45,642 bases of DNA. It comes from Lachnospiraceae bacterium (GTDB taxonomy: Bacteria > Bacillota > Clostridia > Lachnospirales > Lachnospiraceae). The stretch spans positions 1-45,642 of the forward strand of contig JAIKXH010000071.1 of assembly GCA_024684215.1 (NCBI GenBank), in the 5' to 3' direction. The notes beneath the pieces were generated by a model, which did not search any database, was not told where the DNA came from, and saw only the letters and a list, made by a program, of their open reading frames with translations. How positions within the stretch are numbered: position 1 is the first letter of the stretch; each line of letters opens with the position of its first letter. The translations under genes and the position numbers were made by a program. This document shows positions 1 through 45,642 of this stretch, in pieces.

Positions 1-27
1 TTAGCACTCACCTCTTGACAGTGCTAA
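1..27. promoter_or_regulatory. CIRCE element (HrcA operator)
   Basis: TTAGCACTC, nine bases, then CAGTGCTAA. This matches the CIRCE inverted repeat (TTAGCACTC-N9-GAGTGCTAA) with a single mismatch. It overlaps the -35 box of the promoter for the Hsp20 gene, the usual position for HrcA repression. The site sits at the very edge of the window. Confidence 0.92.
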
Positions 28-43
28 CAATTAGGACTATAAC
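15..43 (+). promoter_or_regulatory. SigA promoter of the Hsp20 gene
   Basis: TTGACA at 15-20 and TATAAC at 38-43 with a 17-base spacer, a near-consensus housekeeping promoter. The -35 box lies inside the CIRCE repeat. A start near 50 gives a leader of about 105 bases before the ATG. Confidence 0.85.
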
Positions 44-70
44 GTAGTTAGAACAAAGGAAAAGAGAAGA

Positions 71-148
71 TTCCTCAAGACAGAAATCCAAACACTCCTT
101 CCCTTGCTCATGAAACTTATTAAAACAGTATTTTTCATGAAAAGGAGG
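71..148 (+). promoter_or_regulatory. Possible structured leader masking the Hsp20 ribosome site
   Basis: TCATGAAA (108-115) is the exact reverse complement of TTTCATGA (133-140), a stem that ends directly before the AAAGGAGG ribosome site (141-148). Two upstream segments, TTCCTC (71-76) and CTCCTT (95-100), are complementary to parts of the ribosome site. This could act as an RNA thermometer, as known for other small heat-shock genes, but that is inference only. Confidence 0.3.
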
Positions 149-156
149 AATGACCT

Positions 157-606
157 ATGATGTTACCAAGTATTTTTGGAGAAAGTTTGTTAGACGATTG
201 GATGGATGATTTCCCGAGGATGGAGTTCCCTGACATTGATCGTAAGCTTTACGGAAAGCATGCAGCCCAGATCATGAGGACCGATGTCCATGAAAATGAC
301 GAGGGATATGAAGTGGATATCGACCTTCCCGGATTCAAGAAAGATGAAATAAATCTTTCACTAGAAAACGGATATCTATCGGTCAGCGCGGCTAAAGGTC
401 TTGACAATGACGTGTCCGATAAAAAGGGAAAATTGATTCGCCAGGAAAGATATGCCGGCGCTATGCAGCGAAGCTTCTATGTCGGTGAAGCCATTACGGA
501 GGAAGACATCAAAGCCAAGTTTGAGGACGGAGTTCTCAAACTTAGTGTTCCTAAAAAAGATGCCGCAAAGGTTCCCGAAAAGAAGCTTATAGCTATTGAG
601 GGATAA
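157..606 (+). CDS. Hsp20/alpha-crystallin family small heat shock protein
   Basis: 149 residues. An ATP-independent holdase chaperone of the cytoplasm that keeps unfolding proteins soluble for refolding by DnaK/GroEL systems. The alpha-crystallin domain spans about residues 40-135, with the typical VDIDLPGFKKDEI strand region and the FEDGVLKLSVPK end containing the GVL motif. The C-terminal tail has KKLIAIEG in the position of the I-x-I type oligomerisation motif. AAAGGAGG lies 8 bases upstream of the first of two adjacent ATG codons. The gene is monocistronic: its own CIRCE promoter in front and a strong terminator behind. Regulation by HrcA is indicated by the operator. Confidence 0.95.
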   Translation: MMLPSIFGESLLDDWMDDFPRMEFPDIDRKLYGKHAAQIMRTDVHENDEGYEVDIDLPGFKKDEINLSLENGYLSVSAAKGLDNDVSDKKGKLIRQERYAGAMQRSFYVGEAITEEDIKAKFEDGVLKLSVPKKDAAKVPEKKLIAIEG

Positions 607-619
607 AAGTTTAATTATG

Positions 620-659
620 GTAGGAGGCCTACAGAATTTCTGCGGGCCTCCTACTTTTT
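620..659 (+). terminator. Intrinsic terminator after the Hsp20 gene
   Basis: Arms GTAGGAGGCC (620-629) and GGCCTCCTAC (645-654) pair perfectly over 10 bp and are followed by TTTTT. Confidence 0.92.
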
Positions 660-674
660 CATTATTATTTTTTC

Positions 675-727
675 TTTACAAAATTAGGCTTTAGTACTTA
701 TAATTGCACTGGTTAGATATATCTAAC
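675..727 (+). promoter_or_regulatory. Promoter with 16-bp palindromic operator for the methyltransferase
   Basis: TTTACA (675-680), 18-base spacer, TATAAT (699-704). GTTAGATATATCTAAC at 712-727 is a perfect 16-bp palindrome covering the expected transcription start, a typical place for a dimeric repressor of the MarR/TetR kind. No regulator gene is adjacent, so the repressor is unknown. Confidence 0.75.
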
Positions 728-752
728 ACGGAGCTGAAAGAGAGGATTGCAA

Positions 753-1376
753 ATGGGACTTTTTAAAAAGTACGTGAGTCAGACCAGAAAACCTGAAGGT
801 TTCCTTGGAAAGGTTATGGTTGGTGGAATGAATTCGGGACATTCTCCGATGGCGGACTGGGGCTTGGCCCATCTGACAAAGATAGCACCGATGGAAATTG
901 TTGAGCTTGGTTGCGGAGGCGGAAGAAATGCTGATGCTCTTCTTAAAAAGTATCCTTCTTCGCATGTGACCGCTGTTGATTATTCTGAAATATCTGTTGA
1001 AAAAGCTACCGGGTATAACAAGAAAAATATAGAAAAAGGCAGATGTGATGTAATTAGGGGAGATGTGTCCGCACTTGAACTTCCCGAAGAAAAGTATGAT
1101 CTGGCAACAGCTTTTGAGACGATTTATTTCTGGCCGGGGCTGGAAAAATGTTTTGGTCAGGTTGCAAAAGTATTGAAGCCGGGCGGAATATTTATGATTG
1201 TCAATGAGTCGGACGGTGAGGATAAGACGGGATTAAAATATGAAAAAATCATAGATGGAATGAAATGCTATACTATAGGGGAAATCAAAGATGCTCTGAT
1301 TGCAGCAGGATTCGAAAAGGTAAAAACAGATCATCACCCTGATAAACCATGGATTACAGTAGTTGCACAGAAATGA
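753..1376 (+). CDS. Class I SAM-dependent methyltransferase
   Basis: 207 residues from the ATG at 753; AGAGG lies 7 bases upstream. An in-frame TTG two codons earlier is less likely because it overlaps that spacing. Motif I, VELGCGGGRNADALL (about residues 50-64), is the SAM-binding glycine loop; the acidic loop VTAVDYSE and the post-motif DVIRGDVSALELPEEKYDLA complete a Rossmann-fold methyltransferase of the UbiE/COQ5-like type. The substrate cannot be read from the sequence. The gene stands alone behind a palindromic operator, which suggests inducible expression, for example as part of a response to a small molecule. Confidence 0.85.
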   Translation: MGLFKKYVSQTRKPEGFLGKVMVGGMNSGHSPMADWGLAHLTKIAPMEIVELGCGGGRNADALLKKYPSSHVTAVDYSEISVEKATGYNKKNIEKGRCDVIRGDVSALELPEEKYDLATAFETIYFWPGLEKCFGQVAKVLKPGGIFMIVNESDGEDKTGLKYEKIIDGMKCYTIGEIKDALIAAGFEKVKTDHHPDKPWITVVAQK

Positions 1377-1384
1377 TTAAAATA

Positions 1385-1413
1385 TTGACAGAAATCTAAA
1401 ATAATACTATATT
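1385..1413 (+). promoter_or_regulatory. Promoter upstream of the amino acid ABC operon
   Basis: TTGACA (1385-1390), 17-base spacer, TATATT (1408-1413). It starts only a few bases after the methyltransferase stop and points into the ABC operon. The expected start (about 1420) lies immediately before a terminator-like hairpin. Confidence 0.7.
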
Positions 1414-1422
1414 GGACAAAGA

Positions 1423-1458
1423 AAAGTGCAAGGGTGCACAACGCATTGCACTTTTTTT
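1423..1458 (+). terminator. Intrinsic terminator or leader attenuator
   Basis: AAAGTGCAA (1423-1431) pairs with TTGCACTTT (1446-1454), followed by a T run. It can end the methyltransferase transcript. Because a strong promoter ends ten bases upstream, it would also form the very 5' end of the ABC-operon transcript. Confidence 0.8.
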
Positions 1459-1459
1459 G

Positions 1460-1479
1460 TTGTGAAAGCGCTTTAACAA
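1460..1479. promoter_or_regulatory. cre-like / LacI-family operator
   Basis: TTGTGAAAGCGCTTTAACAA is a 20-bp palindrome with one mismatched pair. Its core TGAAAGCGCTTTAA fits the catabolite-responsive element TGWAANCGNTNWCA at all but one position. Lying downstream of the promoter it would act as a roadblock for CcpA or another LacI-family repressor. Confidence 0.6.
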
Positions 1480-1592
1480 GCTAAATTGTTAAAACGATAA
1501 ACAGATGAAGCTAAAGTTCGGATTTTATTCGAGCAGCATTTCAAGAAACATTAAAGAATAATCTTTATATGTTCAAACAGGAGGAAGAAAAA

Positions 1593-2456
1593 ATGAAAAA
1601 GATGACACGAGTAATCTCTGCCATAGGAGCTATGGTAATGAGCGCAGCCCTTCTTGCAGGTTGTGGAAATTCTAAAGGAGCCGCAGATGCCGGAAGTAGT
1701 GCTGCAGCAGATTCTGCCGCTGTAGAAAGCACGTATGACCTTACAGGCGTAACCCTTATGAGTGACGGAGTTTTAAGCGTAGGATGTGAAGTTGGATATC
1801 CTCCCTTTGAGGATTTTGCGGATGACGGTACAACCCCTATCGGTTATGACATCGATATCATAACTGAGGTAGCAAGACGACTTGGCTTAGAGGTAAATAT
1901 TATCAACACTGCATGGGACGGAATATTTGCAGGTATCGACAATAACTATGATGTTGTTTGCTCAGCTTGTACCATTACAGCAGAGCGTCAGGAGAGCATG
2001 GCATTTTCAACTCCTTATATCTCAAATTATCAGGCGGTAATTTTAAAGGCCGGAGACACCAAGGAAATTACAAGCTTTAATGATCTTGACGGAATGACTG
2101 TTGCAGTTCAGAAGGAGACCACATCCGATGAACTTATCAGTGACTACAAGTCAACCGGAACCATCGACGTTGAAATCGTAGCAAACGAAAAGATTCTCAG
2201 TTGCTTTACCCAGCTTGACAATGGCGAGATCGACGCTGTATGTGTTGACTCAACTGTAGCCGATGGTTATCTTGCAAAAAATCCCGATAAATATGTTTAT
2301 GCATATAAGGATGAGACTGAGGCAGAGCAGTTCGGTGTAGCAATCGGACTTCAGAACACTGCACTCAAGGAAGCTATCGATTGGGCTCTTGCCGAGATGG
2401 AAGCTGACGGATTTATCCAGGAGACTTATGATTACTGGTTTGGACAGGCTGAGTAA
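1593..2456 (+). CDS. Polar amino acid ABC transporter substrate-binding lipoprotein
   Basis: 287 residues from the ATG at 1593, chosen over the in-frame ATG at 1569 because AGGAGG lies between the two and a clean lipoprotein signal begins at 1593. Residues 1-23 form the signal peptide and LLAGC gives the lipidated Cys24. A low-complexity Ala/Ser/Asp linker follows, then a family 3 extracellular solute-binding domain (SBP_bac_3) with GCEVGYPPFEDFADDG, GYDIDIITEVARRLG and WDGIFAGID, the usual ligand-site strands. It captures an amino acid (cystine, glutamine or another polar amino acid; the exact ligand is not readable) outside the membrane and delivers it to the permease encoded next. Confidence 0.93.
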   Translation: MKKMTRVISAIGAMVMSAALLAGCGNSKGAADAGSSAAADSAAVESTYDLTGVTLMSDGVLSVGCEVGYPPFEDFADDGTTPIGYDIDIITEVARRLGLEVNIINTAWDGIFAGIDNNYDVVCSACTITAERQESMAFSTPYISNYQAVILKAGDTKEITSFNDLDGMTVAVQKETTSDELISDYKSTGTIDVEIVANEKILSCFTQLDNGEIDAVCVDSTVADGYLAKNPDKYVYAYKDETEAEQFGVAIGLQNTALKEAIDWALAEMEADGFIQETYDYWFGQAE

Positions 2457-2538
2457 TCCTGATATAAGAGTTCTTATTGTAAAAAGCTGTTAAAAAGAAA
2501 CTGTTTACAAGTAGTTAGAGGTTGGTTGGAAACAAGAT

Positions 2539-3582
2539 ATGAAGAATTTTCTTAAGGGCTTGGTTGATATAAAGCATTGGAAAAAGAAAACAAAGATAAC
2601 ATGGGTGATAGTGCTTATCGTTATAGCGGCATGTATTGTTTTGTCATTTTTAAAACCGTCTGAAGCCGATATGAAAGCTATGGCATCACCCGAGATGCAG
2701 GAGATGATAAAAGCTGATGAGAGCAGTTCGCGTAAGCGCGTAACCGTTACCTATAACAGCCTTATCATTGTAAACTATTGTTCATTTTCCACATCCGGCG
2801 CTAAAGAGATTACAGAAAGATATGTGGGATTTGTAGGCAAAGCATTCCAGGCTGACGAGGGCTTTGGAAAATTTGCCGGACAGATGGTTAACTATACATA
2901 TCGTATGCTTGGTTGCGGTGAGAATATTTTGCATGGTGCAAAGCTCACACTTTTCCTTACAACCGCGTCAACTCTTATCGGAGTAATACTTGGTACACTT
3001 TTGGCTCTTGGAAAAATATCCAAGAACAAGATTTTGAGCAAAGCATGTTCGGCATATATTTTCTTCTTTAGAGGAACGCCCCTCATGATTCAGCTCTTCG
3101 TAATTTACTACACTTTGCCTGCGGTATTCGGATTTGCGTGGAGAGATCTCTTCAGCGCAGCCGATACCCAGGCGGTTTATAAGGGAGCTTTTATTGCGGC
3201 TCTTATAGCTTATGGATTAAACTCCGGTGCTTACTGCGCCGAGATCGTCCGTGCGGCTATTCAGTCTATCGAAAAGGGACAGCACGAAGCTGCGAAGGCC
3301 CTTGGACTTTCTTATTCCAAGACCATGAGACTTATCATTATCCCGCAGTCGGTGCGCAGAATGGTTCCGCCTATTTGTAACGAGTTTATCATGATGCTAA
3401 AAGATGCATCACTCGTATTTGCTATATCCCTCATGGATATAACCACTATTTCCAAAAACATAATGACCAGTGAGATTTCCTACATCGTATTCTTACCCGC
3501 GCTGGTGATTTATCTTATCATAACGGCATTCTTCACATGGATATTCAATGCCATAGAGAAGAAATTCTCGTTGTATGAATAG
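2539..3582 (+). CDS. Amino acid ABC transporter permease with N-terminal extension
   Basis: 347 residues, longer than the roughly 220-residue HisM/GlnP norm. The extra N-terminus carries one membrane segment (about 22-40) and an outside segment of about 85 residues before the conserved permease core (about 125-345). The core shows the start of the binding-protein-dependent domain ([20 protein letters not shown]), [12 protein letters not shown], and the EAA loop [18 protein letters not shown] at about 249-266, which docks the ATPase. The product forms the membrane channel of the importer. It lies 82 bases after the binding-protein gene; the ribosome site is weak (GAGG). Confidence 0.92.
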
Positions 3583-3593
3583 GGAGGTGCGCT

Positions 3594-4370
3594 ATGGATA
3601 ATTACGAATACATTTTGGAAACAGAACATGTCAGTAAAAATTTTGGTAACCTTGTTGTTTTAAAGGATATTAATCTTAAAGTAAAAAAAGGTGAAGTTAT
3701 TTGTATCATCGGGCCTTCCGGCGCCGGAAAATCCACATATCTTCGCTCACTTAATCAGCTTGAAAAGATATCCTCGGGAAAGATTTTTATAAAAGGAGAT
3801 TTATTCCTGCACAGAGAAAAGGACCGCACCGTAGAGAGAATAGATAAAAAGACACAGCAAAAGCTTTTACTTGAAATGGGAATGTGCTTCCAGAGATTTA
3901 ATCTTTTCCCTCACAAAACGGTACTGGAAAATATTTGCCTCGCTCCCGTAGAAGTGAAGGGTGAGGACAAAGAGACCGTTAAAAAAGAGGCTATGGAGCT
4001 TCTTGAAAAGGTTGGACTTGCCGATAAGGCAAATGAATTTCCCAACAGACTTTCCGGAGGCCAGCAGCAGCGTGTCGCCATAGCGAGAGCACTTGCCATG
4101 AAGCCTGAAATTATGCTGTTTGACGAGCCAACCAGTGCACTTGACCCTGAGCTTGTAGGTGATGTACTTCAGGTTATGAAAGACCTTGCCAACAGCGGAA
4201 TGACAATGCTTGTTGTTACCCACGAAATGGGATTTGCAAAAGAGGTGGCAGATAGAGTATTATTTATGGCTGACGGAATAATTGCAGAGGAAGGAACTCC
4301 GGACAAAATTTTCAACAATCCGGAAAATCCCAGAACCCAGAGCTTCCTTAAGTCAATCCTTAACGTGTAG
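3594..4370 (+). CDS. Amino acid ABC transporter ATP-binding protein
   Basis: 258 residues, GlnQ/HisP type. Walker [11 protein letters not shown]-loop [11 protein letters not shown], signature [15 protein letters not shown], Walker [16 protein letters not shown] and switch histidine VTHEMGF are all intact, so it should hydrolyse ATP to drive uptake through the preceding permease. AGGGAGG precedes the ATG, which lies 11 bases after the permease stop, so the genes are co-transcribed. About 13 residues ([13 protein letters not shown]) between strands are a mild insertion seen in some members of this family. Confidence 0.96.
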
Positions 4371-4438
4371 GAGGCAAAACATCGAACTGTTTATCATAGT
4401 ATCGGTGTTATAAATGGCTCTCGGGATTATTAATCAGT

Positions 4439-5362
4439 ATGAAATCAAAACAAATAAGAAGTTCAATATTACTGGCGATAACAGCAATCATCTGGGGTGT
4501 GGCATTTGTAGCCCAGACGACGGGAGGGGATGCGGTCGGTCCCTTTTCCTTTAACTGCGTTAGGTTCATAATAGGATCCGCAGTGTTATTGCCGGTAATT
4601 TTTATTTTAGATAAACTTGGGTTTTCAAAAAGAAAACCTGTCACGAAAAAAGATTATAAAAAACTGTGGCTCGGCGGCTTTTTTGTTGGCCTGGCGCTGT
4701 TTTTCGCCGCAAATGCTCAGCAGGTCGGAATCAGCCTCGGAGCACAGGTAAGCAAAGCGGGATTTCTAACGGCACTGTATATTATTCTTGTTCCTATTCT
4801 TGGGATTTTTATAAAGAAAAAGTGCGGCTGGAATATCTGGCTCGGAGTGGCTATCAGCGTGGTGGGAATGTACTTTTTGTGCATAGACGGAAGATTTAGG
4901 CTGCAGTGGATGGATATAGCGCTTATCGCATCGGCTTTCCTGTTTGCTGTGCAGATTCTTCTGATAGACTATTTTAGCCCGCAGGTAGATCCGGTTAGAC
5001 TTTCATCAATAGAATTTTTGGTTTGCGGTGTTTTATCGGGAATTCCCGCAGCTATATTTGACATACCTGCAAGAGGCGGATTATCTCTTTGGATAATGGA
5101 TTTTGCAACCTGGAATGCATGGATACCGATTCTATATGCGGGAGTATTTTCGAGCGGCGTAGCGTACACCTTGCAGGTGGTTGCTCAGCCGGGACTCAAT
5201 CCCACAGTTGCTTCTCTTATTATGAGTTTTGAAGCGGTGTTTGGAACTTTAGCGGGCTGGATTTTGCTTGGACAGACATTAACGGCAAGAGAAATAATAG
5301 GATGCGTATTAATGTTTATCGCTATAATTATTGCGCAGCAACAATTTACTCGACTCAAATGA
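4439..5362 (+). CDS. EamA/DMT-superfamily permease
   Basis: 307 residues with about ten hydrophobic segments in two repeated halves, as in drug/metabolite transporter (EamA) exporters. The start region SILLAITAIIWGVAFVAQ and the second-half element ILYAGVFSSGVAYTLQVVAQ match the family signatures. Probably exports a metabolite or amino acid; the substrate is unknown. No clear ribosome site precedes the ATG and 68 bases separate it from the ABC ATPase with no terminator, so it may be read through from that operon. Its 3' end overlaps the convergent AraC gene by 54 bases. Confidence 0.88.
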   Translation: MKSKQIRSSILLAITAIIWGVAFVAQTTGGDAVGPFSFNCVRFIIGSAVLLPVIFILDKLGFSKRKPVTKKDYKKLWLGGFFVGLALFFAANAQQVGISLGAQVSKAGFLTALYIILVPILGIFIKKKCGWNIWLGVAISVVGMYFLCIDGRFRLQWMDIALIASAFLFAVQILLIDYFSPQVDPVRLSSIEFLVCGVLSGIPAAIFDIPARGGLSLWIMDFATWNAWIPILYAGVFSSGVAYTLQVVAQPGLNPTVASLIMSFEAVFGTLAGWILLGQTLTAREIIGCVLMFIAIIIAQQQFTRLK

Positions 5363-6244
5363 ATATCGTTCCTGTACATTTTCAACAGGCAATATGGCTT
5401 CGGACGGCTTTGCACTTTTGTCCGAGGCCATATATTTTTTTACGCCCATCCCCAGATATTTATTGAAGGCATTATTAAGATATTTGCTTCCGGAAAAACC
5501 ACATTCCAATGCGATATCGAGAACGCCTAAATTGGTTCCGCGGTTTATAAGCCTCAGGGCTTTTTCAAATCTGAATTTATTTAAGTAGTCCTGGAAGGAC
5601 ATCCCGAGCATTTCTTTTATCCAATGAGAAAGGTAATATTCTGATAAATGTTCGCTTTCGGCAAGTTCTTTAAGTGATATTTTTTCGGTATAGTTTTCGC
5701 TTACATATTCTGTGATTCGGGCCAGGCGGCCGGTATTTATTTGCATTGAAACAGAAGTCTGAGAAGGGGTTACGGAAATATTGGTGCCGGTTAATATAGT
5801 GTAAATGACATCTAAAATCTGAGAGGCACACAGTACATTTTTATAGGGAGCGTCGCTAAAATAAACCATGGCACAGGATATAAGCTTTGAACGAATATCT
5901 CTGTGGACCGCGCCGCTTCTTATCACATTGTTTTTAAGCCAAACATGTTCAAGCCCTGTTTCTATACGCCCATAGAGATCGGAAGGAATTTGAAATACCA
6001 TTAAAAGGTTTTCCTTTTCAGCTTTGGTGAATGCATGAAACTGGTAGCTGTTTAATATATAAATATCATTTTCTCTGAGCCTGATATCCTCAGTGCCGAC
6101 TTTAAGGTTTAAATCCCCTTTTAGCAAAACACCGATTTCTAAATCATCATGTCCGTGAAGTACTCTTGAGCCTACTTTAACCATAAAGATTTCAAGGGCG
6201 TTCATATTTGAGTGCTGTACTATTTCTATCTCATTGTTCTTCAT
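5309..6244 (-). CDS. AraC-family transcriptional regulator
   Basis: 311 residues. The N-terminal half is a cupin-like sensor (HGHDDLEIGVLLKGDLNLKVG, LRENDIYILNSYQFHAF), the C-terminal part (about 187-275) two helix-turn-helix units: ISLKELAESEHLSEYYLSHW and VLDIALECGFSGSKYLNNAF. The start is supported by GCGGAG about 8 bases upstream. It is divergent from xylA, so it is a good candidate for a xylose- or sugar-responsive activator of xylA. The last 35 residues or so extend past the usual family end and overlap the EamA gene on the other strand. Confidence 0.9.
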   Translation of the reverse strand: MKNNEIEIVQHSNMNALEIFMVKVGSRVLHGHDDLEIGVLLKGDLNLKVGTEDIRLRENDIYILNSYQFHAFTKAEKENLLMVFQIPSDLYGRIETGLEHVWLKNNVIRSGAVHRDIRSKLISCAMVYFSDAPYKNVLCASQILDVIYTILTGTNISVTPSQTSVSMQINTGRLARITEYVSENYTEKISLKELAESEHLSEYYLSHWIKEMLGMSFQDYLNKFRFEKALRLINRGTNLGVLDIALECGFSGSKYLNNAFNKYLGMGVKKYMASDKSAKPSEAILPVENVQERYSFESSKLLLRNNYSDKH

Positions 6245-6298
6245 AAATTCGCTCCGCTTTTAAATAATAAATAATCTGTAAGTTGAAACTAACAACAA

Positions 6299-6402
6299 AA
6301 ATGACAATTATTTTCAATAAGTGATAAAAAAATACGGCGAAAATAAAGCTAACAAAATAATTATAGCAAAATAATTATAATATCACAGCAAAATTGTCAT
6401 TT
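6299..6402. promoter_or_regulatory. Paired inverted and direct repeats between araC-type gene and xylA
   Basis: AAATGACAATT (6299-6309) recurs as its exact reverse complement AATTGTCATTT (6392-6402). Between them CAAAATAATTATA occurs twice in tandem with a period of 14 bases (6353-6365 and 6367-6379). Separated inverted half-sites and tandem sites like these are what a looping AraC-type regulator would use. The rest of 6245-6533 is AT-rich and holds no gene. Confidence 0.5.
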
Positions 6403-6493
6403 ATTATCTGATAAAAAATGGCATTATATAAGCATAAAGAAACATGTTAACAAGCAAGCTTTTCTCATAAAGAAAAAGTGAAAACTGATTCTA

Positions 6494-6499
6494 TATAAT
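6494..6499 (+). promoter_or_regulatory. -10 box of the xylA promoter
   Basis: Perfect TATAAT without a recognisable -35 at 16-18 bases upstream, as expected for an activator-dependent promoter. A start near 6506 gives a leader of about 28 bases to the ATG at 6534 and rules out the upstream in-frame ATG at 6498, which overlaps this box. Confidence 0.55.
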
Positions 6500-6533
6500 G
6501 AAAGCTGTGCAAAAACAAGAAAGAGGTGCACAT

Positions 6534-7853
6534 ATGAAAGATTTTTTCCCTAATATCCCCGAGATAAAATTCGAAGGAAAAGACAGTAAGAATCCTTTGG
6601 CATTCAAATATTATGATGCAAAGAAAGTCATCATGGGCAAGACTATGGAGGATCACTTAAGTTTTGCTATGGCTTGGTGGCATAATCTCTGTGCAAACGG
6701 AGTAGATATGTTTGGTGTCGGTACTGCCGATAAGAGCTTCGGAGCAGAGCCCGGAACCATGGAGCATGCAAAGGCTAAGGTTGATGCCGGTGTTGAGTTT
6801 ATGAAAAAGCTCGGTATCAAATATTACTGCTTCCATGATGTAGACATTATCCCCGAAGATCCGGATGATATCAATGTCACATATCAGAGACTCGATGAAA
6901 TCACCGATTATATTCTTGAAAAGACCAAGGGAACGGATATTAAGTGCTTATGGACTACCTGCAATATGTTCAGCAATCCCCGCTTTATGAACGGTGCAGC
7001 AAGTACTAACTCAGCAGATGTATGGTGCTTTGCGGCAGCACAGGTTAAGAAGGGCCTTGAGAATGCAGTTAAGCTTGGAGCAAAGGGATTTGTATTCTGG
7101 GGCGGACGTGAAGGCTATGAGACTCTTCTCAACACCGATATGAAGCTTGAGCAGGAAAATATCGCAACACTCTTTACTCTTGCAAGAGATTACGGACGTA
7201 AGATCGGCTTTACCGGAGACTTCTATATCGAGCCCAAGCCGAAGGAGCCCATGAAGCATCAGTATGACTTCGATGCAGCAACTGCTATCGGATTCCTTAG
7301 AAAGAATGGACTTGATAAAGATTTCAAGATGAATATCGAGGCAAACCATGCTACACTTGCAGGACACACTTTCCAGCACGAACTCAGAGTATGTGCTGTT
7401 GAGGATATGATGGGATCGGTAGACGCAAACATGGGTGATACCCTTCTTGGATGGGACACCGACCAGTTCCCTACAAATGTTTACGATACCACCATGGCTA
7501 TGTACGAAATCTTAAAGGCCGGAGGCCTTCGCGGCGGACTTAACTTCGACTCAAAGAACCGTCGTCCTTCAAATACTCCGGAGGATATGTTCTATGCATT
7601 CATCTCCGGTATGGATTCATTTGCACTTGGCCTCATCAAAGCTGCTGCAATCATTGAGGACGGACGACTTGATGAGTTTGTTAAGGAGCGCTACTCAAGC
7701 TACGAAAGCGGAATCGGAAAGAAAATCCGTGAGCGCAGCCTTACACTTGAGGAAGCTGCAGCATATGCGGTTGATAAGAAAAAGCCTGAGATGCCTTCTT
7801 CAGGAAGACAGGAGTACCTCGAGTCTGTTGTTAACAACATTCTCTTTAGCTAA
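6534..7853 (+). CDS. xylA: Xylose isomerase
   Basis: 439 residues, the usual length of class II xylose isomerases. It converts D-xylose to D-xylulose in the cytoplasm, the entry to xylose catabolism. The catalytic histidine region [12 protein letters not shown], the [10 protein letters not shown] signature, the metal-ligand segment [34 protein letters not shown] and [17 protein letters not shown] are all intact. The start at 6534 has AGAGGTG 8 bases upstream; an in-frame ATG at 6498 overlaps the -10 box. No xylulokinase follows: a strong terminator ends the unit. The divergent AraC-type gene is the probable regulator. Confidence 0.98.
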
Positions 7854-7890
7854 TAATCCAAGGCTTTAAATATATTTGTTACAGTAGGGA

Positions 7891-7934
7891 AGAACGGACC
7901 ATTTTGGATAATCCATTATGGTCTGTTCTTTTTT
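7891..7934 (+). terminator. Intrinsic terminator after xylA
   Basis: AGAACGGACCAT (7891-7902) pairs with ATGGTCTGTTCT (7918-7929), with one G-U pair, followed by a T run. Confidence 0.9.
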
Positions 7935-8044
7935 GAAAGCATTTTTTAACTTTCATTTTTTTAGAATTTAGTGCATAATATCCAGGTAAGTTTAAACTAA
8001 CACATATACGTAAATAACTATTATGGATTAAGACTGTGGGGAAT

Positions 8045-8422
8045 ATGAATAAAACAGAACCCAAGATAGAAAAAAAGAATAAGATAGAACTAAAAAAAGA
8101 GCGTGAAAAGAAAACTGTTGCAGATATGATCTCGCTGTATTGCAGAAAAAATCACAAGACCGAAAAGGGGCATCTATGTACTGAATGCAGGCAGCTTTTG
8201 GAGTATGCGATAACGAGAAGTGATAAATGCCCGTTTATGGAGAACAAGACATTTTGCAGTAATTGTAAGGTTCATTGCTATGAACCAAAGATGCGGGAAA
8301 AAATACGAGTTGTGATGCGCTTTTCCGGCCCGAGAATGCTCATGTATCATCCTGTTATGGCCGTAAGGCATGTAGTATTAAGCAAAAGAGAAAAACGCAG
8401 AATTGATAAATTAAATAATTAA
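8045..8422 (+). CDS. YgbA-like nitrous oxide-stimulated promoter family protein
   Basis: 125 residues from the ATG at 8045 (a GTG three codons earlier is possible; GTGGGG is a weak ribosome site). The cysteine-rich pattern LCTECRQLLEYA, KCPFMENKTFCSNCKVHCY, then REKIRVVMRFSGPRMLMYHP, is that of the YgbA_NO family (Pfam nitrous oxide-stimulated promoter family). In E. coli the relative is controlled by NsrR and induced by nitric oxide. The many cysteines suggest metal or Fe-S binding; the function is not established. The first 30 residues are a lysine/glutamate-rich extension. It opens a same-strand run with YbaN and a CydDC-like exporter. Confidence 0.85.
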   Translation: MNKTEPKIEKKNKIELKKEREKKTVADMISLYCRKNHKTEKGHLCTECRQLLEYAITRSDKCPFMENKTFCSNCKVHCYEPKMREKIRVVMRFSGPRMLMYHPVMAVRHVVLSKREKRRIDKLNN

Positions 8423-8488
8423 ATACTAAAATACTAAAAGGAAAAGATAGAAAAAGATAAAAGATAGAAATATAAAAAGATAAAAGAT
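8421..8488. repeat. A-rich short direct repeats before the YbaN gene
   Basis: AAATACTA twice in tandem (8421-8428, 8429-8436), then the 15-mer AAAAAGATAAAAGAT twice (8451-8465, 8474-8488), in an almost pure A/G/T stretch directly before the ribosome site. It begins at the very end of the YgbA-like gene. Confidence 0.7.
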
Positions 8489-8503
8489 TAAGAGGACTGA
8501 ATA

Positions 8504-8971
8504 TTGAAGATAAAAAAGATTATATATATAACCATTGGATGCATATGCCTTGGGCTGGGAGCTCTGGGAATTGCACTTCCTTTTTTACCGACAACACCAT
8601 TCTTCCTTGTGACGGCGTTTTGCTTTGCCAAAAGTTCAGAGAAACTTGAGAACTGGTTTAAAGGAACAAAATTATATAAAAACCATCTCGAGAGTTTTGT
8701 TAAAAAAGAGGGTATGCTTCCTCAGACAAAGGCGAGTATACTGATAAGTGTATCACTTCTTATGGGAATCGGGTTTTTCTTTATGGCTAAAAAGGAAGTA
8801 TGGATACCGTGTATAATACTTTCCGTAGTCTGGGCGGCCCATATGATTTATTTTCTTTTTATAGTTAAAACTATCAAACCCGGAGACGCAAATAAAACTG
8901 ATATAAAAGACGTTGATATAAAAGACGTTGATATAAAAGATGTTGAGAAAGACAGGGAAAACTATGTTTGA
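8504..8971 (+). CDS. YbaN/DUF454 family inner membrane protein
   Basis: 155 residues from a TTG start with AGAGGA 7 bases upstream. Three membrane segments; the N-terminal signature GCICLGLGALGIALPFLPTTPFFLVTA and CFAKSSEKLENWF are diagnostic of DUF454 (YbaN). Function unknown. The C-terminus ends in three DIKDV pentapeptides encoded by a 15-bp tandem repeat, an acidic/basic tail absent from the core family. It overlaps the following ABC gene by 8 bases, so translation is probably coupled to the exporter. Confidence 0.85.
   Translation: MKIKKIIYITIGCICLGLGALGIALPFLPTTPFFLVTAFCFAKSSEKLENWFKGTKLYKNHLESFVKKEGMLPQTKASILISVSLLMGIGFFFMAKKEVWIPCIILSVVWAAHMIYFLFIVKTIKPGDANKTDIKDVDIKDVDIKDVEKDRENYV
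8900..8944 (+). repeat. Three 15-bp tandem repeats coding DIKDV
   Basis: GATATAAAAGACGTT at 8900-8914 and 8915-8929, and GATATAAAAGATGTT at 8930-8944. The unit keeps the reading frame, so copy-number change would alter only the tail of the YbaN protein and the distance to the next start codon. Confidence 0.95.
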
Positions 8972-10889
8972 TAAAAGATTAATGAAAATGTGTCCCGAAA
9001 GCAAGAAATACATAGTGGGTAATATTGTATTTCAGTGGCTGGAACTGATGATGAATGCAGTGATGATATACATAATAGCCACAGCGGTGGGTATTATATA
9101 TGAAACAGTAAGCACTGCGGTTAAAACCGGCTCCGGAAATATTACCTTTAAAGACCTTGTGACAGGTGGAGGTGCAATAAACATATCAAACATACTTGTC
9201 GCGCTTTGTGTTTTGGTATTAACAATAATAATCAGATTCTTTACGACCAAGATGACTGCGCGCATGAGCTATATGGCGTCCAAAACCGTAAAGAGAGTAA
9301 TGCGCGAACAGATTTATTCAAAAATACTGAGACTGGGCGCGTCGTACAAAGAGCATGCTTCCACAGCAGAGCTGGTACAGGAGTCTGTGGAAGGAACAGA
9401 ACAACTCGAAAGCTACTTCGGACAATATGTACCTCAGTTTTTCTATGCATTTCTGGCACCGGTGTCATTATTTGTGCTATTTGGAATGGCCGGTAGCTTT
9501 AAGGTGGCAGCAGTCCTTCTTGTTTGTGTACCGCTTATTCCGGGCGCGATTATGATGGTACAAAAAATTGCAAAAAAGCTTTTATCTAAATACTGGGATC
9601 AGTATACAAAGCTGGGAAGCACATTTCTCGAGAATCTTCAGGGAATGACGACACTTAAAACATATAAAGCTGATGCTTTTAAAAATGAGCAGATGAACGA
9701 AGAATCGGAGCATTTCAGAGTTGTAACCATGAAAGTGCTGACCATGCAGCTCAATTCCATTATAATAATGGACTTTTTCGCATATGGTGGAGCGGCGCTC
9801 GGAATAGCGCTGGCTGTAAAAGCGTTCATGAACGAACAGATTGGATTAGAAAGCACTATATTTATGATACTACTGTCAGCTGAATTCTTTTTGCCTATGC
9901 GAAAGCTAGGCAGCTATTTCCATGTAGCAATGAATGGTATGGCGGCAAGTGATAAAATATTTAAATTTTTAAGTGAGCAGGAATCAGACGAAAAGCCTGA
10001 AATAATACCGGAATTGCCAAAAGCATCCGGCGAAAAGGAACAGATAAAAAGCTTTTATGGATGTGATTCGGTAATATCCCTCGAAAATATCACGTTCTCC
10101 TATGATGGGGAAAAAGAAGTTTTAAAAGAAGTTTCACTTGATATTAAAGAAGGAAACTTTGTAGGAATCGTGGGAGAAAGCGGAAGCGGTAAATCTACGA
10201 TAGCTTCCCTTATAATGGGACGTAATACGACAAATAGCGGTGTGCTTAAAATTTGCGGAATAGATATAAACCGTATTAATGAAGAGAGTCTGTTTAAAAA
10301 CATCACTTACGTTGGAATTGGAAGCATATTTTTTAAAGGGACAGTAAGAGAAAATCTTGCAATAGCTTTACCGGCTGAATATAGGAAGGAAATAAACAAT
10401 GAAGAATATCCTTCAAAAGACACAAAAAAATATGAAGAAATAATTTGGAACGCGCTTGAGAAGTGCAATATATCGGACTATTTCAAGGAACAGAACGGCT
10501 TAGATACTATGCTGACGGAAAATGCAGGAAATCTCTCAGGAGGCCAAAAACAAAGACTGGCTCTTGCAAGAGCCCTTATCCACGACTCCGGTATCTATAT
10601 ATTTGATGAAGCAACCTCAAATATAGATGTAGAGAGTGAAGAGGCAATACTGGATAGGATTAAGGTACTCGCTAAAACCAGGACTGTTATTATGATCACA
10701 CACAGATTGGCGAATGTAAAAGACGCAGATGTCATATATTGCATGGATTCGGGAAGAATGGTTGGCAGCGGAACCCATGAAATGCTTTCGGAAAGTTGCG
10801 ATACATATAAAAGATTGTGGGAAGTTCAAGATGAGCTTGAAAATTTCGGACATAGTGAGAACGAGAAAAAAGGAGGCGAAAACAAATGA
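8964..10889 (+). CDS. CydD-like ABC exporter subunit (membrane + ATPase)
   Basis: 641 residues from the ATG at 8964; an in-frame ATG at 8940 lies inside the repeat of the upstream gene and has no ribosome site. Six-helix ABC membrane domain (about 15-330), then a nucleotide-binding domain with Walker A GESGSGKST (404-412), signature NLSGGQKQRLALARAL, Walker B IYIFDEATSNID and switch ITHRL, all canonical. It resembles CydD of the CydDC thiol/heme-related exporter family and forms a heterodimer with the next gene product. The gene overlaps its partner by 4 bases (ATGA). No cydAB genes lie in the window, so a different substrate is possible. Confidence 0.85.
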   Translation: MFDKRLMKMCPESKKYIVGNIVFQWLELMMNAVMIYIIATAVGIIYETVSTAVKTGSGNITFKDLVTGGGAINISNILVALCVLVLTIIIRFFTTKMTARMSYMASKTVKRVMREQIYSKILRLGASYKEHASTAELVQESVEGTEQLESYFGQYVPQFFYAFLAPVSLFVLFGMAGSFKVAAVLLVCVPLIPGAIMMVQKIAKKLLSKYWDQYTKLGSTFLENLQGMTTLKTYKADAFKNEQMNEESEHFRVVTMKVLTMQLNSIIIMDFFAYGGAALGIALAVKAFMNEQIGLESTIFMILLSAEFFLPMRKLGSYFHVAMNGMAASDKIFKFLSEQESDEKPEIIPELPKASGEKEQIKSFYGCDSVISLENITFSYDGEKEVLKEVSLDIKEGNFVGIVGESGSGKSTIASLIMGRNTTNSGVLKICGIDINRINEESLFKNITYVGIGSIFFKGTVRENLAIALPAEYRKEINNEEYPSKDTKKYEEIIWNALEKCNISDYFKEQNGLDTMLTENAGNLSGGQKQRLALARALIHDSGIYIFDEATSNIDVESEEAILDRIKVLAKTRTVIMITHRLANVKDADVIYCMDSGRMVGSGTHEMLSESCDTYKRLWEVQDELENFGHSENEKKGGENK

Positions 10890-12550
10890 AAAAACAGAGC
10901 AAAATACGCATCCTTTTAAGAATGATAAAGCTTGTTAAACCACTTACAGGATACATGCTTTTAGCGATAATGTTTGGCACGGTAGGTTTTCTGGCGGCTC
11001 AATTTATTCCGATCATGGGTGGAAAAGGTATCCTTTCGGGGCTTGGTATCGGAAAAGAATTGGAGTGGTATAAGATTCTTTTAATATTGTTGGGGCTTGC
11101 GCTGACTAGAGCAGTTTTCAGACTGTCTGAACAAAGGATGAATCATTATATTGCGTTTACACTTCTTGCTATTATAAGAGACAAGGTGTTTAAGGCGCTT
11201 AGGAGACTGTGCCCGGCTAAACTTGAAGGACGAGACAAAGGGGATATGATTTCTCTGATCACTTCAGATGTAGAATTATTGGAAGTGTTTTATGCACATA
11301 CTATATCGCCGATATGTATAGCGATAATTACAGAAACTATTATGTGTCTGTTTATCGGAAGCTATCATCCGATCCTTGGAGTGGTGGCATTTTTTGCGTT
11401 TGTAACAATCGGAATAATGTTGCCGATTATTATTTCAAAAAGAAGCGGTGATCTTGGGGACAACTTAAGAGCCGGATCCGGTGAACTATCTGCACACATG
11501 CTTGAAAGTATACGGGGCGTTGATGAAACATTGCAGTATAATGCGGGAAGCAAAAGGCTTGAGGAAATTAATAAAAAAACGACAGCACTGTCTGAAAAGC
11601 AAAGCATATTAAGCAAGCTTACCGGAACCAATATAGCGCTTGCAAATACCTTTATATTATTGTTTGATGTAATAATGCTTTTAATTTCCGGATATTTATA
11701 TATAAGAGGCATAGTGGGATTTGACGGATTTATAATCCCGATGATAGCGCTTATGTCTTCCTTTGGGCCGGTTACAGCTTTATCTGCTCTCGGAACCACG
11801 CTCCAAAGCACAATTGCATCGGGAGCCAGAGTTCTTGCTGTTATTGATGAGAAACCTGAAACCGAAGATATTGCGGGGGAAGAAAATGTCGAATTTACGG
11901 GAGCAAACGTCAGAGGTGTCAGTTTCTCTTACCCTGCTACAAACAGCAAGGTTTTAAATGATGTGTCTTTAAATATTGCGAGGGGGAGCATCATCGGTAT
12001 CGTAGGCAAAAGCGGATGTGGTAAATCCACATTGTTGAAACTCCTTATGAGGTTTTGGAAAGTTGAGGAAGGCGCTATGGAAATATCCGACACAAATGTC
12101 GAAAAAATTAATACAGATAACCTTCGCGATATGGAGAGTTATATGACCCAGGAGACTCGGCTTTTCAAGGATACTATTGCCAACAATATAAGAATTGCAA
12201 AACTGGATGCTTCCGATGAGGAAGTTATAGAGGCATGCAAAAAAGCCTCAATTCACGATTTTATCATGACGCTTCCAAACGGATATGATACGCCCGTTGG
12301 GGAATTGGGAGATACTCTTTCGGGAGGGGAAAGACAGCGAATAGGACTGGCCAGGGCTTTCCTACACAATGCTCCGTTTATGCTGCTTGATGAGCCTACA
12401 AGTAATCTGGATAGTTTAAACGAAGCGGTTATTTTGAAATCTTTATATGAGTACTCCGAAGATAAGACAATAGTTCTTGTTTCGCACAGACAATCTACGG
12501 TACGTGTAGCGGATAAGACTCTATCCATGAGCAGTGGCAGTATGGTATAA
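10886..12550 (+). CDS. CydC-like ABC exporter subunit (membrane + ATPase)
   Basis: 554 residues. Membrane domain about 15-310 with the segment RRLCPAKLEGRDKGDMISLI and TSDVELLEVFYAHTISP, characteristic of CydC-type half-transporters; nucleotide-binding domain with Walker A GKSGCGKST (374-382), signature TLSGGERQRIGLARAF, Walker B FMLLDEPTSNLD and switch VSHRQ. Starts in an ATGA overlap with the CydD-like gene, with AGGAGGCG upstream, so the two are translated together as a heterodimer. Known CydDC moves thiols/heme-related compounds and supports bd oxidase assembly and NO tolerance in E. coli; the adjacent YgbA-like gene makes a redox/NO role plausible but unproven. Confidence 0.87.
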   Translation: MKKQSKIRILLRMIKLVKPLTGYMLLAIMFGTVGFLAAQFIPIMGGKGILSGLGIGKELEWYKILLILLGLALTRAVFRLSEQRMNHYIAFTLLAIIRDKVFKALRRLCPAKLEGRDKGDMISLITSDVELLEVFYAHTISPICIAIITETIMCLFIGSYHPILGVVAFFAFVTIGIMLPIIISKRSGDLGDNLRAGSGELSAHMLESIRGVDETLQYNAGSKRLEEINKKTTALSEKQSILSKLTGTNIALANTFILLFDVIMLLISGYLYIRGIVGFDGFIIPMIALMSSFGPVTALSALGTTLQSTIASGARVLAVIDEKPETEDIAGEENVEFTGANVRGVSFSYPATNSKVLNDVSLNIARGSIIGIVGKSGCGKSTLLKLLMRFWKVEEGAMEISDTNVEKINTDNLRDMESYMTQETRLFKDTIANNIRIAKLDASDEEVIEACKKASIHDFIMTLPNGYDTPVGELGDTLSGGERQRIGLARAFLHNAPFMLLDEPTSNLDSLNEAVILKSLYEYSEDKTIVLVSHRQSTVRVADKTLSMSSGSMV

Positions 12551-12586
12551 TATACTCTATATAGGCAGAAAGTATGGAGTAAATAT

Positions 12587-15148
12587 ATGAACAATAGAGA
12601 ATCACGGTCGGAATCTAATGCCGGCGGGGGCGCGCTTTTAGTTCTGATTGCCTTTACTGTTACTGCAATAATATTATTAGCGGAAATATTCGTTAGAGAC
12701 TGGGAAAGAATTGCAGTTCCTGTTGTTGTGGCTGCAATTGTGTACGCCTGGTACTTGAGCGTAATGCAAAAGTTCAGTGAGTCGTACAGGTTATTGTTTT
12801 ACACCGGCTCAATGATGGTTTGCTATTTCTTTTATGGTATTCACCAGACAAGTCTTGATGAATTGTCTGTTTCTATTCTTGTCATAATTCTTGTTTTTCT
12901 TGTCGTAAAGCATCGCGGTATTATTTGGATGACTGTATTTGCGTATTATTTTACGATCTTTTTTAACCTTGCAAAAGCAGGGGAATCGTGGCGCGAAATA
13001 TACAATATATCCGGTCTTCAGCTCACATTCCAGCTTGTGCTTGTGGGTCTTGCCGGAGCTGTTTCACATTTTATAGTTACAAAATTAAAAAATGAAAGAG
13101 TAAGCTATGCCGGTAAAATGGCAGAGATAGAATCTCAGAAGGAATTTGCCAGAGAGCAGACCAGAATAGTTGCCAAGGAACTCAACAATTTGGCAGACGA
13201 AATGAAAGGTGAGCTTTTGTTACTCAAAAAAGAAATGGGTGATAAATACGTCGATGAAAAGCTTCCTGATGAAGTGAGCGAAATTTTTTCATTGGGATAT
13301 AAGCTTGAGATGGAGCTGACCGATTTAAAAGATTTTTCCGACATGCTTAATGATAAGACATCAATAGAGCCGGAAGTTTATGAGCTTGGTGATGTTTTGA
13401 CAAGGCTTAAACAAAACAGAAAAGTATTCGGGGACATGGGCGGGCCCGGACTTATTTTTGATGTTGATCCCATGCTGCCAAAAAGAATGGTGGGTGACAG
13501 AGAAAAAATCCTCAAGATATTAAGGCATCTTATTCATAACGGAATCAGATATACAAAAAGAGGTTGTGTTCGTGTAAAAATATACGGAAGATTTCATGGC
13601 AGTAATTTTAATCTATGTATAGAAGTAAGCGACACGGGAATGGGTATAGACCAGGCCGACTTGGAGCGAATGCTTGAGCAGTTATCAAACAGAAGAACTG
13701 CGGATTACAGACCGGGAGGCCTCGGATTTGGATTATATCTAGTCAGCGGTTTTGTAAGAAGAATGGGAGGAGCCTTCAAGATAGAAAGCGAGTGGGGCGC
13801 CGGCACGGATGTGTGTATCAGCATTCCGCAGAGAGTAACAGATGCTGCGCCGTGGATGTCTTTTGACAAAAGGGCAGGTATATGTGTTGTTCACAAAGAG
13901 GAAGATTCCAAAAGTGTGGTATCGAACTATTATGAAGAGATGTTTCGTAATCTGTCGGAAAAGCTTGGAATCCCCGGATATAATTATAAAACCGAGGATG
14001 ATCTATTGCAGCTTATAGGAGCATACAAAAAGGTCTGTCTTTTTACCGAGATTGAAAAATACAGGTCAAACAGAGAGTTTTACGATAAATATAAAGAAAT
14101 ATTTTTGGTAGTTGCAGGAAACAGAAATGACAAGCTTCCCGAGAGAGAAAATATTCATCTTATGAGGCACCCTGTGGGAACTCCCGAAATATTACATGCT
14201 GTAGAACTGGCTGCCAATACTATTGACAGACGTCAAAGGGACGATGATAAGTGTGCTATCGTGAGCCTTGAGAATTTGAGTAGACGTGAAATAAGGTTGC
14301 ATGGCGGCCGAAAGGTGCTGATATGTACCGACAGTATGTCGGATATTCCGCCTGAAATTTCAAGAAATCGCGGAATTCCGGTTATCCCTTTCAGAGTTTT
14401 TACCGAGCATGCGAGCTTTATGGACGGGGTAGAAATGTCACAACAGTGCGCCCTTTCGTATTTTGAAGAGAATCGTGGGATACATTCCATGGCGCCTGAG
14501 GAAGAGGAATTCAAAAAGTTTTTCGAAAATTGCCTGAAATACGCTGATCATATTATTTATGTGAGCACGGCCAGACGCGTCAGCGTTGCTTATGACAGGG
14601 CTGTGAAAGCAGCAGCTAATATGAGCAGCGTCACTGTTTTTAACTCCGGTCAGGTATCGGGAGGAATAGCTCTTATGGCCATTATGGCTGACGAACAGGC
14701 CAAAATGGGAAAGGATTACGATGAGATAGTACGCTATCTTGAAAACATTAGGCCAAAGGTTAAAACATCTTTTCTGATTGACAATCTGGATCATTTGACA
14801 TATGTGGGAAAGGTAAGTAAAGGTATAGGAAAAATGTCACGTATTTTGACTTTGCATCCCATAATATCAATGAGACATGATGCAATGAAGGTTAGCGGCG
14901 CAAAGTTTGGTAATATTTCTAATGCCAAAGAAAGATATATAAACAGGATTTTGAGGCGTAAGCAAAAGATGGATGATGAGAGGATTTTTGTCGGAGCTGT
15001 AGGCTTTTCAAATAAAGAGCTCGTCGGACTCAATGAATCCATCATGGCCGAGGGATATTTCAAAGAAGTAATAATGCGAAGATCGTCCGCGGCTATTTCG
15101 CTTAATTGCGGTGTTGGAACGTTTGGGATAATTTATGTTGAAAAATAG
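12587..15148 (+). CDS. Membrane histidine-kinase-like ATPase fused to DegV domain
   Basis: 853 residues; GGAG lies 8 bases before the ATG, 36 bases after the ABC gene. Order: about six membrane segments (15-168); a helical dimerisation-like segment (about 175-265) with no histidine at all; a HATPase_c domain with N box HNGIRYT (Asn318), G1 VSDTGMGI (Asp349) and G2 GGLGFGL (377-383); a receiver-like segment without recognisable phosphorylation aspartate (about 429-545); and a DegV domain (576-853) with CTDSMSDIPPEI, SMAPEEEEF, VSTARRVSVAYDRA and VKTSFLIDNLDHLTYVGKVS. DegV proteins bind fatty acids. ATP binding looks intact but classical phosphotransfer does not. It may be a lipid-responsive sensor; the function is inferred. 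Confidence 0.85.
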   Translation: MNNRESRSESNAGGGALLVLIAFTVTAIILLAEIFVRDWERIAVPVVVAAIVYAWYLSVMQKFSESYRLLFYTGSMMVCYFFYGIHQTSLDELSVSILVIILVFLVVKHRGIIWMTVFAYYFTIFFNLAKAGESWREIYNISGLQLTFQLVLVGLAGAVSHFIVTKLKNERVSYAGKMAEIESQKEFAREQTRIVAKELNNLADEMKGELLLLKKEMGDKYVDEKLPDEVSEIFSLGYKLEMELTDLKDFSDMLNDKTSIEPEVYELGDVLTRLKQNRKVFGDMGGPGLIFDVDPMLPKRMVGDREKILKILRHLIHNGIRYTKRGCVRVKIYGRFHGSNFNLCIEVSDTGMGIDQADLERMLEQLSNRRTADYRPGGLGFGLYLVSGFVRRMGGAFKIESEWGAGTDVCISIPQRVTDAAPWMSFDKRAGICVVHKEEDSKSVVSNYYEEMFRNLSEKLGIPGYNYKTEDDLLQLIGAYKKVCLFTEIEKYRSNREFYDKYKEIFLVVAGNRNDKLPERENIHLMRHPVGTPEILHAVELAANTIDRRQRDDDKCAIVSLENLSRREIRLHGGRKVLICTDSMSDIPPEISRNRGIPVIPFRVFTEHASFMDGVEMSQQCALSYFEENRGIHSMAPEEEEFKKFFENCLKYADHIIYVSTARRVSVAYDRAVKAAANMSSVTVFNSGQVSGGIALMAIMADEQAKMGKDYDEIVRYLENIRPKVKTSFLIDNLDHLTYVGKVSKGIGKMSRILTLHPIISMRHDAMKVSGAKFGNISNAKERYINRILRRKQKMDDERIFVGAVGFSNKELVGLNESIMAEGYFKEVIMRRSSAAISLNCGVGTFGIIYVEK

Positions 15149-15160
15149 TGGAGACAAAGG

Positions 15161-16540
15161 ATGAAGAAGAATCCCTTAAAATGGCTTACCATAGTGTTAC
15201 TGTCTGCGGTAGCGATACTAAGTACAATTTCATACCTGTTTTACGGAGTGGATCGTGAAGAGAATAAAGCCCAGAATATTTTAATCGGTGAGATGGTAAA
15301 TGCTTATGTTATGGAAGATCTGTCCGAGGCAATAACCGTATCAAGGATGATGAGCCGGGATGAGACTTTGATAGAGTTATTGAAAGTAGAGAGCGTGTAT
15401 CCGCAAGACAGCATGGTCATGAAAATGCGAAACTACTTAAACTCTATACAGAAAAAATTTGGCTTTTCCTCTGTCTATACGATTTCTGATCAGACCCAAA
15501 AATATTACTCTTTTGTAGGCCTTAACAAAGTGATAGATCCGGAAAAAAATTCTACGGATATATGGTATACGATTTTCATGGAAAGCGGGAATGATTATAA
15601 GCTCGATTCGTCGGCTGATGAAGTGAACAGAGATAAACTGACTATATTTGTAGATAACCGGGTTGAAGATGAAAGCGGAAGTTTTCTCGGTGTTGTCGGA
15701 GTCGGAGTTGAGACGGAAGAATTGCAAAAAAAGCTGTCCAAATACGAAGAAGATTTCAGCGTGAGAATTGATTATGTGACTTCGGACGGACTTGTCCAGA
15801 TGAGCAGCCGTACCTTTGCTGCACATTCGTCGTACGTATCCGGAGTGAAACTCCCTGAAAAAAACAATACGGCGTTTGAGTACCAGACCTACGGAATAGA
15901 TGGGTTCGCAGTCGTAAAATATGTTCCTGAATTTGACTGGTATATGGTTATAAGAAGTGAATCGACATATAGTGCCATTGGTTATAACTATAAATTCTTT
16001 TTTGCGGAATTTGTAATACTTATGCTTGCGATTTCAGTTTTCGCAGTTGTTTACAAAAGTGTAAAAACAGAATCGGTACCGAGCAAAGCTATAAATCGTA
16101 ATGTAGATGAACTGACGGGAGTTTTGAACAGAGATTATTTCATAAGGGTATATGGAAGTAAGGGAACGTTAAACACCACTCAATATCAGAGCGTGTGTGA
16201 ATTTACGATAGATGATTTTGAATTGATAGAAAATACACCGGCATGTGACAGGATAATACTTTCGGTCGTAAAGACTGCCAGGGAATCATTCGGAAGAAAC
16301 AGCCAGATAACCAGATGGGGAAAGAGTGCGTTTGTTGTGTTACTCGGAGCACCTATTGATGAGGCTGAGGATGAATGCAAGAGTTTCTGCAAGCAGATTG
16401 AGGAAATCGGAGAAGTAACTGTTTCCGTCGGACTTACAAGCATAGAATTAAATGAGACACTAAAAACCAATTATTTCCGTGCTGCCAGATACATGTATCT
16501 GGTAAGAGAACTCGGTGGAAATAACGTAAAAAGAGGATGA
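15161..16540 (+). CDS. Cache sensor protein with degenerate GGDEF domain
   Basis: 459 residues. Membrane segment (about 9-28), outside Cache-type sensor (about 35-275), second membrane segment (about 282-302), then a GGDEF-fold domain (about 310-455). The entry motif DELTGVLNRDYF is kept, but the active-site GGDEF is replaced by WGKSA in TRWGKSAFVVLL, and the DLDxFKxIND substrate motif is lost. It should not make c-di-GMP; it may bind nucleotide or regulate a partner. It lies 12 bases after the DegV-fusion gene and 4 bases before an intact GGDEF gene, so all three are probably co-translated. Confidence 0.82.
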   Translation: MKKNPLKWLTIVLLSAVAILSTISYLFYGVDREENKAQNILIGEMVNAYVMEDLSEAITVSRMMSRDETLIELLKVESVYPQDSMVMKMRNYLNSIQKKFGFSSVYTISDQTQKYYSFVGLNKVIDPEKNSTDIWYTIFMESGNDYKLDSSADEVNRDKLTIFVDNRVEDESGSFLGVVGVGVETEELQKKLSKYEEDFSVRIDYVTSDGLVQMSSRTFAAHSSYVSGVKLPEKNNTAFEYQTYGIDGFAVVKYVPEFDWYMVIRSESTYSAIGYNYKFFFAEFVILMLAISVFAVVYKSVKTESVPSKAINRNVDELTGVLNRDYFIRVYGSKGTLNTTQYQSVCEFTIDDFELIENTPACDRIILSVVKTARESFGRNSQITRWGKSAFVVLLGAPIDEAEDECKSFCKQIEEIGEVTVSVGLTSIELNETLKTNYFRAARYMYLVRELGGNNVKRG

Positions 16541-16544
16541 TTAA

Positions 16545-18206
16545 ATGAAGTCTATTAGAACAAGACTGGTTGCCTCGTTTTTAGGTACAATATTAATACT
16601 GTTCCTGATATTGGCACTGATTGGCGTATATTACCAGATTTCGTCAATCGAATTGCACTCTTCTGAATCGATGAAGCTGCTCAGCGAGGAAAAAACAGGA
16701 GAACTGAATAAATATTTCTCCGGTGTGGAAAGAGCTGTGGATGTACTGGAGGAGTATATAAAGAATAATGTGGATATGCATGAGTACAGAATAAATTCCA
16801 CATACAGAGAGGAATTTTACGGGGAGCTCAAGGAGAATGCCGTAAATGCAGCCAGAGTATTGGGCAATGTAGAATCTGTGTACTTTAGGCCTGACCCTAC
16901 GAGGTATGGCGGCACCGCCGGATTTTTCCTCAATTTAACCAACAGCGGAGATTACGCGGAGCTGACACCGACCAATATTACAAATTATAAAGAGGACGAT
17001 ACCGAACATGTAGGTTGGTATTATGAGCCCATAAAAAAAGGAGGCCCTCTTTGGATGGAGCCGTACTCAAATGAAAACATAAATGTCTATATGGTTTCAT
17101 ATGTTACCCCGGTGTACCTTGGAAGAGAGTTTGTCGGAATACTTGGAATGGACATGGATATGACATTGATCCATGAGGTTATAGACCGGATAGATTATGA
17201 AAAAAGCGTTGGCTTACTCATGAGCGAAAACGGAACGCTTCTGTACCACAGAGATTATCCCAGCGGTTTACTCAGAACGGATTTCCCGGAGGAATTGCAG
17301 GCTCAGGATGAGTTCTTTACGGAAGCGTGTATAGGAACCGGCTATAACTATTCTTATATTGCGGGCGGAGAAAAATACCGGATAATATTAAGCCGTCTGG
17401 AGAATGGAATGATCCTATCCATATCGACGCCGGAATCGGAATTGTTCAAAACGAGAAATGCAATGCTTATAAGGCTTCTGGTGGTATTTTTCCTGGCACT
17501 TGCCATGATAATAGTGCTGTCGACGAGAATGACAAAAAGGATCGTGGAACCTATAGAAGAGCTGACTAACGTTTCATCGAGAATTGCCAAAGGTGAATTG
17601 GGCCAGGAAATAGAGTATCACTCAAAAGACGAGATCGGCTCGCTTGCGGACAGTATCAGAAAAATAAGTGTGGAATTAAAGGTCTATATAGATTATATCC
17701 ACGAACAGGCATATCTTGATGCAATGACAGGCGTCAGAAACAAAGCTTCGTATTTAGCGGAGGAAAGCAGGTTAGAGAGTCTTATAAGAGAGCGGATGGC
17801 ATCATTTACCGTCTATGTTTTTGATGTTAACGGACTGAAAAAAATGAATGACAATTATGGTCATGAGTATGGAGATATGATGATAAAAGATTCTGCTCAG
17901 GTCATAAAAGCAGTGTTTAAAGATAGCTATGTATATCGTATCGGCGGTGATGAATTTGCTGTTATAGCAAAGCATCAATCGGAGAATGAGATTAAAAGGA
18001 ATTTTGCAAAATTTGACGAAATGCTTGAGAATTTTAATCTGGAAAATGAAAAATATGAAGATGACCTTGCAATATCAAAGGGCGCGGCTGTTTATAATCC
18101 CGAAACCGATCAAGAATATGCATCAGTATTTGGACGGGCCGATGAAGATATGTATCACTGCAAGGCCGAATACTACAAAAAACATGGAGACAGGCGCCGC
18201 TCATAA
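16545..18206 (+). CDS. Cache-HAMP-GGDEF diguanylate cyclase
   Basis: 553 residues. Membrane segment (about 9-30), large outside dCache-like sensor (about 35-295), second membrane segment (about 300-322), HAMP (about 323-375, MTKRIVEPIEELTNVSSRIA), then GGDEF domain (about 390-545). The domain has DAMTGVRNKASYL, the substrate motif FDVNGLKKMNDNYGHEYGD and intact GGDEF at 467-471, so it should make c-di-GMP from two GTP. The usual RxxD inhibitory site before GGDEF is absent (FKDS). Four bases separate it from the degenerate GGDEF gene. The + strand terminator lies about 200 bases downstream inside the convergent gene. Confidence 0.92.
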   Translation: MKSIRTRLVASFLGTILILFLILALIGVYYQISSIELHSSESMKLLSEEKTGELNKYFSGVERAVDVLEEYIKNNVDMHEYRINSTYREEFYGELKENAVNAARVLGNVESVYFRPDPTRYGGTAGFFLNLTNSGDYAELTPTNITNYKEDDTEHVGWYYEPIKKGGPLWMEPYSNENINVYMVSYVTPVYLGREFVGILGMDMDMTLIHEVIDRIDYEKSVGLLMSENGTLLYHRDYPSGLLRTDFPEELQAQDEFFTEACIGTGYNYSYIAGGEKYRIILSRLENGMILSISTPESELFKTRNAMLIRLLVVFFLALAMIIVLSTRMTKRIVEPIEELTNVSSRIAKGELGQEIEYHSKDEIGSLADSIRKISVELKVYIDYIHEQAYLDAMTGVRNKASYLAEESRLESLIRERMASFTVYVFDVNGLKKMNDNYGHEYGDMMIKDSAQVIKAVFKDSYVYRIGGDEFAVIAKHQSENEIKRNFAKFDEMLENFNLENEKYEDDLAISKGAAVYNPETDQEYASVFGRADEDMYHCKAEYYKKHGDRRRS

Positions 18207-18218
18207 ACAAGAGGCGCC
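18193..18218. repeat. GGCGCC inverted repeat between convergent genes
   Basis: GGCGCC at 18193-18198 and 18213-18218 can form a 6-bp GC stem covering the stop of the GGDEF gene and the gap to the convergent gene. No adequate T run follows on either strand, so it is at best a weak terminator. Confidence 0.4.
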
Positions 18219-18224
18219 CTCCTT

Positions 18225-18677
18225 TCATGCTGACTTTTTATGATGACCAATGGTTACAAGATAAGAGATTGCTCCGATGAGCAAAAGAACAAGACCTACC
18301 GGAAAATAGTACTTGCTCAAATGACTTGTGGTGCCATATATATCTAGAGCACCTTTGACCATCGAGCCTAAAGTCAGAGTAAATATACCACAGCCATAGA
18401 GCTGCCCGGAAAATGCTCCGGGCAGTTTTTTTGTTTTGGAGTGAGAAATAATGACCAAAGGGAGGACTCCAAGAACAAGTGGGAACACAAATGCATAAAG
18501 CATAAAGCAGGAGTAAACTCCATGGCTGAAATACTCATATACAGCTCCGAACAGAACGCAAAACAAAGTCAGTAATAAATATTTGATTTCGAGTTTTGTC
18601 AGTTTGGTTATTCTTATATTCAGTAATCGTAATTCATCCGAATTTAGATTGTTAATATCCGATGTAGACAATGTCAC
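18225..18677 (-). CDS. Small multi-spanning membrane protein, unknown function
   Basis: 150 residues from a GTG start with AAAGGAG 6 bases upstream. A charged N-terminus of about 30 residues (NLNSDELRLLNIRITKLTKLEIK) precedes four membrane segments. I do not recognise the family. It overlaps the end of the phosphodiester glycosidase gene by 26 bases, so the two are translationally coupled and probably act together at the envelope. A + strand intrinsic terminator is embedded within its coding sequence (18402-18432), and the codons there (KKLPGAFSGQL) appear to accommodate it. Confidence 0.8.
   Translation of the reverse strand: MTLSTSDINNLNSDELRLLNIRITKLTKLEIKYLLLTLFCVLFGAVYEYFSHGVYSCFMLYAFVFPLVLGVLPLVIISHSKTKKLPGAFSGQLYGCGIFTLTLGSMVKGALDIYGTTSHLSKYYFPVGLVLLLIGAISYLVTIGHHKKSA
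18402..18432 (+). terminator. Intrinsic terminator embedded in the opposite-strand gene
   Basis: CTGCCCGG (18402-18409), loop AAAATGCT, CCGGGCAG (18418-18425), then seven T: a textbook + strand terminator. It lies inside the minus-strand membrane-protein gene and is the first good terminator for the operon ending at 18206. Confidence 0.88.
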
Positions 18678-19602
18678 TCACGCTCCTTTCGCTGCTGTTT
18701 CTTTTGCCGGAAACCGGTGTATTTATCACTTCGCCATTATAGTAAAGTGTTGAGGAACCGCCGCCGTCCAGGTTGTATACAGTTTGGGCACCCAGAGATT
18801 TTGCAAATAAAGCCAGCTGATACAAGCTGAGGCCCTCGCTTTCATCTGTTCTTCCGTCAGAAACTATAAAGAGATAATGTCCTTCGCCCATATAACATAT
18901 TGCGGTGCGGGGATTGCTTGTTTTTGCCTTCCCGACTTCATCATCTTCGTTAACAACTACTTCTCCGTTTTCAACGAGAGCGGGTCCGAAGGAAAGGACT
19001 TGCTGTGCACCGTTTGCAAGAAGTTCTTCTGCGGTGATTTCGGATTCGTTTATAATCTCAAAGCTTCCGTCCGAGTAAATGACCAAATCCTGTGCGTCAC
19101 GGTCAGCGCTGGAGCGATAAAGACAGCCGTTTCTGATACAGTAACCGGTTTCCTGAGAACCGTAAAAGTCACCGTTTATCGCAAGTATTGCATCTACACT
19201 TTCCGCGATTTCGGAAGTGGCGGCTTTTATGTTCCTCCCGTAGGTACCGTTTGCAAAAGCGGTTTTTAGATACTCCGGGGAGGAGATATAAACATCCGCA
19301 ACATATATAGTAGTGTCGTATTCGCGATATGTAGAGAGAGTTATACTTATCGGATCGGACTGTAAAGAAACGCCGGCATTGCCTGCATCCAATTCTGATG
19401 TATTATCTGATTCCGCAATTAATAACGAGTTATTCACATCGCTCAAATCTATAACTGTAGGATTGTTGTCCGTATTTGTATCTGCCGTGCTCTGTGAAAC
19501 GACAACCTCAGCGTGTGGGATTACAAAAGTTTCCAGCGCAAGATATGTTGTAAAGCCAAGCAGTGCTGAAATATATATAATTGTGAAAACGTATTTTTTC
19601 AT
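18652..19602 (-). CDS. Phosphodiester glycosidase (NAGPA) family exoenzyme
   Basis: 316 residues. One N-terminal membrane anchor/signal (about 5-22), a linker rich in Asp/Thr/Ser, then a NAGPA domain (about 90-316; PF09992 type). Family hallmarks are ILAINGDFYG, NPRTAICYMGEGHYLFIVSDGR and the catalytic-site strand NLDGGGSSTLYYNGEVIN, followed by SERSVSDIVYIGY. Members remove sugars from phosphodiester-linked glycans outside the cell; in bacteria they are associated with exopolysaccharide or wall polymers. GAAGGTG lies 8 bases before the ATG. It forms a two-gene unit with the small membrane protein downstream. Confidence 0.9.
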   Translation of the reverse strand: MKKYVFTIIYISALLGFTTYLALETFVIPHAEVVVSQSTADTNTDNNPTVIDLSDVNNSLLIAESDNTSELDAGNAGVSLQSDPISITLSTYREYDTTIYVADVYISSPEYLKTAFANGTYGRNIKAATSEIAESVDAILAINGDFYGSQETGYCIRNGCLYRSSADRDAQDLVIYSDGSFEIINESEITAEELLANGAQQVLSFGPALVENGEVVVNEDDEVGKAKTSNPRTAICYMGEGHYLFIVSDGRTDESEGLSLYQLALFAKSLGAQTVYNLDGGGSSTLYYNGEVINTPVSGKRNSSERSVSDIVYIGY

Positions 19603-19749
19603 TGAGTTATCACCTTCTTTTAAGCAAAAATATTTTGTAATTCATAGATAAAGAATAAATGGAAAAAGTGTTAAATTTGTGAATAAAAATTGCAGTTTTT
19701 GTGATATCCTTTATAAGAAGTACCCGGATTGAAAAACTAAGTACGACAA

Positions 19750-19854
19750 ACTGTAAGCAGCCAAACCGTAAGCAGCCAAACCGTAAGCAGCCAAACTGTA
19801 AGCAGATAAACTGTAAGCAGCCAAACTGTAAGCAGCCAAACCGGGAGCAGAGGA
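19750..19854 (+). repeat. 15-bp minisatellite, seven copies
   Basis: Units of the type ACTGTAAGCAGCCAA at 19750, 19765, 19780, 19795, 19810, 19825 and a degenerate seventh copy at 19840-19854 that turns into the ribosome site (AGAGGA) of the next gene. The unit is five codons long, so an open frame through it codes a KQPN-rich pentapeptide repeat, but the best start codon lies just downstream. Confidence 0.95.
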
Positions 19855-19862
19855 CCGATTAC

Positions 19863-20588
19863 ATGGGAAATGAAAACGGAACATGGATAATGTATGGTGT
19901 GGATGCGGACGATCCAAACTGTATTCATAACGTGGAAGAAGCAATAGCATATATAGATAAAGTGGGTTTTTTGCCGCTCTTTAAAAACAATATACCCGCC
20001 TTTTCTCTGGAAGAGAGAACCATGCCGGACTACTGGTGGTCCGGTATTGCCGAAAAGGACCCATGGGAGTGGAGAGAGATAATAGCGAGGAGCGGACGCG
20101 TCGCATACGGCAAATTTTTTGATAAAAAAGCAGGTTTTATATCAAAAAAGTGGCTTCCGTATTTTGTAAATTACAGAAGGGACGGCTATGATTTTGATGC
20201 TATGTGGGAGGACGGAAAAGCCTCGGCCAGACAAAAGAAAATCATGGATCTGTATACGGATGATTTAGAGGATTCGGAATATTTTTCAAATGATATAAAG
20301 CGTCGCGCGGGGTTTGGAAAAGACGGTGCAAAAGGATTTGAGGGTACGATAACTTCGCTTCAAATGCAAATGTATTTATGCGTAAGAGATTTTAAAAGGC
20401 GTGTAAATAAAAAAGGTGAAGAATACGGTTGGCCCGTGGCCGTGTACTGCACTCCGGAACATCTGTGGGGTTATAAAAAGGTGACGAGCGCCTACAAGGA
20501 AAGCTCCAAAGAATCTGAAAAGAAGATAAGGGAGCATATACTTGATATATACCCCATATCGGAAAAATATCTGCCAAAGAAGATATAA
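19863..20588 (+). CDS. AlkZ-related-like uncharacterised protein
   Basis: 241 residues from the ATG at 19863, which has AGAGGA 8 bases upstream. The frame stays open through the minisatellite to an ATG at 19701, but that start lacks a ribosome site and would add a repetitive KQPN extension. The protein is soluble, rich in Trp/Tyr, with PDYWWSGIAEKDPWEWREII, VAYGKFFDKKAGFISKKWLP and WPVAVYCTPEHLWGYKK. The pattern of an acidic WEWR segment followed by KFFxKKAGFIS recalls proteins annotated as AlkZ-related (winged-helix DNA glycosylase relatives); I am only moderately sure. Function unknown. Confidence 0.6.
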   Translation: MGNENGTWIMYGVDADDPNCIHNVEEAIAYIDKVGFLPLFKNNIPAFSLEERTMPDYWWSGIAEKDPWEWREIIARSGRVAYGKFFDKKAGFISKKWLPYFVNYRRDGYDFDAMWEDGKASARQKKIMDLYTDDLEDSEYFSNDIKRRAGFGKDGAKGFEGTITSLQMQMYLCVRDFKRRVNKKGEEYGWPVAVYCTPEHLWGYKKVTSAYKESSKESEKKIREHILDIYPISEKYLPKKI

Positions 20589-20616
20589 TATTTTAATTTT
20601 ATGAAGGAGAAAACAA

Positions 20617-21081
20617 ATGTCACAGGAATTACGTATCAACGATATGGAAAAGATTAAGGAAATCGCGCCGGAGGTATACGCATTTATAAATGACGATTCA
20701 AAATGCAATACGATGATGCCTGACGGGAAAATGCCAATCACCGACGAGTGCTATGCGATAGTGTCAAGCTATACCACCGCAGACAGAGAGACCAAAGAGT
20801 ACGAAAGTCACAGAAAATATCTGGATGTACAGATGCTTATAGAGGGTAAGGAGTACATCGAAATCGCTCCTATTACAGAGCTTAAGGTGAGCAAGGAATA
20901 TGTGGAAGAAAGAGATGTAATGTTTTTCTCAAATGAAGTAAAGGGAGACAATATTGTGCTTGAGCCGATGAAGCCGGCGCTTTTGTTACCCGAAACCGGA
21001 CATATGCCCGGTGTTATTTGCGGCAGCGCTCAGGAAGTAAAAAAGATTGTTGTAAAGATTCCTGTAAGCTACATGAAATAA
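20617..21081 (+). CDS. YhcH/YjgK/YiaL family protein
   Basis: 154 residues, cupin-like fold, family size normal. Diagnostic segments are TTADRETKEYESHRKYLDVQ, LIEGKEYIEIAP and the metal-site region LLPETGHMPG. Relatives (EbgC, YiaL, NanQ) act in sugar catabolism as anomerases or accessory subunits of glycosidases. AAGGAG lies 8 bases before the ATG and 28 bases after the preceding gene. A strong terminator follows. The substrate sugar is unknown. Confidence 0.9.
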   Translation: MSQELRINDMEKIKEIAPEVYAFINDDSKCNTMMPDGKMPITDECYAIVSSYTTADRETKEYESHRKYLDVQMLIEGKEYIEIAPITELKVSKEYVEERDVMFFSNEVKGDNIVLEPMKPALLLPETGHMPGVICGSAQEVKKIVVKIPVSYMK

Positions 21082-21084
21082 ATA

Positions 21085-21133
21085 AAAAGCGGGTCCGTTG
21101 TTTAAAATAAGCAACGAGCCCGCCTTATTTTTT
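21085..21133. terminator. Intrinsic terminator between convergent genes
   Basis: GCGGG-tc-CGTTG pairs with CAACG-ag-CCCGC around a TTTAAAATAAG loop, followed by TTATTTTTTT on the + strand; the A-rich left flank gives a U run on the minus strand too, so it probably serves both directions. Confidence 0.85.
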
Positions 21134-21192
21134 TGACTTGAAAGTCCTGATTTTAGACTTTGAAGCCTTGGTTTTGACTTTAAAGCCTTATG
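21131..21192. repeat. Three imperfect tandem repeats of about 20 bp
   Basis: TTTTGACTTGAAAGTCCTGA, TTTTAGACTTTGAAGCCTTG(G) and TTTTGACTTTAAAGCCTTAT(G) lie head to tail between the terminator and the stop codon of the GH43 gene. They have no obvious role. Confidence 0.65.
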
Positions 21193-21209
21193 AGGACTTA
21201 AAATATATT

Positions 21210-22865
21210 TTATTCTGTATATCTTACGCCCCAAACGCTTTCGTTTGCGCCAACGGCTGTAAATACAAATACATCGGTTCCGGCAAGGTCTTTCTGCTCA
21301 GCAAACACGCCGCTGTAGGTCTTGTCATCAAGAGTAAGAGTCATATAATTTGTACCCTCTTCAAGAGTCCAGGTTCCGGTTTTATCCTCAAGAACCGCAC
21401 TGCCGTCTTCAAGCAGATACATTATTTCGGGCTTTGCAATAGCGTCGCTTATTGTTAGGCCTTGATTTATCATATAATACTTGCCTGTTACGGCTGCAGT
21501 GTCGTATTTTCCGTCAGTGACAGCCTCACCGATCTCTTCATAGGGAAGAGCGCAGGGCCAGGCTTCTTTGTTTAAACAAAACTGCTTAACTCTGGGGAAA
21601 TGCATTTCGTTGCCGGAGTCAAAACGAGTGTGATAAACAAGATAGTGATTTCCGTTGTTTTCATCTATAAATGCGGAATTGTGTCCGGTCGCCATGTAAG
21701 CTGCTTTTAAACTGGGAAGCATATAGTTGCCGGACAGCTTAAGTCCGTAAGGCCAATGATCTGTGTTGGTCTCACAGGTATTTCCTTTTCCGTTCATATC
21801 AATGTAATTGCCGTCTACGGTTTCGCTTCTGTAGCATCTGATCTGATAACCGCCGGTTCTGGCGAGCCCACCGTATGAAACAAATAAATAATAATAGCCG
21901 GCTTCTTTATCATAGAGAATGTAAGGACCCTCTATAGAATGATGATAGCCTCCGAGAAGCCATTTGCCGAAGTAAGGATCGACGTGATTTTCCTCATCTG
22001 CCTCGGGGTGGATCACCTGTCCCGTCGCAGGATCAAGCTCTATAAGGAACATTCCGCCCGACCAGGAACCGTATACCATCCAAAGTCTTCCGTCCTCGTC
22101 GTAAAAAACACTGGGGTCTAGGGCGTTGGGATATTTATCGAAATTGTAGCTGCCGTCAGCTCTCATATAATGAGATTTGGCATAGTCTTCCGATACGTAA
22201 TCGAGTACGTCTGTTTCTGCGATGGTATCCTTGGTGATACCGGAGTACAGCAAATCGCCTGCCCATTCATAGGGCCCCTCTAAAGTGTCGGAGGTGGCAA
22301 AGCCTATGGTTGAGGTATTCCATGTGGAAGAAGCACAATAGTAGAGCGTGTAGCAACCCATTGCCTCGTTGTAAATAACATCGGGAGCCCATAAATGGCA
22401 TCCGCCGTCATCTGTAGGTACAACACTGTTGCCTTTTCCGGCATATCTGAATACATCACTTGACTCAAAAAGCTTTCCATAGACCGGATTGCTGTTTCTG
22501 TATCCGTCGCCTACCGATTGCCATTTGAGCAAATCTGTTGTTTTTGCTGCGGTCATATGGCTTCCGAAAATGTAGTAAGTGTCTCCGTCCTGATAAATTG
22601 AGGGGTCATGGACACTTGCTCCCGCCGTAATGGCGCCTGTGGCAAAAGACTTAAGGTCGACTGTAAAGTCGAGAGTATCGCTTTCTGCTTCATTGCTTTC
22701 TGCGGTTTCGTTTCCGGTGTTTTCGGCTACATTATCTGTTTCTGAAATTTCCGTGCTTGCCGCAGCGTCTTTACCGGTATCACCCGAGGGCGATGCACAG
22801 CCGCATACCGTTAAAGCTATGGCCATAGCTAAAGCGGATGCTTTGAGTAGTTTCTTTTTTTTCAT
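21210..22865 (-). CDS. GH43 family lipoprotein, arabinanase-like
   Basis: 551 residues. Signal peptide with the lipobox VCGC (lipidated Cys23), a Ser/Glu/Asn-rich linker (about 24-70), then a five-bladed GH43 domain (about 75-420). Candidate catalytic residues are the Asp in VHDPSIYQDG (base), the Asp in LDPSVFYDEDG (pKa modulator) and the Glu in HSIEGPYILY (acid). LWAPDVIY and GHNSAFIDENN match endo-1,5-alpha-arabinanases; the C-terminal 110 residues form the extra beta domain of the larger members. It should cut arabinan or related pectin side chains at the cell surface. AGGAGCAGGAAG precedes the ATG. No sugar genes are adjacent. Confidence 0.9.
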   Translation of the reverse strand: MKKKKLLKASALAMAIALTVCGCASPSGDTGKDAAASTEISETDNVAENTGNETAESNEAESDTLDFTVDLKSFATGAITAGASVHDPSIYQDGDTYYIFGSHMTAAKTTDLLKWQSVGDGYRNSNPVYGKLFESSDVFRYAGKGNSVVPTDDGGCHLWAPDVIYNEAMGCYTLYYCASSTWNTSTIGFATSDTLEGPYEWAGDLLYSGITKDTIAETDVLDYVSEDYAKSHYMRADGSYNFDKYPNALDPSVFYDEDGRLWMVYGSWSGGMFLIELDPATGQVIHPEADEENHVDPYFGKWLLGGYHHSIEGPYILYDKEAGYYYLFVSYGGLARTGGYQIRCYRSETVDGNYIDMNGKGNTCETNTDHWPYGLKLSGNYMLPSLKAAYMATGHNSAFIDENNGNHYLVYHTRFDSGNEMHFPRVKQFCLNKEAWPCALPYEEIGEAVTDGKYDTAAVTGKYYMINQGLTISDAIAKPEIMYLLEDGSAVLEDKTGTWTLEEGTNYMTLTLDDKTYSGVFAEQKDLAGTDVFVFTAVGANESVWGVRYTE

Positions 22866-22885
22866 CTTCCTGCTCCTATGTTTAG

Positions 22886-22909
22886 TATAGTTAATTTTAT
22901 TTTACTATA
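22886..22909. promoter_or_regulatory. TATAGT/ACTATA inverted repeat before the GH43 gene
   Basis: TATAGT (22886-22891), twelve bases, ACTATA (22904-22909), overlapping a minus-strand -10-like TATACT (22884-22889). The half-site resembles the ATAGTAT half of the PadR operator about 75 bases away, so shared control is possible. Confidence 0.35.
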
Positions 22910-22958
22910 TTTACAATCATATAAAAAGTTTCCCAAATTAAAAAATGTAAAATACCCC

Positions 22959-22993
22959 TTGACACATAATACTATGTGATATATAGTATTATG
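22959..22993 (+). promoter_or_regulatory. Promoter and 11-bp inverted-repeat operator of the PadR operon
   Basis: TTGACA (22959-22964), 17-base spacer, TATAGT (22982-22987). CATAATACTAT (22965-22975) and its exact reverse complement ATAGTATTATG (22983-22993) flank a 7-base spacer and cover the whole spacer and -10 box. Such ATACTAT/ATAGTAT repeats are typical autoregulatory sites of PadR repressors. Confidence 0.88.
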
Positions 22994-23026
22994 CAACAGG
23001 GGGCATTACATGAAAGGAGAAAATAC

Positions 23027-23347
23027 ATGGAGAACCAGATGAAACGCGGCCTTTTGGACGTGTGCGTGCTGGCTGCCATAAAGGATGAAGATTCCTATGG
23101 GTATCAGATTATTAAGGATATGAGCCCTTATTTGGAGATATCCGAGTCTACACTTTATCCGATACTTAGGAGATTGGAAACGGCAGAGCTTTTGACGGTA
23201 CGCAGCGCCGAACATAACGGCAGGCTCCGTAAGTATTATCATATTACGGATTCGGGATTGGAGAGAATAAACAGTTTCAAAGAAGAGTGGAAAGAGATTA
23301 TGAAAATTTATGAGTTTGTAACCAAGGAGGGAGAAAAGAATGAATAA
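23027..23347 (+). CDS. PadR-family transcriptional regulator
   Basis: 106 residues from the ATG at 23027 with AAAGGAG 7 bases upstream; an upstream in-frame start at 22976 lies inside the promoter. Compact winged helix with the family pattern KRGLLDVCVLAAI, DEDSYGYQIIKDMSPY, ISESTLYPILRRLE and NGRLRKYYHITDSG. It lacks the long C-terminal helical domain, so it belongs to the short PadR-s2 type. It likely represses its own operon through the 11-bp inverted repeat. It overlaps the DUF1700 gene by 8 bases. Confidence 0.94.
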   Translation: MENQMKRGLLDVCVLAAIKDEDSYGYQIIKDMSPYLEISESTLYPILRRLETAELLTVRSAEHNGRLRKYYHITDSGLERINSFKEEWKEIMKIYEFVTKEGEKNE

Positions 23348-23975
23348 AGAAAGCTTTATCACAGAGCTTAAAAATAATCTTGCAGGTCTCCCCGAGGACG
23401 AAATTAAAAAATCGATAGATTATTATGAGGAGATGATAGATGACAGAGTGGAGGACGGAATGCCCGAGGAGGAAGCCGTCGCTGCTTTAGGGGATATCAA
23501 AAGTATTACCAAAAATATTTTGGAAGATATTCCCCTCAAAAAAATAGTTAAAGAAAAAGTAAAGAGTGTAAAACCGAAAAGAGGCCTAAGAGCCTGGGAG
23601 ATCGTTCTCTTGGTAGTCGGATCGCCTATATGGTTTCCTCTCGGACTGAGCCTTGCTATTATAGCATTTGTGTTTGTGCTTGTTTTATATCTCTTGTACT
23701 GGATATTTATATTGGTGTTTTATTTGATAGATTTGTGCATAGCACTATGCGGAGTGGCCGGTATAGCGGCCGGAGTCGTAGCATTTATACAGGGCGGCGG
23801 GCCGGCAGGATTCTTCTTTGTTGGCTGCGGATTGGTATGTGCAGGATTGTCGATTCCGTTTTTCTTCCTTTGCAATATCATAGCTAAGGGAATATTAAAC
23901 CTCAGCAAGCTTATCGGCAGAGGGATAAAATCTATGTTTATCAGAAAAAAGAAAGAGGGAGGTAACGAACAGTGA
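23340..23975 (+). CDS. DUF1700 family membrane protein
   Basis: 211 residues. An N-terminal helical motif of the family (ELKNNLAGLPEDEIKKSIDYYEEMIDDR, EEEAVAALGDIKSI), a basic linker, then hydrophobic segments (about 85-190) making three to four membrane passes, and a Lys-rich end. Members sit between a PadR repressor and a DUF4097 protein in many Firmicutes and are thought to act in envelope stress sensing; the mechanism is unknown. Overlaps its neighbours by 8 and 4 bases, so the three are one translational unit. Confidence 0.9.
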   Translation: MNKESFITELKNNLAGLPEDEIKKSIDYYEEMIDDRVEDGMPEEEAVAALGDIKSITKNILEDIPLKKIVKEKVKSVKPKRGLRAWEIVLLVVGSPIWFPLGLSLAIIAFVFVLVLYLLYWIFILVFYLIDLCIALCGVAGIAAGVVAFIQGGGPAGFFFVGCGLVCAGLSIPFFFLCNIIAKGILNLSKLIGRGIKSMFIRKKKEGGNEQ

Positions 23976-24994
23976 AAGGAAAATATATAGCACTGATCGT
24001 GGCAGGCTCGATTATGCTTGCGGGAGCCGGAATGGCTGTAGGTGCAATGGCGATGTCATCATTTAATTTTGATAAGATAATGAGTGTGGGAGAAGAAAAG
24101 ATGCTTGAGAGAACGGTTGAGATTAACGAGAGATTTTCGGATATAAATATTAAAAATGTCAGCGTAACAATAGAGCCTGCAGGCTCTGATAAAGCAAGCG
24201 TTTATATCACCGAACTTGAGAAATACAAGATTGATGCAAAGGTGGAAAATGATGCGCTAAGCATAGTCGGCAACGATACTCGCAAATGGTATGATTACAT
24301 TTTCTCGGTTAACTGGCCCAAAGCAATCTTATACCTTCCGGAAAAAGAATACGGTGAGCTGACAGCTGATAACAATTCCGATTCAGTGAAAGTAGAGGAC
24401 GGATTAAAATTTGAAGAGGCAACTATAGATGTATCATCGGGTTCGGTAAAGTTTGATTCGGATGTTGCCGGAGATTTAAAAATAAAAGCAACAAGCGGCA
24501 GCATTAAGGTTAACGGCGTGAGCGCAGCTAATATTGAAGCTTATGCTACAAGCGGCTCAGTAAAAGCAACGGATATAAATACTGCGGATTTAGATCTTAC
24601 AGCCACAAGCGGAAGCGTTACCCTGAGCGGAACCAAAGCTTCCGAGGTTACAGCATATGCAAAAAGCGGCTCGGTAAGACTTGACGGAGTATCCGTGGAA
24701 GAGAATATAAGTACCAAAGCAACAAGTGGCAGCATTCATTATGAAAATGTTATCGCGGGCGGAAACATACTTGCCGAAACAACCAGCGGAAGCGTCAGAC
24801 TTGAGGAATGTGATGGGGCAAATCTTGACCTGAAGACCACGTCGGGGAGTATACATGCGCTTTTATTATCGGGAAAAGAAATCACCGCAAACACTTCATC
24901 CGGAAGCATCAGACTTCCCGAGGAAAATGTGGAAAAAAACGGAAAGCTTAACGCCGAAGCAACATCCGGAAGTATTACCATCAAGGTAAAATAA
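23972..24994 (+). CDS. DUF4097 beta-repeat envelope protein
   Basis: 340 residues from a GTG start in a GTGA overlap, with GGGAGG 8 bases upstream. One N-terminal membrane anchor (about 5-30), then an outside domain ending in about ten regularly spaced SGS[IV] turns (SSGSVKFD, TSGSIKVN, TSGSVKAT, TSGSVTLS, KSGSVRLD, TSGSIHYE, TSGSVRLE, TSGSIHAL, SSGSIRLP, TSGSITIK), spaced about 17-21 residues, typical of a DUF4097 right-handed beta-helix (LiaG-like adhesin fold). Likely surface-exposed partner of the DUF1700 protein. Confidence 0.92.
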   Translation: MKGKYIALIVAGSIMLAGAGMAVGAMAMSSFNFDKIMSVGEEKMLERTVEINERFSDINIKNVSVTIEPAGSDKASVYITELEKYKIDAKVENDALSIVGNDTRKWYDYIFSVNWPKAILYLPEKEYGELTADNNSDSVKVEDGLKFEEATIDVSSGSVKFDSDVAGDLKIKATSGSIKVNGVSAANIEAYATSGSVKATDINTADLDLTATSGSVTLSGTKASEVTAYAKSGSVRLDGVSVEENISTKATSGSIHYENVIAGGNILAETTSGSVRLEECDGANLDLKTTSGSIHALLLSGKEITANTSSGSIRLPEENVEKNGKLNAEATSGSITIKVK

Positions 24995-25050
24995 TTGTTA
25001 TATTCATAAACAGAGATTATTTAATAAACATATCATTTTTGTTTACTTCA

Positions 25051-25091
25051 AAATGCTACCTAAACATGTTACAATTAGGTAGCATTTTTTT
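25051..25091 (+). terminator. Intrinsic terminator of the PadR operon
   Basis: AAATGCTACCTAA (25051-25063) pairs perfectly over 13 bp with TTAGGTAGCATTT (25075-25087), followed by further T. Confidence 0.93.
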
Positions 25092-25123
25092 ATAAAATAG
25101 AATTCATATATACGGAGGTGCCA

Positions 25124-25426
25124 ATGGTTAAACATGTGATCTTGTGGACCCTTAAGGAAGAGTATTCCGAAGAGGAAAAGTTAAACATTAAAAAAGAGAT
25201 AAAGGCAGGACTCGAGGGACTTAAGGGAAAGGTTCCCGGAATTGTTGAAATAAAGGTCAATATAGATGGACTTGCGTCCTCTAATGCGGACCTTATGCTC
25301 GACTCGACATTCGAGAGCGAAGATGCGCTTAAAGCATACGCGGTTCATCCGGATCATGTGGCTGTTGCCGATTCCAAAGTAAGACCTTATACAAAACTCA
25401 GAAGCTGTCTTGATTACGTAGTATAA
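25124..25426 (+). CDS. Dabb (stress-responsive alpha/beta barrel) domain protein
   Basis: 100 residues from the ATG at 25124, with CGGAGGTG 4-5 bases upstream (a GTG at 25118 is part of that ribosome site). MVKHVILWTLKEE, followed by a charged helix, then VPGIVEIKVNIDG, DLMLDSTFESEDALKAYAVHPDH and VRPYTKLRSCLDYVV, is the full Dabb domain (PF07876), a ferredoxin-like dimeric barrel. Function in bacteria is poorly defined; some relatives act in stress or polyketide chemistry. Single gene between terminators. Confidence 0.92.
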   Translation: MVKHVILWTLKEEYSEEEKLNIKKEIKAGLEGLKGKVPGIVEIKVNIDGLASSNADLMLDSTFESEDALKAYAVHPDHVAVADSKVRPYTKLRSCLDYVV

Positions 25427-25450
25427 ACAAAACGTAAATGCAACACTGAT

Positions 25451-25484
25451 AAAAAAGGAGAGGTTCCTTTATGGGACCTCTCCT
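25451..25484 (-). terminator. Intrinsic terminator, mainly for the chemoreceptor gene
   Basis: GGAGAGGT (25457-25464) pairs with ACCTCTCC (25476-25483). Six A on the left give a U run on the minus strand; TTTGTTTTAT on the right allows weaker + strand use for the Dabb gene. Confidence 0.88.
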
Positions 25485-25538
25485 GATTTGTTTTATATTA
25501 TGATTTAATTAGTTTAAAGACGTTAGATTCTACTTAGA

Positions 25539-27215
25539 TTACTTCAATTCGAAGTGATTGATCATATCCTTGAGTGAATCTGCATGTTCGCTCATCTCAT
25601 AGCTGAGTGCGAGCGATTCCTCAGATGTAGCTGCATTGTTGTGACCTTCCTCGGCAATTCTGTCGATGTTTACGGAGAGATCCTGGACGGAACGTGACTG
25701 GCTCGTGGAGGCATCTGCTATCTGCTTTACCTGATCACGGATTCCTTCAACCTGTTTAACCATGATATCAAGCTCGTCTGCGGTTGCGTGTGCGATATCG
25801 ATACCCTGTTTAACCGTGCGAATCGATTCGTTGATAAGGTCTGCGGTATTGGATGCGGCATCTACTGTCTGACCTGCAAGCTGTGATACTTCGGAAGCGA
25901 CAACAGCAAAGCCGCGTCCTGCTTCACCGGCTCTGGCAGCCTCAATTGATGCATTGAGAGACAGCAGGTTTGTCTGATCGGCGATGTTGTTTATTGTGTC
26001 AATGATATTGCTTATCTGCTCGGATGAAGCTGATATAGCGTTCATCGCTTCAACAACTTCTTCCATCTTTTTATTTCCGAGGATAATGCTGTCAACGACG
26101 CTGTCCACATCCTTGGAGATATTTTCGGCATCCGTGGAATTGCCGGATATTTCCTCGCTGATGGTACCTACCTGTTTTGAAAGGTCAAATACGATGTTTG
26201 CCTGTGTGGTTGTGGTGTCGGCAAGATTTCGTCCTGCATCTGCAAGCTGTCCAGCACCTGCGGAAACCATTCCGGATACTTCCACAATCTCACGCATGGA
26301 ATCAGAGATTTTAAGCGAGAAGCTTTCGATTGCTTCCTGAATAGATTTGAAATCTCCCTCAAAATCTTTCTCAAAACTGATATTGAAGTTTCCGTCGGCC
26401 ATTGTCGACATGACTTCGCTGATTTTGTCGATATAGCTTGAAAGAGAGATTATTGCGTGGCGAAGCTGCCCGGCAACTTCTCCGATCTCATTATCCTTAT
26501 CGTAATTGATCTCGGCATGAACATTTCCTTTTGCAATCTCAACTGTGGCATCCTTCAAAATCTGCAGATCATCCTCGATGCCGGAGATAAGCTTTTTGTT
26601 TCTGATTTGGCTTACAACAATGATTACTGCGCATGCTATTGCAAGGACAACGACAGCGACTATCGAGAGAATCATGGTTGACCGGAATTTTCCGGCAGCT
26701 GCAGCATCGGCGCGCTCACCTGTTGCGTCCAATAAATCTGCCAATACTTCCGATACTTCATTCAGACGATTGTTGTAGAAATCAAGGGCTGCGGCCTGAT
26801 CACCCGAGTCTACCAGTTCAAGCATTTCGAAGGATGCGGTTTCTACGTCATTCCATGCTGCTTTAAGCTGATTTCCGAGGGCCTCGTCATTGAGGTTTTT
26901 GGAAATGGTGGAGAAATAGTTGGAAATTTTTTTAAATCGTCCTTCAAGGTCGGCCGCCTGGTCTGCGGTTACTGCGGGATCGTTTGAAGCCTGTGCAAAA
27001 AGTAGTCTTTTGTTGATGGTCTGGACATCCTTACGGATTTCCATCTGGTATTTTTCGGTTACATACTGGACATTGTAGAAATTGTAGAAATTAAGACCGA
27101 TTAAAACTAAAAAAACAAGTACAAGAACGGAGAGACCGATTATCATTCGGTTTGTAAAGCCTGACATTTTGTGCAGAGACTTTGCTATAGTCTCATTTTG
27201 GTTTTTTACTGCCAT
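25539..27215 (-). CDS. Methyl-accepting chemotaxis protein
   Basis: 558 residues from the ATG at 27215, which sits 8 bases after AGGAGG; a TTG two codons earlier is too close to it. Membrane segment (about 24-42), helical outside sensor (about 45-180, four-helix-bundle type), second membrane segment (about 184-205), HAMP (about 208-260), then the signalling domain with the invariant hairpin tip [20 protein letters not shown] and [15 protein letters not shown]. It clusters at the pole and controls CheA; the ligand is unknown. No C-terminal CheR-binding pentapeptide is visible. Monocistronic. Confidence 0.96.
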
Positions 27216-27248
27216 GGACAAGTCCTCCTATAGAATTGTAATATCAAA

Positions 27249-27278
27249 ATTATAATATATGTTGCATACATAAGGCAA
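27249..27278 (-). promoter_or_regulatory. Promoter of the chemoreceptor gene
   Basis: On the minus strand TTGCCT (27278-27273), 18-base spacer, TATAAT (27254-27249). This is a SigA-type site; no flagellar sigma-28 type (TAAA-N15-GCCGATAT) box was seen. Confidence 0.6.
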
Positions 27279-27388
27279 ACAATACATGTAAAGTTTATAC
27301 AAAATTAATGGAATTGATGGCAAAAAGCTAAAATTCAGGGATAAAAAGCATTAAAACACGTTATGAGTAAAATTCATAATTTGTTCGA

Positions 27389-27418
27389 TTGACATATCAG
27401 AACAAATGTTCGTATAAT
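27389..27418 (+). promoter_or_regulatory. SOS promoter with LexA box
   Basis: TTGACA (27389-27394), 18-base spacer, TATAAT (27413-27418). AGAACAAATGTTCG (27399-27412) fills the spacer and matches the Firmicutes LexA/DinR box CGAAC-N4-GTTCG at all but the first base. LexA bound here would block RNA polymerase, so the polymerase-YolD operon should be DNA-damage inducible. Confidence 0.88.
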
Positions 27419-27472
27419 GTGTCTACATTATTTCCATGGAATGCAAAACCGGACTTAAAGGGGGCATAAAAT

Positions 27473-28969
27473 GTGGATCGTGTTTACATTGCGATAGACT
27501 TAAAATCATTCTATGCATCGGTGGAATGCGTGGACAGGGGGTTAGACCCGCTTACGACCAATCTGGTGGTGGCTGATGCGGAGCGTACGGACAAGACGAT
27601 ATGTCTGGCGGTTTCGCCGGGGTTAAAAAGCTATGGTGTACCGGGCAGGCCCAGGCTTTTTGAGGTTATAGCAAAGGTTAGAGATATCAACGCGGAGAGA
27701 CGATTTAGAGCTCCGGGTCGCAGATTTATCGGGAAATCCATATATACCGAAGAACTTAATTTAAATCCCTCACTTGAGCTGAGTTATATTTGTGCGGTGC
27801 CGCGTATGGCGCTCTATATGAAGTACAGTACGGAGGTTTACCGTATATATTTAAAGTATATAGCGCCGGAGGACATTCTCGTATATTCCTGTGACGAGGT
27901 ATTTATGGATGTGTCAACATATCTCAACTTATACAAATGCTCCGCACACGAGCTTGCTATGCGTATGATAAGGGATGTACTGGGGAAAACGGGTATAACC
28001 GCTACTGCCGGTATAGGTACAAATATGTTTCTGTGCAAGGTGGCGATGGATATAGTCGCAAAGAAAATGCCTGCCGACAGTGACGGAGTCCGTATTGCAG
28101 AGCTTGATGAGAGAAGCTTTAGAGAAAAGCTGTGGGGCCACAGACCTATCACGGATTTCTGGCGTGTAGGAGGAGGAACCGCAAGGCGTCTTGAGAGACT
28201 CGGACTGTATACCATGGGTGATATTGCGGGTTTCTCTGAAATATGTGAAAATAATTTATATAAAACTTTCGGTATAAATGCAGAGCTGTTGATAGACCAT
28301 GCATGGGGCTGGGAACCGTGTACCATAGACTGTGTTAAGGAATACAAGCCTGTTACGAACAGCATTTCTTCGGGACAGGTTTTGACCAGACCGTACAGCT
28401 ATTCGGAGACTGCGGTTATTGTGAGAGAGATGATAGAGCTGCTCACGCTGGACCTTGTGAAAAAGGATGTGGTGACGAGCAAGCTTACGCTAACCATAGG
28501 TTATGAATCGTTAAAGGACCCGGAGGATATTAGAAAATATATTGGAGAGCTTGGGATTGATATGTACGGGCGACCTACGCCAAAGCATTCCCACGGAACG
28601 GTTAATCTTTTTTATAAGACATCCTCCACTAAACTTTTATCACAGGCGGTTATGTACCTATACGAAATGATTGCCAATCCTGATTTAAAGGTCAGAAGAG
28701 TAAACATTACGGCCTGCGATATTGTCCCTGAGAAAGATATATATGGGAAAAAAGAGTATGAGCAGTTAAGCCTGTTTGTGGACTATGATGAACTTGAAAG
28801 AAAACGAGCTGCCGAGGAAAACGCGAGAAAAAAAGAAAAGGCACTTCAGCTGGCAACTCTTTCTTTAAAGCAAAGGTACGGTAAAAATGCAATTTTAAAG
28901 GGAACAAATTTTTTGGAGGGCGCAACGACGATTGTGCGTAATAATCAGATAGGAGGACACAGAGCGTGA
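27473..28969 (+). CDS. Y-family DNA polymerase (UvrX/UmuC-like), copy 1
   Basis: 498 residues from a GTG start with AAGGGGG about 8 bases upstream. Catalytic-core motifs are AIDLKSFYASVECVDRG (first acidic residue and steric-gate region) and YSCDEVFMDV (second acidic pair); TGITATAGIGTNMFLCKVAMD is the palm/thumb helix-hairpin region. QLSLF at 431-435 is a beta-clamp binding motif. The C-terminus ends NNQIGGHRA. It carries out translesion synthesis after DNA damage. It is linked by a GTGA overlap to a YolD-like gene and preceded by a LexA box. A paralogue of the same length lies at 33996. Confidence 0.94.
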   Translation: MDRVYIAIDLKSFYASVECVDRGLDPLTTNLVVADAERTDKTICLAVSPGLKSYGVPGRPRLFEVIAKVRDINAERRFRAPGRRFIGKSIYTEELNLNPSLELSYICAVPRMALYMKYSTEVYRIYLKYIAPEDILVYSCDEVFMDVSTYLNLYKCSAHELAMRMIRDVLGKTGITATAGIGTNMFLCKVAMDIVAKKMPADSDGVRIAELDERSFREKLWGHRPITDFWRVGGGTARRLERLGLYTMGDIAGFSEICENNLYKTFGINAELLIDHAWGWEPCTIDCVKEYKPVTNSISSGQVLTRPYSYSETAVIVREMIELLTLDLVKKDVVTSKLTLTIGYESLKDPEDIRKYIGELGIDMYGRPTPKHSHGTVNLFYKTSSTKLLSQAVMYLYEMIANPDLKVRRVNITACDIVPEKDIYGKKEYEQLSLFVDYDELERKRAAEENARKKEKALQLATLSLKQRYGKNAILKGTNFLEGATTIVRNNQIGGHRA

Positions 28970-29382
28970 GCGGCAAATATGACGATATAATTGACCATCC
29001 GCATTATCAGTCTAAAACGAGACCGCATATGAGTATGATAAACCGCGCGGCGCAGTTTTCTCCCTTTGCCGCGCTTACCGGATACGGAGAGGCTGTTTCT
29101 GAAACGGAGCGACTGACCGATGAGAGGATTGTTTTGGATGATTCTGTTGCGGAGGATATAAATAGAAAACTCCTGGAAATCGAGTCTTCGATCTCCGAGG
29201 AGCCCTATGTTACCCTCACTTATTTCGTCGAAGACGTTTTAAAGGAGGGAGGCCGGTATCTGTATGTTACCGACAATGTCGTCAAGATTGATAGGTATAA
29301 TAGAATTGTTTATATGAAGGAAGGTTCTAAAATTTCCATTGACGACATATTTGATATTGAGCTTTTAAAAAGCCGTGAATAA
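28966..29382 (+). CDS. YolD-like protein
   Basis: 138 residues from a GTG overlapping the polymerase stop (GTGA). KTRPHMSMINRAAQFSPFAAL is the YolD N-terminal signature and LTYFVEDVLKEGGRYLYVTD with GSKISIDDIFDI the C-terminal half. YolD proteins are the Gram-positive partners of UvrX-type polymerases and are proposed to play a UmuD-like role. Expected to be induced with the polymerase from the LexA-controlled promoter. Confidence 0.9.
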   Translation: MSGKYDDIIDHPHYQSKTRPHMSMINRAAQFSPFAALTGYGEAVSETERLTDERIVLDDSVAEDINRKLLEIESSISEEPYVTLTYFVEDVLKEGGRYLYVTDNVVKIDRYNRIVYMKEGSKISIDDIFDIELLKSRE

Positions 29383-29391
29383 CTATAAACC

Positions 29392-29422
29392 CGGTGGTAA
29401 CAACCGAGTCAAACATTTTTTT
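29392..29422 (+). terminator. Weak terminator after the YolD-like gene
   Basis: CGGTGG/CAACCG type stem (29392-29406, one mismatch) followed ten bases later by seven T (29416-29422). The gap before the T run makes it doubtful. Confidence 0.35.
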
Positions 29423-29448
29423 ACAAATTAGAGGAAATGGATTAAAAT
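29420..29448 (+). promoter_or_regulatory. Promoter of the DUF697 GTPase gene
   Basis: TTTACA (29420-29425), 17-base spacer, TAAAAT (29443-29448), about 80 bases before the start codon. Confidence 0.55.
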
Positions 29449-29528
29449 TGAAGACAAGGCTACATGATTTAGGCATACAAGAATCGAGCAGATGATCTAT
29501 ATTGTCTTAAAATGGAGGCGTCCGGATT

Positions 29529-30716
29529 ATGAACAGTTTTTATCAGACGGATATAGCGGCAAACATTATGGAAGCTATTGCTAAGGAGAAAAAGGATATG
29601 AAGGTTTTAAACGTCATGCTTCTCGGAAAAACCGGTGTCGGAAAAAGTACCCTTATCAATAACCTGTTTAATGAAAGACTTGCCGAAACCGGTATAGGAA
29701 AGCCGGTTACTCAGGATATAAGAAGATACGAAAAGGAGGGCTTTCCTCTTGTTGTTTACGATACTCCGGGATTTGAACTCGGAGGCGAGAATGCCATGAA
29801 CAGGCTCCTTGACTCTGTAAATTCTGAGATCAAAAAGGGATACAAAAGCTTCGATATAGAAAAGAGCATTCACTGCATTTTATATTGTGTAAGTGCCACC
29901 TCTCACCGCTTTGAGGATATAGAAGTAAATTTTATAAAGAAGTTTTTGGATGAGAACAAAGACGTAAATATTCCTGTGATCATAGTTATAACTCAGGCCC
30001 TTTCAAAGAAGGATGCAAGTGAGTTAAAGAGCTGCATAGAAGCTGAAAATCTCGGTGTTACACAGGTTATACCGGTTTTGGCCGAGGATTACGAGATAGA
30101 TGAAAACACCGTTATTAAGGCTAACGGATTGGATAATCTGGCAGATGTAATTTATGAAGTGATTCCTGAGGCTCTTAAAAAGACTTACGTTGCCGTTCAA
30201 AAGGCTAGTCTCAATCTAAAGGTTAAAAAGAGTCATGCAATAGTTGTGGGAGCAGCGGCTAGCGCGGCGGCAACAGGAGCAGTACCTATTCCTATCGCGG
30301 ATGCATTTGTACTTGTGCCGGAACAGGTGGCGATGATTGCGTCTATAACCAATGTGTTCGGTTTCTCACTTGAGAAATCCGCTATTACAGCTATCGTAAG
30401 CGCTACTCTCGGAACCGCAGGTACTACGGTTGCCGGAAAAACAGTAGTTTCAAGTATATTAAAACTGATCCCCGGAGCGGGATCTGTGGCCGGCGGTGCG
30501 ATATCGGGTGCAGTTGCGGCAGCACTTACCGCAGCGCTCGGAGAGGCATATATAGGCGTCATGATGGCTGTGGCTAAGGGTAAACTTAAAATCGGAGACC
30601 TCAGTACATCAAAGGGCAAGAAATTTATCACCGATGCATTCAAAAAGGCTCTTAAGTTAAAACGAGACAGTAAGGGCGAGCCGATAGAGGACGCTAAGGA
30701 TTCGAAGAAAGAATAA
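29529..30716 (+). CDS. DUF697-type GTPase
   Basis: 395 residues; GGAGG lies about 10 bases upstream of the ATG. GTPase domain (about 20-210): P-loop LLGKTGVGKSTLIN, G3 VYDTPGFEL, and a divergent G4 where VIVITQALSKKD replaces NKxD. The C-terminal part (about 230-365) is Ala/Gly-rich with several hydrophobic helices (AIVVGAAASAAATGAVPIPI, GAGSVAGGAISGAVAAALTA), the DUF697/YcjF-like membrane-associated domain. Likely a membrane-recruited GTPase; function unknown, some relatives are linked to stress. Flanked by the polymerase-YolD operon and the Fur-CobW operon, with its own promoter. Confidence 0.85.
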   Translation: MNSFYQTDIAANIMEAIAKEKKDMKVLNVMLLGKTGVGKSTLINNLFNERLAETGIGKPVTQDIRRYEKEGFPLVVYDTPGFELGGENAMNRLLDSVNSEIKKGYKSFDIEKSIHCILYCVSATSHRFEDIEVNFIKKFLDENKDVNIPVIIVITQALSKKDASELKSCIEAENLGVTQVIPVLAEDYEIDENTVIKANGLDNLADVIYEVIPEALKKTYVAVQKASLNLKVKKSHAIVVGAAASAAATGAVPIPIADAFVLVPEQVAMIASITNVFGFSLEKSAITAIVSATLGTAGTTVAGKTVVSSILKLIPGAGSVAGGAISGAVAAALTAALGEAYIGVMMAVAKGKLKIGDLSTSKGKKFITDAFKKALKLKRDSKGEPIEDAKDSKKE

Positions 30717-30730
30717 TTATATCTAGATTA

Positions 30731-30872
30731 AAAACGGCTTCCCTCTTGACTTTTCTTATCAAAATCTGCAACATATTTGCAAAAGTTATTGACATCCTGA
30801 TTTTTGATGCTATAATATGCAACGATGTCGCAATTTGCATTTCATAAGAAAGGGAGAGAGGGAAGCTTTTTT
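30731..30872. repeat. 142-bp element with 29-bp imperfect terminal inverted repeats
   Basis: The left arm 30731-30759 and the reverse complement of the right arm 30844-30872 share 23 of 29 positions, including GCTTCCCTCT and TTTCTTAT blocks. The right arm runs into six T, so a transcript from upstream could fold a long stem and terminate. The interior holds a strong promoter and several TGCAA/TTGCA palindromes. It could be a terminator with a promoter nested in its loop or a MITE-like insertion. Confidence 0.7.
30789..30816 (+). promoter_or_regulatory. Promoter of the Fur-CobW operon
   Basis: TTGACA (30789-30794), 16-base spacer, TATAAT (30811-30816), inside the inverted-repeat element. Nearby TGCAA-CATAT-TTGCA (30767-30781) and ATGCAA...TTGCAT repeats are possible sites for the Fur-family protein. 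A transcript starting near 30823 carries only the right arm of the element. Confidence 0.75.
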
Positions 30873-30959
30873 ATATACGCCAAAATCATAAACATATTGC
30901 AAAACCACCTTAAGAGTTGCTAATATAGAGCGTGTAAAACTGAAGTTAAGGAGTTTCAT

Positions 30960-31376
30960 ATGAAGGCAGAATACAGAACTAAATCAAGATATGCAATCAT
31001 AGAATACCTGAGAGAAAATTCAGACAAGCGTTTTACCGCAAAAGACATAGCTGATGCACTTTCGGCAGATGGTTCAGATATCAACAGGTCGACCATATAT
31101 CGTAATCTGGAGAGATTATGTTTAGAAGGAAAACTTGTCAGATACAAAGAATCGGATATAAATGCAACATGCTACCAGTACTCTGAAGGACACGAAGCTT
31201 GTAATAGGCATATTCATGCGCAATGTTCATGCTGCGGAAAGATTTACCACCTTAACAATGAACTTTTTAAGAGCGCTGAAAAAAAACTTATTTCCGATTA
31301 CGGCTTATATATTGATTATGGCAAGACCGTTATAATCGGACTGTGCGAGGAATGTAAAAAAGCTTCAATCACCTAA
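30960..31376 (+). CDS. Fur-family metal-responsive repressor (Zur/PerR/Fur type)
   Basis: 138 residues; AAGGAG lies 7 bases upstream. Winged helix FTAKDIADALS...INRSTIYRNLERLCLEGKLV (about 19-58), then the dimerisation domain with the histidine-rich EACNRHIHAQCSCCGKIYHL and GLCEECKK, giving the two CxxC pairs of the structural zinc site. Which metal it senses cannot be read directly, but the partner gene 13 bases downstream is a CobW-type GTPase, so a zinc role (Zur) is the best guess. Confidence 0.92.
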   Translation: MKAEYRTKSRYAIIEYLRENSDKRFTAKDIADALSADGSDINRSTIYRNLERLCLEGKLVRYKESDINATCYQYSEGHEACNRHIHAQCSCCGKIYHLNNELFKSAEKKLISDYGLYIDYGKTVIIGLCEECKKASIT

Positions 31377-31389
31377 GATTGGAGATAAT

Positions 31390-32502
31390 ATGTCAAAAAG
31401 AGAAGTACCTGTTGTAATAATTACCGGATATTTAGGCTCCGGTAAAACTACCCTCATGCAGAATATATTAAAGCAGGAGAAGAGAAAAATCGCCCTTATA
31501 GTAAACGATATGGGCAGCGTCAATATTGATGCGGGAATCCTCAACAAAACCGGGAACAGCGTAGTTCAGGTAGAGATGGTGGAGATGCAAAACGGCTGTA
31601 TCTGTTGTACGCTTCGCGATGAATTTATCGCTCAGGTTGAAAGACTTTCGCAGGACAAGAGCATAGAGGCAATTTTTGTTGAAGCGTCCGGAATAAGCGA
31701 GCCTTCTTCCATAGCCGGAGCATTTGTAAATTATGAGGAAATGTGTCCGGAAACAAGAGTATATTTAAAAACAGTTGTTTCGGTTGTAGACGCAGACAGA
31801 ATATATCGCGAGTTTTTGCACGAACTTTCCGCTGACGAGGATGTTGAAGAAGGAGATATAATCAATCTGATAATGGATCAGATTGAGTTTTGCAACCTGA
31901 TGCTTTTAAACAAAACAGATCTGCTTACATCCGAGCAGCTTGAGGAAGTAAAGAAGGGCTTAAGGGATATTCAGCGCGTAGCGGAGATGATCCCCTGCGT
32001 TCAGGGAAATGTTGACCTTGATGTAATTTTAAATCGTGAAGATTTCGATTTTGACGAGACTGAAAGTAACAGCAGTGTGCAGAGAGCTCTGAACAATTGT
32101 GAGCATGATGATGAAAAGGCTTGTGTTGACGAGTATGGAATTTCATCGTTTGTTTTTGAGGAAAAGAAACCTTTCAACAGGGAAGCATTTAACGGACTTG
32201 TTGAGAAATATCCCGAAGCACTGATCAGAACCAAAGGTTATATTTGGTTTTCGGATGATTGGAAACATATTCAGCTATTTGAACAGGCGGGAAGGAATGC
32301 TTCTATAACAGAATTGTCAGAGTGGGTATCCGCTTGGCCCGATGAGGAACTTGAACCTATTGTTGCAGATTTTCCGGATCTTAAAGATGACTGGGATGAA
32401 ACATACGGAGACAGATGCAACCAGGTTGTGTTCATCGGAAAAGGATATGAGAAAGCTGATATTGTAAAGATGCTTTACGATTGTATTGAAGAATGTGTAT
32501 AA
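31390..32502 (+). CDS. CobW/COG0523 metallochaperone GTPase
   Basis: 370 residues with GGAG upstream of the ATG. P-loop GYLGSGKTTLMQ, the metal-binding motif GCICC (in EMQNGCICCTLRDEF), Walker B-like IFVEASGISEPS and G4 LLNKTDLL, then a CobW C-terminal domain (ALIRTKGYIWFSDDWKHIQLFEQAG). COG0523 proteins load zinc or other metals into client enzymes at the cost of GTP. An acidic/Cys/His insert (ALNNCEHDDEKACVDE) separates the two domains and could bind metal. Co-transcribed with the Fur-family gene; the unit ends at the terminator 32564-32594. Confidence 0.93.
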   Translation: MSKREVPVVIITGYLGSGKTTLMQNILKQEKRKIALIVNDMGSVNIDAGILNKTGNSVVQVEMVEMQNGCICCTLRDEFIAQVERLSQDKSIEAIFVEASGISEPSSIAGAFVNYEEMCPETRVYLKTVVSVVDADRIYREFLHELSADEDVEEGDIINLIMDQIEFCNLMLLNKTDLLTSEQLEEVKKGLRDIQRVAEMIPCVQGNVDLDVILNREDFDFDETESNSSVQRALNNCEHDDEKACVDEYGISSFVFEEKKPFNREAFNGLVEKYPEALIRTKGYIWFSDDWKHIQLFEQAGRNASITELSEWVSAWPDEELEPIVADFPDLKDDWDETYGDRCNQVVFIGKGYEKADIVKMLYDCIEECV

Positions 32503-32510
32503 GCAATAAA

Positions 32511-32545
32511 TGCGAGATGGCTGACAACTCTGTCATATTCTCGCA
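32511..32545 (+). other. Two-part hairpin after the CobW gene
   Basis: TGCGAGA (32511-32517) pairs with TCTCGCA (32539-32545); inside, TGACA (32522-32526) pairs with TGTCA (32531-32535) around an ACTC loop. No T run follows, so it is not a terminator by itself; it may stabilise the 3' end of the mRNA. Confidence 0.5.
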
Positions 32546-32563
32546 GACCATAAGGAGAGAGGG

Positions 32564-32594
32564 AAAACAGCGGGCGCGGGCCTGCTGTTTTTTT
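32564..32594 (+). terminator. Intrinsic terminator of the Fur-CobW operon
   Basis: AACAGCGGG (32566-32574) pairs with CCTGCTGTT (32581-32589), with one G-U, extended by AA/TT and followed by a T run. The following 200 bases to the M42 gene are AT-rich with a possible -10 TATAAT at 32694-32699 and no gene. Confidence 0.88.
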
Positions 32595-32796
32595 GTGTGA
32601 AATCTGAATTGAGGCCTGTTAAATCCGTATTTTATTGAAGAAATTTGTGTTTTGTTTATGGAAATTTTAGTCGATTAGTATGAGATAAAAGAGTATAATA
32701 TTTTATAGTCGGGCTTAATGTGAGGAGCCTTTGGGCCAAGCATGCGAGCGAGACTTGAATACTATGAAAACCATATACGAAAGGGATTATATATTT

Positions 32797-33849
32797 ATGG
32801 CTACAAAGAAAATCAATTTAAAAAAATACACCGATTTTATCGTTGCAGAGATGACTGAGCTTCTCGGAATCGATTCACCCACCGGCTATACAGAGGAAGC
32901 TGCTGCATGGGTTAAAAAAGAGTTTGAAAAGCTGGGATTCAAAGCTGAGATTACAAATAAAGGCGGAGTGATAGTAAACCTTACAGGGAAAAACAAAAAG
33001 AACGGTTTGCTGCTTGAGGCACATACCGATACTCTCGGCGGAATGGTTAAAACCATAAAGGGTGACGGCCGCCTTACCCTTACAAATTTAGGCGGAATGA
33101 ATCCCAATAATGCAGAGGGTGAAAACGTGCGGGTCGTAACTAAATTTGACGGCATATATGAAGGTACATTTCAGCTTTGCAACGCGTCAATCCACGTAAA
33201 CGGTGAGTACAATGATACAAAGCGTTCATGGGATACATGCGAAGTAGTGCTTGATGAGGATGTAAAATCAAAAGAGGATGCAACAAAGCTTGGAATATCC
33301 GTTGGTGATATTGTTTGCTTTGAACCCAGAGTCAGAGTTACAAAGAGCGGATATATAAAATCACGTTTCCTTGACGATAAGCTTAGTGTTGGAATACTGC
33401 TTGCATTCGCAAAATATATTGCGGACAACAAGATTACGCCAAAGAGAGCGCTCTACGCACATATAACCGTATTTGAAGAGGTAGGACACGGCGGATGCGG
33501 AAATGTTCCGGAGGGGTGCACGGAAGCGATATCAGTTGATATGGGCTGCGTCGGCGACGGCCTTACATGCACAGAGAGACAGGTATCAATTTGCGCAAAG
33601 GATAGTGGAGGCCCTTACAGCTACCCTGTAGTAAAGGGACTTGTTGAGGCAGCTAAAAAGTGCGGAGCCGATTATGCGGTTGATATTTATCCTCATTACG
33701 GAAGTGACGTTGAAGCCACTCTCGGAGCCGGAAACGACCTTAAACACGGACTTATCGGAGCAGGTGTATATGCCTCACACGGATATGAGAGAAGCCACAA
33801 AGACGGAGCTGAAAATACGCTCAGACTCCTCCTTGAGTATGCTCTTTAA
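32797..33849 (+). CDS. M42 family metallo-aminopeptidase
   Basis: 350 residues. The start at 32797 (MATKKINLKKYTDF) matches the family N-terminus; AAAGGG lies 11 bases upstream, a slightly long spacing, and in-frame ATGs farther upstream have no ribosome site. Zinc ligands and catalytic residues are visible in LLEAHTDTLGGMV (His, Asp), RFLDDKLSVGI (bridging Asp), VFEEVGHGG (catalytic Glu pair), ISVDMGCVG (Asp) and ASHGYERSH (His). It forms large cytoplasmic oligomers that trim peptides from the N-terminus. Stands alone. Confidence 0.93.
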   Translation: MATKKINLKKYTDFIVAEMTELLGIDSPTGYTEEAAAWVKKEFEKLGFKAEITNKGGVIVNLTGKNKKNGLLLEAHTDTLGGMVKTIKGDGRLTLTNLGGMNPNNAEGENVRVVTKFDGIYEGTFQLCNASIHVNGEYNDTKRSWDTCEVVLDEDVKSKEDATKLGISVGDIVCFEPRVRVTKSGYIKSRFLDDKLSVGILLAFAKYIADNKITPKRALYAHITVFEEVGHGGCGNVPEGCTEAISVDMGCVGDGLTCTERQVSICAKDSGGPYSYPVVKGLVEAAKKCGADYAVDIYPHYGSDVEATLGAGNDLKHGLIGAGVYASHGYERSHKDGAENTLRLLLEYAL

Positions 33850-33890
33850 GGAAAATCACGCATAGAAAAAAGATTGCACTTAAGACTAAC

Positions 33891-33904
33891 TTGTACCGGT
33901 ACAA
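33891..33904. promoter_or_regulatory. 14-bp perfect palindrome before polymerase copy 2
   Basis: TTGTACCGGTACAA. It lies about 90 bases before the second Y-family polymerase gene, just upstream of a possible promoter TTGAAC (33914-33919) -17- ACTAAT (33937-33942). It is not a LexA box. It resembles AraR-type TTGTACGTACAA with two extra central bases; the binding protein is unknown. Confidence 0.5.
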
Positions 33905-33995
33905 AAATACACTTTGAACTAATCAGTACAACTAAAACTAATCTGTGAAACTTTGAAACAGTCGCACTTTTGAAGCAAACTATGAGGATACTTTG

Positions 33996-35492
33996 GTGGA
34001 CCGAACTTACATTGCCATAGACCTTAAATCATTCTATGCATCGGTTGAGTGCGTAGACAGAGGTCTTGATCCGCTTACCGACAATCTGGTCGTGGCGGAT
34101 GAATCGAGAACGGAAAAGACAATATGCCTGGCGGTTTCGCCGGGCTTAAAGTCGTATGGCATCCCCGGCAGGCCCAGGCTGTTTGAAGTGGTTCAGAGAG
34201 TAAATGATATAAACGCGGAGAGAAAATATAAGGCTCCGGGCCACACTTTTACCGGTGTGTCCGTGAACTCGGAGAAACTAAAGAATAACAAAACACTCCA
34301 AGTAGATTTTGTACGTGCTGTTCCCAGAATGGCTCTTTACATGAAATACAGTACGGATATTTATAAGATATATCTTAAATATGTTGCGCCCGAAGACATA
34401 CTGGTATATTCATGCGATGAAGTATTTATAGATGTTACGACATATATGTCATTTTACAAGTGTACAGCTCATGAGCTCGCCCTCAAAATAATAAGAGATG
34501 TGCTTAATGCTACCGGGATTACCGCAACTGCAGGGATAGGCACCAACCTTTTCCTTTGCAAGATAGCGATGGACATAGTAGCAAAAAAGATGCCTGCAGA
34601 CAAGGACGGAGTCCGAATAGCTGAGCTCGATGAAAAAAAATACAGACAGGAATTGTGGGATCATAAACCGATAACAGATTTCTGGAGAGTGGGCGGAGGA
34701 ATTGCCAAAAGGCTTGCCAAGCTGGGGCTTTATACCATGGGTGATGTGGCGAAATACTCGGAGACCTGTGAGAATGTCTTATATGATAATTTCGGAGTAA
34801 ATGCCGAGCTTTTGATAGACCATGCATGGGGCTGGGAACCTTGCACCATAGAGGATGCCAAAAGCTTCAAGCCCCAGACCAATTCGCTCAGTCAGGGCCA
34901 GGTCCTGACAAGACCGTATGAACATGACGAAGGCGGAATTATAGTCAGGGAGATGGCTGAACTTTTAAGCTTAGACCTTGTGAGGGAGAAAAAAGAAACA
35001 TCGCAGATAATACTAACCATAGGTTATGAATCTGTCAGAGACGGAGAAAAGCTTCAAGGCTATACCGGAGAGGTGACAACCGACAGATATGGAAGAGCTG
35101 TTCCCAAGGCGGCACACGGGTCTGTGAACCTCGAATTTAAAACCGCTTCTACGAAGATTATAAGGGAAGCCGCTGCGAAGCTTTATGAGAAAATAACCGA
35201 CAGAAATCTATGCATGAGAAGGGTCACCATAGCGGCGGCAGACATAGTCCCCGAGGGTAGCACTCCTAAAATAGAAGAGTTTGAACAGCTTGATCTGTTT
35301 ATCGATTACGAAAAAAGAGACAAGGAAAAGCAGGAAGAGGAGATCTTTCTTGAGAGGGAGAAATCACTTCAAAAAGCTTCTTTGGAAGTAAAGAAAAAGT
35401 ACGGCAAGAACGCCATCATAAAAGGGACCGATTTGCTTGAAGGAGCGACTACAATTTCCCGGAATGCTCAAATCGGTGGTCACAGAGCATAA
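33996..35492 (+). CDS. Y-family DNA polymerase (UvrX/UmuC-like), copy 2
   Basis: 498 residues from the GTG at 33996, the same start as in copy 1; an overlapping TTG one codon earlier is possible. GAGG lies 8 bases upstream. Core motifs AIDLKSFYASVECVDRG and YSCDEVFIDV are intact and the clamp motif QLDLF falls at 431-435, exactly as in copy 1; it ends NAQIGGHRA. The two proteins are collinear over their full length and clearly related, with most differences in the little-finger and finger loops. No LexA box and no YolD gene accompany this copy, so it should be regulated differently. Confidence 0.92.
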   Translation: MDRTYIAIDLKSFYASVECVDRGLDPLTDNLVVADESRTEKTICLAVSPGLKSYGIPGRPRLFEVVQRVNDINAERKYKAPGHTFTGVSVNSEKLKNNKTLQVDFVRAVPRMALYMKYSTDIYKIYLKYVAPEDILVYSCDEVFIDVTTYMSFYKCTAHELALKIIRDVLNATGITATAGIGTNLFLCKIAMDIVAKKMPADKDGVRIAELDEKKYRQELWDHKPITDFWRVGGGIAKRLAKLGLYTMGDVAKYSETCENVLYDNFGVNAELLIDHAWGWEPCTIEDAKSFKPQTNSLSQGQVLTRPYEHDEGGIIVREMAELLSLDLVREKKETSQIILTIGYESVRDGEKLQGYTGEVTTDRYGRAVPKAAHGSVNLEFKTASTKIIREAAAKLYEKITDRNLCMRRVTIAAADIVPEGSTPKIEEFEQLDLFIDYEKRDKEKQEEEIFLEREKSLQKASLEVKKKYGKNAIIKGTDLLEGATTISRNAQIGGHRA

Positions 35493-35538
35493 AATAAGTC
35501 AAATATTGATTATTTTTACACATATATGCGGCAAACAG

Positions 35539-35569
35539 TGTTTTAAACACAGCATAAAAATGGTATAAT
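35539..35569 (+). promoter_or_regulatory. Promoter of the YitT gene with small palindrome
   Basis: Extended -10 TGGTATAAT (35561-35569) with a -35-like TTTTAA 17 bases upstream. The -35 lies inside GTGTTTTAAACAC (35539-35551), a palindrome with a single central T that may be an operator. Confidence 0.55.
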
Positions 35570-35601
35570 GAACTTTACAATTGTTTTAGGTAGAGTTTTT
35601 T

Positions 35602-36492
35602 ATGAGGCTATTAGAGAAAAAATCAAAAGCGGAGATTAAAAGACATACAAAAAATCTCGCGCTGGACACAGTTTGCGACATTATAGGAAGTGTGCTTTAT
35701 GCGATGGGACTTTATACCTTCGCAAAGATGGCCAACTTCTCACCCGGCGGTATTTCAGGTATAGCGCTTATTATGAATTACCTTTGGAATCTTCCGGTGG
35801 GTGTTATGACTTTGATAATGAATATCCCCCTTGTTATAGTCAGCTACAAGGTTGTCGGTCCAAAGTTTCTGGTAAAGACGGCAAAGACCATGATAATCAC
35901 CACGATCTTTTTGGATGTTATCTTTCCGCTTCTTCCGATGTATACCGGAAGCCGCCCGATGGCAGCACTTTATTCGGGACTATGCATGGGAGCCGGAATG
36001 GCATTCTTCTATATGAGAGGAAGCAGCTCCGGAGGAATGGATTTCCTTTCCATGATCATTAAGGTCAGACATCCGCATGTTTCACTGGGAATTGTGACAG
36101 CAGTGACAGATTTTTTGGTAATACTTATCGGATGGCCCGTGTTTAAGAATGCGGACGCGGTTCTTTACGGCCTTATATGTTCTTTTTCCGCATCAATAGT
36201 GATAGACAGAGTGCTTTACGGTATAGGCGCGGGTAAGCTGGTTATAGTCATTACCACCAACAAGGAAGCGCTTATTGAAAAGATCAGTGAACTCACTGAC
36301 AGAGGCTCAACGGTTATACGAGCTATGGGAAGCTACACAAAAGAAGACAGAGATGTCATATTGTGCGCTTGCTCTAAATCCCAGACCTATATGATCACCA
36401 ATGCCGCGCATGAAGTAGATCCCGGAGCATTTGTAATGGTTACCGAGACCAGCGAAGTCTTTGGTGAAGGCTTTAAGGAATACAAAAAATAG
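35602..36492 (+). CDS. YitT family membrane protein
   Basis: 296 residues. Five to six membrane segments (about 25-205) with FSPGGISGIALIMNYLWNLPVG and the conserved RGSSSGGMDFLSMII, followed by a cytoplasmic DUF2179 domain (about 215-296: KLVIVITTNKEALIEKISEL, RGSTVIRAMGSYTKEDRDVI). Widespread in Firmicutes, often in several copies; function not established, a transport role is presumed. Its ribosome site (AGGTAGAG) is weak. Followed by a 157-base gap that holds the octanucleotide array. Confidence 0.92.
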   Translation: MRLLEKKSKAEIKRHTKNLALDTVCDIIGSVLYAMGLYTFAKMANFSPGGISGIALIMNYLWNLPVGVMTLIMNIPLVIVSYKVVGPKFLVKTAKTMIITTIFLDVIFPLLPMYTGSRPMAALYSGLCMGAGMAFFYMRGSSSGGMDFLSMIIKVRHPHVSLGIVTAVTDFLVILIGWPVFKNADAVLYGLICSFSASIVIDRVLYGIGAGKLVIVITTNKEALIEKISELTDRGSTVIRAMGSYTKEDRDVILCACSKSQTYMITNAAHEVDPGAFVMVTETSEVFGEGFKEYKK

Positions 36493-36543
36493 GCGGATGG
36501 GTAAGAGAAATAAAGAGAATAATCATAGAACTTTGAGAAAATA

Positions 36544-36607
36544 GAAATTAAGAAATTAAGAAATTAAGAAATAAAGAAATTAAAAAATAAAGAAATTAAG
36601 AAACAAG
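36544..36607 (+). repeat. 8-bp tandem array, eight units
   Basis: GAAATTAA at 36544, 36552, 36560, 36576 and 36592, with variants GAAATAAA (36568), AAAATAAA (36584) and GAAACAAG (36600). The array has no C on this strand until its last unit and lies about 40 bases before the start codon of the next gene. The unit is not a multiple of three. Confidence 0.95.
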
Positions 36608-36649
36608 CAATATAGTACCTTAAGAGTAATCAATTCAGGAGGAACGAGT

Positions 36650-37030
36650 ATGGAGAAGGAAAAGACAGGCGACAGCCAGGCCGCATTTGAGTACGCTATC
36701 TACGTAATTATCGGCAGTTATTTCAAAAAGACATCTTGTATCAGTCCACTGCTTGAGAAAACATTGAAGGTTAAGTTTCTTGAACAAAAACAGGATAAGC
36801 AGGCAGCTCTTGAAGAAAACTGCATTAATTACGCTGAGAAAAAGCTCTTAAAAGCTGTTCCCGCCGAAGTGTTTAAGGGAGAGGCAAAGGTACAGCTCGG
36901 AGTTAAAAATAACGAAAACAAGCCTGAAGTCAGATTCGTCACGGACAAATATATGCTGCGCATATTCGGTGTCTACAAGGGGAAAGGCACAGAGCTTGAA
37001 TATAAGCTTTTAAGCAAGAAGGAGAAATAG
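36650..37030 (+). CDS. Uncharacterised small soluble protein
   Basis: 126 residues, start supported by AGGAGG 8 bases upstream. I do not recognise the family. It has no signal or membrane segment; lysine-rich, with an N-terminal helix (AAFEYAIYVIIGSYFKKTSC), a charged middle (LEQKQDKQAALEENCINYAEKK) and a probable beta-strand end (VRFVTDKYMLRIFGVYKGKG, ELEYKLLSKKEK). It lies 6 bases before the M3 peptidase gene and is very likely co-transcribed and possibly translationally coupled with it. Confidence 0.8.
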   Translation: MEKEKTGDSQAAFEYAIYVIIGSYFKKTSCISPLLEKTLKVKFLEQKQDKQAALEENCINYAEKKLLKAVPAEVFKGEAKVQLGVKNNENKPEVRFVTDKYMLRIFGVYKGKGTELEYKLLSKKEK

Positions 37031-37036
37031 TCACAC

Positions 37037-38710
37037 ATGGAGAAATTTTCTAAGCTTCCTTATGAGAGAGTAGAACTCGAGGAAATGAAAAAAGGTTACG
37101 CGGATCTCGTAGCGCGCCTTAAAAATGCAAAGAGTGGAGAGGAACAGTGGGCCGTTCATCAGGATTACTACAAGCTTACAAAACGTATCAGCACTCAAAG
37201 CACAATTGCACAGATTAGATACGACATTGATACTACAGACGAGTTCTATGATAAAGAGAACGAGTACTATGACTCATTCGGACCCGAATGGCAGAATTGC
37301 TTAAATGAGTATCAGAAAGTACTTTTCAATTCTCCCTACAGAGATTATCTCGAAAAGAAGCTTGGACCGGTTGCTTTTAAAAATATGGAGATTGCAATCA
37401 AGTCATTTGATGAAAAGCTCATTCCGCTTTTACAGGAAGAAAATGAGCTTGTAACCAAATACACAAAGCTTATTGCAACTGCCAAGATTGAGTTTGAAGG
37501 TGAGACCTATAACTTAAGCCTTATGACAAAGTTCACCACATCACAGGACAGAGATGTGCGTAAGCGTGCCGTAAAGGCGATGAGCGATTACTTCCTCACC
37601 GTTACCGATGAGATTGACGATCTTTATGACAAAATGGTAAAGAACCGTACCAAGCAGGCAAGGATGCTTGGATTTGAGAATTACATTCCTCTCGGATACA
37701 TGCGCATGAACCGCAACAGCTACGGACAGGCTCAGGTTGAGAATTTCCGTAAGCAGGTAAAGGAAGCTTTCGTTCCTTTCGTATCTGAGATTCATGAAAA
37801 GAGACGTAAGAGAATCGCTGTAGATAAACTTAAGTTCTACGATAACGGAGTTTATTTCACAAACGGAAACCCTGCTCCCATCGGAACTCCCGAGGAGATT
37901 TTAGGCGCAGGAAAGAAAATGTACGAGGAGCTCTCTCCCGAGACTGCTGAGTTTATCGACTTTATGATGGATCACGAGCTCTTTGACGTACTCGGAAGAA
38001 AGACCAAGCGCCAGGGCGGATATATGACCTTCCTTCCCGATTACAAAGCTCCTTTTATATTTGCAAACTTCAATGCAACCAGTGGTGATGTAGATGTTAT
38101 CACCCACGAGTGCGGACATGCGTTCCAGGGCTTTGTCACCAGAAATGACGAGATAACCGAGCACAACGACATTACCATGGAGACCGCTGAGATCCATTCT
38201 ATGTCCATGGAGTATTTCACCTACGGATGGATGGATAAATTCTTTGGTGACAGAAAAGATGATTATCTCACAATGCATCTTGAGGACTCTATCATTTTTG
38301 TTCCTTACGGATGCATGGTAGATGAGTTCCAGCACATTGTGTACGCAAATCCCGATATGACTCCCGCAGAGCGCAAGGAAGTATGGAAAAAGCTCGAGGA
38401 AACATATCGCCCTCATATAGATTTTGACGGTGATCCTTTCTTTGGAGAGGGTGGATATTGGCAGCGTCAGAGCCATATCTTCCAGTCACCTTTCTACTAT
38501 ATCGATTATGTACTTGCAAGCGTATGCGCTATGCAGTTTAAGGTGAAAATGGATGAGGATTACAAGGCAGCTTTCAAGGATTACTTAAAGCTTTGCAATC
38601 TCTCCGCAAAGGATTTCTACGAGCCTATGCTTTCTCAGGTAGGACTGAACAGCCCGTTCGCAGACGGCTGTATTGAAAGCCTTGTCGGAAAATTAAAGGA
38701 AAAGGTTTAA
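37037..38710 (+). CDS. M3 family oligoendopeptidase (PepF-like)
   Basis: 557 residues. The zinc motif HECGH (357-361, in VITHECGHAFQGF) plus a downstream glutamate in EITMETAEIHSMSMEYFTY identify an M3B oligoendopeptidase; the family-typical end DYVLASVCAMQFKVKM follows. Cytoplasmic; cuts short peptides. AAGGAG lies 13 bases upstream of the ATG at the end of the preceding small gene, a long spacing that fits coupling. Confidence 0.94.
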   Translation: MEKFSKLPYERVELEEMKKGYADLVARLKNAKSGEEQWAVHQDYYKLTKRISTQSTIAQIRYDIDTTDEFYDKENEYYDSFGPEWQNCLNEYQKVLFNSPYRDYLEKKLGPVAFKNMEIAIKSFDEKLIPLLQEENELVTKYTKLIATAKIEFEGETYNLSLMTKFTTSQDRDVRKRAVKAMSDYFLTVTDEIDDLYDKMVKNRTKQARMLGFENYIPLGYMRMNRNSYGQAQVENFRKQVKEAFVPFVSEIHEKRRKRIAVDKLKFYDNGVYFTNGNPAPIGTPEEILGAGKKMYEELSPETAEFIDFMMDHELFDVLGRKTKRQGGYMTFLPDYKAPFIFANFNATSGDVDVITHECGHAFQGFVTRNDEITEHNDITMETAEIHSMSMEYFTYGWMDKFFGDRKDDYLTMHLEDSIIFVPYGCMVDEFQHIVYANPDMTPAERKEVWKKLEETYRPHIDFDGDPFFGEGGYWQRQSHIFQSPFYYIDYVLASVCAMQFKVKMDEDYKAAFKDYLKLCNLSAKDFYEPMLSQVGLNSPFADGCIESLVGKLKEKV

Positions 38711-38716
38711 CTCGGC

Positions 38717-38732
38717 CGGGGCATATGCCCCG
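38717..38732. repeat. 16-bp GC-rich perfect palindrome
   Basis: CGGGGCATATGCCCCG directly after the M3 peptidase gene. Flanking CTCGG (38711-38715) and CCGAG (38751-38755) could extend it into a larger fold. No T run follows, so termination is uncertain. Confidence 0.6.
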
Positions 38733-38789
38733 ACCTGTGTATTATCAGATCCGAGATTATTCTTAGATCGGTCAATAAGAGGTGAGATC

Positions 38790-39935
38790 ATGTTTAACAT
38801 CCACGATATACGGCGAGACGAATTTATGCTTGACGGCAATTTCGCGGAGGAGGGGTATGACTGGTGGTGGCATTCCTTTACCGGAATAAGCGAAAAAACC
38901 GGTGAAGAGAGAGCTTTTTTTATAGAGTTTTTTACATGCAATCCTGCTCATGGCTCTGATAAGCCTGTTTTGGGACAGCTCCCTGAAAATGTTTTTGCAG
39001 GGAAAAAGCCCTCATATCTTATGGTTAAGGCCGGCTGCTGGGGAAAAGAGGCATGCCAGATTCATAGATTTTTTGGATGGGATAATGTAAAGCTGCAAAG
39101 AAAAGCACCTTTTTCCATAGAGGCTGATGACTGCTATCTCTCTGAGACAGAGCTTCGCGGAAGCGTAAGCGTATTCGATGAGGAAGCCGAGGCCCACCCG
39201 GAGTATCTGTGCGAAGCCGGTGAGATGACCTGGAACTTAAAGGTTAATAAAAAGGTTGCCTTTAACGTAGGCTACGGTGCAAGTAAGCCCTTCAGAGATT
39301 TAAAAGCTTTTGAAATGTACTGGCACGCCGAAGGAATGAAGACCGGTTTTAGCGGTTATGTGTATTTTAACGGCGTCAGATATAACGTGGATGAAGATAC
39401 CTGCTATGGATATGCGGACAAAAACTGGGGAGCTGATTTCACATCACCCTGGATATGGCTTTCATCAAACTGTATGACCAGCAATATCACCGGCAAAGAG
39501 TTAAAAAATTCTGTCTTTGATATAGGTGGAGGCAGACCGAAGGCGTTTGGAATTCCCTTTGATAAAAAGCTTCTCGGAGCACTCTATCTCGAAGGCCTTG
39601 AGTATGAATTTAACTTTTCAAAATTCTGGACGCTGCCCAGAACCCGCTTTAAATGCGAGGAAACATGGGACAAGATTATCTGGCATGTAAATATGGACAA
39701 TGCCACACATCTTATCCGTACAAAATTTACTTGCAAAAAGGAAGATATGCTTCTGATAAATTATGAAGCTCCCAACGGAAGTAAAAAACACAACCGCCTT
39801 TGGAACGGAGGAAACGGAGAAGGAAGAATCCTTCTTTACAAGAAAATAGGAGACGATAGACTTTCACTTATCGATGATATCAGTGTTACCCACCTTGGAT
39901 GTGAGTATGGGGAATACGACAAAACCTCACAGTAA
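38790..39935 (+). CDS. Tocopherol cyclase-like family protein
   Basis: 381 residues with AGAGGTGAG upstream. Lipocalin-like beta-rich protein with YDWWWHSFTGIS, ERAFFIEFFTCNP, the long middle FEMYWHAEGMKTGFSGYVYF, YADKNWGADFTSPWIWLSSN and repeated Trp/Tyr strands, as in the tocopherol cyclase (VTE1-like, PF14249) family. A non-photosynthetic anaerobe would not make tocopherol, so the true substrate is probably another lipid or isoprenoid; function unknown. It ends 23 bases before the MoxR gene and may be part of that operon. Confidence 0.8.
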   Translation: MFNIHDIRRDEFMLDGNFAEEGYDWWWHSFTGISEKTGEERAFFIEFFTCNPAHGSDKPVLGQLPENVFAGKKPSYLMVKAGCWGKEACQIHRFFGWDNVKLQRKAPFSIEADDCYLSETELRGSVSVFDEEAEAHPEYLCEAGEMTWNLKVNKKVAFNVGYGASKPFRDLKAFEMYWHAEGMKTGFSGYVYFNGVRYNVDEDTCYGYADKNWGADFTSPWIWLSSNCMTSNITGKELKNSVFDIGGGRPKAFGIPFDKKLLGALYLEGLEYEFNFSKFWTLPRTRFKCEETWDKIIWHVNMDNATHLIRTKFTCKKEDMLLINYEAPNGSKKHNRLWNGGNGEGRILLYKKIGDDRLSLIDDISVTHLGCEYGEYDKTSQ

Positions 39936-39958
39936 TCGCGCACAAATCGGAGAACGCA

Positions 39959-40900
39959 ATGCTTAGAGAAACTGACATAGATTTACGTATTGATTCACTC
40001 CTTAAAAATGTTGAAAAAGTTATAATCGGAAAACCGGAAATAACGAGACTAATAATGACAGCTCTTTTAGCCGGCGGACACGTTCTTATAGAGGACGTGC
40101 CCGGTGTGGGAAAGACACAGCTTGCCGCAGCGATGGCGGCGTCCTGTGGAGGAGCTTTCGGGCGTATTCAGATGACGCCTGACATTATGCCCTCGGATAT
40201 TACCGGTTTTTCTTTGTTAAAAACAGGCTCAGGAGAGATGGAATTTAGAAAGGGAGCTGTATTTTGCAACTTTCTTTTGGCAGATGAAATAAACCGTTCA
40301 TCACCTAAATCGCAGTCCGCGCTTTTGGAAGCGATGGAAGAACTGTCTGTGACTGTAGACGGAAATACCTATGAGCTTCCAAAGCCTTTTATGGTGCTTG
40401 CTACGCAAAATCCTGTGGAGACATACGGTACGTATTCCTTGCCCGAAGCGCAGATGGACAGATTTATAATGAAACTAAACATTGGTTATCCCTCTGAAAA
40501 TGATGAGCTTCTTATTATCAGAAAAGGGCGCGAGGAAGATGCAAAAAGCCTAAATAGCGTAATAACACCGGAAGATGTCATGGAACTTCGCGATAGGGTG
40601 GAGGGCGTCACTTGCTCTGAAAACGCGGAAAAGTATATTCTGGCTATCGTGACAGCTACCAGAAAAAATGACGGTATAAAACTTGGCGTAAGCCCCAGAG
40701 GCAGTATTGCGATGATTAGGGCAGCCAGAGCATATGCATTTATTTCGGGAAGGGATTATGTGCTTCCCGATGATATAAAATTTTTGGCACCATATGTATT
40801 TGGACACAGGCTTATTTTGTCACCACAGGGAAAATCAAGATGGGGAGACGGTTTTAAGGCTGTGAAAGCTGTTGCGGATTCTGTAGAGGTTCCTATTTGA
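39959..40900 (+). CDS. MoxR-family AAA+ ATPase
   Basis: 313 residues; GGAG 7 bases upstream. Walker A EDVPGVGKTQLA, Walker B LLADEINRSSPKSQSALLEA with the MoxR insert, sensor 1 ATQNPVETYGTYSLPEAQMD, and the C-terminal lid with RKNDGIKLGVSPRGSIAMIR. MoxR ATPases act as chaperones that mature or insert metal into protein complexes and work with DUF58/VWA partners. The stop overlaps the DUF58 start (TGATG), so the two are coupled. Confidence 0.95.
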   Translation: MLRETDIDLRIDSLLKNVEKVIIGKPEITRLIMTALLAGGHVLIEDVPGVGKTQLAAAMAASCGGAFGRIQMTPDIMPSDITGFSLLKTGSGEMEFRKGAVFCNFLLADEINRSSPKSQSALLEAMEELSVTVDGNTYELPKPFMVLATQNPVETYGTYSLPEAQMDRFIMKLNIGYPSENDELLIIRKGREEDAKSLNSVITPEDVMELRDRVEGVTCSENAEKYILAIVTATRKNDGIKLGVSPRGSIAMIRAARAYAFISGRDYVLPDDIKFLAPYVFGHRLILSPQGKSRWGDGFKAVKAVADSVEVPI

Positions 40901-42120
40901 TGAGGCGGGATGCGGATAAAAATCAAAAAAGAAAAAAGGCGAAGAAACCTGATATCATAGGTGGCCTTAAAGCGAGAAGACGCGGAGACTATGTCCGTTA
41001 TTTTGACGGAATTTTCAGCTCCGCTGTTTTCATATTGATTTTTGCGCTTTTTTGTAGTGCCAGAGTAGGATTTTTTCTGCTGATTTCTCTTGTTTTGGCT
41101 CCGGCAGTATCTGTTTTGATGGCATTTTTAAGCTCGAAATTTGTAACAGTAAGTGTTAGAAATGAAGGGGGAAATTTATCGTCTGAAAAAGGCGACAAAG
41201 TGGCCCTTTGCCTTGATGCTTATAATAAAATGATAATTCCAAGCTGTCTTGTAAGAATAACTCTAAAGGACAGTGCCGGAACAGAAGCAGAAGAAAAAGA
41301 AATAAATATATCCGTAAGAGGAAGAGGAACTGTGTCGGTTCCCCTCCTTTTTTATGCCCGCATGGCGGGTGGCGTAAGGATAGGGATAGATGAAATCTGC
41401 TGCGAAGATTTTTTCAGAGTGGCAAGGTTTCCGGTAAAAGTGGACGGGACTTCATCGTATAAATGCGGAGTTAATCCGATGATCCCTGAGATAAGCAGCA
41501 AAGATCCTGTGCTCGAAGAAACCATGAGGACTGCTTTAATAGATGATAAGAGCGATGACACAATAGAACTGCCCACATACAATTTTTCAGGCTTTCCGGG
41601 TTACGATTACAGAGAGTACGAACCCGGGGATCCCTTAAAAAGGATCAATTACAAGCTTTCCGCAAAAGTTGGAGAGCTGATGGTGAGGTTAGATGAACGT
41701 CCCATAACATCGGGCGTGGTCATCTTTCTGGATTCTGATAAACCGGAAAATGCAGATGAAAACCCTGTAATACCCGGTGCTGTAGAAAATATGCTTGAGA
41801 CCGCTATGGGTATGATAAGAACTCTGATTTCAAGGGATTTCGGGGTAACGGTCTATTGGAAGGATGAAGAGGGTAAAGAAAACGAGATATCGGTAAGAAC
41901 GGAAAAAGAGCTTTCGGACTTACGCAGCATGCTTGGATTTTTCATCCTCTCGGAGCAGGATGAAAGGCTTCCGGATATAGTTACGGAAAACGGATCGGGG
42001 CTTATATGCTTTACATGCAAAGCCGACGCTGCGCTTATATCCGGCCTGGAACAAAATTCGAAGGATGCAGGTAGCATATGTATTTTTAATGCAATTACAG
42101 GAGAAGGGAGGACTTTATGA
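40900..42120 (+). CDS. DUF58 domain membrane protein
   Basis: 406 residues from the ATG at 40900 (TGATG overlap); AGAGG upstream. A basic N-terminus, two membrane segments (about 38-75), an outside-type beta domain, then the DUF58 core with GYDYREYEPGDPLKRINYKL and SAKVGELMVRLDE, and a VWA-like end (VVIFLDSDKPENA). It is the usual partner of MoxR and transglutaminase-like proteins. Overlaps the next gene by 4 bases (ATGA). Confidence 0.92.
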   Translation: MRRDADKNQKRKKAKKPDIIGGLKARRRGDYVRYFDGIFSSAVFILIFALFCSARVGFFLLISLVLAPAVSVLMAFLSSKFVTVSVRNEGGNLSSEKGDKVALCLDAYNKMIIPSCLVRITLKDSAGTEAEEKEINISVRGRGTVSVPLLFYARMAGGVRIGIDEICCEDFFRVARFPVKVDGTSSYKCGVNPMIPEISSKDPVLEETMRTALIDDKSDDTIELPTYNFSGFPGYDYREYEPGDPLKRINYKLSAKVGELMVRLDERPITSGVVIFLDSDKPENADENPVIPGAVENMLETAMGMIRTLISRDFGVTVYWKDEEGKENEISVRTEKELSDLRSMLGFFILSEQDERLPDIVTENGSGLICFTCKADAALISGLEQNSKDAGSICIFNAITGEGRTL

Positions 42121-44630
42121 AAAAACTCAGAAGTTCTTCCATAGGAAACATAAAAAGATTTATACAAGCTGATGAGATAGCAGCATTCATTCTTGCTATA
42201 ACGTTATCCGTAACTGCAATGTCACTGTATGAAGAAAACATATTACGGATGGTATTAAAGTGCGCGGTAATGGGACTGTTTACCATTGCAATGTGTATGA
42301 CGGTAAACAGGAACAGATTTATCGGAGCATTTATTACTATAGGCTATCTGGTTTTGTATTTTATCATCATCGGAAACACGATAACCGTTGGTGAAAGAGA
42401 TACAGGAGTTTATTTCTGGCAGTGGATGGTCAGCGGGGGCAGTGAATCTACTCTGGAAATTGAAGCCGGAACGGATGCTATGCTCCAAAACGGCATGTAT
42501 ATGGCGGTAACGCTTTTCTTTGTCATAACAATATATTATTTTGCGGGGTCCACGTACAGACTTGGATATTTAACACTCGTTTCACTGTTGCCTTTTGTCC
42601 TTTATGCAAAGGTTACGGAACAGGTTGAAAACAAATACCTCGTGGTAGTAGTGTTTGCAAGTATGCTGTTACACTTAGTTTGCGCCGGAAAAGTATCGCC
42701 AAGCAGAGCGGAACTAAAGGAGGCAAAAAAAGAAAGCACACTTTTGAAATATAAAGAGCCGATACATGCAAACGACTGGAATATAAAAATACGAGGTAAA
42801 TGGGCGTATTTAGCAGCTTTTGCGGTTATGAGCGTTGCCATATTGGCAGCCTCGGCAGTAATTCCCAAGCGTTCATCAGCAAGGTATTATGATAAATTTG
42901 AAGATCTGTTTTTAGGAGGAGATACTGACTCTGAGATTGATGAAAACTTTTCCTCACTGGCTGATTTTTCAGGTAATGCAGACAATTTCAGAGAAGGCTC
43001 AAACAGAAGGCTTTATACTGTTGTAGGTGAGGGAGGGGCATACCTGAAAAGGCAGGTTTTTGATGCCTACGATTATGAAAAAAACAGATGGTACAGTATA
43101 GAAGCAGCGGTGAATGAGACTAATCCGGAGGTTTATCTGCTGCAAAAAAAACTGTTGTCGATATCTAACTTAATGTCGCTGATAAAGTATGTATCAAGCG
43201 ATAATGACGAGTTTGTACAAAAGTATAACCTGGAAAAAATAGCAGAGAGTGATATTATCCCTGACATAAAAACCAAGTATACGATTACTGCTCAAAACTT
43301 CGGCGCAAGTTACTATCTGTCAGCCGACAGATTGTGTGATGCTGATATTGAAGATGCGGATTTTCATATGACGGATGCGGGTACAATGTACAGAACAGGC
43401 GGACCGCATGATAATGATTTTTCGTATTCCATAGACGTTTACAATTCTAAAGCAGCTTTGAATAAATTCGCTGAACTCGGAGGTTTAAATATGAGTGCCG
43501 ATGACAGCGAGAAAATGCTTATAGAGATTAAGGAAATCCTTCTGAATAAAGCACGTGAAGCTAAAAAAAGTGAAAACAAGGATAACAATGAGCAAGAAAA
43601 CAAGGAAAGTGAAATAGAGTTAAACGATGATGAACTTGCGATGCTGGTATCAAATCTCAAAATAGCATTCGCATTTCTTGATGACATCAGAAGCGCAAGG
43701 GATTATAAAAGAATAACCGACGGTGAATACATAACGCTAAAGCAAGGCGGGAAGCCGGCAGAAGCTTTTCAAATTGAGCAAAATGAAATAGAAGCATTGG
43801 CTTTTGAAATCACAAAAGATGCCAGCTATGATTGGGAGAAGGCTGCTCTACTGGAAAGGTATTTCAGAGAGAATGATTTTCTTTACGACATAAAATACAG
43901 AGCTCCCGATGACAGTCCATATTATTTTTTGTTTGAAGGCAAGACCGGCACCTGTTCGGATTATGCATCGGCGTACGTGCTTATGGCCAGAGCGGCAGGC
44001 CTTATAGTCAGATACACTGAAGGCTTCGTCCCCGAGAGCACATATGGCGACTTGTATCATGTGGTAACAGAAGCCGATTCCCACGCATATGCAGAGGTAT
44101 TTATAGAAAATGTAGGATGGGTAGCTTTTGACCCTACTGCGGGAGTGAGAAATGCAGACAGCGGAAATATATTTGATTTCCTAAAGTCATTACATGTAGA
44201 TATGGGCCTGCTTAGCGTCCTCGGTATAGCGGCGATCATCATAGCTGCCGTGATTATATTTGTAAGGTTTATTATCCCCTTTGTGTCTGAAGCGGCCTTT
44301 AGAGTATGGCTTTATTTTGCTAAACCACAGAAAGCACTTATAGTTTCATATAAGAGATTAATTAAGAAAGCCGGGGGCAAAATAAAAAGTATTACCGAAG
44401 ATAATAATAGCGGAAAGTCAAAATCTGCGTCTTATATCACCTCTGAGCTTACGCCGGGGGAACTTGCAGATTTCGCAGCAGTCAAAGGAATAGATATATC
44501 CGAATATATACTGCTTGTCGAGAACATCAGTTATGGTCATAAGGATAAGGTGACAACCCGAAGCGTTATTCTAAAAGGCTATGCGGACGGATGCAAGGCT
44601 TTAAGAGCGAAGAATAAGCGTAAAGCATAA
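42117..44630 (+). CDS. Transglutaminase-like membrane protein
   Basis: 837 residues. About six N-terminal membrane segments (about 15-245), a large outside region with a TGase_core domain (about 560-680) and another membrane segment near 700-720, then a cytoplasmic tail. The catalytic triad is visible: Cys613 (TGTCSDYASAY), His656 (DSHAYAEV) and Asp672 (FDPTAG). A Lys/Glu/Asn-rich linker (KKSENKDNNEQENKESEIE) splits the outside part. Third gene of the MoxR-DUF58-TGase operon; such proteins may crosslink or cleave envelope proteins, but substrates are unknown. Confidence 0.93.
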   Translation: MKKLRSSSIGNIKRFIQADEIAAFILAITLSVTAMSLYEENILRMVLKCAVMGLFTIAMCMTVNRNRFIGAFITIGYLVLYFIIIGNTITVGERDTGVYFWQWMVSGGSESTLEIEAGTDAMLQNGMYMAVTLFFVITIYYFAGSTYRLGYLTLVSLLPFVLYAKVTEQVENKYLVVVVFASMLLHLVCAGKVSPSRAELKEAKKESTLLKYKEPIHANDWNIKIRGKWAYLAAFAVMSVAILAASAVIPKRSSARYYDKFEDLFLGGDTDSEIDENFSSLADFSGNADNFREGSNRRLYTVVGEGGAYLKRQVFDAYDYEKNRWYSIEAAVNETNPEVYLLQKKLLSISNLMSLIKYVSSDNDEFVQKYNLEKIAESDIIPDIKTKYTITAQNFGASYYLSADRLCDADIEDADFHMTDAGTMYRTGGPHDNDFSYSIDVYNSKAALNKFAELGGLNMSADDSEKMLIEIKEILLNKAREAKKSENKDNNEQENKESEIELNDDELAMLVSNLKIAFAFLDDIRSARDYKRITDGEYITLKQGGKPAEAFQIEQNEIEALAFEITKDASYDWEKAALLERYFRENDFLYDIKYRAPDDSPYYFLFEGKTGTCSDYASAYVLMARAAGLIVRYTEGFVPESTYGDLYHVVTEADSHAYAEVFIENVGWVAFDPTAGVRNADSGNIFDFLKSLHVDMGLLSVLGIAAIIIAAVIIFVRFIIPFVSEAAFRVWLYFAKPQKALIVSYKRLIKKAGGKIKSITEDNNSGKSKSASYITSELTPGELADFAAVKGIDISEYILLVENISYGHKDKVTTRSVILKGYADGCKALRAKNKRKA

Positions 44631-44677
44631 GCGTAAAGAAAAAGCATAAAGAAAAAGCGTAAAGTATAAGCATAGAA
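44616..44677 (+). repeat. 13-bp tandem array across a stop codon
   Basis: Units AAGCGTAAAGCAT (44616), AAGCGTAAAGAAA (44629), AAGCATAAAGAAA (44642), AAGCGTAAAGTAT (44655) and a partial AAGCATAGAA (44668). The array starts in the last codons of the transglutaminase gene (its stop is inside unit 2) and runs toward the next gene. Confidence 0.93.
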
Positions 44678-44738
44678 CAAATAGTCTTTGAGTGATATAA
44701 TCGTTAGAGCTAGAGTTAACCACAACACGGAGATAAAA

Positions 44739-45503
44739 ATGAAGCAATGTAAAAACTGCGGAGCCGAAGTGCCCGACGATACCATAGTATGCCCATACTG
44801 CGAAGCGGAATTCATGGACCTCGCCGCTAAAGAACATGAGTCTATTGTAAAGGACATTAAAGAGAATACTAAAAAAGTATACGCCGATAATGCTAAACGC
44901 GCTAAAAGGGCTGATGAGATAGAACAAAAAGGCAACAAGGCATTAGGTCGTCTTGCAAAAATTCTTTTAATTGCCATACCTATCGCTTTGGTAATAGTCG
45001 CAATAAGTACTGTCTTAATATCAAAGCATAAATACGCTGTCCGAAATAATTCTATACAAAGGCTGGAGCAGTATTATGCAGAGCGGGATTATGAAGGGAT
45101 GGATAAGTACATAAAGAAAAATCTTAAAAACAGTTATTCAGCAACCTATTATGTATATAATCATCTTCTTACTTGTAATTTTTATTGTGAGAGATATAAA
45201 GAGCAGAAAAAAGAGTCATACGATTATTCTTACTTAGACGCGGATGGTCGCGCTAAGATGCTTAGCTTTGATATATACTATCTCTTTGATGAACTTGAGA
45301 CGGTAATGGATTATCGGGAACAGGATAAGGCCTATCAAAAGGATGAAGGCTTTTTGGAGTTTGAAAACTTTTACAGAGAAGAAGCTAGGAATACTTTTTG
45401 CCTTACAGACGAAGAGATAGAAGAAATCATCGAAGGCGATTTTGAAGTAACCGAGGACTATATCCCGATTGCAGAGAAAGTTATTAAGCGTCTGGGACAG
45501 TAA
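44739..45503 (+). CDS. Zinc-ribbon membrane protein
   Basis: 254 residues from the ATG at 44739 with CGGAGAT 6 bases upstream; an earlier in-frame start lies without ribosome site next to the repeat array. The first 25 residues are a zinc ribbon (CKNCG ... CPYCEAEF), then a helical charged stretch, one membrane segment (about 73-95), and a 155-residue outside part rich in Tyr/Glu/Asp (LEQYYAERDYEGMDKYIKKN) with a TPR-like feel. Function unknown. A second zinc-ribbon gene follows directly. Confidence 0.85.
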   Translation: MKQCKNCGAEVPDDTIVCPYCEAEFMDLAAKEHESIVKDIKENTKKVYADNAKRAKRADEIEQKGNKALGRLAKILLIAIPIALVIVAISTVLISKHKYAVRNNSIQRLEQYYAERDYEGMDKYIKKNLKNSYSATYYVYNHLLTCNFYCERYKEQKKESYDYSYLDADGRAKMLSFDIYYLFDELETVMDYREQDKAYQKDEGFLEFENFYREEARNTFCLTDEEIEEIIEGDFEVTEDYIPIAEKVIKRLGQ

Positions 45504-45529
45504 AATTATATTTAACAACAGGAAATATT

Positions 45530-45642
45530 ATGAAGTGTAGAAATTGTAATGCGAATTATCGCGCGTTCAGATTAAAATGTCCATATTGCGGTACCGAGAA
45601 CAGGCTTGGGCATATTTGGGCTGTTGAAGTAAGCGATGCCGA
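45530..45642 (+). CDS. Zinc-ribbon protein, cut by the window end
   Basis: At least 37 codons: MKCRNCNANYRAFRLKCPYC then GTENRLGHIWAVEVSDA, running off the right edge. CRNC and CPYC form the zinc ribbon, as in the gene just before it (27 bases upstream). CAGGAAAT is a modest ribosome site. The full product cannot be judged. Confidence 0.75.
   Translation, partial: MKCRNCNANYRAFRLKCPYCGTENRLGHIWAVEVSDA

Follow-up and report, generated by a model that had tools for sequence, protein, structure and literature searches.

What is a protein that is built like a membrane histidine kinase, ends in a DegV domain and is encoded directly upstream of two GGDEF genes, and what might it do? The question is raised by a locus in the window, as we term the whole stretch of 45,642 nucleotides analysed here, from a contig of a Lachnospiraceae bacterium. 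The host of the gene is a gut-type bacterium. The features on which the argument rests are listed below with the evidence for each; A and B denote two types of hybrid histidine kinase described in the next section, and the window protein and its full-length counterparts in other genomes are referred to as chimeras.

12587..15148, + strand: predicted pseudo-histidine kinase, chimeric, carrying DegV at its C-terminus, 853 residues (single ORF, Pfam, five other full-length cases)
12614..13090, + strand: membrane region, residues about 10-168, with 5-6 hydrophobic segments (hydropathy; resembles the A-kinase membrane region)
13103..13486, + strand: degenerate dimerisation/phospho-acceptor region, residues 173-300, with Lys197 at 13175-13177 (six chimeras aligned with 43 A kinases)
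13493..13831, + strand: HATPase_c domain, residues 303-415, with N and G boxes but no longer an F box (Pfam, alignment)
13847..14224, + strand: conserved domain, residues 421-546, common to A kinases, family not assigned (hhalign, profile searches)
14312..15145, + strand: DegV domain, residues 576-853 (Pfam, TIGR00762, PDB relatives 2dt8 and 4x9x)
15161..16540, + strand: 459-residue Cache-like protein with a degenerate GGDEF domain, RWGKSAF (Pfam, alignment)
16545..18206, + strand: 553-residue PDC-HAMP-GGDEF protein, motif intact (Pfam; GGDEF at residue 467)

Layout of the chimera and of its hybrid-kinase relatives

Positions 12587-15148 comprise a single uninterrupted ORF, with its ATG at 12587 and its stop ending at 15148, as the preliminary description, made from the letters of the window, had reported. 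An artefact or a hidden stop between the two halves was considered and ruled out, since five other genomes carry the fusion at full length too. Since the full-length layout is common to six genomes, the window's own included, the kinase-DegV architecture is real and more than chance. The other parts that had been described were likewise recovered: hydropathy gives about 5-6 membrane segments where about six had been counted, Pfam places HATPase_c at residues 303-415 (E 1.9e-19, 70.5 bits against a cut-off of 26.4), and the DegV domain at residues 576-853 covers positions 1-280 of the 280 in profile PF02645 (E 5.2e-40, 138 bits against a cut-off of 27) and exceeds the NCBIfam cut-off for TIGR00762 (151.4 against 99.7 bits). 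No HisKA or Response_reg match was found in the window protein at E 0.01 in Pfam, and among the best 25 NCBIfam matches the kinase models fell far under their own cut-offs. An AlphaFold model of the whole chain, built from five sequences (pLDDT 40.7, pTM 0.28), was too poor for use. The architecture is a direct observation; a function is something that we infer from it.

The full-length chimera architecture was found in three of 299 family genomes (G000, which is the window's own, G041 and G103). Genus searches gave two of 31 genomes in the window's genus (G000, G309), one of seven in that of G041 and three of four in that of G103 (G103, G714, G716), and among 391 class genomes the architecture occurred in G000 alone. 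Identity to the window protein is 30-50% for the five other chimeras. The search for the HATPase-DegV layout and its neighbours that had been suggested at the outset thus yielded five other genomes, together with the operon described below.

A DegV domain at the end of a kinase is not confined to the chimeras, as 42 B-type hybrid kinases carry one too; many relatives have, in place of the chimera, an A and a B kinase encoded side by side. In an A kinase the membrane region is followed by HisKA, HATPase, then a domain without assigned family, a receiver and often Hpt; in a B kinase it is followed by HisKA, HATPase, a receiver, DegV and sometimes Hpt. The fetched stretches were chosen for matching, so the 43 A and 42 B kinases classified in them are not frequencies; two of the A kinases (L105, L106), whose membrane region was unmatched, were added by hand. 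By blast a receiver match was present in 42/43 A and 42/42 B, and an Hpt match in 34/43 A and 7/42 B. At least 43 of the 299 family genomes hold DegV in a non-chimera frame over 650 residues, according to a hand count for which part of the frames was read. The modules are also present in another family (G384, G459, G631).

B directly follows A in 39 of 43 cases, with a 4-base overlap in 21. The ORF upstream of A, in view in 42 cases, has a same-strand receiver match in 31, of which 16 also have a GGDEF match, and the two neighbours that were scanned, one upstream of A (L046) and one downstream of B (L009), are both REC-GGDEF-REC-HD proteins. The A/B loci may thus be regarded as a putative c-di-GMP phosphorelay module with DegV. 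At L045:6475-11957 and the other A/B loci the two kinases are adjacent, DegV forms the end of the second, and genes for REC-GGDEF or REC-GGDEF-REC-HD proteins are frequent neighbours. At G292:C122:113285-115700 lies an A/B-like region with several stops in the DegV part of the search row, which is possibly decayed.

Searches of open-licence PubMed Central found no paper on such a phosphorelay module, on DegV with c-di-GMP or on DegV with Lachnospiraceae and a response regulator, and no recognisable description of a kinase-DegV fusion was found there among the matches listed. The part of PMC3146951 that matched 'DegV domain' and histidine kinase concerns gene neighbours.

Losses, retained sites and origin

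Alignment places histidine in the acceptor column of 43/43 A kinases and lysine in that of 6/6 chimeras, Lys197 in the window protein. A conserved acceptor histidine, sought in the helical segment, was therefore found replaced, and the earlier observation that no histidine occurs between the membrane part and the N box holds: after His161, at the end of the membrane part, the next histidines are His314 and His317 in the N box. The Glu right after the acceptor column is retained in 6/6 chimeras, the R and T of the RTP that follows are in place in none of the six, with Pro in two (L069, L100), and the F box, mostly F-Y-Q in A kinases, is absent from the chimeras. Receiver patterns were found in 35/43 A, 41/42 B and 0/6 chimeras and Hpt patterns in 25/43 A, 7/42 B and 0/6 chimeras, both patterns being strict, such that the lower counts do not mean absence. 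Acceptor histidine, receiver and Hpt have, as judged by these comparisons, been lost in the chimera.

The nucleotide site presents the opposite picture. The Asn318, Asp349 and GGLGFG (377-382) reported earlier are present, and Asn318, Asp349, Gly351, Gly353, Gly377, Gly378, Gly380 and Gly382 are invariant in 6/6 chimeras. All eight ATP-site residues checked are thus invariant, against 36 of 117 CA columns overall (p 4e-5, six chimeras). By sequence the chimera is a pseudo-histidine kinase, in which the acceptor histidine is replaced and the F box lost, and the predicted kinase fold and nucleotide-site motifs are kept. Since the phospho-acceptor is lost while the ATP-site motifs are conserved, nucleotide-driven switching without phosphotransfer, as had been proposed, is a reasonable reading. 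It is quite improbable that the protein is an atypical kinase which still phosphorylates, be it on Lys197 or elsewhere: the retained ATP-site motifs and the Glu that follows the acceptor column speak for it, but F box and RTP are lost in 6/6, save the Pro that remains in two, and the chain has no receiver or Hpt to take the phosphate.

The segment at residues 421-546 had been described as receiver-like, which the searches did not bear out. It is homologous to the A-kinase segment (hhalign 99.7%, E 5e-27) and, with its 47 homologues, forms a family of about 125 residues (window 13847-14224) that in A kinases lies between HATPase and receiver. Response_reg matched none of the 48 homologous segments at E 1, and none of the 48 has any Pfam match at a meaningful score; hhalign against receivers gave a probability of 1.7, not above 20 column-shuffled controls (highest 2.1), and a PDB profile search with the family returned one match at E 1. 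An AlphaFold model of the segment from three sequences (pLDDT 49.4) was too poor for use, and Foldseek with this low-confidence model gave no match at E 0.001 or better and no receiver among the best 50. A KP motif near the end of the segment, and the strand-helix order seen in the poor models, would be compatible with a distant receiver, no more.

The front half of the chimera, including residues 421-546, matches A, and its DegV domain matches B. A carefully built HATPase tree (91 rows, of which L059_A and L100_C are flagged as long) nests the six chimeras within A as a single group (98/98); an A-only clade of 43 without chimeras was rejected (p-AU 0.024). The DegV tree, with 55 rows, separates seven stand-alone DegVs from a set made up of chimeras and B (100/99); within that set the chimeras are a single group (99/92) beside B (94/78, not starred). 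An earlier placement of the chimera DegVs within B, from a tree with four chimeras, was withdrawn, as the six-chimera tree with more B kinases places them beside B. The two trees indicate that an A-type hybrid kinase was the source of the front half and that the DegV domain is B-like, apparently closest to the DegV of the partner B-type kinase. A gene of the chimera type would result if a deletion spanned neighbouring A and B genes. Full B matches occur also in G041, G309 and G716; at E 1e-40 none was found in the incomplete assemblies G000, G103 and G714.

The DegV domain and its pocket

The window's own genome (2.79 Mb, 92% complete) holds seven DegV matches, one in a long frame of 865 residues and the others in frames of 293-333, and two Dak2/FakA-type matches, one of which (C45) has a stand-alone DegV match about 200 bases away. 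PDB relatives of the window DegV are 2dt8 and, at E 4.1e-18, 4x9x, which we take to be a FakB2-type structure. According to the accessible part of PMC8892158, Thr62, Ser95, Ser171 and His270 of FakB1 form a network with the fatty acid carboxylate, and Arg173, in the portion of PMC9136124 consulted, is conserved among FakBs and essential for phosphorylation; the portion of PMC11617999 available contains nothing on the carboxylate network or Arg173.

These positions were placed on the window DegV by motif, in a mapping of our own. Thr62 corresponds to Ser634, the sole carboxylate-network position at which a hydroxyl is kept. The serine pair is Ala662-Arg663; stand-alone DegVs have mostly Ser-Ser here (Ser in 6/7 and 5/7), and in the chimeras the first position is Ala in four and Ser in two and the second Lys in three, Arg in two and Ser in one. 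Ser171 corresponds to Val740. The Arg173 position, Lys742 in the window, is Arg in three chimeras, Lys in three, and Arg in 7/7 stand-alone DegVs and 22/42 B, while His270 corresponds to Asn840, which is Asn in 6/6 chimeras and 39/42 B and His in 5/7 stand-alone DegVs. The FakB combination of Arg173 and carboxylate network is, on this motif mapping, lacking from the window DegV, and the FakB1 model scores 43.8 bits against a cut-off of 350. By alignment, the fused DegVs have a common altered pocket. Most of the carboxylate contacts of FakB are altered in the window DegV, so that a fatty acid as its ligand is a guess; a role as FakA substrate is unlikely.

These residues also bear on the suggestion that the DegV domain serves FakA as a fatty acid carrier tethered to the membrane, with the kinase-like part as a nucleotide-gated anchor and acyl-phosphate as product. 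The two Dak2/FakA-type proteins and the stand-alone DegVs of the genome would suit such a carrier; the low FakB1 score, the replacement of the FakA-essential Arg by Lys and that of the network His by Asn argue against it, and we consider it improbable.

The GGDEF operon and a possible mode of action

The chimera gene comes first, followed by the 459- and 553/554-residue genes, in 5/5 readable loci (window, L041, L042, L069, L101); L100 was left out of this count, as its contig ends. Four of these loci have intergenic gaps of 12 and 4 bases, and L069 has gaps of 13 and 19. The GGDEF motif of the 553-residue protein is intact at residue 467 in the window and in 4/4 orthologues, and in the two loci that were scanned (window, L069) this protein has a HAMP and a PDC or Cache match and the 459-residue protein a weak Cache match. 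In the latter protein the motif is degenerate in 5/5 chimera operons (RWGKSAF, RWNSNSF, RWNRSSF, RWNNSAF and RWNRSAF). By motif, the conserved operon pairs one GGDEF protein without the signature with one that has it.

A family search with the 459-residue protein (397 genomes, E 1e-20) gave matches in 32. In G002 (L122:7122-11539) a 459/553 pair with both GGDEF motifs intact stands behind a 451-residue dCache protein, with no chimera; for a true pair, five chimera operons are therefore contrasted with a single locus. This pair is followed by a two-component-propeller HD protein. Seven of the 12 non-chimera loci of the 459 type (L110-L121) align over the GGDEF region, and six keep the motif (L110, which is the G002 gene, L113, L114, L115, L118 and L121), as do the short relatives L123 and L124. 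Loss of the motif is the rule in chimera operons but not peculiar to them, as L119, outside these operons, has lost it as well. At L125:810-3467 a 459-like Cache region is joined to HisKA-HATPase-receiver-Hpt, and the 459-type sensor region is therefore also used in kinases.

The motif losses in both the kinase and the 459-residue protein could point to a decaying, non-functional relic of an A/B pair. This is very improbable: the frames are open and the operon order is kept in distant genomes, at 30-50% identity, and ATP-site residues are retained above expectation. Identity to the window ranks G041, G714, G103 and G309 in this order for the chimera, the 459- and the 553-residue protein, G103 and G309 being nearly tied for the last. 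Because the ranking is alike for all three genes, the operon looks as if it had moved as a unit. The G309 chimera, from the window's own genus, is less similar to the window's than are those of G041, G103 and G714. RpoB was compared for G041, G103 and G714 only, with no RpoB match found in G309 and G716.

Several further observations were made around the operon. A strong terminator-like hairpin at window 18398-18429 (+ strand) would suit an operon end; it lies within a 150-residue minus-strand ORF (18225-18677), which may for this reason be no gene. ABC exporter genes occur near the chimera operon in 4/5 readable loci, a possible association, and were left out of the unit because their position differs: in the window a CydD/CydC-like pair (8504-12550), below the Cyd cut-offs and after a DUF454 gene, lies just upstream of the chimera, at L041:1-2660 ABC ORFs lie 5 kb upstream of the operon, at L042:14440-16230 and L101:13071-14843 an ABC ORF directly follows the 553 gene, and in L069 no ABC exporter matched. 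Elsewhere in the window, two Y-family polymerase genes (27473-28969 and 33993-35492; 498 and 499 residues) lie about 5 kb apart.

The conserved operon indicates co-expression, not contact. Of the earlier proposal that the protein couples lipid status to c-di-GMP, the link to c-di-GMP genes is strengthened by the operon in 5/5 loci, and fatty-acid binding is not supported, the FakB contacts being mostly changed. We tentatively favour, as plausible though short of probable, the reading that a pseudo-histidine kinase in the membrane, with DegV as its sensor domain, controls the live cyclase of its operon by contact. At the membrane face, the DegV domain would bind a lipid or some other ligand. 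The helical stalk of the dimer would shift with the occupancy by ligand and by nucleotide, and the change would reach the 459-residue pseudo-cyclase and the 553-residue cyclase by direct contact, altering c-di-GMP synthesis. Protein contact would thereby replace the phosphorelay to a response regulator of the A/B modules. A bolder form, which we hold to be doubtful, is that a two-gene phosphorelay was compacted to a phosphate-free sensor that, with a pseudo-diguanylate cyclase from its own operon, allosterically drives a single live cyclase, such that DegV ligand and nucleotide status set c-di-GMP by contact alone.

An alternative, itself rather unlikely, is that the chimera partners other histidine kinases or a response regulator encoded elsewhere in the genome, with DegV as input and the GGDEF genes merely co-transcribed. 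Its model is the pseudokinase DivL, which has Tyr in place of the His and, in the part of PMC4211667 available, reads a phosphorylated regulator, and candidate partners would be at hand in the window's own genome, with its many hybrid-kinase matches (19 for the B query at E 1e-40). Against it, the ORFs in view around the chimera gave no receiver match in 4/5 loci, the exception being L042, where a kinase-receiver ORF lies upstream, and the conserved neighbours are GGDEF genes. On the favoured reading, control of the cyclase by contact, DegV, known from fatty acid metabolism, would enter bacterial signal transduction. A/B pairs, often beside c-di-GMP response regulators, and the derived operon, whose kinase has lost phosphate chemistry and kept the ATP-site motifs, form a natural before-and-after series, and the role of ATP in pseudo-histidine kinases is therefore directly testable.

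Among known systems, the window protein has a full-length DegV domain like the FakB/DegV fatty-acid-binding proteins; unlike in FakB, this is fused to a kinase core, and the Ser pair, the His and the Arg (the last in the window) are changed. The 553-residue protein resembles DgcN/YfiN in its HAMP-GGDEF layout (best NCBIfam match, E 9.5e-31) and differs in its score (107 bits against a cut-off of 325) and its PDC sensor. DgcN/YfiN has partners other than those of the 553-residue gene. The A/B hybrid kinases are nearer: A has the chimera's membrane region, HATPase and 421-546-type domain and B the same kind of C-terminal DegV, although both keep the HisKA histidine and receivers, which the chimera lacks, and often stand beside receiver genes, whereas the chimera stands beside GGDEF membrane proteins. 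In DivL of Caulobacter, as described in the accessible part of PMC4211667, the acceptor His is replaced by Tyr and the kinase fold kept. The acceptor His is likewise replaced in the window protein, whose HATPase matches the DivL structure 4q20 (E 3.6e-6). Apart from the His, DivL still has its H, N, G1, F and G2 boxes, and it carries PAS sensors, whereas the window protein is without F box and RTP and its extra domain is DegV. By analogy, DivL would be the closest precedent for a transmitter turned sensor.
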